This document shows, piece by piece, positions 1-64,000 of a stretch of 64,000 nucleotides of DNA. Position 1 is the stretch's first letter. Every line of letters begins with the position of its first letter. The notes under the pieces were generated by a model. The model was not told where the DNA came from, did no database searches, and saw only the letters and a program-made list of their open reading frames with translations. The stretch is from positions 1 to 64,000 of the forward strand of contig NZ_JAIMJB010000003.1 in NCBI RefSeq assembly GCF_021295345.1, given 5' to 3'. This DNA comes from Motilimonas eburnea. GTDB taxonomy: Bacteria; Pseudomonadota; Gammaproteobacteria; Enterobacterales; CBDFNC01. The translations under genes and the position numbers were made by a program.

Positions 1-86
1 CAAGCTTCTCTCTGTTACCGCTCGACTTGCATGTGTTAAGCCTGCCGCCAGCGTTCAATCTGAGCCATGATCAAACTCTTCAATTA
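1..86 (-). rRNA. rrs: 16S rRNA, 5' end (partial)
   Basis: Read on the minus strand, this is the start of bacterial 16S rRNA: the universal AGAGTTTGATCATGGCTCAG primer site is present, followed by the conserved GAACGCTGGCGGCAGGC and AACACATGCAAGTCGAGCGG blocks. The gene runs leftward out of the window, so only about the first 86 nt are here. The exact mature 5' end is set by analogy with E. coli, where it starts a few bases before TTGAAGAG. Confidence 0.97.
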
Positions 87-267
87 AAGTTTTTTTGGTC
101 CGAAGACCTGCTCAATGAATTCTGTTTTGAACCTCAAATTAATGAAGTTCGATTTGTTCTATATGAACACTCAGAAACATTGATAAATAAATCGTTTTGG
201 CGATTCGTTACCATTGCGTTGTTAGCCGTGGCTTTCAACATGAGTATTCACACAGATTGCATGATTA

Positions 268-282
268 GATTGTTAAAGAACA
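268..282 (-). promoter_or_regulatory. boxA antitermination element in rRNA leader
   Basis: The minus strand reads GTTCTTTAACAATC, close to the boxA/Nus-factor element of enterobacterial rRNA leaders (TGCTCTTTAACA). It lies about 180 nt upstream of the 16S 5' end and downstream of the promoter, as expected for an rrn leader. Such elements recruit NusB/NusE to keep rRNA transcription from terminating early. Confidence 0.8.
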
Positions 283-457
283 GTGACTCAGTGGCTTTCG
301 CTTCACCTCGTCAGGGCTGCGCATTCTACGCTAGCCGTTTTGAAAGTCAATCGTTAATTTTAACAAATCTTCGATTTTTCTTTCGAGTGAGAAACTTCAG
401 CTTCTGACTCCCTGATACTGCGTTGCGCCTTGCGCTGTGCCGTGTCAGTGGATGCGC

Positions 458-505
458 ATTATAGGGAGATTCGTTTTCGGCGCAAGGCTTTTTTTGAAGT
501 TTTCG
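458..505 (-). promoter_or_regulatory. rRNA operon promoter (P1-like) with A-rich UP region
   Basis: On the minus strand a -35 TTGCGC (485-480) and a perfect -10 TATAAT (463-458) are separated by 16 bp. An A-rich tract (about 505-487) upstream of the -35 could be an UP element. The bases after the -10 are GC-rich (GCGCATCC), the discriminator type linked to stringent control. The transcript would carry a leader of roughly 365 nt before 16S. The remaining 86-740 interval holds no gene I can support. Confidence 0.85.
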
Positions 506-742
506 CACTTTTTTATTGGGTGTACAAAAAGCAATCAATTCAGGTGTTAACTTCTCACTTCTGGCACAAGTCATATTGACTCACTTTTAACTGGAGCTGA
601 ATTTACTACGCTTTAAGAACCCAGTTCGGCAGGTGTGGTATGACTTATAGATTTGGATCCCATTTTTAGCTTTAGCAAATGGGTTGCTTTAGGTAACATA
701 GCCGCCTTTTTTTAGCCATGGCATTCGGAGAGCAGTAATTAA

Positions 743-3652
743 ATGTCTTTTGCATTAGGTCAGCGTTGGATTAGTGATACAGAATCAGATTTGGGCTTAG
801 GTACCGTTGTTGCCATAGAAGGCCGGGTCGTTACCTTACTTTTCCCAGCATCAGGGGAAAATAGAAACTATGCCAAAGATGATGCGCCAGTGACACGAGT
901 TATCTTCAACGTTGGTGATGAAGTTCTTAGCCATGATGATTGGTCTCTTATTGTTAGCGATATAGAAGAAGACAATGGCTTAATGACCTATATAGGTACG
1001 CGCACAGATACGCAAGAATCCGTGAGCTTACGTGAAACCATGCTCAACAACTTCATCAAGTTCAACAAACCACAAGACAGACTCTTTGCTGGTCAAATTG
1101 ATCGCACCGAACACTTTGTTCTGCGCTATCGGGCGTTAAAGCATCAACACCAGCAGCAACAATCTGAATTGCGTGGCCTAATGGGCGCTCGAGTCGATTT
1201 GATCCCTCACCAATTTTATATTGCTGAAGAAGTAGGCAAGCGCCATGCACCACGTGTTTTACTGGCCGATGAAGTTGGCTTAGGTAAAACCATTGAGGCG
1301 GGGTTAATTATCCACCAGCAATTAATTTCAAACCGGGCTAAGCGTGTTCTTATTCTTGTTCCTGAGACACTGACCCATCAGTGGTTGGTTGAAATGATGC
1401 GCCGCTTTAATCTGCACTTTAGTATTTTTGATGAAGAGCGATGTGTTGAAGCCTTTGCTGAAGCCGATAATCCGTTCGAAACGGAACAGTTGGTACTGTG
1501 TAGTCTTGATTTTCTGCGCAAAAAGCGTCGTCGCTTCGAGCAAGCATTAGATGCCGAGTGGGATTTACTCGTGGTCGACGAAGCCCATCACTTAATATGG
1601 GATGAATCACAACCTAGCCGTGAATACCAAATTGTGGATGAGTTAGCACAAGCCACCGCAGGGGTGTTATTGCTGACCGCAACACCGGATCAATTAGGCC
1701 ATCAAAGTCACTTTGCTCGATTACGCTTGCTTGATCCTGACCGTTTTTATGACTATCAAGCATTTGTAGCCGAAGAAACCCAATATAAAGAAGTCGCAGA
1801 TACGGTAAATACCCTAACCAGCGATGTCGAATTACCTGACACAGTCATCACGAATTTACAGCAATTGCTCATAGAGCAAGACATCTCTGAACAGATCCAA
1901 GCCATTCAAACAGGTGATGAGGAAATGCGAGGCCAAGCTCGCCAACAATTGATTTCTCAGTTACTCGATCGCCACGGTACTGGCCGCATATTATTTAGAA
2001 ATACACGCTCCTCTATCAAAGGCTTCCCAACACGTCATTTCCGCCCGGTGGCTTTGCCCCTACCTGAACAATATAAAACTGCGCTCAAAGTAGGCCAAAT
2101 GATGTCGGCAAGCAGTCCTGTCGAGACCAAGGCTAAGCAGTTCTTGTATCCAGAAGAGATTTTCCAAGAATTTGAAGGCTCTTCGTCCTCTTGGTGCAAC
2201 TTTGACCCACGAATCGATTGGTTACTTGAACTACTCAAAACCAACAAGCAAGATAAAGTGTTAGTGATCTGTGCAAAAGCACAAACCGCACTGGCTCTTG
2301 AAGAAGTCCTGCGCACGCGAGAAGGGATCCGAGGCACGGTTTTCCATGAAGGATTATCCATTATTGAACGGGATCGTGCCGCAGCATGGTTCGCACAAAC
2401 CGAAGCCGGCGCTCAGGTTATGATCTGTTCGGAAATTGGCTCAGAGGGACGTAACTTCCAATTTGCCCGTCACTTAGTGTTGTTTGATTTACCCATTAAC
2501 CCTGATTTACTTGAGCAACGAATTGGTCGCTTAGATCGCATTGGGCAAAAAAATGACATTGAAATCCACGTACCTTATTTAGAACACACTTCCCAAGCGC
2601 TATTACAACAATGGTACCATCAAGGCCTTAATGCTTTTGAGCGCACCTGTCCCGCCGCTCGAATAATTTACGACCAATACAAAGCGCAATTGTTAACCCT
2701 ATTAGCGGGTGACCAAAGTGATACACTCGCCATTACCGAGTTAATTGATTCCACAAAGGCACAAGAGCAAGCGCTTCGCCAGCAAATGGAACAAGGTCGA
2801 GATAAACTATTAGAGCTCAACTCTTCTGGCGTGCTCAGTGGCAGCGATGTGCTCGAGAAACTTCAAGCGGAAGATGACAAGCCTGAGTTTCCACTTTTTG
2901 CCCTTAAACTGTTTGACATCATTGGCATAAACCAAGATGACAAAGGCGAGAATTGTTTGGTGCTGCACCCTAGCGAGCATATGCTGGTTCCGAAGATGCC
3001 GGGGTTACCTGACGATGGCGCCACGATTACCTTTGATCGCGCGACAGCACTGAGCCGCGATGACGTACACTATCTAAGCTGGGAACACCCGATGATCCGC
3101 GGTGGAATGGATATTATTCTAAGTTCTGATACGGGCTCAACCGCAGTCTGCTTACTGAAAAACAAAGCCCTACCTGCCGGCTCTATCATTTTAGAACTCA
3201 TTTATGTGGTCGAAGCCCCAGCCAGTGAACACAGTCAACTGCAACGCTTCTTACCCACCACCCCAGTGAGGATATTACTGGACAAAAATGGTAATAATCT
3301 AGCCGCTAATGTTGAGTTTGATACGTTTAATAAACAACTGACTCCAGTCAATCGCCACCTAGGCAGTAAGCTGGTGAATGCATCTCAAACCTTTATCCAT
3401 CAGCTGATTAGCCAAGCCGAAGAGATTGCGAAGGAGCAAATGCAGCAGATTGTTGGCACCGCGATCACCAAGATGGAGCAGCAGCTCAAAGCCGAAAAAG
3501 CCAGACTCGACGCGCTAAAAGCAATTAACCCGAGTATTCGCAATGAAGAAATCCAATTTGTCACCGATCTACTCAATCAATCGACGGATCTACTCAATCA
3601 TACTCAGGTAAAACTAGATTCACTGCGCTTTATCGTCTCTACTCAAAACTAA
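743..3652 (+). CDS. rapA: RNA polymerase-associated ATPase RapA (HepA)
   Basis: A Swi2/Snf2-family ATPase that binds RNA polymerase and helps recycle it after transcription. The 969-residue length matches the family (about 968 in E. coli). N-terminal Tudor-like domains come first, then the helicase core with Walker A DEVGLGKT near residue 176 and the DEAH box (VVDEAHH) near 279. The second RecA-like lobe carries the motif VI-like [12 protein letters not shown] near 590-605, and the RapA-specific C-terminal region follows. The ATG at 743 gives the usual N-terminus [14 protein letters not shown]. It is divergent from the rRNA operon and has no close co-directional gene upstream. Confidence 0.97.
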
Positions 3653-3672
3653 TCTATATATCATGTGCGCTT

Positions 3673-3706
3673 CACTATCCGTTTCCCTCATAAGAAACGG
3701 ATAGTG
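3673..3706 (+). other. Strong stem-loop between rapA and the DUF3530 gene
   Basis: CACTATCCGTTTC and its exact reverse complement GAAACGGATAGTG flank an 8-nt loop, giving a perfect 13-bp stem starting 20 bases after the rapA stop. No T-run follows, so it is not a classic intrinsic terminator. It may protect the rapA mRNA 3' end or act as a processing or REP-like element. That function is inference. Confidence 0.7.
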
Positions 3707-3796
3707 GCAGTACCACTTGCCAGGATATACTTGCACTTTCCACTAAATCGTCTTAGTTTGAAAGCCTGTGCTTGTTTAATTTATATAAGGAATTTT

Positions 3797-4711
3797 GTGC
3801 GCCTATTTCGTCTGTGTTTGCTGCTTTTGTTTGCTGCGCCTTTTTCCCCTGCGAGCTTCGCTGAGCAAGAGCAAGATGCGCCAGTCAATGACTCCCCCGC
3901 AACCAATGAGCAAAAACAAGACCAAGATACGCCAATCAGTGACTCCCCCGCAACCAATGAGCAAGGCGAGCTTACGGCCGAGTCCGCATTAGATAAATGG
4001 CCACAACCACCTAGCCAAAGCCAATTATTATCTCATGATTTGACTCAAGTTTTTTTACCAGAGCAAACTATCGAGCTCGATCCTGATAAGCAAATCACCG
4101 TGGTGGTTCATCAATCTCAACACAGCCCTACATTAGGCTTTGTCCTGATCCAACCACAATGGGACTCAGTGCCTTTTAATATTCGCAAATCACACCTGCA
4201 ACAAGAGTTAACCCGCCAGGGGTGGCACGTTATAACCCTTCTGCCGCAAGGTAAGCTCAACCAAAATGGCAGTGAGGAAGAGAAGGCGAAGCAATATGAG
4301 CAATATCTAAAGTTAACGGCCGAGCGCCTAAGCGCTGTCGCTCAATTGCCCGAAACCCAATCGGGTTACTCAATCTTACTCGCCGAGCAAAACATGACCC
4401 TAGTGATGCTCGATCTGTACCGTCAGCAACTGGCTCCCTTACCCAATGCCATCGTGCTGTTGGGGGCTAACACGCTCACAGTGCAACAAAATCAACAATT
4501 AGCCAAAGCACTTAGCGCCACAAGTGTACCTGTACTCGACATTTACCAAACGTCAACCTCACAGCTAGCGCCACTGCATGAAACTCGCGCCCAAGCTGTA
4601 CAAAAAAGTGCGAAACCCAACTTTCGTCAGTTAGCCCTGGTTAGCCCATTTTTTGATGAAAGGCTTGGCACCTACATTAATGGTTGGACTCGCAGCTTAG
4701 GTTTGCAATAA
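3797..4711 (+). CDS. DUF3530 family secreted protein
   Basis: A protein of about 304 residues with no known reaction. I place the start at the GTG at 3797 because AAGG lies 6 bases upstream and the result begins with a clean signal peptide (MRLFRLCLLLLFAAPFSPASFA). Longer in-frame starts lack this. The body resembles DUF3530, an alpha/beta-hydrolase-like family often found beside rapA in Shewanella-type genomes (from memory, not searched). Just after the signal peptide a 51-bp tandem duplication repeats DSPATNEQ, making a low-complexity linker. Export to the periplasm is inferred from the signal peptide. Confidence 0.75.
   Translation: MRLFRLCLLLLFAAPFSPASFAEQEQDAPVNDSPATNEQKQDQDTPISDSPATNEQGELTAESALDKWPQPPSQSQLLSHDLTQVFLPEQTIELDPDKQITVVVHQSQHSPTLGFVLIQPQWDSVPFNIRKSHLQQELTRQGWHVITLLPQGKLNQNGSEEEKAKQYEQYLKLTAERLSAVAQLPETQSGYSILLAEQNMTLVMLDLYRQQLAPLPNAIVLLGANTLTVQQNQQLAKALSATSVPVLDIYQTSTSQLAPLHETRAQAVQKSAKPNFRQLALVSPFFDERLGTYINGWTRSLGLQ
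3880..3966 (+). repeat. Tandem 51-bp duplication inside the DUF3530 gene
   Basis: Two copies of TGACTCCCCCGCAACCAATG (3889 and 3940) begin identical 25-bp stretches offset by 51 bp (17 codons). The flanking bases are also similar, so the whole unit is duplicated in frame. It encodes a repeated, probably disordered linker after the signal peptide. Confidence 0.85.
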
Positions 4712-4722
4712 AAGAAGGCCCA

Positions 4723-5682
4723 ATGAAAAAGAATATCGTGTTCCTTGATCGCGCAACCATCCCCAAACACATCAACATCCCTCAGCCCACTCAAGCACAT
4801 CACTGGCAATCGTTCGATGATACCCCGCCTGCAGACGTACGAGCACGCGCTAAACAGGCCCATGTGATCATTACCAATAAAGTGGCAATCGATGCAAACG
4901 TCATGGATGCTTGCCCGGATTTAGAGCTGATAGTGGCAGCCGCAACCGGCACCAACAATATTGATTTATCGGCCTGCCAACAACGTAACATTGCCGTTTA
5001 TAATGTACGCCACTATGCCGACCAAGGCGTGCCTGAGCATGCGCTCACCCTGATGCTCGCACTATTAAAAAACTTACTGCCTTATTGCCAGGATGTCACC
5101 ACAGGTCGCTGGCAACAAAGCCGACACTTTTGTTTTACTGATTACCCGATCGAAAACTTAGCCGGCAAAACCTTAGGCATTGTTGGCGCGGGCGCATTGG
5201 GGCAAAAAATGGCGCACATCGCCAGCGCATTAGAGATGAAGGTACTCCTTGCCGAGCATAAGGGCCAGGTCACTATACGCCCGGGCCGCACGGCATTTGG
5301 GAATGTACTGAAACAAGCTGATATTATTAGCCTACATTGCCCATTAACCCCCACGACTCAGGGCTTAATGAGCGAACCAGAGTTCGCGCAAATGAAACCC
5401 AGCGCATATTTAATCAACACGGCGAGGGGCCCGCTGGTAGATGAGCAATCCTTGGCAAACGCCGTGCTAAATGGCCAGATAGCAGGGGCTGCATCGGATG
5501 TCGCCAGTGTTGAGCCACTGCAAGCATCCAACCCTTTAGTCACTTTGTTAGCTCACCCGAATTTTATTTTGACGCCACACATAGCTTGGGCAAGTGAGCA
5601 AAGTTTACACGCTTTAAGTCAACAGTTGAGAAAAAACATCGATGACTTCTATCAAGGTCATCAAGGCAACCGAGTAGTCTGA
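4723..5682 (+). CDS. D-2-hydroxyacid dehydrogenase (glycerate dehydrogenase-like)
   Basis: An NAD(P)-dependent reductase of 2-keto acids, about 319 residues. The Rossmann motif GAGALG sits near residue 162. The family signature NTARGPLVDE carries the catalytic Arg, and the partner Glu (near VEP) and His (TPHIAWAS) follow. The segment FTDYPIENLAGKTLGIVG is typical of HprA-like glycerate dehydrogenases, but substrate cannot be fixed from sequence. The ATG at 4723 is chosen because AAGAAGG lies just upstream. It starts 11 bp after the DUF3530 stop, so the two are probably cotranscribed. Confidence 0.88.
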   Translation: MKKNIVFLDRATIPKHINIPQPTQAHHWQSFDDTPPADVRARAKQAHVIITNKVAIDANVMDACPDLELIVAAATGTNNIDLSACQQRNIAVYNVRHYADQGVPEHALTLMLALLKNLLPYCQDVTTGRWQQSRHFCFTDYPIENLAGKTLGIVGAGALGQKMAHIASALEMKVLLAEHKGQVTIRPGRTAFGNVLKQADIISLHCPLTPTTQGLMSEPEFAQMKPSAYLINTARGPLVDEQSLANAVLNGQIAGAASDVASVEPLQASNPLVTLLAHPNFILTPHIAWASEQSLHALSQQLRKNIDDFYQGHQGNRVV

Positions 5683-5722
5683 TCTTATACCCAATCAACC
5701 TGGATATGCTCCATGTCTAAGG

Positions 5723-6538
5723 CTACGCAGCTTCTTTCATTTTCTTGATGAGTTCATAAGCCTGTTGAATATCTTGTGCTTTTTCTTTGGCCATGGCCAT
5801 CATCTCAGGAGGCAGGCCTTTTGCAACCAGCTTATCCGGGTGATGCTGATTCATTAACTTACGATAAGCTTTTTTGACTTCTGCCATGTTGGCGCTTTCT
5901 GTCACACCCAGCAACTGATATGCATCACTGAGTTGTTGCTGTCGGTTAGCACGACTCCCCCCATGACCTTGGCGATGAAATTTAATTTCAGCTTCAAGCA
6001 TCGAGGTTAATCGTGTTAAGTCCTGCGGGCTAAAGCCTAACGCCTGCGCGACTCGCTCTAATACCGCTAGCTCATTAGGGTGCAATTCACCATCAGCAAA
6101 GGCGGCTTGAAGCTGGATCTCTAAAAACATCTGCAATACATTGGTGCGGCCGCGGCAACTTTCGACAAACTCAGCCAAGGTCTGCTCGAGTGGAAAATCG
6201 CCTTGCTTACCTTGACGAAATGCCTCCTGTGCCGCTTGCTTATGGGCGGCATCCAAATTGAGACGCTCCATTAACAAGGTCGCTACGCCTATCTCGGCTT
6301 CGGTGACTCTCCCTTTGGCTTTGGCTATGTGTCCCATCACTGAAAACGTAGCGTGGAAGAATAATTGTTGCTGACGCTGCGCGGATTGCTTTGCGGCTTT
6401 GAGCAGGCTGGCTCGAAATTGTCCTGATTGGCCAACCGCACGATCTAACTTGTGCCCAAGCCAAATACCAATTAATGCCCCAATAATATGGTGGGCTATC
6501 ATATAGCCAAAAAAGCCGCCCAGTAATTTGCCCCACAT
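5723..6538 (-). CDS. djlA: Co-chaperone DjlA, membrane-anchored J-domain protein
   Basis: Membrane-anchored J-domain protein that stimulates DnaK; 271 residues, the family length. The N-terminus is one glycine-rich transmembrane segment (about residues 3-30), followed by a TerB-like helical domain. A Gly/Arg-rich linker leads to a C-terminal J domain with the catalytic HPD in NQHHPDKLV near residue 235. Placement divergent from lptD is the common arrangement in gammaproteobacteria. E. coli DjlA influences capsule synthesis through Rcs; whether that applies here is unknown. Confidence 0.95.
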   Translation of the reverse strand: MWGKLLGGFFGYMIAHHIIGALIGIWLGHKLDRAVGQSGQFRASLLKAAKQSAQRQQQLFFHATFSVMGHIAKAKGRVTEAEIGVATLLMERLNLDAAHKQAAQEAFRQGKQGDFPLEQTLAEFVESCRGRTNVLQMFLEIQLQAAFADGELHPNELAVLERVAQALGFSPQDLTRLTSMLEAEIKFHRQGHGGSRANRQQQLSDAYQLLGVTESANMAEVKKAYRKLMNQHHPDKLVAKGLPPEMMAMAKEKAQDIQQAYELIKKMKEAA

Positions 6539-6758
6539 ATTTCATATCCTTACTAATAAGATGCGAGTATTGTGACAAACTGAGACACCTTAAGGCAATT
6601 ATCGTCAGAAAAATATCACCATTTCTCTTAACTGAGTTGGCGAGCATGGCCGATTGCTTTATCATAGAGAATCACCATATTGCTTGGCCACGGATGGTTA
6701 ATCTGTCATACCTAGCGATGCTCCCATAGAGCCAGAATTTTGCGATTAGAGAATTTCA

Positions 6759-9074
6759 ATGATAAAACGGACACTTGTCATCATGGGCACCCTTTTCGCC
6801 CCAAGTGCATATGTTAACGCAGCCGAGAATAGTTTAAACGAAAGCAATGTGGTCACCATCGCCGATCTTCCTTTAACTCAACGTTGTTACGCATACGTAC
6901 CTGAAGTGATCGATGCACCTGAACAAGATCCTAGCTTAACCCCCGTTGAAGTTTACTCTGATACCACATCAAGCCAAGGCACGACTTTTGTATATCAGGG
7001 CAACGTAAAAGTCATTCAGGGCATTAAGTCACTGAGCAGCGATGAATTAACCTATAACAGTGAAACCCAAAAGGCGCAGGCAAAAGGCAACATTCGTTTC
7101 ACCGATGGCCAAGTCACTGTCAGTGGTGCCCAAATTGATGCCGATTTAAGTAATGACTCGGCCACCTCTTTTGATACCCAGTATCAGTTTCATGGTAAAG
7201 GTGGACGTGGCGACACCCAAGAATTAGAAGTGGTCGATCGTGAGCATTACAATCTGTATCAAGCTAGTTATACCTCTTGTCCACCGGGCGATAAAACGTG
7301 GGAAGTGAGAGCGAAACACTTAGAAGTAGATAATGAAGAAGAAATCGCCACAGCAAAACACGCCACCTTTAGGCTGTTTGATGTGCCTATTTTTTATTTA
7401 CCCTATTTTACCTACCCAACGGGGTCGAATCGTAAATCCGGCTTGCTGGTCCCCAGTTTTTCCAGTAGCTCAGATAACGGCATTACTTACGAGCAGCCCA
7501 TCTATTGGAACATCGCCCCCAATCATGACGCGACGCTCACATTTAAATCCATGGTTAACCGTGGCGTACAAGCCTTAGGTGAGTATCGATATTTATCGAC
7601 CACCAGTCGCGGCCAGCTGAACGCTGAGTATCTTCACAACGATAAAAAGCTTCACCAAAACCGCTACCTTTACCATTGGAAAGATAGTAGCCGTTTAGGA
7701 GAGCACTTTCGTTTCAACGGTTCCTACACCAAAGTCAGTGATGATAACTATTTTAACGATCTGGGTTCAACCGTGGGCTCGCGGACCGATAATCAACTGT
7801 TAAGAACCGCTAACGCCTCTTGGTTAGAAAAGAACTGGAATGCAGAAGTTGAAGTAAGAGATTTTCAGGTACTTGGCGGCGAGTCCCCCCACTTAGTCAT
7901 GCCAAAGCTGGCATTTAATGGTTATTACCCGACTAATTGGAATCACATTGAAGCGGATATCTTTACCGAGCTCACCCGTTTTGACCATAAAAACGATGAT
8001 GTCTACACAGGTACACGTTTGCATATCGAACCTAGGCTGATAGTACCTTTGTACACACAAGCGGCTTTTTTGAATACGGAACTGGGTTACATGTTCACTC
8101 ATTACGAACAAGACATTCCCACCACAGTGAAAGAAGCTTGGTACCGCGATCTCGATAAAACAGTGACCCGCTCATTGCCAAAGTTTTCAATGCATGGCGG
8201 CTTAAACTTTGAGCGCCAGACCCAAGTGTGGGGCAACCACTACACGCAAACCCTGATCCCACAAATAAAATACTTATATATCCCCCATCGAGATCAACGT
8301 AATATCGGCCTCTACGATACTTCCGCTTTGCAACTTGACTATTATGGCCTGTTTCGCGAACAACGCTATTCAGGTGTTGACCGTATTGCCGATGCCAATC
8401 AAATCACCCTTGGGGTGTCCACTGGCTATTTAGATGAAGATTTCAACGAACGTTTTCGTTTCGCCATTGGTCAAATGTTCTACTTTAACCAGTCCGATAC
8501 TTATCTCGTAGGGGATTTAGTCAAACAAGACAGCAACCGCTCATCCTTGGTGGCAGAAACGGATTTTAACTTCGCTGATAATTGGTATTACCATGGTGGT
8601 ATTGAGGTGAATACCGAAGATGGCGAGATCAGCAGGGGAAACAGCACCCTGGAGCGTCGTTGGGCATGGAACAAACTGCTGCAGCTCAATTACCGTTATG
8701 TTAAAGCGCCTGAGAACCCTTCTACTAACTATATTAAAGGGGGCATTAATCAGGTCGGCGTTAAAGCGGCTTGGCCGTTTAACGACCAATGGAGTGCCGT
8801 CACGAGTTATTATTACGATACCGACAATAACCGTTTTTTTGAAAGTTTATTCGGTGTCAAATATGAGGATTGTTGTTGGTCTGTTAGTTTAGTCTACGAT
8901 CAACACATCAAAACATCATACGGGCAAATAGGCGATATTAAGAACAACTATGACTTGTCCAGCGGCGTAAAACTACAAATCGAGCTAAAAGGTTTAGCCG
9001 GTTTTGGAAGCAGCGCCAGTTCAGAGTTGAATCAAGGTCTATTCAGTTACGGCCGCCCATTTGCAAATAAATAA
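6759..9074 (+). CDS. lptD: LPS-assembly outer-membrane protein LptD
   Basis: Outer-membrane beta-barrel that, with LptE, inserts lipopolysaccharide into the outer leaflet. The 771-residue product has a signal peptide (ending near NAAENS), a periplasmic OstA/LptA-like domain (about 60-190) and a C-terminal barrel. The cysteines needed for the interdomain disulfides are visible: QRCYAY near residue 45, YTSCPPG near 172 and the adjacent pair in YEDCCWSV near 708. It heads the run lptD-surA-pdxA-rsmA-apaG-apaH. SurA, next door, is the chaperone that folds LptD. Confidence 0.96.
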   Translation: MIKRTLVIMGTLFAPSAYVNAAENSLNESNVVTIADLPLTQRCYAYVPEVIDAPEQDPSLTPVEVYSDTTSSQGTTFVYQGNVKVIQGIKSLSSDELTYNSETQKAQAKGNIRFTDGQVTVSGAQIDADLSNDSATSFDTQYQFHGKGGRGDTQELEVVDREHYNLYQASYTSCPPGDKTWEVRAKHLEVDNEEEIATAKHATFRLFDVPIFYLPYFTYPTGSNRKSGLLVPSFSSSSDNGITYEQPIYWNIAPNHDATLTFKSMVNRGVQALGEYRYLSTTSRGQLNAEYLHNDKKLHQNRYLYHWKDSSRLGEHFRFNGSYTKVSDDNYFNDLGSTVGSRTDNQLLRTANASWLEKNWNAEVEVRDFQVLGGESPHLVMPKLAFNGYYPTNWNHIEADIFTELTRFDHKNDDVYTGTRLHIEPRLIVPLYTQAAFLNTELGYMFTHYEQDIPTTVKEAWYRDLDKTVTRSLPKFSMHGGLNFERQTQVWGNHYTQTLIPQIKYLYIPHRDQRNIGLYDTSALQLDYYGLFREQRYSGVDRIADANQITLGVSTGYLDEDFNERFRFAIGQMFYFNQSDTYLVGDLVKQDSNRSSLVAETDFNFADNWYYHGGIEVNTEDGEISRGNSTLERRWAWNKLLQLNYRYVKAPENPSTNYIKGGINQVGVKAAWPFNDQWSAVTSYYYDTDNNRFFESLFGVKYEDCCWSVSLVYDQHIKTSYGQIGDIKNNYDLSSGVKLQIELKGLAGFGSSASSELNQGLFSYGRPFANK

Positions 9075-9096
9075 ACATTGCTAACGAAGTAAGAAA

Positions 9097-10395
9097 ATGA
9101 TGATTAATAAATTGTTAAGCTACACGTTATCCACTTCACTGCTAATTAGCAGTTTAACCCTTAATGCTGCGCCCATTGAAATAGACAAGGTGGCCGCCAT
9201 CGCCAACCAAGATGTGATCATGCAAAGTGAAGTTGACACGTTAACTAAGCAGGTAAAACGCCAGTACCAGTCAAATCAGCAGCCGTTACCGAATGAAGGC
9301 ATTTTGCGTAAACAAATACTCGAAAAGCTGATCCAAGATAGCTTACAAGTGCAAATGGCAGAAAGACTGGGCATGAAAATCAGCGAAGCCCAGCTTGAAC
9401 AGACCATTTTAGGTATCGCTAAAGACAAAAACCAAACCTTACCTGAACTACAAGCTAGCCTTGCCGAACAAGGAATCAGTTATGCCGAATTTCGCCATTC
9501 TGTCCGTGAAGAGCTATTGATTTCGGAAGTCTCTCGTATCCAAGTAAGACGCCGTATCAACATTTCAGATCAAGAAGTGGATAACCTCATAAAAATGATG
9601 AACAACCAAGGCGGTAAACAACGCGAATATCGCATTGGCCACATCATGTTAAAACTCAGTGACGACGCCTCAGCAGACGATATCGAAACAGGCAATAACA
9701 AAGCCGAAGCCATCGTCAGCCAACTTCGCTCGGGTGCGGATTTTAAAGAAACGGCATTGGCGGAATCTCAAGGACCAAAAGCCCTCGAAGGCGGTGATTG
9801 GGGCTGGATGGGTGTTAATGATATGCCAACCCTGTTTGCAAAAGCGGTTGAAGGCGCCAATGCGAACGACATTATTGGCCCATTTAAAAGCGCCAATGGC
9901 CTACACATCATCAAGATTCTCGACGACCGAGGGCAAACCAAAGTCACCTCAACCGAAATTAACGCCCGTCATATCTTGATTAAACCATCCATCATTTTAA
10001 GTGATGCAAAAGCCAAGCAATTACTTGACCGTTACCGCGCGGATATTGTTGCTGGCCGTCAGTCTTTTTCTGAATTAGCCAAAGCACACTCAGAAGATCC
10101 TGGCTCGGCGGTAAAAGGCGGTGAACTTGGCTGGGCAGATCCAGAGCTTTATGTGCCGGCCTTTAGGGACGAGATCCTTCGCTTAGATATGCGTGAAATA
10201 AGCCAACCATTTCGCTCTACTCATGGCTGGCATTTAGTCCAAGTCATGGGCAAACGCACCACAGATGTCACCGAACAAGCCAATAAACAAAAAGCCTATC
10301 AAATTTTATACGGCCGCCGTTTTAATGAAGAAACGCAAAGCTGGCTAAATGAGCTGCGTGAAGAGGCTTACGTGAAAATCATGGAAGAGAAGTAA
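9097..10395 (+). CDS. surA: Periplasmic chaperone/peptidyl-prolyl isomerase SurA
   Basis: Periplasmic chaperone for outer-membrane proteins, 432 residues. A signal peptide (about 1-24, ending LNAAP) precedes the SurA N-domain ([18 protein letters not shown]). Two parvulin domains follow, each with the pattern [10 protein letters not shown]...GGDWGWM and NARHILIK...GGELGWAD, then a short C-terminal helix. The gene starts 22 bp after lptD and ends 2 bp before pdxA, so operon coupling is clear. Confidence 0.97.
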
Positions 10396-10397
10396 CC

Positions 10398-11387
10398 ATG
10401 CAACCTGCGAAAATCGTCATTACGCCAGGTGAGCCAAGTGGTATCGGTCCTGATTTAGTCCTCGCCTTGAGCCAATATGACTGGCCTGTGCAATTGGTTG
10501 TTGCCGCCGATCTTAACTTATTAGAACAGCGCGCTAAGCAGCTCAATATTCAGGTCTGTTTCAATGAATACGATCCTAATCAAGCGCCTAAGGCGCAAGC
10601 AAAAGGCACCTTAACGGTGGCGGCAATTAACCTTGCGGAGCCAGCCGTAGCCGGCCAGCTAAACGAAGCAAACGGCCGCTATGTGTTAGATACCTTGTCT
10701 TATGCTTGCCAAGGGAATTTATCGGGTGAATTTGCCGCCGTCGTCACTGGCCCCGTGCATAAAGGCATTATTAACCAAGCCGGTGTGTCTTTTAGTGGCC
10801 ACACCGAGTTTTTTGCGCAAGAGTCAAATACCGCTGATGTGGTGATGCTGTTAGCCACCACAGGGTTACGTGTCGCACTCGTCACAACCCACATCCCATT
10901 AGCCTATGTTGCCAAAGCCATTACACCTGAGCGTTTAACCAATATCATTGAAATATTAAACAGCGAACTCAAAGCCAAGTTTGCCATTGCCAAGCCTCGG
11001 ATCTATGTTTGCGGTTTAAACCCCCACGCCGGAGAGGGAGGCCATTTAGGTCGCGAAGAGATTGAAGTCATCACGCCAACCTTAGACACCTTACGTGATC
11101 AGGGGATCGATCTGGTTGGTCCCTTGCCCGCCGACACCTTGTTTCAACCAAAATATTTGGATGATGCCGACGCGGTACTCACCATGTATCACGACCAAGG
11201 CTTACCTGTGCTTAAATATAAGGGCTTTGGCAACTCGGTCAATATTACGTTAGGTTTGCCATTTATCCGCACCTCGGTCGACCATGGTACCGCCATCGAA
11301 CTAGCAGGAACCGGCCAAGCCGATCCTGGCAGCATGCTGACAGCGCTCAATCAAGCCATCGAAATGGTAGAGAAAAAACAATTATGA
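10398..11387 (+). CDS. pdxA: 4-hydroxythreonine-4-phosphate dehydrogenase PdxA
   Basis: Catalyses NAD-dependent oxidation of 4-phosphohydroxy-L-threonine in pyridoxal 5'-phosphate synthesis. The 329-residue protein starts [20 protein letters not shown], the family N-terminus. Metal-binding histidines are seen in SGHTEFFA, in [12 protein letters not shown] and in the T(S)VDHGTA segment. It begins 2 bp after surA and overlaps rsmA by 4 bp, so translation is coupled to both neighbours. Confidence 0.97.
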
Positions 11388-12220
11388 ATTCAAAAGTACA
11401 TCAAGGTCATCGAGCCAGAAAACGTTTTGGCCAAAACTTCTTACACGACCAAAATGTCATTGCTAGCATAGTCGCAGCAATCAACCCGAAAAAAGACCAA
11501 ACCTTGGTTGAAATTGGCCCAGGCCTAGGTGCCCTAACTGAGCCCGTTGCAGAGCTGGTTGAGCAACTCAATGTCGTTGAATTAGATAAAGATCTAGCTG
11601 AGCGCCTGACGTCACATCCATTTATTCGTCATAAATTGACCATTCATCAAGCCGATGCGATGCGTTTTGATTTTAGCCAATTAATTGAAGACGACAAACC
11701 GTTGCGTGTATTTGGTAACTTGCCTTACAACATTTCAACGCCCTTAATGTTTCACCTGTTCAGCTTTGCAAATAAAGTCAAAGATATGCACTTTATGTTG
11801 CAAAAAGAAGTGGTTAACCGTCTAGCTGCCGGCCCTAACTGCAAAGCTTACGGTCGCCTGTCGGTAATGGCGCAATACTATTGTGCCGTCACGCCGATTT
11901 TGGAAGTGCCCCCCGGCGCATTTAAACCTGCGCCAAAAGTGGATTCGGCCGTGGTGCGATTAACCCCGTACGACGAGCTACCTGTGGTGGCAAAAGACGT
12001 TAAGTCACTCAATAAAGTGTGCACCATGGCGTTTAACCAAAGACGTAAAACCCTGCGCAACAGCTTGAAAAAATTATTCACTGAGCCACAACTTGAAAGC
12101 TTGGGGATAGATCCAAATCATCGTCCCGAGAACGTGACCGTGGCTCAGTATGTCGCCTTAGCTAATTGGTTATACGACAATCCTGTCGCCGACCCGACTG
12201 CCGATTTAGACGAGGAATAA
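11384..12220 (+). CDS. rsmA: 16S rRNA dimethyladenosine methyltransferase RsmA (KsgA)
   Basis: SAM-dependent methyltransferase that dimethylates the two adjacent adenines of helix 45 in 16S rRNA. The 278-residue protein shows [11 protein letters not shown] at the N-terminus and the SAM-binding loop [12 protein letters not shown] near residue 45. The catalytic NLPYNIS lies near residue 114. The C-terminal domain includes [12 protein letters not shown]. The start overlaps pdxA by 4 bp; apaG begins 1 bp after the stop. Confidence 0.97.
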
Positions 12221-12221
12221 A

Positions 12222-12596
12222 ATGGATAGCGAGCAAATACAAATCAGCGTAGCCACGCAGTATATTCCGGCACAATCAGAGCCGGAGCAAAATCGGTATG
12301 TCTTTGCTTACACGATAACGATCCGCAACAATGGCGATCAAGCGATGCAGCTGCTTCATCGCCATTGGCTGATAACCGATGCCGATGGCAAAAAAACCGA
12401 AGTGGAAGGCCCTGGCGTGGTCGGCCAACAACCCGATATTCTCCCCGGTAGTGAATTTGAATATACCAGCGGTACCGTGCTTGATACGCCTTTAGGGGTC
12501 ATGCAAGGCAGTTACACCATGCAGGCAAAAGACAATAGCCTTCATCAAGTCGCCATCCCAGCATTTCGTCTCGCTCAACCCAACATCTTACATTGA
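12222..12596 (+). CDS. apaG: ApaG (CorD) domain protein
   Basis: Small fibronectin-III-like protein of 124 residues. The family motif FAYTITIRNNGDQAMQLLHRHW and the C-terminal SGTVLDTPLGVMQGSY are present. Its biochemical role is not settled; it is conserved beside apaH and rsmA and has been linked to divalent-cation resistance in Salmonella (CorD). The stop overlaps or abuts the apaH start region, indicating cotranslation. Confidence 0.95.
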   Translation: MDSEQIQISVATQYIPAQSEPEQNRYVFAYTITIRNNGDQAMQLLHRHWLITDADGKKTEVEGPGVVGQQPDILPGSEFEYTSGTVLDTPLGVMQGSYTMQAKDNSLHQVAIPAFRLAQPNILH

Positions 12597-12598
12597 TC

Positions 12599-13426
12599 AT
12601 GGCGACCTATATTGTTGGTGACATTCAGGGCTGCCTTGCTGAACTAGAGCAACTATTAATACGAGTGGATTTCGATCCTCTTAATGATGAGCTGTGGTTA
12701 GCCGGTGACTTAGTGGCGCGGGGGCCACAGTCTCTAGCGACATTACGCTATGTCAGATCCCTTGGCAGCCAAGCGCAAATTGTCTTAGGTAACCATGACC
12801 TTCATCTCATTGCCGCTTGGCTGGGTTTTGCCAAAGTGAAAAAGAAAGATCAAACGGCCGCTATCTTGAGCGCACCGGATTGCGACGAACTCATGCATTG
12901 GTTACGTCATCAGCCCCTTATTGTTGAGCATCCTCAGCACCAATTTATCATGGTTCATGCCGGAATTTCGCCGCAATGGGCGCCTCAGCAGGCATTGCAA
13001 CTCGCTGAGGAAGTTCACCAGGTATTACGTGGTGAGCACTACGCTGAATTTTTTCAACACATGTACGGTGATCTCCCCAATGCTTGGTCAGATGATTTAG
13101 CCGGCTTTGCGCGCCTGCGCTTTATTGTCAATGTGTTGACTCGAATGCGCTATTGCTATGCCGATGGCAGCTTGGATTTTCAAAATAAGCAGCCCCCCCA
13201 AAGTAATACCAATGTCAGCCTTAAGCCTTGGTTCGAAATTGAGGGGCCCCATATTGGCGCACAACCCATCTTGTTTGGCCACTGGGCTGCGCTGATGGGC
13301 GCAACAAATCGCCGTGATGTTATCGGTCTAGATACCGGCTGTGTGTGGGGTAACCAGCTTACTATGATACGCTGGCAGGACCAGACCTTATTTAGCCAGT
13401 CTAGCCTAAGCCAACGCACAGCTTAG
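12599..13426 (+). CDS. apaH: Symmetrical bis(5'-nucleosyl)-tetraphosphatase ApaH
   Basis: Hydrolyses Ap4A to two ADP, controlling the alarmone Ap4A and NpnN RNA caps. About 275 residues. Metallophosphatase motifs in order are GDIQGC (near residue 7), GDLVARGP (near 36), GNHDLH (near 63) and a C-terminal FGHWAA. I use the ATG at 12599 (MATYIVGDIQG). An in-frame TTG at 12593 overlaps the apaG stop and would add two residues. Confidence 0.96.
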   Translation: MATYIVGDIQGCLAELEQLLIRVDFDPLNDELWLAGDLVARGPQSLATLRYVRSLGSQAQIVLGNHDLHLIAAWLGFAKVKKKDQTAAILSAPDCDELMHWLRHQPLIVEHPQHQFIMVHAGISPQWAPQQALQLAEEVHQVLRGEHYAEFFQHMYGDLPNAWSDDLAGFARLRFIVNVLTRMRYCYADGSLDFQNKQPPQSNTNVSLKPWFEIEGPHIGAQPILFGHWAALMGATNRRDVIGLDTGCVWGNQLTMIRWQDQTLFSQSSLSQRTA

Positions 13427-13917
13427 CTTGATATACGTGTGAGCTTAGTAAACACCAGATCGTATGGATTAGACTCATCGGCTTGGTGAGTGGCCAATAG
13501 CTCTTGCTCCCACTGACTGACGGCTTGATAATCTGGAAATTGGGTATCACCATCGATATCGGCCTGAATAAATGTCAGGTATAAGCTATCTGCTAAGGGT
13601 AAAAAAGCTTGGTAGATAGCGCCGCCACCGATCACCATGACTTCTTCATGTTCAGACACTAAGGCTAACGCAGCTTCAGGGCTCGCCACCACACTCACGC
13701 CTTCTGCGCACCAATTAGGATCACGGGTGATCACCACATTTAACCGCCCAGGCAACGGTCGGCCAATTGACTCGTAAGTACGACGACCCATTAGCACAGG
13801 TTTGCCTAAGGTCGTTGCCTTAAAAAATTTTAAATCGGCGGGCAAGTGCCAAGGCATTTGATTGTCTTTACCTATCACGCGGTTGTTTGCCATCGCGGCA
13901 ATCATAGCAATCTTCAT
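13423..13917 (-). CDS. folA: Dihydrofolate reductase FolA
   Basis: NADPH-dependent reduction of dihydrofolate to tetrahydrofolate; 164 residues. The N-terminus MKIAMIAAMANNRVIGKDNQ, the active-site MPWHLPADLKFFK with the catalytic Asp near residue 27, GRRTYESIGRPLPGR and the VIGGGAIY nucleotide loop all match chromosomal DHFR. It converges on apaH, overlapping its 3' end by 4 bp. The type is chromosomal rather than plasmid trimethoprim-resistant. Confidence 0.97.
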   Translation of the reverse strand: MKIAMIAAMANNRVIGKDNQMPWHLPADLKFFKATTLGKPVLMGRRTYESIGRPLPGRLNVVITRDPNWCAEGVSVVASPEAALALVSEHEEVMVIGGGAIYQAFLPLADSLYLTFIQADIDGDTQFPDYQAVSQWEQELLATHQADESNPYDLVFTKLTRISS

Positions 13918-13932
13918 AGCAAGAACTCGTTT

Positions 13933-14397
13933 TTATACAATGGGTCGGCCACGATAAATCAAAATGGAAGGAATGGCGAGACCAAAACTTAACGCAAGCA
14001 AGATAAATAAGGTTTTCAGGCCATTTTCAATCACGGTTTGAAACAAGTGATAGGTAAAGCCGCCCGCATTCATTTCAACCAAGCCCAGCATGGTGGCAAA
14101 GGCATAGCTACCAGGGATCATCGGGATCGCTGCCGCTACCGTAAACACAGGCCTTGGGATCAAATGCTTACGCGACCAATATAAACCAATAAAGCCTATC
14201 AAGGTTGTTGCGACTAGGGAAGCCCACTCAATCGGTAAACCAAATTGCATAGTCAGGGTTCTAAAGCCATGGCCGATGGCGCCACCGACAGCACAATACA
14301 CCAACATCTTTTGCGGTACATTAAACACCATGGCGAAGCCCACCGCTGGGATTGCCGCCCAAAACATGTCATCCAGCAGTAATAGAATAAGATCCAT
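13933..14397 (-). CDS. yjjB: YjjB-like inner-membrane exporter subunit (ThrE C-terminal half)
   Basis: A 154-residue hydrophobic protein with about four or five membrane segments, corresponding to the second half of ThrE-type threonine/serine exporters. In E. coli YjjB pairs with YjjP, and the pair has been reported to export succinate. Here the partner is immediately upstream and the two genes meet at position 14397, so they form a split transporter. Substrate in this organism is unknown. Confidence 0.85.
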   Translation of the reverse strand: MDLILLLLDDMFWAAIPAVGFAMVFNVPQKMLVYCAVGGAIGHGFRTLTMQFGLPIEWASLVATTLIGFIGLYWSRKHLIPRPVFTVAAAIPMIPGSYAFATMLGLVEMNAGGFTYHLFQTVIENGLKTLFILLALSFGLAIPSILIYRGRPIV

Positions 14398-15185
14398 TAA
14401 GCGGCCCCTCCGGCAATATTCATTAGGCCCATCGCCGCAAAGATCCCCGCCGCAACACTAAAGGTCAGCAAGGTAGCCGCGGTCCAGCGTGCGATCCCCA
14501 TATTGATATGGCCCTTTACCATATCAGAAACCGCATTAATTAACGGAAAACCGGGTACCAAGAGCAGAACGCAGGCAGCCATGGCGAGATCAGGGCGATT
14601 ACCAATTTGATATATCACCCCAAGGCTGGAAATCAAGGTAGCAATAAACGCAGTGATGGCAAAATTAATAAAGGGGTTATGGTGGCGATGTGCTAGCTCT
14701 TGCCTAACAAACATCGCCGCAGCAGAAGCCACAAAGGTGACACCGAACACCAGCCAATCACCACCGAATAAATGGCTAAAACTGGCACAAGACAAACCTA
14801 TCATAAAGACAACAAGCCAGCGGTTATACTTCATTGGCTGCAGCTTATCCAGCTTGCGATTAACTTCAGTTGCACTGAGTAACTGTTTCTCAGCCATCAC
14901 GCAGATCCGCAAGACATCACACACCATTTGCATATTAATGCCGCGATCATACACCTTACGCGTGGTGGTGATACATCGGCCTTCAAACAAAGAAGTTAAC
15001 ACCAACGCATCGGCCGAGACAGCCAACTCAATACTCTGAGCACCCAGTGCGGTACCTAAACGTACCGTGGTTTGTTCAATTAAACGGCTCTCCGCCCCGT
15101 GCTGCTGTAACAGCTGGCCTGCCTTGATCGCAATCCGAGTGATTTCGGTTTGCTGCTGCTTGGTAAGGCATCTTTGATAAGACAT
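14397..15185 (-). CDS. yjjP: YjjP-like inner-membrane exporter subunit (ThrE N-terminal half)
   Basis: A 262-residue protein with a soluble N-terminal part (about 1-115, including the family-typical LLQQHGAESRLIEQT) and about five membrane helices afterwards. It is the ThrE/DUF1212 half that partners YjjB. The stop and the yjjB start share one base, which suggests translational coupling. Transport of dicarboxylates or amino acids is by analogy only. Confidence 0.87.
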   Translation of the reverse strand: MSYQRCLTKQQQTEITRIAIKAGQLLQQHGAESRLIEQTTVRLGTALGAQSIELAVSADALVLTSLFEGRCITTTRKVYDRGINMQMVCDVLRICVMAEKQLLSATEVNRKLDKLQPMKYNRWLVVFMIGLSCASFSHLFGGDWLVFGVTFVASAAAMFVRQELAHRHHNPFINFAITAFIATLISSLGVIYQIGNRPDLAMAACVLLLVPGFPLINAVSDMVKGHINMGIARWTAATLLTFSVAAGIFAAMGLMNIAGGAA

Positions 15186-15324
15186 AACAACAGTAACACC
15201 CTAAAGTAAGATAGTTTTGCTATTTTAATCAATAAATTGAATATATATTTAACGAAAAGCAAAAAGTGGTGTGTTTTAACCCATAAATTACAAATAAATG
15301 GGTTGTCGTCGCTGCTGTCGTTAC

Positions 15325-15350
15325 GAAAAAGCCGCAACAAATGCGGCTTG
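15325..15350 (-). terminator. Intrinsic terminator after obgE
   Basis: The minus strand shows AAGCCGCATTTGTTGCGGCTTTTTC: a 7-bp GC-rich stem, 7-nt loop and T-run. It lies 14 bp past the obgE stop and separates obgE from yjjP-yjjB. Confidence 0.85.
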
Positions 15351-15363
15351 GAGGGGAACAGAA

Positions 15364-16527
<1,164 letters not shown>

Positions 16528-16684
16528 TTACTCCCGCCGCAATCCTATTCGATATTTGCAGCAACACCTTACCCAATTTAACATCGGCTCGATTGCCAAA
16601 ACACAGTATGCCTAACAAGCTAAACACTATACCAAAAAGTGATCTTAAGCACACTTCATGTTTTCTTAGCTAAATTGCACACAA

Positions 16685-16712
16685 CAAAAAACCCGCCGAA
16701 GCGGGTTTTTTA
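16685..16712 (-). terminator. Intrinsic terminator after rplU-rpmA (bidirectional shape)
   Basis: AAACCCGC-CGAA-GCGGGTTT forms a tight hairpin with an A-run on one side and a T-run on the other. It lies 20 to 50 bp past the rpmA stop on the minus strand and would limit read-through into obgE. Confidence 0.9.
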
Positions 16713-16732
16713 AAAGTTATATTATTACTGAA

Positions 16733-16990
16733 TTATTCAGCAACAATACTAACGTATTTACGGTTTAGGCGACCTTTCACTTCAAATTTCACAGTGCCTG
16801 AAGCAGTTGCGAAAAGAGTGTGGTCTTTACCTAGGCCTACGTTAGTGCCAGCGTGGAATTTAGTACCACGTTGACGAACTAGAATGTTACCCGCAAGTAC
16901 AGATTCGCCACCAAAACGCTTAACACCAAGGCGTTTGCTTTCTGAGTCGCGACCGTTACGAGTACTACCACCAGCTTTTTTATGTGCCAT
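16733..16990 (-). CDS. rpmA: 50S ribosomal protein L27
   Basis: Ribosomal protein bL27, 85 residues, whose N-terminal tail reaches the peptidyl-transferase centre. The sequence [20 protein letters not shown] and the following GVKRFGGE are canonical, with no N-terminal extension of the kind cleaved in Firmicutes. It lies 15 bp after rplU in a two-gene operon. Confidence 0.98.
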
Positions 16991-17005
16991 TTTTAAGTAC
17001 TCCTA

Positions 17006-17317
17006 TTAAGCGTTGATTGCAGTGATTTTCACTTCAGTGAACCACTGACGATGACCGGCTTGTTTGCGAGAATGCTTACGACGACGGAACTTAACGATTT
17101 TAACTTTATCGCCACGACCGTGAGAAACAATTTCAGCAACTACTTTGCCGCCTGCTACAAATGGTGCGCCAACTTTAACGTCGTCACCGTTTGCTACCAA
17201 TAAAACTTCTTCAAAATCTACAGAAGCACCTGTTTCAAGATCTAGTTTTTCTAGACGTAGAGTTTGGCCTTCTGTAACACGGTGCTGTTTACCACCGCTT
17301 TGAATAACAGCGTACAT
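17006..17317 (-). CDS. rplU: 50S ribosomal protein L21
   Basis: Ribosomal protein bL21, 103 residues. [18 protein letters not shown] at the N-terminus and [21 protein letters not shown] near the C-terminus are diagnostic. It is the first gene of rplU-rpmA and has a clear promoter 60-90 bp upstream. Confidence 0.98.
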
Positions 17318-17377
17318 GTCTATTACTCCGTGCTGGCTATAAAATTGAGCCAGATAACTTAATCACAATGGGGGCGG

Positions 17378-17406
17378 ATTGTACGCAAATGTTCTCGCAC
17401 TGGCAA
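17378..17406 (-). promoter_or_regulatory. rplU-rpmA promoter
   Basis: On the minus strand TTGCCA (17406-17401) and TACAAT (17383-17378) are separated by exactly 17 bp, a strong sigma-70 match. The predicted transcript starts about 55 nt before the rplU ATG. Confidence 0.8.
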
Positions 17407-17527
17407 GTTGAAAATGCAAAAAATTTAAAATCTTTCTAGTTGTTGTTAAAGCGCTGCTAAAATCCTAGTTTTGTTGTAAAATGCCGAGCTGATTTCAGTC
17501 TTTACCCAGTTAATAACAGAGCGAAAA

Positions 17528-18499
17528 ATGGACCTAAAACAGATTCAACTCTTAGCAAAAAACGATATGGATCAAGTGAATCAACTTATTGCTAAGCGAT
17601 TAAGCTCAGACGTTGCTTTAATCAATCAATTAGGCCTGTACATTATCAACAGTGGCGGTAAACGCATTCGCCCTTTACTCACGGTTTTAACGGCTCGAGC
17701 ACTCGGTTATCAAGCCGACCAACATGTGCAATTGGCCGCTATCATTGAGTTTATTCATACCGCTACTTTACTGCACGATGACGTGGTTGATGAATCTGAA
17801 TTACGTCGCGGCCGTGAAACCGCCAATAATCTGTTTGGTAACGCGGCAAGCGTGCTCGTCGGCGATTTTCTCTATACCCGTTCATTTCAGATGATGACCG
17901 AGCTCAACAACATGAAGGTGATGAACATCCTTTCCGATGCCACCAACGTGATTGCTGAAGGCGAAGTAATGCAGTTAATTAATTGTAACGATCCCGACAC
18001 CACCGAAGCCTCTTACATGCAGGTCATATACTGTAAAACTGCCCGTCTATTTGAAGCTGCAACTCACCTGATGGCGGTGATCACTGATCAAGATCCTTTG
18101 ATCGAACAAGCGATGCAAGACTATGGTAAATACCTAGGTACTGCGTTCCAATTAATTGATGATGTAATGGATTACACAGCCGATGCCAAAGAAATGGGCA
18201 AAAATGTAGGCGATGATCTTGCTGAAGGTAAACCCACCTTACCCTTGATCCGAGCCTTGCAACTAGGCGATCCGGCGCAACAACAAAGGATCCGCGAAGC
18301 GATTGAATTAGGCAATGGCATGGATCACCTGGATGAGATCTTAGGGATCTTAAAACAGACCCAGTCGATCGAATATACTCAGCAACGCGCTCAGGAAGAA
18401 GCAGACAAAGCGATCGCTGCACTAGCCATCTTACCTGAATCTGAATACAAACAAGCCTTAATTGGCCTTGTAGACTTGGCTGTAAAGCGCAATAGCTAG
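17528..18499 (+). CDS. ispB: Octaprenyl diphosphate synthase IspB
   Basis: Long-chain polyprenyl diphosphate synthase that makes the ubiquinone/menaquinone side chain from IPP and FPP; 323 residues. The first aspartate motif is LLHDDVVDES near residue 83. The second is LIDDVMDYTAD near 210, and GGKRIRP near 44 binds diphosphate. It is divergent from rplU-rpmA, the normal arrangement. Chain length (C40) is inferred from family. Confidence 0.95.
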   Translation: MDLKQIQLLAKNDMDQVNQLIAKRLSSDVALINQLGLYIINSGGKRIRPLLTVLTARALGYQADQHVQLAAIIEFIHTATLLHDDVVDESELRRGRETANNLFGNAASVLVGDFLYTRSFQMMTELNNMKVMNILSDATNVIAEGEVMQLINCNDPDTTEASYMQVIYCKTARLFEAATHLMAVITDQDPLIEQAMQDYGKYLGTAFQLIDDVMDYTADAKEMGKNVGDDLAEGKPTLPLIRALQLGDPAQQQRIREAIELGNGMDHLDEILGILKQTQSIEYTQQRAQEEADKAIAALAILPESEYKQALIGLVDLAVKRNS

Positions 18500-18548
18500 T
18501 TTTGAGAAGCTTTTAGCTCCTCCCACACTCTTTGCCAAACACCAAACA

Positions 18549-18579
18549 GAAAAAAAGCCGCAAATGCGGCTTTTTCTTT
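18549..18579. terminator. Bidirectional terminator between ispB and purA
   Basis: AAAAAGCCGCAAATGCGGCTTTTT is a symmetric hairpin with A-run and T-run flanks, lying between the convergent stops of ispB and purA. It can serve both genes. Confidence 0.9.
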
Positions 18580-18594
18580 CAGTATTAATCCAGA

Positions 18595-19923
<1,329 letters not shown>

Positions 19924-20100
19924 TTACTTATTAAAACGGGATTCTAGCAAATTTTACATCTAAAAGGTGAGTATTTTTTTTCACTAAATAGTTATATGGG
20001 GTGATTTAAAAGCATATCGATTCAAAAATTCCTAATAACTATTCTAGCTAATGAAGCTACTGCGAGTTTAAAGGCAAGTCTTTGATGCTACATAAAATTA

Positions 20101-20126
20101 AAAAAAAGGCCAGCATAAGCTGGCCC
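20101..20126 (-). terminator. Intrinsic terminator after hflC
   Basis: Minus strand GGGCCAGCTTATGCTGGCC followed by seven T residues lies about 30 bp past the hflC stop. It closes the long leftward tsaE-to-hflC gene run. The 20127-20156 and 19915-20100 stretches contain no other gene I can support. Confidence 0.88.
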
Positions 20127-20156
20127 ATGTGATACATATCAGTCAAAAACACTGAA

Positions 20157-21107
20157 CTATGGCGCCGCCTTAGTGGCTCCTTCCATATAACGGAAGAACT
20201 CGGAGTCAGGGCTTAGCACCATCACATCACTCTTATCTTTAAAGCTATCGCGATAAGCATCTAGGCTGCGAATAAATGCGTAAAACTCAGGATCTTTACT
20301 GTAGGTTTCAGCGTAGATTTTAGCGGCCTCTGCGTCACCATCACCACGCATTTCACGTGATTGACGATTTGCATCGGCTAGCATTACCGCCACTTTACGA
20401 TCAATATTAGCGCGGATAACCGTTGCCTTTTCTTGACCTTGAGAGCGATGCTCTTTCGCTACCGCAGTACGCTCAGCACGCATCCGCTTGTAGATACTCT
20501 CACGCACTTCAGCAGGCAGTTCGATTTGCTTGATACGCACATCTAACACGCGAACACCTAGGTCGTCTGAGCCACCTTGAGCCAGTTCTCTTTCTTGCTC
20601 TTCGGTCAGTTCGGCTTCGTTTGATGATGTCGCATCTTCACGCTGCAGCTTTTGCAATGCATTGATCATGACGTCATCACGCTCGCCCGAAACGATTTCT
20701 TTAATGGTACGCGCACCTATTTCGTTACGCAGGGCATTACCCACGCGTCGTTTTAATAGGTCGGATGCCATATCAAAATTACCACCAGTCGAAAGATAGA
20801 ACTTAGCAAAGTCAGCCACTTCCCATTTCACATAGGAATTGATGATAAGATCTTTCTTTTCTGAGGTAACAAAACGATCGGAAGCATCATCCAAGGTTTG
20901 GATCCTTGCATCCATGGTTCTGACGGTTTCCAGTAATGGGATCTTGAAGTGCAAGCCGGGATCAAAGATCAATGGCATGCCTTCGGCGTCACGCTGTACC
21001 TTACCAAACTTGATGACAATCGCTTTTTGGCCTTCTTCTACCACGAAGACCGAAGAAAAGCCCACTAACAAGCAAGCTGCAAGGATAATCAAAACTAGTT
21101 TTTTCAT
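20157..21107 (-). CDS. hflC: FtsH modulator HflC
   Basis: SPFH/band-7 inner-membrane protein that with HflK forms a large periplasmic cage around FtsH and modulates its proteolysis. The 316-residue protein has one N-terminal membrane segment (about 3-20) and the band-7 domain starting VVEEGQKAIVIKFGK. It contains an extra acidic/Gln-rich stretch (about 155-185). It begins 2 bp after hflK ends, so the pair is coupled. Confidence 0.96.
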   Translation of the reverse strand: MKKLVLIILAACLLVGFSSVFVVEEGQKAIVIKFGKVQRDAEGMPLIFDPGLHFKIPLLETVRTMDARIQTLDDASDRFVTSEKKDLIINSYVKWEVADFAKFYLSTGGNFDMASDLLKRRVGNALRNEIGARTIKEIVSGERDDVMINALQKLQREDATSSNEAELTEEQERELAQGGSDDLGVRVLDVRIKQIELPAEVRESIYKRMRAERTAVAKEHRSQGQEKATVIRANIDRKVAVMLADANRQSREMRGDGDAEAAKIYAETYSKDPEFYAFIRSLDAYRDSFKDKSDVMVLSPDSEFFRYMEGATKAAP

Positions 21108-21109
21108 GA

Positions 21110-22261
21110 TTATTCTCTCCCTGAGCGAATGCGCGAACCACGAATCGGCGCATCATTGATAGTGATATCTGTGTTATAAGTCGAGCCTAAATCAGGCTGC
21201 GGAACAGTCAGGCTGCTGTTTTTAGGCGATTTAGTCTGATTAGATTGCTCAAGAATTTTATCCAATGGCAAATACATCATGCTATTACTGCCCTTGCTAT
21301 CAAGTAACACCTTGCTGGTGCTGCCTAACACTTCTTGCATGGTTTCAATGTACAGACGCTCACGTGTCACATCGGGTGCTGCGCGATAATGAGGTAGTAA
21401 TGCTTCAAATCGTGCCACTTCACCTTGTGCTTGTAGGATCACGTTTTCCTTGTAAGCAATCGCTTCCTGTTCAATACGCTTCACTTGACCACGAGCTGTC
21501 GGCTCTTTCTCACGCTCGTAAGCTTCCGCTTCACGGATGAAACGCTCTTCGTCTTCTTGGGCTGCAATGGCATCATCAAAGGCATCTTTCACATCAACAG
21601 GTGGACGCGCAGGCAAGAAGTTAACGTCAATGATCTCAAGGCCCATGTTATACGGGGTCGTGATCTCTTCTAACTTGCTCCAGGTGTCACGTCTAACCAC
21701 GTCACGACCTGTCGTCAACACGCTATCCATCACGGTGTGACCCACCACATAACGCAGTGCGCTATCCAGCGCTTGCGACAAACTGTCGTCGGCATTGGTC
21801 ACGCTAAATAGGTACTGCTGAGGGTTAGACACTTTGTACTGAACGTCCATTTCCACTTCCACTACGTTTTCGTCAGAAGTCAGCATTGAGCCTTTACCAC
21901 GTAAAGAACGGATCGTGTTAACGTCAACAGGGATAACTTCATCAATAAACTTAGGGTTCCAATGTAAGCCAGGCAACACGGTTTCATGGTAACCACCAAA
22001 TCGCAGTACCACCCCTTTTTCGGCTTCTTTGATGGTGTAAAAACCGCTTACACCCCAAATCAACAAACCGATGATCAATACGATTGTGAGGCCAAAAGTG
22101 CTGACATCACCGCCGCCACCTTTGCCACCGAAAGTACCGCCAAACTTGCCACTTAGCTTTTTGAACACTTCATCTAAATCAGGTGGCCCCTGATTTTTAT
22201 TGTTGTTCTGCCAGGGGTCGCGGTCTTTGTTACCACCATTTCCAGGCTCATTCCAGGCCAT
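21110..22261 (-). CDS. hflK: FtsH modulator HflK
   Basis: Partner of HflC in the FtsH-HflKC complex, about 383 residues. The Gly/Asn-rich cytoplasmic N-terminus (MAWNEPGNGGNKDRDPW) precedes a membrane segment near 65-85 and a band-7 domain (YTIKEAEKGVVLRFGGY). The ATG at 22261 is chosen because GGAG lies 6 bases upstream and the N-terminus then matches E. coli HflK; an in-frame ATG four codons earlier is less likely. Confidence 0.96.
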   Translation of the reverse strand: MAWNEPGNGGNKDRDPWQNNNKNQGPPDLDEVFKKLSGKFGGTFGGKGGGGDVSTFGLTIVLIIGLLIWGVSGFYTIKEAEKGVVLRFGGYHETVLPGLHWNPKFIDEVIPVDVNTIRSLRGKGSMLTSDENVVEVEMDVQYKVSNPQQYLFSVTNADDSLSQALDSALRYVVGHTVMDSVLTTGRDVVRRDTWSKLEEITTPYNMGLEIIDVNFLPARPPVDVKDAFDDAIAAQEDEERFIREAEAYEREKEPTARGQVKRIEQEAIAYKENVILQAQGEVARFEALLPHYRAAPDVTRERLYIETMQEVLGSTSKVLLDSKGSNSMMYLPLDKILEQSNQTKSPKNSSLTVPQPDLGSTYNTDITINDAPIRGSRIRSGRE

Positions 22262-22310
22262 TCTATTCTCCACTTGCTAGAAGATATTAATCTGTAAATG
22301 TAACAGGCAA

Positions 22311-23597
22311 TTAAGATGCAATAAAGGTTTGAATAACCTCTCCTTGCTGTTTTAAAAGGCGTTGCCAGTCCACCTTTGTCATGCGGATGTCGATATTCCA
22401 ACCACCCGCATCATCAAACACTTCATGCTCAATGCAGTTTAATGCATATAAGGTACTGCGCAATTTCCCTGCCGTCGGGGGCAATGCTAAATGCTTTGAT
22501 ACCATTGCGCCAGCCAATCGCTGCGTTAATGCATTAAATAATATATCGATGCCCACCCCTTCTTTTGCCGAAAGGTAGACAGAAACAGGTACGTCTTGAT
22601 CGTCATAAACGATCTTCGGTGTCATGCCCTCCACCGCATCAATCTTGTTCATCACGATCAATTGCGGCACATCTCCGGCATCGATTTCATCCAAAACCGA
22701 TTGCACCTCGCGCATATTGTCCTCAAAGCGCTCATCAGAACAGTCCACCACATGGAGCAAGATATCTGCTTCACGGGTTTCTTCTAATGTCGCTTTGAAT
22801 GCCGCGACTAAGTCATGGGGCAAATGGCGAATAAAGCCTACGGTATCGGCTAGGATCGCATTACCCACATCAGCAATTTCAATTTTACGCAGAGTAGGAT
22901 CTAAGGTGGCAAAAAGCTGATCCGCAGCATACACCTCAGCCTGAGTTAAATGATTGAATAAAGTTGACTTACCTGCGTTAGTATAGCCAACCAAAGACAC
23001 TGTGGGTATTTCATTACGTTGCCGTGACCGGCGGCCCTGCTCGCGCTGCTTAGCGACTTTTTCAAGACGGCGTAAAATCGCTTTTATACGTTCACGCAAT
23101 AAGCGTCGGTCGGTTTCGAGTTGAGTTTCACCCGGACCACGCAAACCTATGCCGCCTTTTTGACGCTCTAAGTGGGTCCAACCTCGAATCAAACGGGTAG
23201 ACAAATGGCGTAGCTGAGCCAACTCAACCTGCAATTTACCTTCGTGGGTACGCGCGCGTTGAGCAAAAATATCAAGAATCAAAGAGGTGCGGTCAAGTAC
23301 GCGACACTGGCACAATTTTTCTAGGTTACGCTCTTGCCCCGGCGATAAAGCATGATTAAAAATAACCACATCAGCAGCAAACAGACGAACATGTTCAGCA
23401 ATTTCTTCGGCCTTACCACTGCCAACAAAGTACTTAGGATGTGGGCTAGAACGACTTCCTGTCACGGTGGAGACTGCATTAACTCCTGCAGAACTGACTA
23501 ACATTTCAAGCTCTACTAGATCTTCTCGTTCGCCTTCTTCACGAAAATCGATATGAACCAATATAGCCTGTTCACCTGCTTCATAACGGTCAAACAA
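22311..23597 (-). CDS. hflX: Ribosome-rescue GTPase HflX
   Basis: Obg-like GTPase that binds 50S and splits stalled ribosomes under heat or other stress; 428 residues. The N-terminal HflX domain (about 1-190) includes the conserved GPGETQLETDRR. The G domain has P-loop GYTNAGKSTLFN near 204, DTVGFIRHLPHDLV and MNKID. Located after hfq, with a terminator-like hairpin in the gap that may reduce its expression relative to hfq. Confidence 0.96.
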   Translation of the reverse strand: MFDRYEAGEQAILVHIDFREEGEREDLVELEMLVSSAGVNAVSTVTGSRSSPHPKYFVGSGKAEEIAEHVRLFAADVVIFNHALSPGQERNLEKLCQCRVLDRTSLILDIFAQRARTHEGKLQVELAQLRHLSTRLIRGWTHLERQKGGIGLRGPGETQLETDRRLLRERIKAILRRLEKVAKQREQGRRSRQRNEIPTVSLVGYTNAGKSTLFNHLTQAEVYAADQLFATLDPTLRKIEIADVGNAILADTVGFIRHLPHDLVAAFKATLEETREADILLHVVDCSDERFEDNMREVQSVLDEIDAGDVPQLIVMNKIDAVEGMTPKIVYDDQDVPVSVYLSAKEGVGIDILFNALTQRLAGAMVSKHLALPPTAGKLRSTLYALNCIEHEVFDDAGGWNIDIRMTKVDWQRLLKQQGEVIQTFIAS

Positions 23598-23611
23598 GCA
23601 AAAAACTCCTT

Positions 23612-23637
23612 AAAAAAAGGTGGAGACTTGCTCCACC
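23612..23637 (-). terminator. Terminator/attenuator between hfq and hflX
   Basis: The minus strand has GGTGGAG-CAAGT-CTCCACC followed by seven T residues, a textbook intrinsic terminator only 15 bp upstream of hflX. Partial read-through would set the hfq:hflX ratio (inference). Confidence 0.88.
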
Positions 23638-23649
23638 AAAAACAACAAA

Positions 23650-23922
<273 letters not shown>

Positions 23923-23970
23923 TTATAAAAAATTAGCGTGACTTAAGATTATATACATGGATTATTTAAT

Positions 23971-24900
23971 CTAGCCAATAACTTGTACAATTTTGTCAAT
24001 ATTTTCTCTAGCGCCAGGCTCAAGTACGACCAAATCTTGCCACCCCCGCAACCAAGTTATCTGTCGCTTCGCCAATTGGCGAGTCGCAACTACACCTCGA
24101 TAGACCATTTCTTCGTGACTTAGTTCCCCATCGAGATATTGCCACATTTGGCGATAGCCAACCGAACGCATCGAAGGTAGGTCTAAATTCAAGTCACCCC
24201 GTTGCTTAAGCGCCCTAACTTCTTGCTCAAAACCCGCATCCAACATCTTCATAAAACGAGTTTCAATACGTTGGTGCAAGGTATGACGATCATCGGACAT
24301 CAAGGCAAACTGATGTACCTGATAAGGTAGTGGTGGCGCTTTTTGTTGGGTTAATTCGGTTAAGGTTTTCCCCGTGATTCGAAATACTTCCAGTGCCCGT
24401 GACAAACGCTGCGGATCATTGGGATGAATTCGCTGCCCGGCAACCGGATCTATCTCTTTAAGCTGATCATGCAATACGCCCCAACCTAAGGTTTGCGCCT
24501 CATGCTCTATCTGAGCTCGAACTTGCGCATCGGCTTGCGGTAACGGTGATAACCCTTCTAATAGGGCTTTAAAGTACAGCATGGTACCGCCTACCAATAA
24601 AGGTGTACGACCGTTAGCGACCGCTTTATCCATCAAGGCAATGGCATCGGCGCGAAAATCAGCAGCCGAGTAGGACTCGCTGGGATCCAGAATATCAATC
24701 AAACCATGAGGCGCTTTAGACAACTCATCAGCGGTGGGCTTAGCTGTGCCAATATCCATTCCGCGATATATGAGTGCTGAATCAACACTGATCACATCAC
24801 AAGGAATACGACTGGCAATCTCAATCGCCAAATCCGTTTTCCCCGAGGCCGTAGGCCCCATTAAAAATATCGCTTGTGGATCCGTATTATTCAACGTCAA
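23971..24900 (-). CDS. miaA: tRNA dimethylallyltransferase MiaA
   Basis: Adds the isopentenyl group to A37 of tRNAs that read UNN codons. The 309-residue protein carries the P-loop [16 protein letters not shown] near residue 13-25, the [18 protein letters not shown] block and the family motif [13 protein letters not shown]. Its start overlaps the mutL 3' end by 14 bp, so translation is coupled. Confidence 0.97.
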
Positions 24901-26806
24901 AACTCTTTATTGTGGTTGCAAAATCAACTGGGCGCATCAGCTCAGCCTGATAACGTGGTAGCGCTTGCCCTAAACGTTTATCAAGTTGAATCAGTAATTG
25001 CTGCGCTTCTTGCCATTCAAACCCTTGTTTTAGCTCGCTCATGCGTTGTGCCAACCAATCGCATATATAGTCTACTTGCGGGCCTTGAAGTTCGCTCATT
25101 TGTGGTGCTAATTGCTGTAATAACCCCACAACTAGGTCGGTTTGTGGCAAATTGCGCATTTGTGGCGGCACCTGACAAACTATAATGGTGTCGCCATGCT
25201 GTGTTTTCAACTGCAAGCCTAATTTATTCAAGCTAGCTTGATGAAAGTTTGCTACATCAACCAAATGTTCGCCCGCCTTAATGGCGACGGGTAATAATAA
25301 CGGCTGTGAAACACTTTGTTGTTGGAAGTATTCCAATAGCTGACGGTAAACCAAGAGCTGCCATGCCTTGGGGAGCGATAACAGTTGTAACTTACCTTGT
25401 ATTTGCAGCAATAAATATTTTTCATCCACCAAATGCAGCGAGGCGCCAAAATGCCCGCTACTCGTTGCTACGTCTTGGGCTAAAGTCGACCCCCCTATTT
25501 CAGCCCCATGAGCTGGCGGACTCTGCGTCCATACGGATTGGGCCAAAGCCTGCTTTGTGGATGAAAACAATGGCGACCGAGGAGAATATTGACCCGCATT
25601 TTGCTTCAGGTCGTCCCTGTGATGGGAGAGTTGACCATCAGCATCTGCAAGCACCGCATTACTTTTATAGCCATGATTGACACCCCGGGCCTGAGTTTCA
25701 CGCACTTGACGGCCCCCTTGGTCTGGGAGCTTAAAGGCGTCAGCCGGGCTTGCTTCATGGGTAGAGCCAGCCTGTTCACTCGTGTCTAGGCCATGATTCA
25801 GCGCGCTTGGCTGTGCAGTCAACGCATCGTTTAGGGTTTGCAGGATAAAATCATGCACCAAGCGGCCTTGATGAAACCTCACTTCGTGTTTAGCAGGATG
25901 CACATTGACATCCACTTGAGTCGGGCTTAACTCGATATAAATAATAAATGCCGCGTATAAATGAGAGGGCAATTTATCGGCATAGGCTTGTCTTATAGCA
26001 TGATTGATGAGCTTATCGCGCATCATACGCCCGTTAACATAACAATACTGAACATCGTTTTGAGCCCTTGCGCCACTGGGCTCAACGATCCAGCCGGATA
26101 GTTTCAAGTCGCCATGCTCTGCATTAATGGCCAACGCGTGTTGCATAAACTGCGAGGAGCAAACTGCTGCCACGCGTTTTTCTTGTTGAGCTAAAGACAA
26201 GGCTGGACGAAAATTTTTCACCATCTTGCCATTATGTTTCAAGGTAAAATGAACCTTAAAGTGGCTCAAAGCAAGACGCTTGATCAAGGTTTCGATATGG
26301 CCAAACTCCGTCTTCTCTGAACGTAAAAACCGGCGTCTAGCAGGGGTATTAAAAAACAAATCAGCCACTTCAACTGTGGTACCAACCGGGTGCGCTGTCG
26401 GTTGCAGTTGAACGGCCATATCACGCCCTTCCGCATAGGCTTGCCATCCCTGTTGCTGCGCCTGCGTGCAAGAGGCGAAGGTTAACCGTGATACGGAACT
26501 GATACTGGCTAACGCTTCGCCACGAAAGCCCAAGCTAATAATGGCTTCTAAATCATCTAAACAAGTCACTTTACTGGTCGCATGACGACTCAGGGCTAAT
26601 TCCAGCTCTTCCTTACCCACACCACAACCATTGTCACGGATACGGATAAGCTTGGCGCCCCCTTTTTCTAATTCAACATCGATCTTAGTGGCACCCGCAT
26701 CTAAGCTGTTTTCCACCAGCTCTTTAACCACGGAGGCTGGGCGTTCAACCACCTCACCAGCTGCAATTTGGTTAGCTAAGCGAGGAGGCAGGATTTGAAT
26801 GGGCAT
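24887..26806 (-). CDS. mutL: DNA mismatch repair protein MutL
   Basis: GHKL ATPase that links MutS mismatch recognition to strand incision. The 639-residue protein has the N-terminal ATPase motifs [16 protein letters not shown] and [12 protein letters not shown] transducer domain (to about 330) and a variable linker rich in Gln/Ser follow, then the C-terminal dimerisation domain. No DQHAAHERxxYE endonuclease motif is visible, as expected for a species of the MutH-using type. It lies 2 bp after amiB. Confidence 0.97.
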
Positions 26807-26808
26807 AA

Positions 26809-28119
26809 TTAACTACTGGGGATCTTAAGTTCTTGATCAACGCGAACCTGATCTGATTTAAGGTTATTCGCGCGCTTAAGTTGTGCCACCGAGACACCAT
26901 AACGCTTAGCGATCACAGACAGGCTTTCACCTCGTTGCACCACATGAGATTTAGCAGCAATGGAGGCATAATAAGTGCCTACGGGCGGGTTACTTTCGAA
27001 ATGACGCTTCACTCCAACGAACACGGCATTGGCAATTTTTTTCTGGTGATTAGAGGTGCGTAGCAAGTTTTCTTCTTGTCGATTTGTGATAAAACCAGCC
27101 TCAACCAGTAATGACGGAATATCAGGCGATTTCAATACCGCTAAACTGGCGTGCTCCGGACGCTTCTTGTGCAAAGTAGTCACCTTCCCCAACTCCTTAA
27201 GCACCTCAACAGCCACCCCATAGCCGGTATTCATAGAATGATCCATCGACATATCGAGTAGGGTTCGAGTTAAGAACAAGTCTTGATCCGTTTGCTTGAT
27301 CACTTCACCCGCACCACCTAATAGCTCCGATTGCTCTTCGTGTTTTTCTATCCAGCGACCAATTTCAGAGTTTGCTCGACGCGTCGATAATACCCATACT
27401 GATGCACCTCTTGGTTTGGGGTTATGAAAGCCATCAGCATGAATTGAAATTAATAAATCGGCTTGGGATTTACGGGCGATCTCCGAGCGCTTATTCAAAT
27501 TAACAAAGTAATCGCCGGTGCGGATCAAGACCGCTTTCATCCCTTTTTGGCGATTGATTAATGCGGCCACCTGCTTAGCAATGGCTAAGGTTACATTTTT
27601 TTCATAGGTTCGTTTACCAAGTGCCCCGGGGTCATCACCCCCATGGCCTGCATCAATCGCAATAATGATGTCCCTTTCACCCTGCACATCAGGGGCGGTG
27701 ACTTGTTTTGGCGCTTTAACCACAGCTTTAGCCTTACCGTGGGGTAAATCTAACACCAAGCGATGACCATAAGGCTTAGTCGGTGTTAAGGAGAACACCA
27801 CAGGCTTGGTTGCTTGATGCAGGTCGAAGACTAAACGATAGGTCCCTTTCACTTTTGGTGTACTAGTTCGGATCTTTTTTAGCAGTGGGCTCGTGTTTTT
27901 GACCTTAGTAAAATCAAACTTGGTGGCAGGACCATGAATATCGACCACGATACGGTCTGGCTTAGTTAGCAAAAAGTAGTCATGTTTGGGCGCAGCACTT
28001 AAATCTAAAACCACCCGTGTACTGTCGGGTGAAGGCCAAATCCTGACCCCTTGTAACTCACTTGCCCATGCGTTCACACTCACAATTAACAAACACAGCA
28101 GTGTTAGAAGCTTATTCAT
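26809..28119 (-). CDS. amiB: N-acetylmuramoyl-L-alanine amidase AmiB-like
   Basis: Periplasmic zinc amidase that cleaves septal peptidoglycan during cell separation. The 436-residue protein has a signal peptide (about 1-19), an AMIN domain (about 20-130) and an Amidase_3 domain. The metal ligands are visible in IDAGHGGDDPGA and SIHADGF, plus the catalytic Glu in LLVEAGFITN. A C-terminal LysM domain (VVQRGESLSVIAKRYG) binds glycan. It overlaps tsaE by 4 bp upstream and is followed by mutL. Confidence 0.95.
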   Translation of the reverse strand: MNKLLTLLCLLIVSVNAWASELQGVRIWPSPDSTRVVLDLSAAPKHDYFLLTKPDRIVVDIHGPATKFDFTKVKNTSPLLKKIRTSTPKVKGTYRLVFDLHQATKPVVFSLTPTKPYGHRLVLDLPHGKAKAVVKAPKQVTAPDVQGERDIIIAIDAGHGGDDPGALGKRTYEKNVTLAIAKQVAALINRQKGMKAVLIRTGDYFVNLNKRSEIARKSQADLLISIHADGFHNPKPRGASVWVLSTRRANSEIGRWIEKHEEQSELLGGAGEVIKQTDQDLFLTRTLLDMSMDHSMNTGYGVAVEVLKELGKVTTLHKKRPEHASLAVLKSPDIPSLLVEAGFITNRQEENLLRTSNHQKKIANAVFVGVKRHFESNPPVGTYYASIAAKSHVVQRGESLSVIAKRYGVSVAQLKRANNLKSDQVRVDQELKIPSS

Positions 28120-28577
28120 TCAATTGACTCTAAATTACTGATAATCTGTTGTCCCACAGTCGAACAAGAAATCAGTTCAACTTCCCTTTGCTCGCCACTG
28201 TATTTTAACTCAATGCGCAAGTCAGGCTCAGGCAACACACCTTGCCCTTTATCTGGCCATTCAATTAAACAATGGCTCGTGTCACTGAAATAATCTCGGA
28301 TCCCCATAAACTCCAGCTCTTCTGGATCCCCAAGACGATAAAGGTCAAAGTGAAATACTTGCCATTGGGGTAATTCATAAGGCTCAACTAAAGTATAAGT
28401 CGGACTTTTCACCTTACCTTGATGCCCTAACCCTTGAACAAAGCCTCTGGTAAGGGTTGTCTTACCCGCGCCTAAATCACCATAAAGGAAGATACAACTG
28501 GCCTGTTCGCAACATTGGCTTAGCTTTCGACCAAACTCAACAGTGGCTAAATCATCTACTAGAATCGCTTTAAACAT
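28116..28577 (-). CDS. tsaE: tRNA threonylcarbamoyladenosine biosynthesis protein TsaE
   Basis: ATPase of the TsaBDE complex that makes t6A37 on ANN-decoding tRNAs; 153 residues. The P-loop FLYGDLGAGKTTLTRG lies near residues 31-46, followed by SPTYTLVEPY and the HFDLYRL motif. It is the first gene of the leftward run; no YjeF/NnrE gene precedes it here. Its upstream region is occupied by a 262-bp MITE-like element. Confidence 0.95.
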   Translation of the reverse strand: MFKAILVDDLATVEFGRKLSQCCEQASCIFLYGDLGAGKTTLTRGFVQGLGHQGKVKSPTYTLVEPYELPQWQVFHFDLYRLGDPEELEFMGIRDYFSDTSHCLIEWPDKGQGVLPEPDLRIELKYSGEQREVELISCSTVGQQIISNLESIE

Positions 28578-28726
28578 TTAAATGAACCAGAAATTCAACA
28601 ATCAGGCCAAAACAAGGCGCCCTTTGACCCATGGGCATCAACATGGGACTATACCTTAGAGCCACACATATAATAAAGGGCTCAAGCGAGTAAAATAACA
28701 GCAGGTTTTAACCTATCTCTCATTGT

Positions 28727-28992
28727 TAGGGCCTGTTGACCTTTTGAGCTTGTTTTTGCAGCGATTTGTTGGGTATTTATACAAGGCAGCGACTTTGTGG
28801 CATAGTAACCTACGCGAAAAGGCGCTAACGCAGTAGAAATGACCAACAAACGCTGTCCTGTGGATTCGGCTAAAAGCGTTTTGATCATCGTTGAGCCGTA
28901 TTTACTTAGAATGCTAAGTTACACACTGCTCGCCTTGCCCAAAACGCTTTTATCTCGAACAAAAATTAACCGCGAAAGGTCAATAGGCCCTA
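28727..28992 (+). mobile_element. MITE-like element, copy 1 (262 bp between TA dinucleotides)
   Basis: Bases 28729-28990 start GGGCCTGTTGACCTTTTGAG and end with the near-perfect inverted repeat GAAAGGTCAATAGGCCC. A TA dinucleotide stands on each side. The element has no credible coding sequence. It is about nine-tenths identical by eye, with the same 262-bp length, to 58275-58536 in the opposite orientation. An internal inverted repeat (AAAAGCGTTTTG with CAAAACGCTTTTA) is also seen. TIRs, TA flanks and absence of a transposase suggest a non-autonomous Tc1/mariner-IS630-type element; the family is inference. It sits in the divergent tsaE/queG promoter region. Confidence 0.85.
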
Positions 28993-29065
28993 CTACTACA
29001 TCAAATCTACGGCAACACTAACGACTGTGATAAACTTCTCACTTTACTTTGGTAACTGTGTTTCT

Positions 29066-30196
29066 ATGGCCACTCTCGATCTTGTCCAACTTGCTGATGA
29101 TATTAAACAATGGGGCCGCGAGCTTGGCTTTGCTCAGATCGGTATTGCAGATATCGACCTGTCAGCCCATGAACCCGAGTTACAGCAATGGTTGGATGCT
29201 AACTATCACGGTGAAATGGACTACATGGCCCGCCACGGCATGATGCGCGCCCGTCCCGATGAACTTCACCCCGGCACCCTTAGAGTCATCTCTGCGCGAA
29301 TGGATTATTTGCCGCCCGATGCGAGCTTTGCCAAGGATTTAAAACAGCCCGATATCGCTTACATTAGTCGCTACGCTCTGGGTCGTGATTACCATAAAAC
29401 CTTACGTAAACGGCTAAAACAACTTGGCGAAAAAATCAAGCAAAGTGTGCCAGAGCTGGACTATCGACCCTTTGTCGATTCAGCACCGATTTTAGAGCGC
29501 CCCTTAGCCGCAAATGCGGGTTTAGGCTGGGTCGGTAAACATTCGCTAGTGTTAGATGAACACGCGGGATCTTGGTTTTTCCTCGGTGAGCTGTTGGTCA
29601 ACATCCCCTTACCCACAGACCAAGGCGTCGAAGAAAAGTGTGGTCACTGCACCGCCTGCATGACGATTTGCCCAACACAAGCCATCGTAGAGCCCTACGT
29701 GGTGGATGCCAGGCGCTGTATCTCCTATCTCACCATCGAATTGCAGGGCGCGATCCCCGTTGAATTTCGTCCATTGATAGGCAACCGCATCTACGGCTGC
29801 GATGATTGCCAATTGATTTGCCCTTGGAATCGTTATGCCAAGCTAACCAATGAGGCTGACTTCATGCCCCGCGCCGCACTCAAAGGGCAGCAGCTACTGA
29901 CCTTATTCAACTGGAGTGAAGCCGAATTTTTAGAGCAAACACAAGGCTCCCCCATTCGCCGCATTGGCTATCAACGCTGGCAACGAAACTTGGCTGTTGC
30001 GCTAGGCAACGCACCACACGATCAAGCTATTATTGACCGCTTGCAAATCGCACTAGGGCAATGCGAATCAACCATGGTTGCTGAACATATTCAATGGGCT
30101 TTAATACAACAGCAACAAAAGGCTGATTTAATGCTGACCAAAAAAACACAACGATTAATTAGAAGTATCGAAAAAGGCCTCCCTCGCGACGCTTAA
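29066..30196 (+). CDS. queG: Epoxyqueuosine reductase QueG
   Basis: Cobalamin- and iron-sulfur-dependent enzyme that reduces epoxyqueuosine to queuosine in tRNA; about 376 residues. Two [4Fe-4S] motifs are visible: CGHCTACMTICP near 192 and CDDCQLICPWN near 245, and PFVDSAPILERPLA is a family block. I use the ATG at 29066 (MATLDLVQLADDIKQW), which aligns with the E. coli start. An in-frame GTG at 29027 would add 13 residues. The upstream MITE may supply or disturb its promoter. Confidence 0.94.
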   Translation: MATLDLVQLADDIKQWGRELGFAQIGIADIDLSAHEPELQQWLDANYHGEMDYMARHGMMRARPDELHPGTLRVISARMDYLPPDASFAKDLKQPDIAYISRYALGRDYHKTLRKRLKQLGEKIKQSVPELDYRPFVDSAPILERPLAANAGLGWVGKHSLVLDEHAGSWFFLGELLVNIPLPTDQGVEEKCGHCTACMTICPTQAIVEPYVVDARRCISYLTIELQGAIPVEFRPLIGNRIYGCDDCQLICPWNRYAKLTNEADFMPRAALKGQQLLTLFNWSEAEFLEQTQGSPIRRIGYQRWQRNLAVALGNAPHDQAIIDRLQIALGQCESTMVAEHIQWALIQQQQKADLMLTKKTQRLIRSIEKGLPRDA

Positions 30197-30314
30197 CTCG
30201 CGCCATTAATTATTCGACTAAGCTCAAACTTAAGCATTTCAAATGCAGCCTCTCTCTTGTTTAATCAAGAGTGCCAAGGCATGCTGACAAAAACAGGTAA
30301 TAAAGGTAAAACTA

Positions 30315-31055
30315 ATGCAAATATTAGGTGTTGATATTGGCGGCTCTGGCATCAAAGGTGCCATAGTAGAAACAACCACAGGTGAACTGGTCACTGAACG
30401 TCACCGTATTCCAACTCCGCAACCAGCAACGCCAGAATCCGTGGCTGACACATTAAAGCAATTGGTTGACCATTTTGACTGGCAAGGTCCGGTAGGCTGT
30501 GGCTTTCCCGCGACCGTAGTCCATGGCGTAGCTAAAACCGCATCTAACATCGACAAGAGCTGGATCAATACCAACGCAGCCGCGTTGTTTAGCGAGCGTA
30601 CCCACTGCCCCTGTTTTGTGGTCAATGATGCAGATGCCGCAGGCATGGCGGAATTTACCTTTGGCGCAGGCCAAGGTAAAACCGGAGTCGTGGTATTGAT
30701 TACCATAGGCACAGGTTTAGGGACGGCGGTATTCACCAATGGACAACTGTTACCCAACACCGAACTCGGCCACATAATGTTAGAAGGCATGGTTGCCGAG
30801 CACTACACCGCCGATTCAGTGAGAAAACGAGAAGAACTGGGCTGGAACAAATGGGGAAAACGGTTTAACAAATACCTACAACGATTAGAATTTTTACTAT
30901 CACCAGACTGTTTTATTCTTGGTGGCGGAGCCAGTAAAAAACTAGAAAAATTTGCCCACCAGCTTGAAACGGATGCCGAGGTGATCCCAGCACAGTCCCT
31001 TAACCAAGCAGGCATTATTGGCGCGGCTTTATTTGCTCAGAGTGAATTAAAATAG
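30315..31055 (+). CDS. ppgK: ROK-family polyphosphate glucokinase-like protein
   Basis: Sugar kinase of 246 residues. The phosphate-binding loop [16 protein letters not shown] at the N-terminus, the substrate loop [16 protein letters not shown] near residue 100 and the second phosphate loop [11 protein letters not shown] near 135 place it in the ROK family. The overall size and the ELGHIMLEG segment fit polyphosphate/ATP glucokinases (PpgK). The zinc-binding CXCGXXGC motif of NagC/Mlc-type ROK repressors is absent. Use of polyphosphate rather than ATP is not provable from sequence. A single gene, followed by a terminator. Confidence 0.85.
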
Positions 31056-31079
31056 CTCAATTCTTCAATAAGAGATCAG

Positions 31080-31104
31080 AAGGTGGCTTTGACCGCCTTT
31101 TTTG
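31080..31104 (+). terminator. Terminator after the ROK kinase gene
   Basis: AAGGTGG-CTTTGA-CCGCCTT followed by a T-run lies about 25 bp past the kinase stop. One G-T pair is in the stem. Confidence 0.75.
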
Positions 31105-31216
31105 TCATCAAGATAAGTTGATAGTTGAAGCTAATATTTTGCTGCACTGCTTCGAAGGTAAAAATTTTAATATTGGATAGGGTATTGCGTAGGAGTAGAA
31201 AATAGGGGTAGGAGTT

Positions 31217-31292
31217 TGGAGCGGTACACGAGGTTCGAACTCGTGACCTCAACCTTGGCAAGGTTGCGCTCTACCAGCTGAGCTAGTACCGC
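31217..31292 (-). tRNA. tRNA-Gly(GCC), copy 1
   Basis: 76-nt tRNA with acceptor GCGGTAC/GTACCGC, anticodon loop TTGCCAA (anticodon GCC), T-loop TTCGAAC and encoded CCA. Its anticodon stem is CAACC/GGTTG (A28-U42). Confidence 0.97.
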
Positions 31293-31328
31293 TTCATTAT
31301 TAGCTCATTTTTACAAATTATCACAACT

Positions 31329-31368
31329 AAGGTTGCGACTCTTTATACGGCAGCTGAGCTAGTACCGC
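31329..31368 (-). pseudogene. tRNA-Gly 5'-half remnant A
   Basis: Starts with the tRNA-Gly 5' sequence GCGGTACTAGCTCAGCTG, then diverges (CCGTATAAAGAGT replaces the rest of the D arm) and returns to the anticodon-stem 5' strand, GCAACCTT. No anticodon, T arm or 3' half. Confidence 0.85.
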
Positions 31369-31404
31369 TTCATCATTAGCTCATTTTTACAAATTATCAC
31401 AACT

Positions 31405-31444
31405 AAGGTTGCGACTTTTTATACGGCAACCGAGCTAGTACCGC
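31405..31444 (-). pseudogene. tRNA-Gly 5'-half remnant B
   Basis: Same 40-nt form as remnant A, exactly 76 bp further from tRNA1. It has small changes (GCTCGGTTG in place of GCTCAGCTG). Confidence 0.82.
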
Positions 31445-31488
31445 TTTATTATTAGCTAATTTTTAAGACTTAAGCTCTGTCGTAAATT

Positions 31489-31564
31489 TGGAGCGGTACA
31501 CGAGGTTCGAACTCGTGACCTCGACCTTGGCAAGGTCGCGCTCTACCAGCTGAGCTAGTACCGC
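31489..31564 (-). tRNA. tRNA-Gly(GCC), copy 2
   Basis: Same as copy 1 except for a compensated pair in the anticodon stem: CGACC/GGTCG (G28-C42). CCA is encoded. Confidence 0.97.
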
Positions 31565-31600
31565 TTCATGATTAACTCATTTTTACAAATCATCTCAACC

Positions 31601-31640
31601 AAGGTCGCGACTCTTTGTACGGCAGCTGAGCTAGTACCGC
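31601..31640 (-). pseudogene. tRNA-Gly 5'-half remnant C
   Basis: 40-nt remnant with intact 5' 18 nt and the CCGTACAAAGAGT substitution, ending in the G-type anticodon stem GCGACCTT. It lies 76 bp upstream of tRNA2. Confidence 0.84.
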
Positions 31641-31683
31641 TTCATTAGTAGCTAATTTTTATGACTTAAGCTTGTCGCAAATT

Positions 31684-31759
31684 TGGAGCGGTACACGAGG
31701 TTCGAACTCGTGACCTCAACCTTGGCAAGGTTGCGCTCTACCAGCTGAGCTAGTACCGC
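31684..31759 (-). tRNA. tRNA-Gly(GCC), copy 3
   Basis: Identical in form to copy 1, with the A28-U42 anticodon stem and encoded CCA. Confidence 0.97.
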
Positions 31760-31795
31760 TTCATGTTTAACTCATTTTTATAAATCGTCGAACCA

Positions 31796-31835
31796 AAGGT
31801 CGCGACTCTTTACGCGGCAGCTGAGCTAGTACCGC
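31796..31835 (-). pseudogene. tRNA-Gly 5'-half remnant D
   Basis: 40-nt remnant (CCGCGTAAAGAGT variant) 76 bp upstream of tRNA3. Confidence 0.83.
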
Positions 31836-31879
31836 TTCATTATTAGCTAATTTTTAAGACTTAAGCTCTGTCGTAAATT

Positions 31880-31955
31880 TGGAGCGGTACACGAGGTTCG
31901 AACTCGTGACCTCGACCTTGGCAAGGTCGCGCTCTACCAGCTGAGCTAGTACCGC
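31880..31955 (-). tRNA. tRNA-Gly(GCC), copy 4
   Basis: Identical in form to copy 2 (G28-C42). First intact tRNA in the direction of transcription; two remnants precede it. Confidence 0.97.
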
Positions 31956-31991
31956 TTCACATTTAGCTCATTTTTATAAATCATCGAACCT

Positions 31992-32031
31992 AAGGTCGCG
32001 ACTCTTTATACAGCAGCTGAGCTAGTACCGC
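31992..32031 (-). pseudogene. tRNA-Gly 5'-half remnant E
   Basis: 40-nt remnant (CTGTATAAAGAGT variant) 76 bp upstream of tRNA4. Confidence 0.83.
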
Positions 32032-32067
32032 TTCATGTTTAACTCATTTTTATAAGTTATCACAACC

Positions 32068-32107
32068 AAGGTCGCGACTCTTTATACGGCAGCTGAGCTA
32101 GTACCGC
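32068..32107 (-). pseudogene. tRNA-Gly 5'-half remnant F
   Basis: 40-nt remnant, the first element after the promoter and 76 bp upstream of remnant E. It would form the leader of the precursor. Confidence 0.83.
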
Positions 32108-32162
32108 TTCATCGTAATCAAACCACACCAATACAGTAGTGCCATTTGCCTACGGGAAGCGA

Positions 32163-32190
32163 ATTATAGGGAGCTTTCGTTTCAATGCAA
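32163..32190 (-). promoter_or_regulatory. Promoter of the tRNA-Gly array
   Basis: Minus strand TTGCAT (32190-32185), 16-bp spacer, perfect TATAAT (32168-32163), then a GC-rich discriminator (TCGCTTCCC). The block CTCCCTATAAT and the preceding AAACGAA are shared with the rRNA promoter at 458-485. Confidence 0.88.
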
Positions 32191-32238
32191 GTCTTTTTTC
32201 AATTCTTGAATCGTTTGCTTATAAAACCAGCGAAGTGG

Positions 32239-32784
32239 TTAAAAAGTGAAAAAGTGTTGCTTATAGTGAACCAATTCGCCAATGGATTCACGAATATCAT
32301 CCAATGCTAAATGAGTACCTTGTTTCTTAAACGCTTTAACCATATCAGGCGCCCAGCGGCGGCCAAGCTCTTTGATGGTACTCACATCAATATTGCGATA
32401 ATGGAAATAGGCTTCCAGCTCGGCCATGTGCTTCACCATAAAGCGGCGATCTTGGCCGATACTGTTTCCACACATAGGCGATGCCCCTGCCGGCACCCAC
32501 TGCTTAAGGAAATCAAGCGTCATGGCGACGGCGTCAGCTTCCGAATATTGGCTTTCTTGAACCCGCTTCACTAAGCCCGAGTTAGTATGAGTGTTGGTAC
32601 ACCAATCATCCATTTTGTCCAATTCGGTTTGGGGTTGGTGGATTGCGATCACTGGGCCTTCGGCCAAAATATTAAGTTCACTGTCCGTGACAATAGCAGC
32701 AATTTCAATCACCTTGTGTTGCTCTGGATCCAAGCCGGTCATTTCCATGTCTACCCACACAAGATTGTTTTCATTTATGCTCAT
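32239..32784 (-). CDS. orn: Oligoribonuclease Orn
   Basis: DEDDh 3'-5' exoribonuclease that degrades di- and short oligoribonucleotides, including pGpG from c-di-GMP breakdown. The 181-residue protein shows the motifs [12 protein letters not shown] (first Asp and Glu), the central Asp block and [11 protein letters not shown] near the C-terminus. It is divergent from rsgA, the standard gammaproteobacterial order. Relevant here because two diguanylate cyclases lie downstream. Confidence 0.97.
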
Positions 32785-32871
32785 TATTGTCTACCTGTTT
32801 AATTGCAGTAATTTAATCATAATAGCTGTATCATACGCTGTTTAAGATTTGAGACAAAGTAAAGGTATCAA

Positions 32872-33906
32872 GTGGCCAAAAAAAAGCGCTTAAGCAATAA
32901 CCAAACTCGGCGAGTCAGAGCAAACCAAGCCAAGCGATTAAAAACAACCGCCACCGAGCAGTTAGACGAATCCTTGTTTGGCCAACCGATTCAAGGGGTG
33001 GTTGTCAGCCGCTTTGGCCAACACGCAGATATTGAAGATGAGCATGGCCAAATTCAACGCTGTAACTTAAGGCGTTCAATTAAGTCTTTGGTCGCCGGTG
33101 ATAACGTCGTTTGGCGCCCCAGCACAGTGCAAGATCAAGGCATCATAGAAGCGGTGCATCCGCGTCAAAGTGTATTAACGCGACCAGATATGTATGATGG
33201 CATTAAGGCCATCGCCGCTAACATCGACCAGATCATTATTGTATCGGCCGTGCTGCCTGAATTTTCCACTAACATTATCGATCGCTATTTAGTCGCGTGT
33301 GAAGAAACCGGTATCGACCCCGTTATCTTGCTTAACAAGGTCGACCTACTTGACCAAGAGGCGTTCGCCGAGCTCGACACCAGACTGCAAATCTATCGCG
33401 ATTTAGGCTATCAAGTCTTCATCAGTTCAGCCCAAGATGGTAACGGCTTAGGAGCCATTCAAGAGCTATTAAAAGACAAAACATCGATTTTTGTTGGTCA
33501 ATCTGGCGTGGGTAAGTCTTCTTTAGTCAATGCCTTGATGCCACAAGTAGAGGCGACGACAGGGGAAGTATCGGAAAACTCAGGGCTCGGCCAGCACACC
33601 ACAACAACCGCGCGCCTCTATCACTTTCCTCACGGTGGCGATTTAATTGACAGCCCGGGGATACGTGAATTTGCACTATGGCATTTAGAGCCCGAACAAA
33701 TATTCGATGGTTTTGTTGAGTTACGCGCCTTAACTGGCGCTTGTAAATTTCGTGATTGTAAACACAAATCAGACCCCGGCTGCGCCATTGTTGAAGCGGT
33801 AGAAAATGGTAAGATCCACCCATTAAGGTATCAAAGCTACCTTCGTATCACCGATGCCATGGCAGAAAACAAACCAACTCGGGTGATCCCTGAGCATAAA
33901 CGTTAA
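32872..33906 (+). CDS. rsgA: Small-subunit assembly GTPase RsgA
   Basis: Circularly permuted GTPase that tests late 30S assembly. The 344-residue protein uses a GTG start at 32872, with AAGG 8 bases upstream. A Lys/Arg-rich N-terminus and an OB fold precede the permuted G motifs: LNKVDLL (G4), [14 protein letters not shown] (G1) near 208, and [10 protein letters not shown] (G3). The C-terminal zinc site is seen as [14 protein letters not shown]. Confidence 0.96.
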
Positions 33907-33972
33907 TTAAACCGACTCGGCCGCCGCTTTCTAAGTCGCTGCGGCCAAGCGTTATTTATTTAGGAAAATTTC

Positions 33973-34824
33973 GTGTTAGATCAAATTAAAATCGCGGGCC
34001 AATACCTGCTCCCTAAACACCTTATTTCACGTCTATTGGGCAAATTAGCCAGCGCCGAAGCAGGTGGCCTAACCACGTTTTTGATTCGAACCTTCATTCG
34101 AAAATATCAAGTCAATATGGCAGAAGCGCGCTATAGCGATCCGACACATTACAAAACCTTCAATGACTTTTTCACTCGTGAATTACGCGAAGGCGCTCGC
34201 CCCATCATTGCCGAAGAAAACCAACTCGCCATGCCGGTTGATGGCAAAGTCAGCCAAGTAGGTCAGATCACTCAAGGCCGTATTTTTCAAGCGAAAGGCC
34301 ATGATTTCAGCGCGCGTGAATTACTCGGCGGCTTTGATCTTGATGTCGCCCCCTTCGATGAAGGCAGCTTTGCTAACATTTATCTTGCACCAAAAGACTA
34401 CCACCGCATTCACATGCCAGTTGCCGGCAAGCTAGAAAAAATGCTGTTTGTACCCGGCGACTTATTCTCGGTAAACCCTCTCACCGCCGAGAATATCCCG
34501 AACCTTTTTGCTCGCAACGAACGCGTTGTGGCGATTTTCTCGACCGAAAAAGGCCCGATGGCCATGGTATTAGTCGGTGCTACCATAGTGGCGAGCATCG
34601 AAACGGTTTGGGCCGGCACAGTTGCCCCCACCAACGGCAAGCAAGTGCAAGTCTGGGATTACAGCAATCAAGACATACGTTTAGAAAAAGGCCAAGAAAT
34701 GGGCCGCTTTAAGCTAGGTAGTACCATCGTCGCGCTATTTCCAAAGGACACGCTGGAATTTGCCGAAACCTTAACGCCAGGCGCCCCCACTCGCCTTGGT
34801 GAAGTGTTCGCAACTTACAAGTAA
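33973..34824 (+). CDS. psd: Phosphatidylserine decarboxylase proenzyme Psd
   Basis: Inner-membrane pyruvoyl enzyme making phosphatidylethanolamine from phosphatidylserine; 283 residues. The self-cleavage motif LGST is near residue 250 ([10 protein letters not shown]), where Ser becomes the pyruvoyl group. The catalytic [10 protein letters not shown] block is near 140. GTG start at 33973 with AGGAAAA upstream. It follows rsgA, as in E. coli. Confidence 0.96.
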
Positions 34825-34862
34825 TTGCCCTTTTTACTATCCGTAACATTTAAGGAAAACAC

Positions 34863-35738
34863 GTGCCCGCTAATGGCTTACTCTCGGTTCATATTGCTGT
34901 AGCCCTATTAGCTGGCACCGGCTTGTTTTCACAACTGGTGTCACTTCCGGCACTTGATATCACCTTTTATCGCTGCATGGTGGCATTCGCCTTACTCAGT
35001 CTCGTCCTTGCCATCACCAAGCAATCCTTTCGTTTACAGCACGCAGTGGATTATCTGATTGCCATTACCCTTGGCATCTTGGTCAGCACCCATTGGGTTA
35101 CCTATTTTTATGCCATGCAATGGTCAAGTGTGGCCGCCGGTATGATTGCGCTTTATACCTATCCGGTGATCACCGTATTGATTGAGCCCTTGCTATTACG
35201 TCAACTTCCCAAACTGCGCGATGTACTGTGCGCTCTCGTGGTGTTGGTGGGGATCATTATTATGCTGCCGATTAGCGAACCCCTAGGCGATGTGGGGTCA
35301 GGCATCTTACTCGGGGTGTTCTCTGCCATCTTATTTGCGGCGCGCAATCTGTTATACAAGTACAAATTTAGCCAGTATAGCGCCACCAAAACCATGTTTT
35401 ATCAAACCTTGGTCGGCGCATTATTATTGTTACCTTTAATGCCATGGCTATCAGACACAACGTCTTGGCAATGGCCAAGTGGTCATAATTTGGCGTTATT
35501 GTTGTTGCTCGGCACCTTGTTTACCGCTCTGCCCCACGCCTTACTCGTTAACGCGTTACGCTCCCTAAGCGCTTCAAGCGTAGCGCTGATTTCTTGTCTA
35601 CAACCCTTTTATGGCACCTTACTCGCTATCCTAGTGTTGTGGCAATGGCCCAGCTGGCAAACCATTTTGGGCGGGGCTCTGATCCTTAGTGGCGCCTGTT
35701 ATGAGACGTATAAAAGCCGAAAAATCTCGCCAAAATAA
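34863..35738 (+). CDS. EamA/DMT-family transporter
   Basis: A 291-residue inner-membrane protein with about ten hydrophobic segments in two repeated halves, the drug/metabolite transporter (EamA) layout. GTG start at 34863 with TAAGGAAAA upstream. It sits 38 bp after psd, between psd and the mscM-like gene, which are adjacent in E. coli. Substrate unknown. The last segment ends with a short positively charged tail (ETYKSRKISPK). Confidence 0.85.
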   Translation: MPANGLLSVHIAVALLAGTGLFSQLVSLPALDITFYRCMVAFALLSLVLAITKQSFRLQHAVDYLIAITLGILVSTHWVTYFYAMQWSSVAAGMIALYTYPVITVLIEPLLLRQLPKLRDVLCALVVLVGIIIMLPISEPLGDVGSGILLGVFSAILFAARNLLYKYKFSQYSATKTMFYQTLVGALLLLPLMPWLSDTTSWQWPSGHNLALLLLLGTLFTALPHALLVNALRSLSASSVALISCLQPFYGTLLAILVLWQWPSWQTILGGALILSGACYETYKSRKISPK

Positions 35739-35788
35739 ACAGATAGCTGTGCTAATATCAGTAGGTTAAATACTCAGAGGGCATTATC

Positions 35789-38700
35789 TTGAACCTTACT
35801 CACCTATTCTTTTGTTTTTTTTTCGCTCTGAGCTTTAGTGTCATTGCCAACGATGATGTCGTTCAAGACGACGATGTCGCGCAATTAGAAAACAAAATTT
35901 CACTCTTAAAAAGTGAACCAGAGTCGAGTGACAATCAAACCCTCATCGATACATATGAACAAACCATTGTTTTCTTAAACGAGTCCAAGCTACACAGTGA
36001 TCGAGCAAAACGTTATCAAACGTTAATGGATAACTTCCCCCAGCAATCAGCCCAACTTCAACAGCAAATTAAACAATATCAGAGCACCCCTTTTCCAGAT
36101 ACCAATCAATGGTCAAAAAAAGCGTTAGAAGAAGAGCTTGCCCTGCGTACTTCACAACTGCTCGCCTTACAGCAAACAAAGGAAGACAAAAAGCGATTAG
36201 TCAATGAAATAGAAAAACAAGTATCAGGCTTTCAGCAAACCATTGACAAATTAAGAAGCGAATTGGTTTCGTTACAGCATAAACTCGATATTCAATCCTT
36301 TGACACCGATAGCGACAAGGTATCACAAGCTAAGCTTGTGCTGACGCAAGTGAATGAGTCAGCCCTATCTAATCAAATATTGGCGCTTGAGCTGGAGCAA
36401 ATTAGTGCGGGTAATCGCTATGAAATCTATCGTCTGAATATCGACTTACTTGATAAACAAATCATTGACCTACAAAACTTTATCTATCACTTGCAGCAAG
36501 ACGTCAACGCACGCTTGAAGCAAGCCGCCGAATCAGCTATCGCCAGAGGTGAACGCTTGGCTCAGCAATCTGTTTCAAGTTCACCCTTATTCAATCAATT
36601 GCTCAAAGATAATCAAATCTATAGCGATAACTTAAATGCTCTCACCAAGCAACTTGATGAGTCACTTGAAGTCCAATCCAGTGTTGATCGTCAAATGGAT
36701 GAAATCAATACAGCGGTCGATAATATTCGCGAACAAGTAGAATGGTTAAAAGTCTCCAGTGCCTTTGGTGAACACTTAAGAACGCGCCTTAGCCAGCTTC
36801 CCAAAGCCCCACCATTAGAGGCAACCGAGCAAAATATCGTCTCCACTCGGCTAGCGAAGTATGACTACCAACAAGCCTTAGAAGGCTTGAATAACATATC
36901 TGTCGCTCAAAAACGTTACATAAAAGAAGCCGATCACACCTTTTCTGTCGCAGAGCAACAAGAAATCAGGGCCTTATTAGAAACCCGTAAACAACTATTA
37001 ACGCAGCTGCTTACCCTGTCTGAAAACTACATTTATGAGCAAGCTAAGCTTAAGGTCAGCTACAGCCAAATGACCGCAAAAATAGACCAGATACAGGACA
37101 TAGCAAACCAGTACCTATTCTGGATCCCCAATACTAAAGCCATCAGTACCAATCTATTTTCCGATACCTTGGTTGCAACCTCTTGGTTACTGAGTCAAAG
37201 TAATACGCAACAAATCCCACTCGCAATCAAGGACAAAATACACACAGACGGCATTGCTTATGCCATTGGTTTCATTGTTTTAATTTATTGTTGGATCTTC
37301 TCGAATCGTAACTTTCGCCATTACCTGAAAAACACCGCTGAACGGGTCGGTAAGGTCACACAAGATAAAATCAGCTATACCTTCAACAATGTCCTAGTTT
37401 CTATTTTGCTCGCCTTACCCGTTCCGGCGCTGCTGTTCAGCTTGGCTCACTTGCTATTAACCAGTTGGAAATACCCATTTGCGCAAAATCTCGGCTCAGC
37501 CTTAATCAATGTCTCACTGGGTTTATGGCTGTTTTTGATCATCAAAAACCTTGCCCGCCCTCATGGTTTGTTCATCGCCCACTTTAAATGGCAGGAACAA
37601 TTGGTTTTACAGCAATACCGCAAGTTTCGCGCCATGGTGATGCTTGCCTTGCCAGCCTTTGGCATTTACTCGTTTGCCAGCCATTACGAAGGTGAACCAA
37701 TTTATAACAGTCTTGGCTTGTTCGCTTTTATTACGCTCAACTGCGCATTAGCCATGTTCTATTGGCATGTGTATGTGGCTAAATTGCCACTGACGTATCG
37801 CAACACCAACCGCAAGAATCCTCATATTTTGCATCACGTCGTGATGCCGTTACTGATCGTGGTAAACATACTTAACTGTGTGATGGCTTTATCTGGCTAT
37901 TTTTATACCGCTAACGCCTTATTAAACCAGTTTCAGTTCTCTGTGTTTATTATGATGTTGTTTGTATTAACTTATTATTTAATACACCGCTGGATGTTCA
38001 TTCAAAAACGGCGTTTAGCCTTCGAGCGAGCAAAAGCCAGAAGAGCTGAAATACTGGCACAGCGTGAAAAAGAAGAGGAAGAGCCAGAAACGCGCGTAGA
38101 ACAATTTGATAATATTGAAGAGCCGGAAATCGATCTCGATACCATCAGTGCCCAATCCCTTGGCCTATTGCGTACGTTATTGTACTTATCCTACGCGTTA
38201 TTGATGATTTACCTATGGGCACAAGTCTATTCTGCTTTTTCATTTCTCGACAGTGTGACCGTTTGGAACTCGTCTTCCAGCCTCAATGGTAAAGACATTA
38301 TCGATCCTGTTACCTTGCAAGATCTCATCTTTGCCATCTTTAGTCTCTGGACCATGTTTGTCGTGGTTAAAAATTTATCCGGCGCATTAGAGCTGCTCAT
38401 ACTGCAACACATTGATTTCGCTCCCGGTACCGGTTTTGCTATCACGACCATAGCGAAATATTTAGTGATCATCATTGGCGTCACTGTAGGGTGTTCATTT
38501 ATGGGGATAGATTGGTCAAAAACCCAATGGCTGGCGGCCGCCCTCACGGTTGGCCTGGGCTTTGGTTTACAAGAGATTTTTGCCAATATCGTGTCGGGTT
38601 TAATGATCTTATTTGAAAAACCCATTCGCATTGGCGACACCGTCACGATCCGCGATCTAACAGGGACAGTGAGTAAAATAAAAACCCGAGCAACCACCTT

Positions 38701-39106
38701 AGTTGACTTTGATCGTAAGGAAATCATCGTTCCTAACAAGGCATTTATCACCGAGCAATTTATTAACTGGGAATTATCCGACCCTATCGTGCGGGTGATT
38801 ATTCATGTCGGCGTGACATTCGACTCCGATCCCGTTACCGTCACCAACACCTTGTTTAAAGCCATGGGCAGCTGCTCATTGGTGTTAGAGACACCACAAC
38901 CTCAAGCTTATTTTGTCGGTTACAGCAATGGCATCAAACAGTTTGAATGTCGCGTCTTTGTTAACGACAGTGACAACCTAATGCCCATTAAACATGAAGT
39001 TTACAGCGCGATTGATAAGACCTTTAAAGAAGCCAATATCATCATTAACAACCCTCAACTTGATATCAATATCAAGCGGGCCAGTAAAATTAGCCACACA
39101 AGGTAA
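35789..39106 (+). CDS. mscM: Large mechanosensitive channel, MscM/KefA-like
   Basis: Miniconductance mechanosensitive channel of the KefA (MscK/MscM) type, 1105 residues. A TTG start at 35789 follows AGAGG by 8 bp and gives a signal peptide ending near VIANDD. A long periplasmic coiled-coil region (about 20-480) follows, then many membrane segments. The C-terminal MscS core includes the pore helix region LGFGLQEIFANIVSGLMILFE and the beta domain (PIRIGDTVTI). It is downstream of psd as mscM is in E. coli, which supports the MscM assignment. Confidence 0.88.
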   Translation: MNLTHLFFCFFFALSFSVIANDDVVQDDDVAQLENKISLLKSEPESSDNQTLIDTYEQTIVFLNESKLHSDRAKRYQTLMDNFPQQSAQLQQQIKQYQSTPFPDTNQWSKKALEEELALRTSQLLALQQTKEDKKRLVNEIEKQVSGFQQTIDKLRSELVSLQHKLDIQSFDTDSDKVSQAKLVLTQVNESALSNQILALELEQISAGNRYEIYRLNIDLLDKQIIDLQNFIYHLQQDVNARLKQAAESAIARGERLAQQSVSSSPLFNQLLKDNQIYSDNLNALTKQLDESLEVQSSVDRQMDEINTAVDNIREQVEWLKVSSAFGEHLRTRLSQLPKAPPLEATEQNIVSTRLAKYDYQQALEGLNNISVAQKRYIKEADHTFSVAEQQEIRALLETRKQLLTQLLTLSENYIYEQAKLKVSYSQMTAKIDQIQDIANQYLFWIPNTKAISTNLFSDTLVATSWLLSQSNTQQIPLAIKDKIHTDGIAYAIGFIVLIYCWIFSNRNFRHYLKNTAERVGKVTQDKISYTFNNVLVSILLALPVPALLFSLAHLLLTSWKYPFAQNLGSALINVSLGLWLFLIIKNLARPHGLFIAHFKWQEQLVLQQYRKFRAMVMLALPAFGIYSFASHYEGEPIYNSLGLFAFITLNCALAMFYWHVYVAKLPLTYRNTNRKNPHILHHVVMPLLIVVNILNCVMALSGYFYTANALLNQFQFSVFIMMLFVLTYYLIHRWMFIQKRRLAFERAKARRAEILAQREKEEEEPETRVEQFDNIEEPEIDLDTISAQSLGLLRTLLYLSYALLMIYLWAQVYSAFSFLDSVTVWNSSSSLNGKDIIDPVTLQDLIFAIFSLWTMFVVVKNLSGALELLILQHIDFAPGTGFAITTIAKYLVIIIGVTVGCSFMGIDWSKTQWLAAALTVGLGFGLQEIFANIVSGLMILFEKPIRIGDTVTIRDLTGTVSKIKTRATTLVDFDRKEIIVPNKAFITEQFINWELSDPIVRVIIHVGVTFDSDPVTVTNTLFKAMGSCSLVLETPQPQAYFVGYSNGIKQFECRVFVNDSDNLMPIKHEVYSAIDKTFKEANIIINNPQLDINIKRASKISHTR

Positions 39107-39183
39107 AACTGTGCTCTAAAGCAAAGCAACGTGTCCCCATAAATTGTTAGAGTTATTTATCTATCCTCTTGTTGGCGATTAAA

Positions 39184-40596
39184 ATGAAACTAAAACAATG
39201 GTTTCCAATGCTGATTTGCTTTGCAATTCCTCTTGCCGTACTAGCCCTGCCCAGTCATGTGCTCCCCTTGCCGGACCTCACCCTAGTGCAGCATAGGATT
39301 ATTGCTATCTTTTTATTGGCCGCCTTACTCTGGGTATTTGAACCCGTCCCCGTATTTGCGACCTCTTTGCTTATTATTACCCTAGAAGTGGTGATGTTGT
39401 CCGATCAGGGGCTAGCTATCTTCGTGACGCAGCCCCCTGAGGTTAACCTTGGTCAGTTGCTCCCCTACCAAGATATTTTCGCCAGCTTTGCGTCTCCTAT
39501 CATCATCTTGTTTATGGGGGGATTTGCCTTAGCTATTGCCGCTTCTAAATACGATCTGGATATGAATCTTGCCCGCGTATTACTCAAGCCATTTGGTCAT
39601 CAAGTTAAATACGTGATGCTCGGCTTAATGCTTATCACGGCAGTCTTTTCCATGTTCATGAGCAACACGGCAACGACCGTCATGATGCTCGCCATCTTGG
39701 GCCCCATTATCGCATGTGCGCCCGAAAACGATCTCGGTTCCAAAGGCTTAGTGTTAGCCATTCCCATTGCCGCGAATACCGGTGGCATTGCAACCCCTAT
39801 TGGCACGCCACCTAATGCCATCGCGCTGCAATACCTACCTGAAGGTGCGGTCAGTTTTGCCCAATGGATGATGGTAGGATTGCCCTTTGTTTGTGTTCAG
39901 TTAGCCCTTGCTTGGTTTTTATTAGGTTATTTGTACCCTTCAAAAAACAAGAATATGGAATTAAAGCTAGCTGGAAAATTCTTACATTCACCTAAAGCCT
40001 GGGTGGTGTATGTTACGTTCGCCATGACAATCCTGATGTGGTTAACCACTCAGCTTCACGGCATGAATGCCTATGTGGTGGCGATTATTCCTCTGGCCGT
40101 TTTCACCCTAACGGGCGTCATTACCAAGCAAGATCTCAAACTGATTAACTGGGACGTACTCTGGCTAGTCGCCGGAGGGATTGCCATGGGCATGGCCCTC
40201 GATAAGAGCGGATTAGCCGTGAAATTAGCTCAAAGCCTTAACTTTGCTGACATGGGCGTATGGTTGGTCATTATCAGCCTGTCATTGACCTGCTATCTGA
40301 TGGCTAATTTTATGTCTAATACCGCGACGGCCAACTTACTCATGCCGATTGCTGCTGCCGTGGCCACCACCATGAGCAGTGGCGCAGCAGGCCAATCTGA
40401 GTTAGGCATCATTCCTGTGCTGGTCATTGTCGCTTTTTCATCTTCATTAGGCATGATCTTACCCGTCAGTACACCGCCCAACGCATTGGCTTATTCGACT
40501 GGGTTTATCGCCACCAATGACCTACTAAAAACGGGCCTAATCATAGGCACCAGTGGTTTAATCATTATGTACAGTGTGATGATGTTGTTAGTGTGA
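39184..40596 (+). CDS. DASS/SLC13-family anion:sodium symporter
   Basis: A 470-residue inner-membrane transporter with about 11-12 hydrophobic segments. The two Ser-Asn-Thr signatures of the DASS family are present (MSNTATT near 160 and MSNTATA near 380), each followed by a Thr/Pro-rich turn (GTPPNA and STPPNA). Likely substrates are dicarboxylates or sulfate; sequence alone does not decide. I use the ATG at 39184; TTG codons at 39169 and 39172 are also in frame and no Shine-Dalgarno site settles the start. Confidence 0.87.
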   Translation: MKLKQWFPMLICFAIPLAVLALPSHVLPLPDLTLVQHRIIAIFLLAALLWVFEPVPVFATSLLIITLEVVMLSDQGLAIFVTQPPEVNLGQLLPYQDIFASFASPIIILFMGGFALAIAASKYDLDMNLARVLLKPFGHQVKYVMLGLMLITAVFSMFMSNTATTVMMLAILGPIIACAPENDLGSKGLVLAIPIAANTGGIATPIGTPPNAIALQYLPEGAVSFAQWMMVGLPFVCVQLALAWFLLGYLYPSKNKNMELKLAGKFLHSPKAWVVYVTFAMTILMWLTTQLHGMNAYVVAIIPLAVFTLTGVITKQDLKLINWDVLWLVAGGIAMGMALDKSGLAVKLAQSLNFADMGVWLVIISLSLTCYLMANFMSNTATANLLMPIAAAVATTMSSGAAGQSELGIIPVLVIVAFSSSLGMILPVSTPPNALAYSTGFIATNDLLKTGLIIGTSGLIIMYSVMMLLV

Positions 40597-40794
40597 GCCC
40601 ATCGAGGTTATTAATTCTCGAGTAATCAAAGGTGTCTCCGATAAGCTTAGCCAAAAGCAGCGCTGGGCTTACCTAACATACCTAATCGGAGGTCTTTGCC
40701 GAGGATACAGTAAATGTAAAAACTACCACCTAGCTCAAGTAAAAGCATAATAACTGTTTATATAATAAAAAATATTCTGTTTTAGAAGGTGTCT

Positions 40795-42729
40795 ATGACG
40801 CGATATGAGCTAGTGTGTGTGCACAGTGATCCCGAGCAGTTGCTACTGCTGCAAAGCAGCCTAGCGGTACTGGGCTCGCATTTTAATTTGCGGTTATATC
40901 GAGATCACCATCATTGGCAGCAAGCTGAGCTCTCCCCTTCGGCCATTGCTCTCATTGTTGCCGAATTAACGAGCAGCACGCTAACCTTATTAAGCCAACA
41001 CGCTCAACAACACCCTGAAACCCCGATACTCGTTTTAACACCAAGTGAGCTCAGCTTATTACCTTGCTTGATCAACCAGGCTCGAGTGGACTTAGTTTTA
41101 GAAGGAAATATCAGCGATACACAGCTGCACCAAATCAATCAGTTACTTTGCCACTTTCTCAGGCAGCGTCAAGGGCTAACCCAAGAGCTGCAAACCTTGC
41201 TAGGAGGGACTTCCCCCCCTTCCCTCAATCCATCACAGCAAACTCAATTCTTGGACTATGGGCTCTATTCTGACACAGAGCTTTCTGCGCTCGTTATCAA
41301 TACCCTGTATCGTGTATTTAAAGAAAACGACGAACAGCATGTGTGCCGCAATTACAGCAAGAATCATCTGCTAACCCGCGAAGGTGAACACAATAATGCA
41401 CTCTGGTTTATTGCCAAAGGTGAGGTACAACTAAAAAAATCCACCCCAAACTCAGGCGAGCAAGAAGTCACTGTCATGCGCTCAGGCTCCATGGTAGGCG
41501 GCATGTCCTTTATCACTGGCGAGCCCGCTTTTACCACCAGTATCACCTTAACCGAAACCGAGGTGATAAAACTCGAGAAAAACCAGTTTGCGACCTTAAT
41601 GAAGTCCAATAGTGAGTTACTTGGTCCCTTTACCCACTTGTTACTGCGCAATTTTAACCGACGCTTGCAAGGGAGCATTATCACTAAGCTCAAACTGCAA
41701 TCCACTTTACAGTCCCTCGACGCCGCTCATGCCCAACTCGTGGAAACAGAAAAAATGGCGGTCTTAGGTCAGTTAGTCGCAGGCATAGCACATGAGTTAA
41801 ATAATCCCGTTGCCGCCATATTGCGTGGTACCGATACCTTAAAAACCAAGGTCCCTTTTCTGCTTGATCAAGATTTAGATATCAAAACCCGTCAACTTGG
41901 CGCCACAACCTTGAATCACGCCATGAAAATCACACCGCTATCGACAGCGCTGATCCGCCAACGCACCAAGGCAGCTATTCCCTTATTTGGCAATAATGCG
42001 CTGGCGAGAAAAGCGGTGCAAATGGAGCTTGATAGCCCAGAAAAATTCCACCAACACTTTGCCAAATCCAATCCATCGGAAATGGGTCAAAGCATAAAGA
42101 TGCTGGATAACTATTATCTGGTGGGTAATTTTCTCCGTAGTATTGATGTCTGCGCTAAACGCATCGCTGATTTAGTCAAAGGGTTAAAGCATTATGCTGG
42201 GCAAGATGTCGAGCAAGCCGTATTTGCCGATATCCATGAGGGGATAGAAGAAACCCTCGTGATTTTTGAGAACAAACTCAAAGCCTATGAAGTGATCAAA
42301 ACGTATCAATCCATCCCTTTAGTGCAGTGTCATCCAATCGAGTTACAACAAATTTGGACTAACCTGATCGCCAATGCGATTGATGCGACTCAGGGAGTAG
42401 GATCCATTCAAATATCGACATCCAGCTTAGTACGGGACCAACGCGACTATATCTGCGTCAGCGTAGAAGATAACGGACCTGGCATAGCCAAAAGCAAGCA
42501 GGCGGCGATATTTGAATTAAACTACACCACTAAACGAGAAGGTAATTTTGGTTTAGGCATAGGGTTAACCGTGTGCCAACAGATAATTAAACGCCACCAC
42601 GGAGAAATCACGGTGTCCAGCTGTACCGATGAAGAGAACCATTTTACCCGTTTCGATGTTTACCTCCCTGTTATCAATCCCATTATCAAACAAAGAGCGA
42701 GAGCCGAAAATCTACAGGAGTCACAATGA
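40795..42729 (+). CDS. Sensor histidine kinase with CRP-like domain and degenerate receiver
   Basis: A cytoplasmic kinase of about 644 residues. Residues 1-125 look like a receiver fold without the phospho-acceptor Asp. Residues about 185-285 are a cyclic-nucleotide-binding (CRP-like) domain in which the usual phosphate-binding Arg segment is replaced by PAFTTS. The H-box GIAHELNNPVAAI gives His near 332, but about 95 residues intervene before the second dimerisation helix (CAKRIADLVKGLKHYAG). The ATPase has NLIANAIDA near 522, DNGPGI and GLGIGL. AGAAGG lies 5 bp before the ATG at 40795. It overlaps its response regulator by 4 bp. The signal is unknown. Confidence 0.87.
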   Translation: MTRYELVCVHSDPEQLLLLQSSLAVLGSHFNLRLYRDHHHWQQAELSPSAIALIVAELTSSTLTLLSQHAQQHPETPILVLTPSELSLLPCLINQARVDLVLEGNISDTQLHQINQLLCHFLRQRQGLTQELQTLLGGTSPPSLNPSQQTQFLDYGLYSDTELSALVINTLYRVFKENDEQHVCRNYSKNHLLTREGEHNNALWFIAKGEVQLKKSTPNSGEQEVTVMRSGSMVGGMSFITGEPAFTTSITLTETEVIKLEKNQFATLMKSNSELLGPFTHLLLRNFNRRLQGSIITKLKLQSTLQSLDAAHAQLVETEKMAVLGQLVAGIAHELNNPVAAILRGTDTLKTKVPFLLDQDLDIKTRQLGATTLNHAMKITPLSTALIRQRTKAAIPLFGNNALARKAVQMELDSPEKFHQHFAKSNPSEMGQSIKMLDNYYLVGNFLRSIDVCAKRIADLVKGLKHYAGQDVEQAVFADIHEGIEETLVIFENKLKAYEVIKTYQSIPLVQCHPIELQQIWTNLIANAIDATQGVGSIQISTSSLVRDQRDYICVSVEDNGPGIAKSKQAAIFELNYTTKREGNFGLGIGLTVCQQIIKRHHGEITVSSCTDEENHFTRFDVYLPVINPIIKQRARAENLQESQ

Positions 42730-43226
42730 ATAAATACATCATTTTATGTGTCGATGACGAAAGAGAAGTGCTAGACAGCGTATTGGCTGACCTCGACGGG
42801 CTAAGTGAGCTGTTTGACTTGGAAGCCGCACAAAGTGTTGATGAGGCCAGAGACTTTTTAACTGAAAGCCAGCAAAACCAGCAAACCTTAGCACTGATAT
42901 TGTGTGATCACTTAATGCCCGGTACCAAAGGAGTCGATTTTTTAATTGAGCTACAGCAACAAGGGGAATACAAAGCAGCCAAAAAAGTACTACTCACTGG
43001 CCAAGCAGGGCTAGAAGACACGGTTGAAGCCCTGAATCGCGGTGGCCTCGACTTTTATATTGCAAAACCTTGGCAAGGGGATGAGCTATTCGCTCACACT
43101 CAAGAGCTATTAACCGACTACATTCTCGATAATGAAAAAGACCTGATGCGCTACGCCAGGCTGCTTGATGCAGAAAAAATATTCTCCGCTATCCACGCTC
43201 GGCGTCAAAGTATCTCAAATGATTAA
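42726..43226 (+). CDS. Receiver-only response regulator
   Basis: A 166-residue single-domain response regulator. The acidic pocket CVDDE (about 8-12), the phospho-acceptor Asp61 (LILCDHLMPG), the Thr in VLLTGQ and Lys in FYIAKPW are all present. After the receiver a short helical tail (about 130-166) has no DNA-binding or enzymatic domain. Its ATG lies in the ATGA overlap with the kinase stop, so the two are translated together and almost certainly partners. Output is unknown. Confidence 0.88.
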   Translation: MNKYIILCVDDEREVLDSVLADLDGLSELFDLEAAQSVDEARDFLTESQQNQQTLALILCDHLMPGTKGVDFLIELQQQGEYKAAKKVLLTGQAGLEDTVEALNRGGLDFYIAKPWQGDELFAHTQELLTDYILDNEKDLMRYARLLDAEKIFSAIHARRQSISND

Positions 43227-43366
43227 GGCCTGCAATGGGGCATTAAAAGTGCTGGCCACCAGCAACGAAAACATCCCACAAGGCCCCTCTTGCCATGTTA
43301 AAAAACCGATTAAACAAGTATAGTGGGCCATTGTCTCATCCGCTTCTGGTATATTTAACACCTAGC

Positions 43367-44137
43367 ATGAAACTGATTAGCCCCTTTGAAGCCGCTGAAA
43401 AGCGCTTAGAAATTCAATTTGATAGTAAGATTAACCTGCTGCGGCTACCAAGCCATTTTTGGCAGCAGCAGTTAGATTATTGCGCGGCGACCATTTTATC
43501 TCATGTCCGCGGTCAACACGTCCATGCCTATTTGTTATCGGAATCGAGCCTATTGGTATTTCAACACCGCATCATTCTCATTACCTGTGGCTTGTGCCCC
43601 CTGATTAACACGGCCTTAGCCTTGATTAACCACTTTTCAGCCGAGGCGGTCCAAGTACTGAGTTTTCAACGCCAAAAAGAGAAATATCCAGCGCAGCAAC
43701 TTAGCCAATTTAGTGACGATGCAGCTAGGCTGTCTCAACTGTTCGAAAACCTCACCATAGGCAAGCATCACCTCCATTACCAACATGCCTTGGCCAGATC
43801 CTTGGCGCCAGCGTTACATTGGCAGCTCACTCCTTTGCCTCAACATTGGCAAACTCAGTTGTTATCTTCAAGTCAAGATAAAGCCAGACTGCGCCAACTG
43901 CTGAAATTAGAGCCATTGCAAGTCGATTACTTAATTGATGACTGGCTGTTTGAGCCCGTTGGCTATTCCGCCAACGGTATCGCGCGCGCGTCTCATGGTC
44001 AGGATTACTTTTGTTTGCACTTAAGCCCTGAGCCTAGTTGTAGCACCTTGAGCCTTGAATGCTCAAACCCGGCGACATTACAGGCTCTACAAAAGCACCT
44101 AACTCGCGTTTCTGAGCTAGATCCCCATACCACTTAA
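43367..44137 (+). CDS. S-adenosylmethionine decarboxylase proenzyme, eukaryotic-type
   Basis: Pyruvoyl enzyme making decarboxylated SAM, the aminopropyl donor for spermidine. The self-processing motif LLSESSL is seen, with Ser60 (Glu59-Ser60 cleavage) corresponding to human Ser68. The acid CG in TCGLC, GYSANG (human Ser229) and the LHLSPEP His (human His243) are all conserved. With the ATG at 43367, FEAAEKRLE puts Glu8 and Glu11 at the human positions. An upstream in-frame ATG at 43295 would add 24 residues. About 256 residues, shorter than plant and animal enzymes. The bacterial SpeD type is unrelated in length and motif. No spermidine synthase gene is adjacent. Confidence 0.88.
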   Translation: MKLISPFEAAEKRLEIQFDSKINLLRLPSHFWQQQLDYCAATILSHVRGQHVHAYLLSESSLLVFQHRIILITCGLCPLINTALALINHFSAEAVQVLSFQRQKEKYPAQQLSQFSDDAARLSQLFENLTIGKHHLHYQHALARSLAPALHWQLTPLPQHWQTQLLSSSQDKARLRQLLKLEPLQVDYLIDDWLFEPVGYSANGIARASHGQDYFCLHLSPEPSCSTLSLECSNPATLQALQKHLTRVSELDPHTT

Positions 44138-44374
44138 GGTATTGATAATATTTCTAATTGCTGAACTTATTTGGGGATGAGCTTGCTCAAAATTCAGCAT
44201 TTCTTGCTCGAGTTGTTCCGCCACTTGCTGCTGCGGTGTCTTCCCCGTTTGTAATGCCAATTCAATTTCATCCGCAACCTGCCTTAAATTTGAAACCGTA
44301 CACTCATCAGCAGGAAACGCCTTTCTGATAGCATTATCTAAATGCTCAAGATCTTGTGACAGCTTTTGTTTCAT
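44117..44374 (-). CDS. DUF4404 family small protein
   Basis: An 85-residue, helix-rich, acidic protein of unknown function. The start MKQKLSQDLEHLDNAI and the C-terminal end NIINTLSGMGI fit DUF4404 as I remember it. It converges on the AdoMetDC gene, overlapping its 3' end by 21 bp. GGGGGTTAA-like purine sequence lies upstream of its ATG. The interval 44375-44726 that follows holds no gene or clear signal apart from the start region of the next CDS. Confidence 0.7.
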   Translation of the reverse strand: MKQKLSQDLEHLDNAIRKAFPADECTVSNLRQVADEIELALQTGKTPQQQVAEQLEQEMLNFEQAHPQISSAIRNIINTLSGMGI

Positions 44375-44726
44375 ATTAACCCCCTTAGGTTAAATAGACA
44401 GGCTCTATTGTTTAAACGATGAGCACGCAACCTGAGCCGAGAAACCACCACAATAGCGTGTTGCCTAAGCCATGTTGAATGATGAAGAGTGACTTCACTG
44501 TCTTTCGTATCTGCTCATTCGCTCGCCTCAGTTAATCCATGATTGCGGCTATTCACAATCTTAATACTATCCTGCTTTAAGCGGTGAAAGTGCGCTCATC
44601 AGCACAAAAATGCCTTGATACTCGTGATTTAATAGCGATAAAGTCAGCTTCATAGCAAATAAATGCGTGCACGTGGCACCGGCAACAAACCAATAAGCAC
44701 ATGACAGTATCACCAAGGGAACAAAT

Positions 44727-46679
44727 GTGGGCCAAATCAACAGCGTAAACCGCGAACCTAACTTAACATCTAAGTGGCTGCCGGCCCTGATTGTCTGCGC
44801 ATTTATGCTGTGCTTAAGTGGCTTTTTTACCTTGTATCAACTTCAGTATAACCAAAGTTTTCAACTTAAGACTTACACCCATCAATACCAAGCGGTTGCT
44901 CGCCGCTTAGGGCAGCTTATAGCTGAGGGAAAGCTCAGTGAAGTGGTAAACTTAACCAATAACCTAGCCAATGATAAACGCGTCGTAAAAATGGTCATTT
45001 TCGACCATCAGTTCAATCAACTTCATTCTTGGCCATTTAACCAAAAAACCACACCGCCTAGTTTGAACACGCACCTTAGGCCTTGGACCCGAGAGTATTG
45101 GCTAAAACAAGAAATTACCTTTGAAGAAAGAGTCAATGGCTATATTTACACTCAAATTAGTTTTAGCACCTTAGTGTTGCATGCTCAAAAAAGCATTTAC
45201 ATCGGCATTGCGTTAAGCCTGCTGTTTAGCCTCATTTGTCTGTTATTTATGCGCCGCCCCTATCAATATTTTCGTCGCTTTATCTTAGAGCTAGCCGCAT
45301 TAATGCGAAGCTTTAACCCCAAGTTTGCCCTTCATACTAAGGCACAAAAGCACTACACCTTGGCCCTGTTTAAAAGTGACTTTGAAGCATTACTACAAGA
45401 TGTCAAAGCCAAAGAAACTTACCAAAGCGAAACCATGGCTCAACTCGAAAAGCGCAAGGTGTTTGCTGAAACCATCATTGAAGCAGTCCAGCATAGCTTA
45501 GTGGTACTGGATAAAACCTATTGTATTAAAAGGGCAAACCAAGCTTTTTTCTATCTCATCGAAGATAATGAAGATGACTTTATCGACCTCTTTTTACCTG
45601 AATTTATTCCGCAAATTTTGGATCATAAGGAACAATTAGATCTGATTTTTAGTGGTGAGCGAAGCCAGTACCGTAGCCAGCTCACCTTAACCAGTAAGAA
45701 TAAAACTAAATACTTGCGCTATACCGCCACGCGATTAAGTCAAGTTGGTCATGCCAGTCAGTTACTGCTTGCGTTAGAAGACATCACCAGTGAAATTACG
45801 TCTGCTCGCCAAACTCAACTGGCCGCTAAAATGTTCCAAGCCAATCGCAACGGCGTACTGATCTTAGACCGCCGCCATCAAATTCAAATGGTCAATCCGG
45901 CCATGCAGTCCTTATTAACAGAGCAACTGGGCAGCAATGAACTGCGCGGTGATATTAAGCAGCTGATTACGGATGCCCAGCAATTTCAGCTTATCGAAAG
46001 CATCTTAGCGCAACCCAAAAGCTGGCACGGAAAAGAAGACATCACCCTAGGAGGTGAACCTATCCCCTTTGAAATCAACTATACAGCGATCTTCGACAAG
46101 CAAGGCAACAAAGAATACAACATTTTACAATTTGCCGATTTGCGGGAAAGTTACCAGATTGAGAAGCTGGAAAAAATGGCTTTACATGATGAGCTTACCG
46201 GCTTACCAAACCGAGCAAACCTGATGAAAAGGCTGGCAAAAACACAATCCCAGCACCAACAAAAGCGATTGAATTACGCCATCGCCTTTTTGGATCTTGA
46301 TGGGTTTAAGCAAGTCAATGATACCTACGGTCATGATGCTGGCGATTATTTATTACAACAGACAGCAAAACGCCTGCGCCTTCATATCCGCCAAAGTGAC
46401 TTGGCGGCGCGACTGGCGGGCGATGAGTTTGTCTTGGTATTAGAAAACTACCAACATATTAATACGCTTAATTCACTGGCGCAAAAACTACTTGATGCCT
46501 TAACCCAACCCTGTCAACTCGGGAATGAAAACTTTGCCGTCTCTGCGAGTATCGGCATCAATTATGTCACCCAAGCCAGCATTCACATGGCCATCACCGA
46601 GCAGCTTAAGCTCGCTGATGAAGCCATGTATCAGGCCAAACAACAGGGTAAAAACCAAGTTGTGATCAGAGAGAACTAG
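44727..46679 (+). CDS. Membrane-bound PAS-GGDEF diguanylate cyclase
   Basis: A predicted c-di-GMP synthase of 650 residues. Membrane segments near 20-40 and 158-176 bracket a small periplasmic domain. Two PAS-like domains (about 250-350 and 370-480) and a GGDEF domain (about 485-650) follow. The active-site loop reads AGDEF (near 561) rather than GGDEF, a variant known in some active cyclases; the DELTGLPNR and DLDGFKQVND motifs are intact. GTG start at 44727 with AAGGGA 6 bp upstream. No EAL domain. Confidence 0.88.
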   Translation: MGQINSVNREPNLTSKWLPALIVCAFMLCLSGFFTLYQLQYNQSFQLKTYTHQYQAVARRLGQLIAEGKLSEVVNLTNNLANDKRVVKMVIFDHQFNQLHSWPFNQKTTPPSLNTHLRPWTREYWLKQEITFEERVNGYIYTQISFSTLVLHAQKSIYIGIALSLLFSLICLLFMRRPYQYFRRFILELAALMRSFNPKFALHTKAQKHYTLALFKSDFEALLQDVKAKETYQSETMAQLEKRKVFAETIIEAVQHSLVVLDKTYCIKRANQAFFYLIEDNEDDFIDLFLPEFIPQILDHKEQLDLIFSGERSQYRSQLTLTSKNKTKYLRYTATRLSQVGHASQLLLALEDITSEITSARQTQLAAKMFQANRNGVLILDRRHQIQMVNPAMQSLLTEQLGSNELRGDIKQLITDAQQFQLIESILAQPKSWHGKEDITLGGEPIPFEINYTAIFDKQGNKEYNILQFADLRESYQIEKLEKMALHDELTGLPNRANLMKRLAKTQSQHQQKRLNYAIAFLDLDGFKQVNDTYGHDAGDYLLQQTAKRLRLHIRQSDLAARLAGDEFVLVLENYQHINTLNSLAQKLLDALTQPCQLGNENFAVSASIGINYVTQASIHMAITEQLKLADEAMYQAKQQGKNQVVIREN

Positions 46680-46688
46680 GCCTACTCG

Positions 46689-46904
46689 CTATAAGTCGTC
46701 ATTTTGCCCCTCGGCCTTGAGTAGCTTGATGACCCAAAGATAGAGAGGCAATGCCACCACCATCACCGCGGCACTGGCTAACCAATCTAAGTCGGGATCA
46801 TCTATCAATCCCTGGCCGAGGTAAATAATACCTAACACCATGAGCCAATAAGCAATTCTCAGTACTTGGCCTAGATTTGAATCATTTACTTTTCTGATAC
46901 GCAT
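46689..46904 (-). CDS. Small two-helix membrane protein
   Basis: A 71-residue protein with two hydrophobic segments (about 15-32 and 40-62) separated by an acidic loop (DDPDLDW), and a charged C-terminal tail. I do not recognise a family. It lies 9 bp downstream of epmA on the same strand and may be cotranscribed with it. Confidence 0.6.
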   Translation of the reverse strand: MRIRKVNDSNLGQVLRIAYWLMVLGIIYLGQGLIDDPDLDWLASAAVMVVALPLYLWVIKLLKAEGQNDDL

Positions 46905-46913
46905 TACATCTAC

Positions 46914-47879
46914 CTATGCTCGTTCAACGGGAAAAGCCATCACCTGATCGATATGCTCAGCGCCCAAGGCAAGCATCACCAAGCGGTCGATGCCTAATGC
47001 AACGCCAGCACAATCAGGCAAGCCATGCTCTAAGCCTGCAAGCAATAAGTGATCAATCGGCATTTGCGGCTTACCCGTAGCATGACGCTTGGCATTATCG
47101 GCAATAAAACGCGCTCTTTGTTCGACAGCATCAGTCAACTCATTAAACCCATTTGCTAATTCAATACCTTGATAATAAACCTCAAAGCGCTCCGCAACAC
47201 GAGGATCGCCCGAATGCAACCTTGCTAGTGCAGCTTGAGAAGCGGGAAAATGATAGACAAAACAAGGCGCATCTTGGCCAATTTGAGGCTCAATCACCAT
47301 GCAAAACAACAATTGAAGCAAGGTGTCTTTACAGGTTTCACTGGCGGCAATGTCAGTAAAGCCATGCTTATCCGCCAATTGCTTTAGCTCAGACAAGTCG
47401 GCATGAAGCGGATCAACTTGTAAGTATTGCTCAAACGCTTGTTGATAGGTTAAGCGTGAAGGGACATCACAGTTCAATATCAACTGCAATAAGTCACTGA
47501 CCTCATCCATCAAGGCGATATCGTCAAACCCAGGGCGATACCATTCGAGCATGGTAAATTCCGGGTTATGGAACCGACCCGACTCCTCATTTCTAAAGGC
47601 TTTACAAATCTGATAGATAGGTCCAGAACCTGCCGCTAATAAGCGCTTCATGTGAAACTCGGGGGAAGTCTGCAAATATAAGCTTTGTCCCACCGCCGCA
47701 CCCGGCCCAACGTATTGACTGATAAATGGAAACAGATTGATATCCGTAATACTGGCTTGGCTCATCGCAGGCGTATCCACTTCGAGCACACCAAGCTGTT
47801 GAAAATACGTTCTAATATTTTGAATAATCTCGGCTCGCTGTCGCAAAGCTTGGATTGAAGCTGTCGGGAACCAATTCAT
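46914..47879 (-). CDS. epmA: EF-P (R)-beta-lysine ligase EpmA (PoxA/GenX)
   Basis: A paralogue of class II lysyl-tRNA synthetase lacking the anticodon-binding domain; attaches beta-lysine to Lys34 of EF-P. The 321-residue length is the EpmA size. Class II motifs are visible: motif 1 (VDTPAMSQA), motif 2 ([20 protein letters not shown]) and motif 3 ([12 protein letters not shown]). Its partner enzyme EpmB and its substrate EF-P are encoded about 9-11 kb to the right in this window. Confidence 0.96.
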
Positions 47880-47900
47880 CCCACATGTTCTCCCTTACAA

Positions 47901-48416
47901 TTAAGCATGTTCATGTTCATGGTCATGGTCATGGTCATGGTCATGGTCATGGTCATCCAGTGTGATACCAAACCGAGCGAACAACGCCGCACTGGGCTCG
48001 GATTCGTCTTCACCCGTGGCTAAGTAATACAAATGCTCCCATGTTAGAGCATAAGCGAGGGCTAAACGTTGTAAACGCTGACGCTTTATATTGCGTTCAG
48101 GTAATAACTGTGCCCCTGAAAACTGCTGTAACTGCTCGATAATATTAACAAAACGCATGGCATGGCCTGGCACTGAAGCCGCTTGATTGAAGGCTTGCAA
48201 GGCACACCAAAAGCGCGCATCGGTCTCTTGATCTTGGTAGCGCTGCCCTTGGCAAATATCATGATAAAACGAACCGCTGTTGCCCCCTTGTTTGATGATG
48301 TAATGGGCTAACTGCTCGGCTAAAAATGCCTGACCATATTGGGTAATGAGCGCCTGAGACAAAGGCGTCTCAGGTTGTGCTAATTGTTGAAAAAATATCT
48401 GCCATTGCTGAGACAC
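47901..48416 (-). CDS. Uncharacterised protein with His-Asp/Glu repeat tail
   Basis: A 171-residue protein I do not recognise. Residues 1-150 are probably helical. The last 18 or so residues alternate His with Asp or Glu, a pattern that can bind divalent metals. GTG start at 48416 with AGGGAGA upstream. It lies between the J-domain-like gene and epmA on the same strand. A metal role is inference from the tail only. Confidence 0.75.
   Translation of the reverse strand: MSQQWQIFFQQLAQPETPLSQALITQYGQAFLAEQLAHYIIKQGGNSGSFYHDICQGQRYQDQETDARFWCALQAFNQAASVPGHAMRFVNIIEQLQQFSGAQLLPERNIKRQRLQRLALAYALTWEHLYYLATGEDESEPSAALFARFGITLDDHDHDHDHDHDHEHEHA
47906..47956 (-). repeat. Hexanucleotide repeat encoding the His-acidic tail
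   Basis: Two CATGTT units followed by six CATGGT units (plus-strand reading), all in frame. Each unit encodes His-Asp or His-Glu. Copy number could vary without shifting frame. Confidence 0.93.
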
Positions 48417-48449
48417 TGTCTATCTCCCTGTTCATAATAAAAGCGATAC

Positions 48450-49517
48450 TTATCGTGATGTTTGTTGCTGTAATGCTAGTTTAAGGTTTTCAACCTGACT
48501 CCCTTGGGCTAATGCCTGAGTGAGCCTCACCTTCTCTTGTTGAATATTCGCCTTAGCCTGTTGCAATTGGTTGGTAAGGGGTTGATCAACTTGACTAAAA
48601 CGGCGCCAGGCCCACATCTTCGATGTGCTCGACTCTAGTGTTCGGCGGTAATCTTGACTGTAAGCGATGCCCTGTTGCTCCAACGCCTGAGTGATGGCTT
48701 GACTCGTGTTCAAATCAAAGCGCACGCTCTGCTTTGCATGCTGCTGGTATAACGACAAAATAGCACTCAAATCATGGCGTTTTTTGGCCCGCAAAAGCTG
48801 CTGCATCAGAACCTGCTTTTGCGCCTTACGAGCCGCATCTTGTTCTTTGTCAGGGTGCAATTGATGTGCTAGGCGTTTATATAACTTTTGCAGGGGTTTA
48901 TCACGCAAAATCGACTTAGCCAACCCTTGCCAACATCCATCTTCGGCTTGTTTAGACTCAGGCTTTGTCTTTTCGAGCTCAATACGACGTTGCGCCAGCC
49001 AGAAGGTTAATTGCTCAGGCGAGTCAATTAAATTCAAGAGATCATCTGTCGCAAGGGGACTGGCATGCTCGAGTAACGCGGTCAAGACTTGACGAAGTTG
49101 TACAAGCATATCATGGCTGGGTATGCTGAGCTGGTTGGCATTGAAAAGCAGGTGTTGTGTCAGCTCATGCAGCAGCTTAGTGATCGGTTGCGGGTCAGCT
49201 AAACCATGTGCTCGTAATGCTAGGGCATCATTGATGACCCACTGAGCCAACTGCTGGTGTTGAGCGAAATCTAACGCATTGGACGCAAGGTGATCCAACC
49301 ATTGCTTTAATTGTTTCAGCTTTAAGTCGATCAACTCTCTCTCGGCCCCTCCAAGGGCAGACAGGTAGGCTTGATGATATTCGCCAGCTTGCTGCTCTAA
49401 TTGCAGCTGATGTTGTCTTAACTGAGATACCTGCTTTAACAAAATCGGCGCATCAGCATCGCAAAAGTGCAACCGGTTTTCGTCAGGTAAAGGGGATGTC
49501 TCAGTTGGCTCAATCAT
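48450..49517 (-). CDS. J-domain-like protein, Gln/Leu-rich
   Basis: About 355 residues, rich in Gln, Leu and Lys, mostly predicted helical. A J-domain-like motif is seen near residues 215-230 (YKRLAHQLHPDKEQD, containing HPD). J domains normally sit at one end of the protein; here it is internal and the rest is unrecognised. No membrane segment or signal peptide. The ATG at 49517 is used; an in-frame GTG two codons earlier is possible. Confidence 0.7.
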   Translation of the reverse strand: MIEPTETSPLPDENRLHFCDADAPILLKQVSQLRQHQLQLEQQAGEYHQAYLSALGGAERELIDLKLKQLKQWLDHLASNALDFAQHQQLAQWVINDALALRAHGLADPQPITKLLHELTQHLLFNANQLSIPSHDMLVQLRQVLTALLEHASPLATDDLLNLIDSPEQLTFWLAQRRIELEKTKPESKQAEDGCWQGLAKSILRDKPLQKLYKRLAHQLHPDKEQDAARKAQKQVLMQQLLRAKKRHDLSAILSLYQQHAKQSVRFDLNTSQAITQALEQQGIAYSQDYRRTLESSTSKMWAWRRFSQVDQPLTNQLQQAKANIQQEKVRLTQALAQGSQVENLKLALQQQTSR

Positions 49518-49599
49518 AATCACGGGTCGGGGCCTAACAATGGGCCTATGTTATCTAACTATCGCGGTAGGCACCATGGAAGGGGACGTTTTTTTCCAC

Positions 49600-50907
49600 T
49601 CAGTGTGTGGTCTGCAATGAAGATGAGGCGTTGTCTCTGCGCCGTTTTTTATCTTCATACATCCCATGGTCAGCCAATTTGAGCAGTTCACTGAAGGTTT
49701 TACCTTGCTCGGGATACATTGCCATTCCAATACTTGCGCCCATCGCCAGCGTTTTGTCATGCCAACCGATGGCCTCTGATAGTGTCGAGCTAATTTGCTT
49801 GGTTTTCTTTTCAGCTTCTTTACTCTCCCCAAGTAGGTCAAGCCACACCACAAATTCATCTCCTCCTAATCGACCAATCAAATCAGACTCTCTCACCAAG
49901 GCCTTTAATTTCTCAGCCACGGTCTTGAGCACAAAGTCACCTGCATCATGCCCATGGTTGTCGTTTATCTCCTTAAAGAAGTCCAAATCAATAAACAACA
50001 ACGCGGCATGGCTATGGGTGCGCTTGCTTCGAGCCATCGCAATCGTGACCTGATTAGAGAAAGCACGGCGGTTAAACAACCCCGTAAGCTCATCATGCTC
50101 CGCTAAATACTGTAATTTGATATGCTGAGCACGCAACTGACTGGTTTGTTGTTCTACTTCATACTGCAATAAATCCCGTTTAATGGTGGATTTTTGCAAT
50201 GAATCCTTCATTTGATTAAAAAATTCGGCCAGCTGGGTAAACTCATCCCGTGGCCCAGGCCTTAATCGACTCGTTAGCTCACCTTTGGCTAGATCTCGCA
50301 TCCCATAATGAAGCATGGTGAAGCCCACCCTAAAACGCCTTAAGGTTGCATAGGCAAACAGCGCCAGTACAGCCGCAATCACCAGCAGTAGTACGCCGTT
50401 AAAATACAAAATGTTAAGAGAGATGTGCTGTGCTTCTTCAATCGATCTTTGATGCAAACGATACAGGTCTTCGGCCATACCTTGAATGGTCATATTCAAT
50501 CTGGCTTGCAGCATTGAACTTTGTTCAGTTTCGCCAAAGGAGTCAGGCATGGGCTCACTTATTTGCATCTTGAGCAGCGTTCCCATAGTGATGTTCATTC
50601 GCTGTAGATTCACGATTTCAGTCAAGCTCGAGGAGGGCAAGATGGTCGAGTTGTTGAGTAACTCACTCAACATCATTTGCGTTTCTTGTGCTTGCACTAA
50701 GGCAATGTCATCATCGTATTGATGGTATTGCCATATATGACTGCGTAATAAATCGAGGTTTAACTGGATTTTCATGATGTGGGCTAATTCAACATTCGCC
50801 GCTACCTGATGTGAATGCAGCCGAAATAGCGAAACCATCATCACTAAAATAAGCCCAACCGATAGCAAGGTAATGATAAGCAAACGCCGAGAAATAACCT
50901 GATTCAC
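49600..50907 (-). CDS. HAMP-GGDEF diguanylate cyclase coupled to a binding protein
   Basis: A 435-residue membrane diguanylate cyclase. A first membrane segment (about 9-28), a periplasmic helical domain (about 30-165) and a second segment (about 166-188) are followed by HAMP (about 190-245) and a GGDEF domain. The GGDEF domain has DELTGLFNRRAF, DLDFFKEIND and an intact GGDEF loop near 345. Its GTG start overlaps the stop of the upstream binding-protein gene (GTGA), so the two are translated together. The likely trigger is that periplasmic protein. Confidence 0.9.
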   Translation of the reverse strand: MNQVISRRLLIITLLSVGLILVMMVSLFRLHSHQVAANVELAHIMKIQLNLDLLRSHIWQYHQYDDDIALVQAQETQMMLSELLNNSTILPSSSLTEIVNLQRMNITMGTLLKMQISEPMPDSFGETEQSSMLQARLNMTIQGMAEDLYRLHQRSIEEAQHISLNILYFNGVLLLVIAAVLALFAYATLRRFRVGFTMLHYGMRDLAKGELTSRLRPGPRDEFTQLAEFFNQMKDSLQKSTIKRDLLQYEVEQQTSQLRAQHIKLQYLAEHDELTGLFNRRAFSNQVTIAMARSKRTHSHAALLFIDLDFFKEINDNHGHDAGDFVLKTVAEKLKALVRESDLIGRLGGDEFVVWLDLLGESKEAEKKTKQISSTLSEAIGWHDKTLAMGASIGMAMYPEQGKTFSELLKLADHGMYEDKKRRRDNASSSLQTTH

Positions 50908-51899
50908 TGGGCCTCCACAATAGCAGAAATAGGGTCTGCTGATAGCCGCAATAACATAGCACGATAATCGGGTATCTCATGTTGTTCAACTAAGCCTTGA
51001 TCTATCGCCCAGCGAGCTTGAGTTTGTAAGTTAGACAACAAAGCGTTACCTAACGAGAGTCGAAATAAATAGTCTGGCCACGACCAACTCAATTGATTAA
51101 AAGGCACATTTAAATACTCACTGACTAAGGTTTGGCTGCGTTTGGGGTGAGAAACCAACAGCAAGTTGGCCTGCTCTAGTGCATCTAACAACGCAGAGAT
51201 GTCTGTTTGACTCGGCATGCTTTCCTGCTGCGTGATGAGGTTAAATGATAGGTTATACACCCCTTCACTTTGCAGCTGCAGCACCTGCTCAGGCAGCATG
51301 GTGTTGAGCTCATAACCAAAGGGCTCCCACACTGAAATAGCGTTAACTTCCTGGTTAAGGAGTGCGCTGACCAATTGACTCGGAGAATAAAAAAGCTTTT
51401 CGACCCCTCCGCTGTCTAAGCCGTTTAAAATCAACAAACTGTCTAAGAAAAACTCACTTGAACTGCCTTTTATCACCCCCACCTTGGTCCCCACTAAATC
51501 ATCCACCGTATTGATTTTCTGGTCTTTAAGGGTGAGCAGCTTTAAATCATTACTCGATTCAACAAAAGAGGTGATCAACTTGAGATTCGCGTGTTGAAAG
51601 CTGCGAAACATAAAAACCGTCTCGGAAGCCGTTGCAAGGTCTGCCTTGTTTTCGAGTAGCATATCGACACACTTTACCCCGCCACGACATGGAACCAGCT
51701 CAACATTTAACCCTTTTGCCCTGAATATCCCCTTATCTTCAGCGACAAAAAAAGCGGAGGTCAAAGGCGTTTGAGAAACCGCAATGCGGATAACCGGCTT
51801 AACAGGCGCGCTATCGACAGAAGGCTTGGCGTACCAAAAAGGTCGCGAAAAAATCACAACCAATACGATCCCAACGCATGCCATCGCGGCTCTGACCAT
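50904..51899 (-). CDS. ABC-type NMT1/SsuA-like substrate-binding protein
   Basis: A 331-residue periplasmic binding protein. An N-terminal hydrophobic segment (about 5-25) exports or anchors it; no lipobox Cys is obvious. The IRIAVSQTPLTSAFFVAEDKGIF block and the following GLNVELVPCRGG fit the NMT1/SsuA family that binds nitrate, sulfonate or thiamine-precursor ligands. No ABC permease or ATPase gene is nearby. Instead a diguanylate cyclase follows with an overlapping start, so it probably acts as a ligand sensor rather than in uptake (inference). Confidence 0.85.
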   Translation of the reverse strand: MVRAAMACVGIVLVVIFSRPFWYAKPSVDSAPVKPVIRIAVSQTPLTSAFFVAEDKGIFRAKGLNVELVPCRGGVKCVDMLLENKADLATASETVFMFRSFQHANLKLITSFVESSNDLKLLTLKDQKINTVDDLVGTKVGVIKGSSSEFFLDSLLILNGLDSGGVEKLFYSPSQLVSALLNQEVNAISVWEPFGYELNTMLPEQVLQLQSEGVYNLSFNLITQQESMPSQTDISALLDALEQANLLLVSHPKRSQTLVSEYLNVPFNQLSWSWPDYLFRLSLGNALLSNLQTQARWAIDQGLVEQHEIPDYRAMLLRLSADPISAIVEAQ

Positions 51900-52143
51900 T
51901 CATTATCATCCTTGCCCTTCTCATAACTAGTTAAAGTGTAGCTAGGAATCACAAAATTAGACGAATTTATCATCTCTGCCACACCTGGTTGCCGTCTTAA
52001 TTAGCTATCCAGATCACAGGCTAGGTCACCAACTTAAGCTAAGGGCCGCGCCCTACTCAAATTGAACTACTATTTATTGACTTTAATTACTTGTTTTCAT
52101 GGGTAAATAAAATCATCAAATTGTCTTATTTCAGCCCCAGTTT

Positions 52144-52157
52144 TTGATCGAGATCAT
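52144..52157 (+). promoter_or_regulatory. FNR/EtrA-type operator upstream of frdABCD
   Basis: TTGATCGAGATCAT matches the FNR consensus TTGAT-N4-ATCAA with one mismatch. It lies 66 bp upstream of the frdA start, a normal activator spacing. This suggests anaerobic induction. The 51900-52222 interval holds this site and AGGAGG before frdA, and no gene. Confidence 0.75.
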
Positions 52158-52222
52158 GCCTTTTACGGGGGAAGAGAGGATCATCTGTCATATCAGCATA
52201 AACACTCCTTAGGAGGTATTTA

Positions 52223-54019
52223 GTGGAAATTATAAAAACGGATGTGGCCATCATAGGCGCAGGCGGCGGCGGGCTTCGAGCAGCCATTGCCGTAGCTGAA
52301 AGCGACCCAACACTGGACATCGCATTGATCTCTAAGGTCTACCCTATGCGCAGTCATACGGTGGCAGCCGAAGGGGGTGCAGCGGGCGTGGTACAAGATC
52401 ATGACTCTTTAGACAATCACTTTAACGATACCGTTTCTGGCGGGGATTGGCTTTGCGATCAAGATACGGTGCAATACTTTGTTGAAAATGCCACGCGCCA
52501 GTTAACTCAACTTGAGCATTGGGGCTGCCCTTGGAGTCGCCGAGAAGATGGTAAAGTCAATGTTCGCGCTTTCGGTGGCATGAAAATCGAGCGCACTTGG
52601 TTTGCGGCCGATAAATCCGGTTTCCACATGCTCCACACCCTGTTTCAAACTTCGATTAAATACCCTTCGATTAAACGTTTTGATGAACACTTCTGCCTCG
52701 ATTTATTGGTGTTTGATGGCAAGGTGCAAGGCGCCGTATTACTGGATATTGCCGAAGGCATTACCCGTGTTATTCAAGCCAAAAGTGTCATCGTCGCCAC
52801 CGGCGGAGCGGGCCGAGTTTATACCTATAACACCAATGGCGGCATCGTCACCGGTGATGGCATGAGTATGTGTTATCGCCACGGCGTACCGCTTCGAGAC
52901 ATGGAATTTGTGCAATATCACCCCACCGGCCTGCCCGGCTCAGGTATTTTAATGACGGAAGGTTGTCGCGGTGAAGGCGGGATCTTGGTCAATAAAGACG
53001 GCTATCGCTACTTACAAGATTATGGCTTAGGCCCAGAAATCCCTGTTGGCCAAACCAAAAATAAATACATGGAACTCGGGCCACGTGACCGCCTCAGCCA
53101 GTGTTTCTGGCAAGAGCAACAACAAGGCCGCGTGATCAGCACCAAACGTGGTGACGTGGTTCACCTTGATTTACGCCACCTTGGCGAAGCCAAAATTAAT
53201 GAGCGCTTACCTTTTATTCGCGAGCTTGCCAAAGCCTATGTGGGTGTCGATCCCGTTCATGAGCCAATTCCAGTTCGCCCAACGGTGCATTACACCATGG
53301 GCGGCATCGAGACTGATGCCCTAACGGCTACCCGTTTAGCAGGTTTGTATGCAGTAGGTGAATGTGCTTCAAGTGGCTTACATGGCGCCAACCGATTAGG
53401 CTCTAACTCCCTTACCGAGTTAGTTGTATTTGGTGAAGTGGCAGGCCAGCAAGCCGCTAAGTTTGCTCAAGAAAACAAACATGCTGCCATCGCTAAAATC
53501 CGTGATGCAGCAGGTGAAGTGATAAATAAAGCCCATGCCCTATTACACAGCGAAGGCACCGAGAGCATTGCCAGCATTCGTAAAGAAATGGGCGATTGCA
53601 TGGAAGCCGGCGTGGGAATTTACCGCACCCAAGCCTCGATGCAACAGGCCATAGATAAACTAGCCGAGCTAAAACAACGCTATAAGAAAGTAAAAATCAA
53701 CGATAAGTCGAGTGTGTTTAACACCGAGTTTTTGTATGCCGTTGAGCTAGGTTATTTACTTGATACCGCAGAAGCCATGGCACATAGCGCGATTTTGCGC
53801 AAAGAATCGCGAGGCTCTCATCAGCGCATTGATGGCTATGAAAAGCGCGATGATGAAAATTTCCTTGCCCACTCATTGGCCTTTTATAACCCAGATGCGG
53901 CGCCCACCATAGATTACAAATCCGTGGTGATCACCAAGAGCCAACCAGCAGAGCGCGTTTATGGCGCAGCCTCTGAAGCCCAAGAAAGCGCTAAGTCTAC
54001 GGAGGCAAAACATGACTAA
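52223..54019 (+). CDS. frdA: Fumarate reductase flavoprotein subunit FrdA
   Basis: Catalytic subunit of membrane-bound quinol:fumarate reductase; reduces fumarate to succinate on the cytoplasmic face. The 598-residue protein has the FAD loop [10 protein letters not shown] near residue 11, the covalent-FAD His in [10 protein letters not shown] near 45, active-site HxxG blocks and the catalytic Arg region. GTG start at 52223 preceded by AGGAGG. The frdABCD order and this motif set distinguish it from SdhA and from periplasmic FccA. Confidence 0.96.
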
Positions 54020-54749
54020 CTCGACCATAGATATCGACATTTTGCGCTACCGCCCCGAGCAAGACAATGCGCCATTCGTGCAAACCTATCGCATTCCTTA
54101 TGACGAAGAAATGTCGATGCTCGAAGCGTTGCAATACATTAAAGATGAAGTGGATGGCACCTTAAGCTTTCGCTGGTCATGTCGCATGGCCATTTGTGGT
54201 AGTTGCGGCATGATGATAGATGGTGTGCCTAAACTGGGCTGTAAGGCTTTCTTGCGCGATTACTACCCCAACAAAATCAAGCTAGAGCCACTAGCCAACT
54301 TCCCCATTGAGCGGGATTTAGTGGTGGTGATGGATGACTTTATTACCAAGCTCGAAAGCATCAAGCCCTACATCATTCCTGCCGAGGAAAAGTCCCTCGA
54401 GCAAGGCGAATACATTCAAACCCCTGAGCAGATGGCCAAATACAAGCAGTTTTCCATGTGCATTAACTGCGGCCTATGTTATGCGGCTTGCCCTCAATAT
54501 GCGCTAAATACCGAGTTTACCGGCCCTGCCGCGCTGGCACTGCTGGCACGATATAACCGTGATTCTCGTGATGCCGGCAGCGCCGAGCGTATGGCCATAG
54601 TCAATGCCGAAGAAGGCGTATGGGGTTGTACCTTTGTGGGCTATTGTTCCAAGGTGTGCCCTAAAGGGGTCGATCCCGCCGCCGCCATTCAATTGTTTAA
54701 AGTCGAAAGTGCCAAGGATTACTTAATTGGCATGTTTAAGCCAGAATAG
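54012..54749 (+). CDS. frdB: Fumarate reductase iron-sulfur subunit FrdB
   Basis: Electron-transfer subunit of QFR, about 245 residues. [2Fe-2S] cysteines are in [15 protein letters not shown] near 55-70. [4Fe-4S] and [3Fe-4S] ligands are in [12 protein letters not shown] near 150 and [15 protein letters not shown] near 205. The ATG at 54012 follows GGAGG and overlaps frdA by 8 bp, so translation is coupled. Confidence 0.96.
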
Positions 54750-54758
54750 GAGCGCATC

Positions 54759-55160
54759 ATGCAACCACATTCAAGTAAACGTAAACCCTACCAGCGGGAG
54801 CTACCCGTCGATTGGTGGCTAAAACATGCGTTTTATACCAAATACATGATCCGTGAAGGCACCAGCATCGCCATTACCATCTACAGCTGTATTCTGGCTT
54901 GGGGCTTGCTGCGCTTATCTCAAGGCGAGCAAGCTTGGCAAGGCTGGCTGGAAGCCCTGCAGCATCCCATTGCTATCTTATTTCACGTGCTTGCTCTTGG
55001 GCTCGCTCTTTATCACACCATTACTTGGTTTGATTTAGCACCTAAGGCCGCCGATATTTGGTTAAAGGGTAAAAAATTGGAAGATAAGGTCATAGTGATG
55101 GCTCACTATGTTGGCTTTGCGCTGGCTACTATCGCGGCATTGATCATTATTACTTATTAG
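54759..55160 (+). CDS. frdC: Fumarate reductase membrane subunit FrdC
   Basis: Hydrophobic anchor of QFR, 133 residues with three membrane segments. The N-terminal PYQRELPVDWWLK and FYTKYMIREGTS match FrdC, and the REG Glu is the position of the quinol-site Glu29 in E. coli. It starts 9 bp after frdB. Confidence 0.94.
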   Translation: MQPHSSKRKPYQRELPVDWWLKHAFYTKYMIREGTSIAITIYSCILAWGLLRLSQGEQAWQGWLEALQHPIAILFHVLALGLALYHTITWFDLAPKAADIWLKGKKLEDKVIVMAHYVGFALATIAALIIITY

Positions 55161-55168
55161 GGGGCGCC

Positions 55169-55543
55169 ATGAGTCATCAAACATCACAACCTAAACGCTC
55201 TCATGAGCCCGTATTTTGGGGCTTATTTGGCGCTGGCGGCATGCTTACCGCGTTTTTAACCCCGGTCATGATACTGATTACGGGGATCTTAATTCCCCTT
55301 GGCATCATCGACAGTGACGCCCTTAGCTATGAGCGCGTCCATGGTTTTGCAACTTCTTGGTATGGCGCGGCTATTTTGCTGGTGCTGATTGCCTTGCCCC
55401 TGTGGCATACCTTACACCGCATTTTTCATGGTTTACATGATATTGGCGTTCACCGTGGGCGCGATTGGCAGCAAGTCATTTGTTACGGCTTTGCTTTTGC
55501 CGTTAGCGTATTCTGCTTTACTTTATTGATACAAATGCTTTAG
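55169..55543 (+). CDS. frdD: Fumarate reductase membrane subunit FrdD
   Basis: Second membrane anchor of QFR, 124 residues with three membrane segments. The SHEPVFWGLFGAGGM start and the LWHTLHRIFHGLHDIG block are family features. It begins 8 bp after frdC, completing frdABCD. A hairpin (GCAGCACTG with CAGTGCTGC, 55558-55581) followed by a loose T-run lies just after it. Confidence 0.94.
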   Translation: MSHQTSQPKRSHEPVFWGLFGAGGMLTAFLTPVMILITGILIPLGIIDSDALSYERVHGFATSWYGAAILLVLIALPLWHTLHRIFHGLHDIGVHRGRDWQQVICYGFAFAVSVFCFTLLIQML

Positions 55544-55557
55544 ATTTTATCCGCAAT

Positions 55558-55602
55558 GCAGCACTGCGAAACCAGTGCTGCTGCCCACCTTGCTCTTTTT
55601 TC
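55558..55602 (+). terminator. Possible terminator after frdD
   Basis: A 9-bp perfect stem with a 6-nt loop, followed after 14 bases by CTCTTTTTTC. The T-run is displaced from the stem, so the call is moderate. Confidence 0.55.
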
Positions 55603-55729
55603 AAAAAATGCCACAAAATAATGATTAATAAAATTTAACCTTTTGGTGTCGTTTTTTAGCGTAAAAACTAAGCAAGATTACGCTCAGGGTGTATGCTTTT
55701 GAAAGAACCCATAGCGCAGTTGCGAATTT

Positions 55730-56485
55730 ATGACTCATTCTCGAAATAATGTCTTGCCGTTTTTATCGAGTGGTCCAAACCCGACAAACAAAAACGAGCA
55801 AAACAGCCCCCCTTCTGCTGCATTAACACAAAGATTACAAAGCTTATGCGCCATATCCGAACTAGGTAAAGAGCCTATGCCGCTGCATCAGCTTTTTAGC
55901 TCGTTTCACCGCTCACTCAAGCCAGCCATTTACGCCGAAAATATGTTAATTGCCTTATACAACCCTGAGCGAAGCCATATTCATATTCCCTATTTTATTG
56001 ACCAAGCCGATGAAGAGCTGGAATTAAGCGAATTTACACCTGCGCGTGAATTTATTGAATCCACACTGGTTGGCTATATTTTTCGAAGAAAACTGCCGAT
56101 GCTAGCGGATAATCAAAAACTGCTCCGCTTAAAGCAATCTGGAGCGGTCACCATTAGAGGCACAGTCAGTCAAAGCTGGATAGGGCTTCCCTTGATTTAC
56201 CAAGGACAAATGGTTGGCGTATTGGCTTTACAAAGCTACGACACAGCACATTGCTTTAAACAAGAAGACCTAGCGTTTTTGCAATACGCATGTCACCCTC
56301 TGGCTGCCGTTTTGGGTTACCAGATGGCTCAAGCATCCCAGCAAGCTTATGCTGAGCAATTGGAAGATTTAATTGATTGGCAACTGGATGAACTTAAGCA
56401 CGTTGGCCAAAAAGCGGTGCAATTAGAAGCCTTTCATAAAGCCGAAATCAGCCCAAGAAGTCGAAAACAAAAAGTCACTCATTAG
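55730..56485 (+). CDS. GAF-domain protein
   Basis: A 251-residue cytoplasmic protein with one GAF domain (about 45-205; YAENMLIALYNPERSHIHIPY and WIGLPLIYQGQMVGVLALQSY). The C-terminal helix (about 205-245) is short, with no enzymatic output domain. GAF domains bind small ligands or mediate dimerisation; the ligand and the target are unknown. Single gene between frdABCD and efp. Confidence 0.8.
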   Translation: MTHSRNNVLPFLSSGPNPTNKNEQNSPPSAALTQRLQSLCAISELGKEPMPLHQLFSSFHRSLKPAIYAENMLIALYNPERSHIHIPYFIDQADEELELSEFTPAREFIESTLVGYIFRRKLPMLADNQKLLRLKQSGAVTIRGTVSQSWIGLPLIYQGQMVGVLALQSYDTAHCFKQEDLAFLQYACHPLAAVLGYQMAQASQQAYAEQLEDLIDWQLDELKHVGQKAVQLEAFHKAEISPRSRKQKVTH

Positions 56486-56500
56486 GCCACAACACACATA

Positions 56501-56529
56501 AGAAAAAGCGGATCGAGTCCGCTTTTTCT
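56501..56529. terminator. Bidirectional terminator between the GAF gene and efp
   Basis: AGAAAAAGCGGA-TCGAG-TCCGCTTTTTCT is a long perfect hairpin with A- and T-runs, between the convergent stops. Confidence 0.92.
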
Positions 56530-56537
56530 TGGTCTGG

Positions 56538-57104
56538 TTACTTCACTCGGCCTACATATTCCGCAGAGCGCGTATCAACCTTAATCACTTCACCAATTTG
56601 GATGAATAGGGGTACACGTACCACAGCACCCGTTGACAAGGTCGCAGGTTTACCACCGGTACCCGCTGTATCACCTTTTAGGCCAGGATCTGTTTCGATG
56701 ACTTCAAGCTCGACAAAGTTCGGAGGCGTAACGGCAATCGGGTTATCGTTCCAAGTGGTGATAGTACATACATCTTGCTCTACCAACCATTTAGCTTGAT
56801 CACCAACGGCTTTTTCATCAGCGGCTACTTGTTCAAACGTGTCGTTATTCATAAAGTGCCAAAACTCACCATCGTTGTACAGGTAAGCTAGGTCATAGTC
56901 CATTACATCAGCGGCTTCGACTGATTCACCCGATTTAAAGGTTTTCTCCAGTACTTTACCTGACAGTAAACGGCGGATACGAACACGGTTAAAGGCTTGG
57001 CCTTTACCTGGTTTTACAAATTCGTTTTCAATGATGGCACAAGGCTCGTTGTCGAGCATTATCTTTAGGCCACTGCGAAAATCACTGGTACTATATGTTG
57101 CCAT
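56538..57104 (-). CDS. efp: Elongation factor P
   Basis: Translation factor that relieves ribosome stalling at polyproline. The 188-residue protein has the modification loop KPGKGQAF with Lys34, the residue beta-lysylated by EpmA and EpmB, and the family C-terminal signature. It is divergent from epmB with about 30 bp between starts, so the two share a promoter region. EpmC (hydroxylation) is not in this window. Confidence 0.97.
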
Positions 57105-57135
57105 TTTTTCCTCTTAGCAAAATCGAGTTACGCAA

Positions 57136-58155
57136 ATGCGGCAAATAATAACCCGAAATGACCTCTCTGTGCAGAGGCATTGGCAAAAAGAACTAGCAAA
57201 TGCGATCAAAACCCCGCAAGAATTGATTAAAATCCTCAATTTGGATGAACAAGATTTTGCTGCGGGGTTTGCCGCACGCCAATCTTTCCCCATGTTAGTC
57301 CCATTACCTTTTGTCGCCAAGATGGCGGCAGGGGACAAAAACGATCCCTTACTACGTCAAGTCATGCCATTAGAACAAGAGTTGCTTCAAGTCCCCGGCT
57401 ATCTCCTCGATCCCCTTGAAGAGCATGACACTGTGGTACCTGGGCTATTGCATAAATACCAAAGCCGCGTCTTGTTTATCGTCAAAGGCGGCTGCGCGGT
57501 GAATTGTCGTTACTGTTTTCGTCGCCATTTTCCTTACCAGGATAACAGCCCTAACAAGCAGCAATGGCAAGCGGCCATTGACTACATAAGCCGCCACAGT
57601 GAAATCAATGAAGTGATTTTAAGCGGCGGCGACCCTTTAATGGCCAAAGACGAGCACCTTGATTGGCTACTGACTCAGTTGGAGCAAATCCCCCATCTTA
57701 CTCGAATAAGGATCCATACCCGTTTGCCTGTGGTTATTCCCAGTCGCTTAACGCCAGAGCTGTTATCTCGCTTACAAACGAGCCGGCTAAAAGCCGTGAT
57801 GGTGTTACACATCAATCACGCCAATGAAATTGACCACACATTGCGCCAAGGATTACAACAAGCGCGCGCTCATAACATCACTTTACTGAATCAAAGTGTA
57901 TTATTACGCGGGGTTAATGATTCAAGTCAGGCTTTAGTGGCTTTGAGTGAGGCCTTATTTGCAGCGGATGTGCTGCCTTACTACTTACATGTATTAGATA
58001 AGGTGGCGGGTGCAGCGCATTTTGATGTGCCAGAGTCTCAGGCGCAAGCCTTGATCCAAGCAATGCTGAAAGCGCTGCCTGGCTTTTTAGTGCCCAAGTT
58101 AGTACGCGAGGTGGCCGGCGAGGCCAGTAAAACACCTATCGACCTGCACCAATAA
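57136..58155 (+). CDS. epmB: EF-P (R)-beta-lysylation enzyme EpmB (lysine 2,3-aminomutase)
   Basis: Radical-SAM, PLP-dependent enzyme that converts L-alpha-lysine to (R)-beta-lysine for EF-P. The 339-residue protein has the CxxxCxxC cluster CAVNCRYCF near residue 120, GGDPLM in the SAM-binding region and the PLP Lys in the C-terminal half. The N-terminus RNDLSVQRHWQKELANAI is family-typical. Divergent from efp, the usual pairing. Confidence 0.96.
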   Translation: MRQIITRNDLSVQRHWQKELANAIKTPQELIKILNLDEQDFAAGFAARQSFPMLVPLPFVAKMAAGDKNDPLLRQVMPLEQELLQVPGYLLDPLEEHDTVVPGLLHKYQSRVLFIVKGGCAVNCRYCFRRHFPYQDNSPNKQQWQAAIDYISRHSEINEVILSGGDPLMAKDEHLDWLLTQLEQIPHLTRIRIHTRLPVVIPSRLTPELLSRLQTSRLKAVMVLHINHANEIDHTLRQGLQQARAHNITLLNQSVLLRGVNDSSQALVALSEALFAADVLPYYLHVLDKVAGAAHFDVPESQAQALIQAMLKALPGFLVPKLVREVAGEASKTPIDLHQ

Positions 58156-58237
58156 TCAAGGCCAGATAATCCGTACCTTCAAGCCCAAATCACGCGCCCA
58201 AATACTCGCTCAAAATGTGCGCCAGAAAGCCACGTAG

Positions 58238-58263
58238 AAAAAACGCGCTCAACGCGCGTTTTT
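58238..58263 (+). terminator. Intrinsic terminator after epmB
   Basis: AAAAACGCGC-TCAAC-GCGCGTTTTT with a T-run, about 85 bp after the epmB stop and just before the second MITE-like element. Confidence 0.8.
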
Positions 58264-58272
58264 AGCTAACTC

Positions 58273-58538
58273 TAGGGCCTGTTTATCTTTGGTGGTTAAT
58301 TTTTGTTCGAGATAAAAGCGTTTTGGGCAAGGCGAGCAGTGTGTAGCTTAGCGTTCTAAGTAAATACTGCTCAACGACGCACAAAACGCTTTTAGCCGAA
58401 TCCGTAGGACAGCGTTTGTTGGATATTTCTACTGCGTTAGCGCCTTTTAACATAGATGACTATGCTACAAAGTCTCTGCCTTGTATAAATACCCAACAAA
58501 TCGCTGCAAAAACAAGCTCAAAAGGTAAACAGGCCCTA
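58273..58538 (-). mobile_element. MITE-like element, copy 2 (262 bp between TA dinucleotides)
   Basis: Bases 58275-58536 form the same 262-bp element as copy 1, in opposite orientation and about nine-tenths identical by eye. Terminal repeats GGGCCTGTTTATCTTT and AAAGGTAAACAGGCCC are near-perfect inverses, and TA flanks both ends. It lies between the epmB terminator and the stop codon of the neighbouring small gene (the element ends 3 bases before the stop). No coding sequence. Identical length and end structure mark these as true copies of one element. Confidence 0.85.
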
Positions 58539-58539
58539 A

Positions 58540-58728
58540 TCAAACTTGAATATTTATGTTTTGGCCGATAGAGCTCGAAGGGTCTGGCTTGGGAGCTGAG
58601 CCAGATGACTCTAAGGTGGCCGATTGGATCAACTGCAGCTCTTGCTGCCCTTGGGTTTCTTGCTGCTTTTTATTCAGTGCCGCCTGCCAAGCTTCTTGAC
58701 CTAAACCTGAATTTCCCGATACCTGCAT
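58540..58728 (-). CDS. Small protein, YjfB/putative-motility-like C-terminus
   Basis: A 62-residue Gln-rich protein. The C-terminal SIGQNINIQV resembles the end of YjfB-type putative motility proteins; the rest is not diagnostic. An AGGAGGC-like site precedes the ATG at 58728, which supports translation. Its stop is 3 bases from the MITE-like element end. Function unknown. Confidence 0.55.
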   Translation of the reverse strand: MQVSGNSGLGQEAWQAALNKKQQETQGQQELQLIQSATLESSGSAPKPDPSSSIGQNINIQV

Positions 58729-58905
58729 ACTGCCTCCTGTATCTGTGCGAACAAAAATGAAATCACTGCATATCGATGAATTGTCGTTTACTTTCCCAAG
58801 CGAACACAGGGTTGGCTAAAGGGTAATCAAATAAACACATGCTCATTCAGCTTACCGCTACTTGAGTATATACTACTGTCATCACTTCACTGCTTACTAT
58901 AGATT

Positions 58906-59223
58906 ATGACACACGAACAAATTTTGAACAGCTTAAAAGAGAATATTCAGCTAATTTACCGCCAATCTGTCGACGCGGACCAAGCTATAGCAGCATTAAA
59001 AGAGCAAGATAAGGCCAAATTTTCTGCCATCTTTGGCGACAATACCCCATTTCGAACCCGCTCGCCGTTATTCTTAGTTTACGTTGAGGAGCTGGCTGGC
59101 GATCTACTCACCCTGCAACAAAGCAGTAATGATGACGAATTCAAACGCACGCTAGCCGAATTAGTCAAAAAGATAGAAGCCATGTTCAAAACCTTACACG
59201 CGTTTAAGCAAGGACTAAAATAA
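58906..59223 (+). CDS. Uncharacterised helical protein
   Basis: A 105-residue protein I do not recognise. It is predicted all-helical and acidic at the centre, with no membrane segment, signal or known motif. The ATG at 58906 has little upstream Shine-Dalgarno signal. It converges with the PilZ gene. Codon use is like its neighbours, so a real gene is likely. Confidence 0.65.
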   Translation: MTHEQILNSLKENIQLIYRQSVDADQAIAALKEQDKAKFSAIFGDNTPFRTRSPLFLVYVEELAGDLLTLQQSSNDDEFKRTLAELVKKIEAMFKTLHAFKQGLK

Positions 59224-59248
59224 TGACAAACAAGAGTAATAGGCTCAC

Positions 59249-59917
59249 CTACTGCTCTTGATCTAGGCTAATCAGCATTTTTTCAAAGATCTGCTCCACA
59301 TTATGGCTAACACTGTTATCCAGTTTGATGCCAATTGACCATAGTCCTGACTCTTCCTTCTGGTTACAGACCACACCTAACAATTTAAATAATTCACTTT
59401 TGTTAGCATTCTCAACCATGATGGTCATTTGTTGACCTTTGAACGCACTATTTTGCACTGGGTCCACCAAACGAACACGACAACCATGGGGAGAAATATC
59501 AATCACCTGACCCGATAACATTTGGGTTCCATAGCGTACCTTGGCGGCTAATTGGGTCGGCAATCGCCGCTCAGCTCGCAAGGGCTGACGTTGTACTCCC
59601 TTAGGGTAAGTGATGACTAACATCTTAGTTGGCCTAGATACCGTGGTCACCACCTGACATTTAAATGCCATTACCGAGCCGAGTTGATCCTCTACAAGCA
59701 CCCTAATGATGATGTCATAGCCCTCTCGTAATAGATCATATTTATCACCCCAGCGTTTGGGATCGGGGTATTGCAGCAACAAGAAGTCGTCGGCTTGATA
59801 GCCGATTAAAGCTAACTTCATTTTTGATCTAACCCCGGCTGGCGTAATGGCCTCCACATGTAACATCATTCCTGGGCGTAAAAAATTAAGTTGGTCAGTG
59901 ACTGTCATGCCAAGCAT
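59249..59917 (-). CDS. PilZ-domain c-di-GMP receptor (YcgR-like)
   Basis: A 222-residue protein. An N-terminal flagellar-brake-type beta domain (about 1-110) is followed by a PilZ domain (about 110-215). The c-di-GMP-binding RxxxR is in PLRAERRLPT near 117 and the D/NxSxxG motif is DISPHGCRV near 146-153. Both motif parts are intact, so binding is expected. Possible control of flagella or surface behaviour is inferred from the YcgR resemblance. Confidence 0.87.
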   Translation of the reverse strand: MLGMTVTDQLNFLRPGMMLHVEAITPAGVRSKMKLALIGYQADDFLLLQYPDPKRWGDKYDLLREGYDIIIRVLVEDQLGSVMAFKCQVVTTVSRPTKMLVITYPKGVQRQPLRAERRLPTQLAAKVRYGTQMLSGQVIDISPHGCRVRLVDPVQNSAFKGQQMTIMVENANKSELFKLLGVVCNQKEESGLWSIGIKLDNSVSHNVEQIFEKMLISLDQEQ

Positions 59918-59930
59918 CCATTTCGGCGAA

Positions 59931-60437
59931 TTAAAATTGATCTAACAAAGTGCGTGAGTAGGCGTTAACGTCAAGATGCAGCCCTTGCGTTGCTGCTTGA
60001 TTTTCAAGCCTGTCCATTAAAGGGCGTAACTCATCAAGCGTGATGGTGTTATCATCCAGCTGCCAAAGTTGACGCGACCCTTGATAGGAAAAGTGTAACA
60101 CCTGCATTGCCGTTTCGTCCCCTTGCTGCGCAGCTTGCTCAATGTTGCGGATCTTACGATTGATAAGGTTAAGCTCGTGTTTAAGATCCCACACATACAT
60201 AACTTCCCGCATATATGGGTGAGCACGATAGTAACGCAATAACTGCAATACGAGTCCGCCACCTAATACCACCCCCGCCAAATTTAAAACAAAATTTGAC
60301 CCCGCCTCATCCCCAAAAAAATGGATCAAAGTTGTGGAGATACTTAAGGCTACCACCGTCAGCAGCGCAATAGCGGCCACTATCACACGATTAAGGCGTT
60401 GACGGTATTGCTGCTTATTTATCTCTCTTAACATCAT
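59931..60437 (-). CDS. DUF3087 family membrane protein
   Basis: About 168 residues with two membrane segments (about 15-40 and 48-65) and a cytoplasmic helical C-terminus. The family assignment is from memory of DUF3087; function is unknown. AAGGAG lies 5 bp before the ATG at 60437, so I use this rather than the in-frame GTG two codons earlier. It lies just upstream of the PilZ gene, with 13 bp between them, so the pair may be cotranscribed. Confidence 0.75.
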   Translation of the reverse strand: MMLREINKQQYRQRLNRVIVAAIALLTVVALSISTTLIHFFGDEAGSNFVLNLAGVVLGGGLVLQLLRYYRAHPYMREVMYVWDLKHELNLINRKIRNIEQAAQQGDETAMQVLHFSYQGSRQLWQLDDNTITLDELRPLMDRLENQAATQGLHLDVNAYSRTLLDQF

Positions 60438-60589
60438 GAGCACTCCTTAAGCTTGGTATTCACATTCATTATCGCGCGGCGGCTACTATACAACAAGCTA
60501 AGCAATAGCCGTAAACATGCGTGAGCTTTGCGCATTCAAGAAGGAAAAGGTATCCTAGCGCCATTTTCAATCTAGGCTAGAAAACTCCT

Positions 60590-61246
60590 ATGGCAATGCT
60601 CGAGTATCACCCCCCAACGGATCCTTGGTTAGATATTATTTACCAAGATCGGGACATTATCGTCGTCAATAAACCCAGCGGTTTGTTGTCTGTGCCGGGG
60701 CGGGATCCTAAGCACAGTGATAGCACTTGGCGCCGGGTGCAAGAGCAGTTTCCTGATGCCCAAATTGTTCACCGCCTCGATATGGCGACGTCAGGCGTGA
60801 TCGTTCTCGCTATGCATAAAGATGCCGAACGAAATCTAAAAAAACAATTTATGAATCGCGAAACAGAAAAAGTTTACTACGCCAGAGTATGGGGACACTT
60901 AGCCGAAAAATCGGGATTAGTTGATTTGCCATTGATTTGTGATTGGCCTAACCGACCCAAGCAGATAGTGTGTTATGAAAATGGTAAAGCATCACAAACC
61001 TATTACGATGTGCAAAGCGAAGATGAGCAAACCAGTCTGGTCAAACTGACTCCCATCACGGGGCGCACCCACCAGCTGAGAGTGCATATGCAAGCCATCG
61101 GTCATCCGATTTTAGGTGACTATTTCTACGCCACCCCCGAAGCACAAGCGCTGTCTTCACGCTTATTGCTTCATGCGACTTGGCTCAAAATAAAACACCC
61201 TCGAACCCATCAAGCCATGGAATTTTCTTGCCCTCATGGCTTTTAG
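60590..61246 (+). CDS. rluA: rRNA/tRNA pseudouridine synthase RluA
   Basis: Makes pseudouridine at 23S position 746 and tRNA position 32 in E. coli. The 218-residue protein has the catalytic HRLDMATSG near residue 62-70 with Asp as the nucleophile, and the GRTHQLRVHMQAIGHPILGD block near 155. The compact form without an S4 domain fits RluA rather than RluC/D. Single gene. Confidence 0.92.
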   Translation: MAMLEYHPPTDPWLDIIYQDRDIIVVNKPSGLLSVPGRDPKHSDSTWRRVQEQFPDAQIVHRLDMATSGVIVLAMHKDAERNLKKQFMNRETEKVYYARVWGHLAEKSGLVDLPLICDWPNRPKQIVCYENGKASQTYYDVQSEDEQTSLVKLTPITGRTHQLRVHMQAIGHPILGDYFYATPEAQALSSRLLLHATWLKIKHPRTHQAMEFSCPHGF

Positions 61247-61268
61247 CAGCATGCGGGCTTAGCGCCAC

Positions 61269-61646
61269 TTAATCAGGAAATTCGGGACGAAAGAACTTAT
61301 CTCTGCCGCGTTGCCAATGTAACTTAAAGCGGCCTTGATCCTTGTCGTCACAGACACCGAAATAAGGTCGACCTCGACGGCCTAACTCGTAAGGATCTTG
61401 TTCGGTGCAATAGCTATTTACGCCTTGTTGGTAAGCCTCTAGGTATTGATCGTAATCCGTCACCACAACCTGATATTGATTGGCTAATTGGACCAATTCA
61501 TCTGCCGTTTTTAAGGGCTTTCCTTGTCTACCATCACGCTCGCCAAGAGAGTGCCATTGTGCTTGCTCAACCATCGACTGCTGCGTTGGGATCTGAGCGC
61601 ACCCGACCAACGCAGTCAACCCTATCCCGACCAATATCATCCTCAT
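61269..61646 (-). CDS. DUF2799-like lipoprotein
   Basis: A lipoprotein of about 125 residues. The signal peptide MRMILVGIGLTALVGC ends in a lipobox (LVGC) with the lipidated Cys near residue 16. The body fits DUF2799 as I recall, including YCTEQDPYELGRRGRPY. The ATG at 61646 is used because GAGGAG lies 6 bp upstream; another ATG at 61649 is one codon earlier. It would be anchored in a membrane facing the periplasm. Confidence 0.75.
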   Translation of the reverse strand: MRMILVGIGLTALVGCAQIPTQQSMVEQAQWHSLGERDGRQGKPLKTADELVQLANQYQVVVTDYDQYLEAYQQGVNSYCTEQDPYELGRRGRPYFGVCDDKDQGRFKLHWQRGRDKFFRPEFPD

Positions 61647-61832
61647 CATTATCTCCTCTTTTGCTGCCATCGGTACTCAAGCACTTCTGAAAGCAGGTAC
61701 TTTGAAATCTATCCTAGCAATTAAAGCTCAACCTCAGCTGAACCAAAGTGGATCCACGCACCACTTTTGTTTTAGCCGCAATAATGGGATATTGGGTATA
61801 ATAAAACGACTTTTAAACAGCAGGAGCAAATC

Positions 61833-62651
61833 GTGCTTTCCCTTCACACATTTAATCCATTGTTTTTATTAAATAAATACAGAACAGCCTGGTTGCTCGC
61901 CATGCTCTTCGTTCCTTTTATGGTCAAAGCTGATTTAGCCTTACTCACTTCCCATGAGCCCCCAATGAACTTTGAACGTCACGGTAAAGTCGAAGGGGTG
62001 ATCACAGACTACGTCAGATTACTGGCGAGTCATACTCAACACCAACAAGAAATCGAAATCGCGCCTTGGGCTCGCGTGCTTGAGGTGGGTTTACAGCGGC
62101 CCAACACGCTGATCTTTAGTGCTGAGCGAAACCCTCAACGTGAGCGCAGTTTTCATTGGATAGGACCTGTGATGGCAAAGCATTGGTATTTTATTGTTCA
62201 CCAAGACACCGATACTTCTTTTCATCAACTTGAGCATTTCAAACAACTAGAAGACATAGGGGTACTGCGTGCGGATAACCGCGAGACTTGGTTAAAGTCA
62301 CAAGGGTTCAATAACTTATACCCACTCAATACGTTGGAGCAGGCCTATAAAATGCTGTTAGCCAAACGCCTTGATGCGGTTTTAACGGGTGATATTGAAC
62401 ATGCCTATATGCTTGCACAGCAGCCTGAATTTAAACGCTTAGTTAAAGTCCACTACGTCAACACCGCATACAGCTATTTAGCCATTTCAAAAAACACCGC
62501 CCCCAGTGTTGCAAAACAATGGCAAGATGCCTTTAACCACTTCAAAGGCAGCCCTGAACTCATCAAGATACAGCAAAAGTGGCAACACAAGCTGACCAGA
62601 GACCTCACTTTGCATGAAGGCATGTTCGAATTAAGCAAACCTAAGGATTAG
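61833..62651 (+). CDS. Periplasmic solute-binding protein (SBP_bac_3-like), orphan
   Basis: A 272-residue protein with a signal peptide (about 1-33, ending VKADLALL) and a type-II binding fold of the amino-acid ABC transporter type. The typical N-terminal block (TSHEPPMNFERHGKVEGVITDYVRLLA) is present. GTG start at 61833 with AGGAG 6 bp upstream. No permease or ATPase gene is nearby, so the binding protein may serve a distant transporter or sensor. Confidence 0.78.
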   Translation: MLSLHTFNPLFLLNKYRTAWLLAMLFVPFMVKADLALLTSHEPPMNFERHGKVEGVITDYVRLLASHTQHQQEIEIAPWARVLEVGLQRPNTLIFSAERNPQRERSFHWIGPVMAKHWYFIVHQDTDTSFHQLEHFKQLEDIGVLRADNRETWLKSQGFNNLYPLNTLEQAYKMLLAKRLDAVLTGDIEHAYMLAQQPEFKRLVKVHYVNTAYSYLAISKNTAPSVAKQWQDAFNHFKGSPELIKIQQKWQHKLTRDLTLHEGMFELSKPKD

Positions 62652-62730
62652 CGTTTGTGACGCTACTTTCGTGATACCTGAAAGCCCATAAAGTGAGCTC
62701 TTATATAGCTATTTTGTGGATATAACGAAT

Positions 62731-62760
62731 AAAAAAACCAGCTAGATAGCTGGCTTTTTT
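62731..62760. terminator. Bidirectional terminator
   Basis: AAAAAACCAGCTA-GA-TAGCTGGCTTTTTT is a long hairpin with A/T runs between the binding-protein gene and the small gene at 62766. Confidence 0.9.
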
Positions 62761-62765
62761 ATTAA

Positions 62766-62933
62766 CTAAAAACTTTGGTCGTCACCCTCTGCATATTTCT
62801 TTTGACGCCGCTTTTCACGCACAAGATTCGCTTGAATTTTTTCTTTCTTCTTGCGCTTGTGATCAGCCACATCATGGTAGTCAGGCTCTTCGTAGTCGTC
62901 ATCATAATCATCGTTGATGAATGTCTTACCCAT
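62766..62933 (-). CDS. Small acidic/basic two-part protein
   Basis: A 55-residue protein starting MGKTFINDDYDDDYEEPDYHD. Its N-terminal half is strongly acidic with Tyr and its C-terminal half is strongly basic with Lys and Arg, so it is highly charged and probably disordered or nucleic-acid binding. The ATG at 62933 has GGAG 10 bp upstream; a longer in-frame start exists at 62966. Function unknown. Confidence 0.65.
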   Translation of the reverse strand: MGKTFINDDYDDDYEEPDYHDVADHKRKKKEKIQANLVREKRRQKKYAEGDDQSF

Positions 62934-63133
62934 AGCTTTAAAGCTCCAATGTTGATTACATTGCAATAAATAGCCTTAGCAGAGCACGAAATAAAGTGAA
63001 AGTTTTTCATCTTCATGAAAAATTTTTTTGCAGATAATTTAAACAATTGCCGCAATCATACCAAGGGGATATTTATTGTTAACGCGACAACAATACCCCC
63101 TCACTATGACAACTTGATGGCAGCGTCTTGCTG

Positions 63134-64000
63134 TCAATCTTGGGTCCATTGTTGCACCTGATTAGCATCAAACTCGTACTCTTTGTTAAGCCAACCCAAC
63201 ACCTCTTGCGCCATAGGATGATCAAATTGACCATATCGCGCTTTTAGCCTTTCCACTTCCTCAACGCTTAATAACTTAAAACCTCTATCAGCAAAGTCAG
63301 CAACATCTTGCGCTAGTTGCGCCGCTAACTCCCTCGGCACTAAATCCGTTAACGCTTGATGTAAAGCATGTTCAGGATCGTATTGCTCACCTTGTTGATA
63401 CACCATAGGCAAGGTAGACAAAGAAATTTTTGACAGTTGGGCCTGGTTCATCGGGTTAACAAAGTGGCCCCGCGTTAAGCTAGGCATGCTAGCCAACCTG
63501 TCCTTAAAGGCACGCAAAAATAAATAATGCCAATTTTTCATATCATTCACTGGGTAGTTATCCCATATCACCGGCTTGCGGCCTAACTGACTGGCAACGC
63601 GCTGTAAATGCTCTGGAGGGTAAGCGACCGACCACACACTTGGCCCGGTCCAAAACACGTCGAATTTGTTATCTAATCGGTCACCCAATAGCTCTAAATA
63701 TCCTTCCGGCTTTGCACCAAAAATACGTTCTAAAACAGGATCATCTGAATAATAAGTCGGGCACATAATGATTTCTTTTGCCTGACTGTGCTGAGCAATG
63801 AAATCACAAATTTCGGCTTGATTCACCGCCAGTTCTGGCACATCACCACGCATATCATCAAATAAGATACATAAAATATCTGCACCTATGGCGTTGATTT
63901 CTGACATCTTCTTAACCAAGGCCTGCCGGGTGTGACTATTCCAGTGTTGGTAAACTTCGTAAGGGCTTAAAGCGATTCCAAACTTTAACCCTGCCTGCTG
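63134..64000 (-). CDS. GH84-like beta-N-acetylglucosaminidase domain protein (5' end outside window)
   Basis: Partial gene, read leftward from the window edge; the frame is open to position 64000 (LKFGIALSPYEVYQHW upstream of the first listed Met). The segment LCILFDDMRGD carries the paired Asp of the GH84 catalytic site. KPVIWDNYPVNDM and WTGPSVWS are further family blocks. GH84 enzymes remove GlcNAc from glycans or O-GlcNAc proteins. Only the last 288 residues are here. Confidence 0.8.
   Translation of the reverse strand, partial: QQAGLKFGIALSPYEVYQHWNSHTRQALVKKMSEINAIGADILCILFDDMRGDVPELAVNQAEICDFIAQHSQAKEIIMCPTYYSDDPVLERIFGAKPEGYLELLGDRLDNKFDVFWTGPSVWSVAYPPEHLQRVASQLGRKPVIWDNYPVNDMKNWHYLFLRAFKDRLASMPSLTRGHFVNPMNQAQLSKISLSTLPMVYQQGEQYDPEHALHQALTDLVPRELAAQLAQDVADFADRGFKLLSVEEVERLKARYGQFDHPMAQEVLGWLNKEYEFDANQVQQWTQD

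Follow-up and report, generated by a model that had tools for sequence, protein, structure and literature searches.

Do the pieces of tRNA sequence that lie among the intact tRNA-Gly genes of Motilimonas eburnea mark the decay of old gene copies, or do they form an element that is retained for a purpose? Spacers in tRNA operons are usually regarded as waste; the one described here can be recognised as tRNA-derived, keeps its position and occurs in several families. From the sequence comparisons that follow, we judge it to be a conserved, self-folding and probably transcribed spacer that was born from a copy of a tRNA gene.

Within the window, by which we mean the whole 64,000-nucleotide stretch that was analysed, the array occupies positions 31217-32107 on the minus strand and is flanked by orn and a ROK-family gene. 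tRNA-derived remnants (R) and intact tRNA-Gly(GCC) genes (T) succeed one another in the order R-R-T-R-T-R-T-R-R-T, and with their neighbours they are arranged as follows:

32239..32784, minus strand: orn (oligoribonuclease, RNase_T domain), directly upstream, the synteny anchor
32163..32190, minus strand: likely promoter, TTGCAT, 16 nt, TATAAT, then a C/G-rich discriminator TCGCTTCCCG (read from the sequence, upstream of the first R)
32032..32107, minus strand: remnant R1, 76 nt (model match, E 1.8e-14)
31956..32031, minus strand: remnant R2, 76 nt (model match)
31880..31955, minus strand: tRNA-Gly(GCC) T1 (ARAGORN; Rfam RF00005)
31836..31879, minus strand: spacer from T1 to R3, 44 nt
31760..31835, minus strand: remnant R3, 76 nt (sequence, step spacing)
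31684..31759, minus strand: tRNA-Gly(GCC) T2 (ARAGORN; Rfam)
31641..31683, minus strand: spacer from T2 to R4, 43 nt
31565..31640, minus strand: remnant R4, 76 nt (sequence, step spacing)
31489..31564, minus strand: tRNA-Gly(GCC) T3 (ARAGORN; Rfam)
31445..31488, minus strand: spacer from T3 to R5, 44 nt
31369..31444, minus strand: remnant R5, 76 nt, the TAGCTCGGTTG variant (sequence, step spacing)
31293..31368, minus strand: remnant R6, 76 nt (sequence; fold)
31217..31292, minus strand: tRNA-Gly(GCC) T4, final gene of the array (ARAGORN; Rfam)
30315..31055, plus strand: ROK-family gene, convergent, downstream boundary
29027-30196: gene beyond the ROK-family gene, which we take to be queG-like

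ARAGORN calls exactly four tRNA-Gly(GCC) genes here, all on the minus strand and with the agreement of Rfam RF00005, as the initial annotation had proposed; its picture of genes alternating with remnants holds in that the two are interspersed, but the order given above is too loose for strict alternation. The opening 18 nt of each of the six R are those of the tRNA (exact in five, with two changes in the R at 31369-31444). A stretch of about 13 nt, CCGTATAAAGAGT or a variant of it, then stands in place of 6-7 nt of the tRNA, after which the unit resumes with CGCRACCTT of the anticodon stem before diverging from the tRNA, in line with the earlier description of a replaced D arm. The spacing was likewise as described, with a step of 76 from every R to the next element and steps of 120, 119 and 120 from T to R. 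The meaning that had been attached to 76 as the length of a whole tRNA did not hold up: the units of relatives span 73-92 nt, which makes the match coincidental. The tandem repeats themselves (TRF scores 340, 1134 and 285) exclude a chance origin of this pattern, and in the TRF analysis R and T are co-amplified as a 196-bp unit. We ruled out an assembly artefact because such arrays are found in many independent species and also in assemblies that consist of just one to three contigs (G012, G036, G056). Neither ARAGORN nor the tRNA covariance model scores any R of the window as a tRNA, so R lacks the recognisable cloverleaf of a functional tRNA gene. At a distance from the array, window positions 47906-47956 hold a hexamer repeat, CATGGT, in 8.5 copies with 97% matches.

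The likely promoter at 32163..32190 has a weak -35 and is absent from the list of a consensus promoter scan; in nearly all related arrays a comparable promoter-like site precedes the first element by 40-150 nt. Inside R, the consensus scan gave no excess of promoters (3 vs 2.0 expected), a count on which we dropped the idea of a promoter within each R, and a scan for intrinsic terminators found none within the window array. An upstream promoter combined with no internal terminator and no excess of internal promoters thus places R probably in the tRNA transcript, and the placement of the promoter makes joint transcription of the R units with the tRNAs the most likely arrangement. The genes past the queG-like gene are presumably tsaE, amiB and mutL, and we take the site of the array to be the place of glyVXY in E. 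coli.

Comparison across related genomes, which had been put forward as a check, revealed that several families have such elements, and have them at the same loci. Elements of like kind (73-92 nt) lie directly 5' of tRNA-Gly in Motilimonas, Agarivorans/Aliagarivorans, Ferrimonas, Pseudoalteromonas and one Shewanellaceae genome, and both conserved tRNA-Gly loci carry them. Because most arrays adjoin orn across these groups, directly downstream of it in Motilimonas, Agarivorans, Ferrimonas, Pseudoalteromonas and the Shewanellaceae genome, we favour vertical inheritance of the element. The second set of R in the window's genome belongs to a Gly-Cys-Leu array that follows uvrY-uvrC-pgsA (gene names read from translations) and is the counterpart of glyW-cysT-leuZ; Gly-Cys-Leu arrays with R also occur in other genera. 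The Shewanellaceae genome, which shares its GTDB family with Ferrimonas, has a single R, made from its own tRNA sequence GATACC. We also noticed a second type of R (TAGCTCAGCTGGATGAATGAAAAGACGCAACC) in Pseudoalteromonas, for example at G517:C1:101962 and G570:C2:2813458, at a site that differs from the usual one and is possibly the Gly-Cys-Leu array.

A motif search of the named genomes returned most of its matches from Pseudoalteromonas and others from Ferrimonas, Agarivorans, Aliagarivorans and Motilimonas. By species, a strict pattern matched 72 of 108 in Pseudoalteromonas, 7 of 7 in Agarivorans and 7 of 14 in Ferrimonas, numbers that include a small chance background as judged from a reversed control, with at least one Ferrimonas match and several Pseudoalteromonas matches looking like chance. 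Across 148 genomes of the Pseudoalteromonas family, matches were confined to the genus Pseudoalteromonas, and since about a third of the species in that genus are without a pattern match, the element is dispensable. We set aside the count from an order-wide model search (40 of 395 genomes), because many of the matches covered no more than the 5' half of an intact tRNA (positions 1-41, about 23 bits). An exact-pattern scan of the genome contig collection with the window's own motif gave zero matches, and among the matches listed from a search of the plasmid collection, none spans most of the window array.

For a closer view of the unit we collected 216 examples (176 distinct, 73-92 nt), inclusion requiring a next element within 70-95 nt. 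In all 216 that element is either tRNA-Gly (145) or another R (71). Of the 65 arrays with enough flank, 64 have T as their last gene-like element and 49 have R as their first. Because arrays end in T in 64 of 65 cases and the next element is always T or R, R is fixed to the 5' side of tRNA-Gly, and the random position that a neutral pseudogene would take within an array is not what we found. The copy number of R rises independently of T, to as many as five consecutive R, and many T genes have no R before them, as in the array RRTTTTTT (copy numbers in arrays L050, L051 and L049 are lower bounds owing to runs of N inside them). Collected R keep the 5' 15-18 nt of the tRNA and the 5' strand of the anticodon stem, and their tRNA-derived letters match the co-resident tRNA variant at acceptor position 5, at position 16 and in the anticodon stem. 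The proposed origin from a tRNA copy is well supported by this retention of the tRNA's 5' 18 nt and anticodon-stem strand in step with local tRNA variants, a tracking that shows either ongoing recombination with T or a constraint on both. Within the first 15 tRNA-derived nt of R, G3>A at acceptor position 3 outnumbers every other change by a wide margin; 27 of the 176 distinct units have it, spread over several clades, and it would make pairing with the 3' strand of the tRNA less stable.

Outside the tRNA-derived part, sequence similarity between families is clear only for Agarivorans and Ferrimonas. We rejected an R-specific sequence common to all families, ordinary spacers of Motilimonas and Agarivorans being equally similar. 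What the families have in common is size, position, tRNA origin and hairpin layout, not sequence, and for that reason either the sequence of an ancient element has drifted while its structure was constrained, or the element originated repeatedly.

In each clade, the new (non-tRNA) part of the unit is predicted to pair with the tRNA-derived part. The Motilimonas unit is predicted to form a single long hairpin with helices P1 (TAGCTCA/TGAGCTA), P2 (TATAAA/TTTATA) and P3 (CGCAAC/GTTGTG); R6 of the window folds with the same P1, with P2 as TATAAA/TTTGTA and with P3 as GTCGCAAC/GTTGTGAT. Over 16 Motilimonas sequences, 91.9% of cells are paired, compared with 22-42% in slid controls, and the covariation score exceeds all 500 shuffles, with changes from C-G to U-A in P1 and from G-C to A-U in P2. 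A fourth Motilimonas genome, which lay outside the derivation of the structure, has TGACTCA for TAGCTCA and by eye can still pair it with TGAGTTA. In Pseudoalteromonas, 99.1% of cells are paired (slid controls 17-49%) and none of 500 shuffles scores as high, with 31 double-change cells. In neither clade does a number of cells equal a number of independent events, and the double changes may stem from few of them. The lack of structural constraint expected of a neutral pseudogene is thus contradicted in both clades, where covariation stands above shuffles and slid controls. In the joint alignment of Agarivorans and Ferrimonas, 77% of cells are paired (slid controls 28-45%) and covariation is not above shuffles. 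The covariance folding that had been suggested as a check therefore found compensatory pairing in Motilimonas and Pseudoalteromonas but none above shuffles in Agarivorans/Ferrimonas. A single column-wise consensus structure for all clades was not possible: each clade has its own pairing register, and for that reason RNAalifold on plain MAFFT alignments yielded weak structures.

Shuffling the new part alone, next to an unchanged tRNA part, gave poorer folds than the real sequence in all 14 clusters of sequences (mean z -1.61); ordinary spacers from a tRNA to the next element likewise beat their own shuffles (mean z -1.67). For Agarivorans and Ferrimonas, the next tRNA is usually better protected in its native predicted fold by the real new part than by shuffled versions (for example, acceptor stem 0.82 vs 0.31 shuffled). 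Equilibrium folding gave no such protection in Motilimonas and most Pseudoalteromonas units tested (real 0.26-0.49, shuffled 0.38-0.48) or at any of the four R-T junctions of the window, and protection of the downstream tRNA failed as a universal rule on the Motilimonas and Pseudoalteromonas units.

The Gly element is probably one of several tRNA-derived cases. The window's genome also contains six units of 98-101 nt before tRNA-Pro genes, each of which joins 5' sequence of tRNA-Pro(UGG) to an insert GTCGCGAAGCTCATAAAGAGT, the 3' strand of the anticodon stem and new complementary sequence:

G000:C69:178300-181200 (L164), reverse-complement coordinates 1203, 1635, 1734, 1834, 1933 and 2031: Pro units

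Five of them stand in tandem directly 5' of tRNA-Pro, in an Arg-His-Leu-Pro array like argX-hisR-leuT-proM, and Pro units are present in three Motilimonas genomes (also L217 and L218). Units of the opposite (3') type follow tRNA-fMet, with the 3' part kept and the anticodon replaced; their pattern matches seven genomes of five genera, and some are clearly degenerate (L166, G000:C22:141800-144200; L068, L194-L204). It is conceivable, although we think it quite doubtful, that the Gly, Pro and fMet operons of marine Gammaproteobacteria share a general class of tRNA-derived structured RNAs with one building rule, a local tRNA half plus complementary new sequence, which would be cut out as stable RNAs that control the supply of tRNA or the response to stress. 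As a separate observation, the tRNA covariance model matches twice, side by side (47 and 37 bits), at G000:C2:123544-123671 (L156), where ARAGORN finds no tRNA.

Our tentative preference is for R as a self-folding spacer that acts in cis in the pre-tRNA-Gly precursor. A copy of a tRNA-Gly gene would have lost its 3' half, and the new 3' sequence would pair with the retained tRNA strands. In the precursor, R would fold first, sequester the spare copy of the tRNA 5' half, leave an AU-rich single strand ahead of the next tRNA and be excised in the course of RNase E/RNase P processing; joint amplification and homogenisation of R and T as one module could account for its persistence. This possible role is supported by the pairing of the new part with the retained strands, with covariation in Motilimonas and Pseudoalteromonas, by the T-proximal 5' placement and by the recurrence at the same two loci. 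We also count in its favour the better-than-shuffled folding of the new part, the usual protection of the next tRNA in Agarivorans and Ferrimonas and the tRNA-Pro elements of like layout. We also count the precursor of E. coli glyVXY, which RNase E cleaves efficiently in vitro by direct entry, a mode that depends on unpaired segments near the tRNAs (PMC3985628). Against a cis role we count the absent equilibrium protection in Motilimonas and most Pseudoalteromonas, the ordinary spacers that also beat their shuffles, the covariation null in Agarivorans and Ferrimonas and the patchy presence in Pseudoalteromonas.

The same RNase E data lend themselves to a different reading, in which R is a positive processing signal whose structured block and unpaired AU-rich stretches admit RNase E or order the cuts of RNase P and RNase E. 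The predicted tails of R do end in AU-rich unpaired stretches, and the glyVXY precursor is a substrate of the kind that direct entry needs (PMC3985628), but many T in the same arrays do without a preceding R, as in RRTTTTTT, and T-T spacers do equally well in relatives without R; we regard such a signal as unlikely. That R leaves the precursor as a stable, trans-acting small RNA also strikes us as unlikely, if a little less so. It accords with tRNA operons as known sources of such RNAs (PMC4986893; PMC5222698), with a predicted fold that is compact and conserved and with the independent rise in R number. However, R-specific sequence is largely lineage-specific between families, so that no common seed is visible, and the unpaired stretch with the highest conservation is simply the 5' end of the tRNA itself.

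Could R instead be functionless, a set of degenerate duplicates that arose by deletion in tandem tRNAs, were copied by unequal crossing-over and stayed recognisable through recombination with intact genes? Letters that follow the co-resident tRNA, the co-amplified 196-bp R-T unit, the patchy presence among species and the degenerate look of some related fMet remnants would all fit. Compensatory change between the tRNA-derived and new parts in two clades, strict 5' placement and same-locus recurrence across families speak against it, and we consider it distinctly unlikely; the same recurrence and compensatory pairing disfavour the reading of the remnants as only neutral decay. It is very improbable that R serves as a regulatory competitor whose acceptor 5' strand pairs with the 3' strand of the downstream tRNA and keeps it unfolded until R is cut off. 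In most Motilimonas and Pseudoalteromonas units tested, the predicted equilibrium fold of R plus T indeed loses the native acceptor stem, and the acceptor strand of R follows that of the tRNA; yet the recurrent G3>A change would weaken this pairing, the Agarivorans and Ferrimonas folds avoid it, and equilibrium folding of unmodified RNA ignores co-transcriptional order. Two further ideas of the initial annotation, an RNase decoy and a recombination module, found no direct support, although R and T are clearly co-amplified.

The cis-acting spacer that we tentatively prefer offers a concrete system for asking whether by-products of tRNA operons are retained for a purpose. It also lends itself to the question of what prevents duplicated tRNA halves from interfering with the folding of adjacent tRNAs, and it may affect the automatic annotation of partial tRNAs in these genera.

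R has fold support in two clades and is without an Rfam entry: in Rfam 15, cmscan of the window region (to E 5) and of six related loci (gathering thresholds) matched no family but tRNA at or above threshold. We found no description of the element in the open-access literature that we searched. The closest parallel suggested at the outset was rtT of the E. coli tyrT operon, which resembles R as a small RNA element in tandem copies inside a tRNA operon transcript. rtT holds tRNA-derived sequence, a 3'-end piece of the tRNA; it is longer than R, which by contrast keeps the 5' half, with the anticodon-stem 5' strand, and precedes tRNA-Gly. The parallel stands in kind, rtT being an RNA from a tRNA transcript for which a trans-acting role has been proposed (PMC4986893), but the covariance model of the Rfam RtT family matches neither the window nor the six related loci. 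3'ETS-leuZ, to our knowledge not tRNA-derived, is like R a non-tRNA part of a tRNA precursor, that of E. coli glyW-cysT-leuZ; its precursor is processed by RNase E, and in the marine genera studied here R is present in operons of that type. 3'ETS-leuZ is a 3' trailer, whereas R is internal and upstream of tRNA-Gly, and it has been shown to act in trans as a sponge derived from a tRNA operon (PMC5222698). We place R beside these RNAs from tRNA operons by analogy only, and outside the RtT family. With tRNA pseudogenes and truncated copies, R shares derivation from a tRNA gene and the inability to form a tRNA; it differs from them in its compensatory pairing in two clades, its fixed 5' position and its recurrence at the same loci across families.

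Follow-up and report, generated by a model that had tools for sequence, protein, structure and literature searches.

The gene at 43367-44137 of the Motilimonas eburnea DNA analysed here (a stretch of 64,000 nucleotides, called the window below) encodes a eukaryotic-type (class 2) S-adenosylmethionine decarboxylase (AdoMetDC). It is an animal-type enzyme of a kind already in print, here in an unusually reduced form. We consider it likely that the protein is an active, probably putrescine-independent AdoMetDC which supplies the aminopropyl donor to a membrane-fused aminopropyltransferase, and that the triamines of this organism are made via carboxynorspermidine. The features of the gene are as follows.

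43367..44137, + strand: class 2 S-adenosylmethionine decarboxylase proenzyme gene (PF01536, 121 bits; AlphaFold2 model; best PDB match human AdoMetDC)
43367..43543, + strand: predicted beta chain, residues 1-59 (alignment to human AdoMetDC, cleavage after Glu67)
43541..43546, + strand: predicted self-cleavage site Glu59-Ser60 (human Glu67-Ser68), invariant in the 12-row and 80-row alignments
43544..44134, + strand: predicted alpha chain, residues 60-256, ending near human residue 278 (alignment to 1msv and 1jl0)
43586..43588, + strand: Cys74 codon (human Cys82; alignment)
43748..43876, + strand: residues 128-170, where the putrescine site (human D174, T176, E178) would be expected (translation; alignment row)
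43967..43969, + strand: Ser201 codon (human Ser229, processing; alignment)
44018..44020, + strand: His218 codon (human His243, processing; alignment)

Family, fold and active site

The reading frame is intact and encodes 256 amino acids. The protein matches PF01536 with 121.3 bits (gathering cut-off 22.2, E 6e-35), and searches with the SpeD models of Pfam and NCBIfam gave no match to it. The stricter NCBI equivalog TIGR00535 is not reached (74.7 bits, cut-off 233) and this rank is not claimed, because the protein is divergent and truncated. Among solved structures the top match in a sequence search is human AdoMetDC, which is also found with a profile built from 12 relatives (E 7e-48, residues 6-291). 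The AlphaFold2 model, based on an 80-row alignment (mean pLDDT 87.7, pTM 0.88), has the human proenzyme structures 1jl0 (Z 25.1) and 1msv (Z 24.4) as top matches, with 241-243 residues superimposed at an rmsd of 2.5-2.6 and 24% identity; Foldseek gives E 5e-16 and 8e-16, respectively. The two-domain fold of the human enzyme is present over nearly the whole model, which aligns to residues 4..278 of 1msv and 5..276 of 1jl0. The Pfam match together with human AdoMetDC as best match in sequence and structure therefore establishes the class 2 assignment. The earlier note had proposed a eukaryotic-type enzyme rather than SpeD, and the HMM search and structure prediction that it suggested as checks both bear this out (Z about 25 for the latter).

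Class 1 SpeD (PF02675) catalyzes the same reaction, and in the structure comparison the SpeD of Thermotoga superimposes on the N-terminal half of the model (Z 8.7). However, a class 1 identity can be ruled out, as no SpeD model matches the protein and the genome contains no PF02675 protein. A trypanosomatid-type pair of AdoMetDC and prozyme was ruled out as well, PF01536 having a single match in the genome of M. eburnea.

All the motifs that had been listed from the sequence (FEAAEKRLE, LLSESS, TCG, GYSANG and LHLSPEP) are present. An in-frame ATG lies upstream at 43295 and was not adopted. The start at 43367 is preferred, since F7, E8 and E11 then take exactly their human numbers, as had been noticed for the two glutamates, and since the alignments to the family and to the human enzyme begin at F7/E8.

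The catalytic set is completely conserved (11/11), i.e., F7, E8, E11, L65, E67, S68, C82, F223, S229, H243 and E247 in human numbers. Among these, F7, L65, E67, F223 and E247 are named as AdoMet-contacting positions in a passage of PMC3686867. In the numbering of the Motilimonas protein, E8, E11, S58-E59-S60, C74, F195, S201, H218 and E231 are invariant in the 12-member alignment, and E8, E11, K12, L57-S58-E59-S60-S61-L62, T73-C74-G75, F195, G199, S201, N203, H218, P221 and E231 in the 80-row alignment. Accordingly, the human positions E8, E11, E67, S68, C82, F223, S229 and H243 do not vary across the 80 rows. The position of human E247 is occupied by Gln in many relatives, so not all ligand positions are fixed in the family. 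Because the active-site positions are kept, cleavage at the predicted Glu59-Ser60 bond is expected, and the conserved residues suggest that the enzyme is likely active.

The protein differs from the human enzyme in its length (256 versus 334 residues) and in the site for putrescine. The buried acids D174 and E178 of putrescine-activated animal AdoMetDC are absent: the D174 column is a gap and the E178 column a His, and independently of any alignment residues 128-170 do not contain a single Asp or Glu. E15 and E256, which also belong to the human putrescine site, are retained. As the model stops near human residue 278, it lacks roughly the last 56 residues of the human protein, F285 and Y318 among them. 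The reduced putrescine-activation features that had been anticipated from the short length were thus found. T176 we take to be a further residue of the human site. A passage of PMC5201418 lists D174 and E15 among the shared residues of the putrescine site, and the PDB lists the human variants D174N, E178Q and E256Q without putrescine. In one relative (L013) a Glu might be assigned to position 178 by a different local alignment, but position 174 is non-acidic even then.

Loss of the site alone does not imply loss of activity, because plant AdoMetDC is likewise described as lacking it (in part of PMC3686867). Judged from its residues, the Motilimonas enzyme is probably active without putrescine. 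Our literature search, whose reach did not extend to Li et al. (2019, Biochem J 476:2579), found no report of such a loss in bacterial class 2 enzymes.

Polyamine enzymes in Motilimonas and related genomes

The 64-kb window contains no spermidine synthase gene near 43367-44137, in agreement with the earlier note. The note had also expected such a gene elsewhere in the genome. This was not confirmed: a PF01564 search of the M. eburnea genome revealed no canonical spermidine synthase (SpeE), and the canonical spermidine pathway, with AdoMetDC and SpeE in one genome, is absent. The best match is a membrane-fused aminopropyltransferase (G000:C4), which is encoded on a contig other than that of the AdoMetDC, next to a DUF350 gene:

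L039 6032-6931: DUF350 gene (113.5 bits), directly upstream of the fusion
L039 6937-8649: membrane SpeE fusion gene, 570 amino acids (PF01564 and NF002956)

The C-terminal part of the fusion is a SpeE domain (residues 307-498, PF01564 124.5 bits). The protein matches NF002956, polyamine aminopropyltransferase, with 609 bits (cut-off 472) and retains GGGDG, DxxD and YH of the SpeE family. The only other PF01564 match in the genome, a paralogue of 245 amino acids, was rejected as a missed speE, being weak, without GGGDG and below every NCBIfam cut-off. We know of no established target of the widespread membrane-fused aminopropyltransferases. SpeE-like fusions with an N-terminal 7TM part are described in operons with DUF350 and PspA in a section of PMC11237479, where aminopropylation of other substrates is raised. 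The Motilimonas row resembles that arrangement in that DUF350 and the fusion are accompanied by a protein similar to the one that comes first in the G008 operon, but M. eburnea has no PspA gene directly beside the fusion. The fusion operon of G008 also contains a channel-like gene.

For triamines a separate route is encoded. In one row, nspC (471.8 bits, cut-off 409) is adjacent to the carboxynorspermidine synthase gene (823.7 bits, cut-off 800) and comes after both this gene and one whose product most resembles L-2,4-diaminobutyrate decarboxylase (426.8 bits, below the cut-off of 900). nspC scores above its cut-off in all four Motilimonas genomes. This route does not need decarboxylated AdoMet. 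In addition, a PF01276 decarboxylase, which could make a diamine, is present in M. eburnea.

In a scan of a genome collection 354 stretches of bacterial contigs were found to encode class 2 relatives; among the 80 of 354 matches listed are members of Motilimonas, Shewanella, Colwellia, Thalassotalea, Psychromonas, Ferrimonas, Bdellovibrionota, Myxococcales and Acidobacteriota. Bacterial class 2 AdoMetDC is thus already known and not new; according to a passage of PMC10407285 it occurs in some bacteria and was acquired from eukaryotes. The family is patchy in Gammaproteobacteria, as PF01536 occurs in only 1 of 369 genomes of an even class-wide draw, which is the M. eburnea genome itself. PF01536 was found in 13 and PF02675 in another 13 of 59 genomes from the order, never both together, in counts that ignore kinship. 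All 26 AdoMetDC genomes carry a strong SpeE-type protein, either canonical (164-242 bits) or a long fusion (104-130 bits). A strong canonical SpeE without AdoMetDC is present in two other genomes of the 59, both with 0.3-Mb chromosomes. The long fusion (frames of 566-611 amino acids) is encoded in 16 of the 59, always together with one AdoMetDC class (10 class 2, 6 class 1).

In G004, G029 and G050, three genomes that belong to a single genus, a class 1 SpeD relative lies about 0.3 kb from the fusion, measured between the matched stretches. In G004 it is a protein of 107 amino acids (L048 7862-8185, - strand) encoded 57 bases after the fusion gene; it scores 46.9 with TIGR03330 (cut-off 75.65) and is possibly a short dedicated SpeD.

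PF01564 proteins are encoded in 50 of 50 class 2 genomes, half of which (25) have a canonical SpeE and the other 25 only the fusion; PF02675 accompanies the class 2 gene in one of the 50. nspC was detected in five of them, two Motilimonas and three Psychromonas, none with a canonical SpeE; it was found in 0 of the 25 genomes with canonical SpeE. The remaining 20 fusion-only genomes, mostly Shewanella, gave no nspC match and may therefore lack triamines altogether.

Putrescine site, canonical SpeE and gene history

The state of the putrescine site was compared with that of SpeE in 60 rows, i.e., the 50 class 2 genomes and 11 rows from the order, without L139. By a strict rule, which requires D174/[TS]176/E178, 27 of the 28 rows with canonical SpeE have an intact site, and 25 of the 32 fusion-only rows have lost it. 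Under a looser rule (both acids kept) the acids are present in 28/28 and lost in 23/32, respectively. Seven fusion-only rows, five of them named Shewanella, retain the intact site under the strict rule, and the correlation is therefore imperfect. SpeE status changes at least five times on the tree, which yields three independent pairs on supported branches and five in all. None of these runs opposite to the trend of joint loss. A sign test on the tree contrasts is not significant (median p 0.5), significance being out of reach with so few pairs. Relatedness accounts for much of the association. Loss of the putrescine site thus appears to track loss of canonical SpeE imperfectly, with three to five independent contrasts behind it, and the 60-genome comparison offers a natural experiment on the purpose of the putrescine site of AdoMetDC.

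The class 2 AdoMetDCs of Shewanella, Colwellia, Psychromonas and Bdellovibrionota belong to the same family as that of Motilimonas, and Psychromonas and Motilimonas form one supported clade (97/91) with long branches. In a tree with human as the single eukaryotic row, the gammaproteobacterial rows fall among those of Bdellovibrionota, where the branch order is unsettled. In Bdellovibrionota and several marine genomes a canonical speE is present, as a rule next to the class 2 gene, and the D.T.E site is intact, whereas Motilimonas has neither. At most loci with canonical SpeE, no more than about 3 kb separates a speE gene from the class 2 gene, and usually speE comes directly after it. In the fusion-only Cognaticolwellia aestuarii (L140) a stop-riddled speE relic at 8957-9175 lies beside an intact class 2 gene. 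These loci fit a former amd-speE operon from which speE was lost. In Colwellia sp. RSH04 (L139 7959-8868) the class 2 gene itself is disrupted by an internal deletion and a frame change, and a speE relic follows.

Proposed role and gene neighbourhood

In the role that we favour, the proenzyme would cleave itself at Glu59-Ser60, with Ser60 being converted to the pyruvoyl group, and the enzyme would decarboxylate AdoMet, probably without putrescine. The decarboxylated AdoMet would most likely go to the only membrane-fused SpeE-type aminopropyltransferase encoded in the genome, which would transfer the aminopropyl group to some acceptor outside ordinary spermidine synthesis, the ordinary triamines coming from the carboxynorspermidine pathway. 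The link between AdoMetDC and fusion is drawn from genome content and co-occurrence, because the two genes are not adjacent in any of the four Motilimonas genomes. As triamines have their own pathway there, Motilimonas is a clean case for another use of decarboxylated AdoMet. More tentatively, and with somewhat less confidence than doubt, we propose for Motilimonas and Psychromonas that after loss of canonical speE, with triamines made via carboxynorspermidine, the class 2 AdoMetDC lost its putrescine-sensing site and C-terminal strands, was freed from polyamine control and now serves only the membrane aminopropyltransferase, which would modify a non-polyamine membrane target.

It is unlikely, but deserves consideration, that the AdoMetDC belongs to an ordinary spermidine pathway in which the membrane fusion is the spermidine synthase of the genus and uses putrescine. 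The fusion keeps YH and DxxD, so that putrescine or another polyamine may be the acceptor; with its GGGDG and its NCBI name it would suit this function, and the PF01276 decarboxylase could supply the diamine. However, a canonical SpeE is missing, the carboxynorspermidine operon could make the triamines instead, and the AdoMetDC has lost its putrescine site. In the work of Li et al., such fusions reportedly failed to complement a spermidine synthase deletion of E. coli.

That the gene is a decaying relic of a former amd-speE operon, heading for loss and with little or no activity, is quite improbable. In all four Motilimonas genomes the gene order transporter, kinase, regulator, AdoMetDC, DUF4404, GGDEF and EpmA-like (the last presumably named correctly, judged from sequence alone) is kept. 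AdoMetDC is 31-43% identical to the M. eburnea copy, whereas the other six genes reach 48-81% (kinase, regulator and transporter 53-81%), which makes AdoMetDC the fastest-changing of the neighbourhood genes tested. This divergence, which could reflect a weakened function, and the C-terminal truncation would fit decay, as would the disrupted gene and the speE relic in the two Colwellia-like genomes. However, reading frame, catalytic residues and gene order are kept in 4/4 Motilimonas despite pairwise identities of only 34-73% (70-95% for the fusion), and this suggests that selection still acts on the active site. Least probable of all is a decarboxylase neofunctionalized for another substrate. 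Such a change is documented in PMC10407285 for class 1b SpeD, which has become arginine or ornithine decarboxylase, and would be compatible with the divergence of the Motilimonas protein. Against it, the AdoMet-contacting residues of this protein are all kept, and it is the sole AdoMetDC of a genome with an aminopropyltransferase.

Two conserved neighbours of unproven role precede the AdoMetDC gene:

40789..42729, + strand: histidine kinase with cyclic-nucleotide-binding-type domain (PF00027, PF02518; synteny)
42726..43226, + strand: response regulator receiver protein (PF00072; synteny)

The signalling pair to which the earlier note had pointed is indeed syntenic in the genus, but a functional link to AdoMetDC was not found. 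The pair is absent from five other class 2 loci (L057, L061-L064) and therefore gives no function for AdoMetDC. Taken as a whole, the earlier interpretation is partly supported. In the kinase, about 185 N-terminal residues without a Pfam match are followed by the cyclic-nucleotide-binding-type domain and the kinase core. Downstream, the DUF4404 gene (44117-44374, - strand) runs convergently to the AdoMetDC gene, with a 21-base overlap at the end of the latter; the two lie side by side in 4/4 Motilimonas. At four Psychromonas-like loci (L062 6243-6929, L063 5720-6394, L064 5999-6661 and L083 3859-4521) a small gene lies immediately upstream of the class 2 gene, and in three of the four it shows a K+-channel filter (T-L-G-F/Y-G-D).
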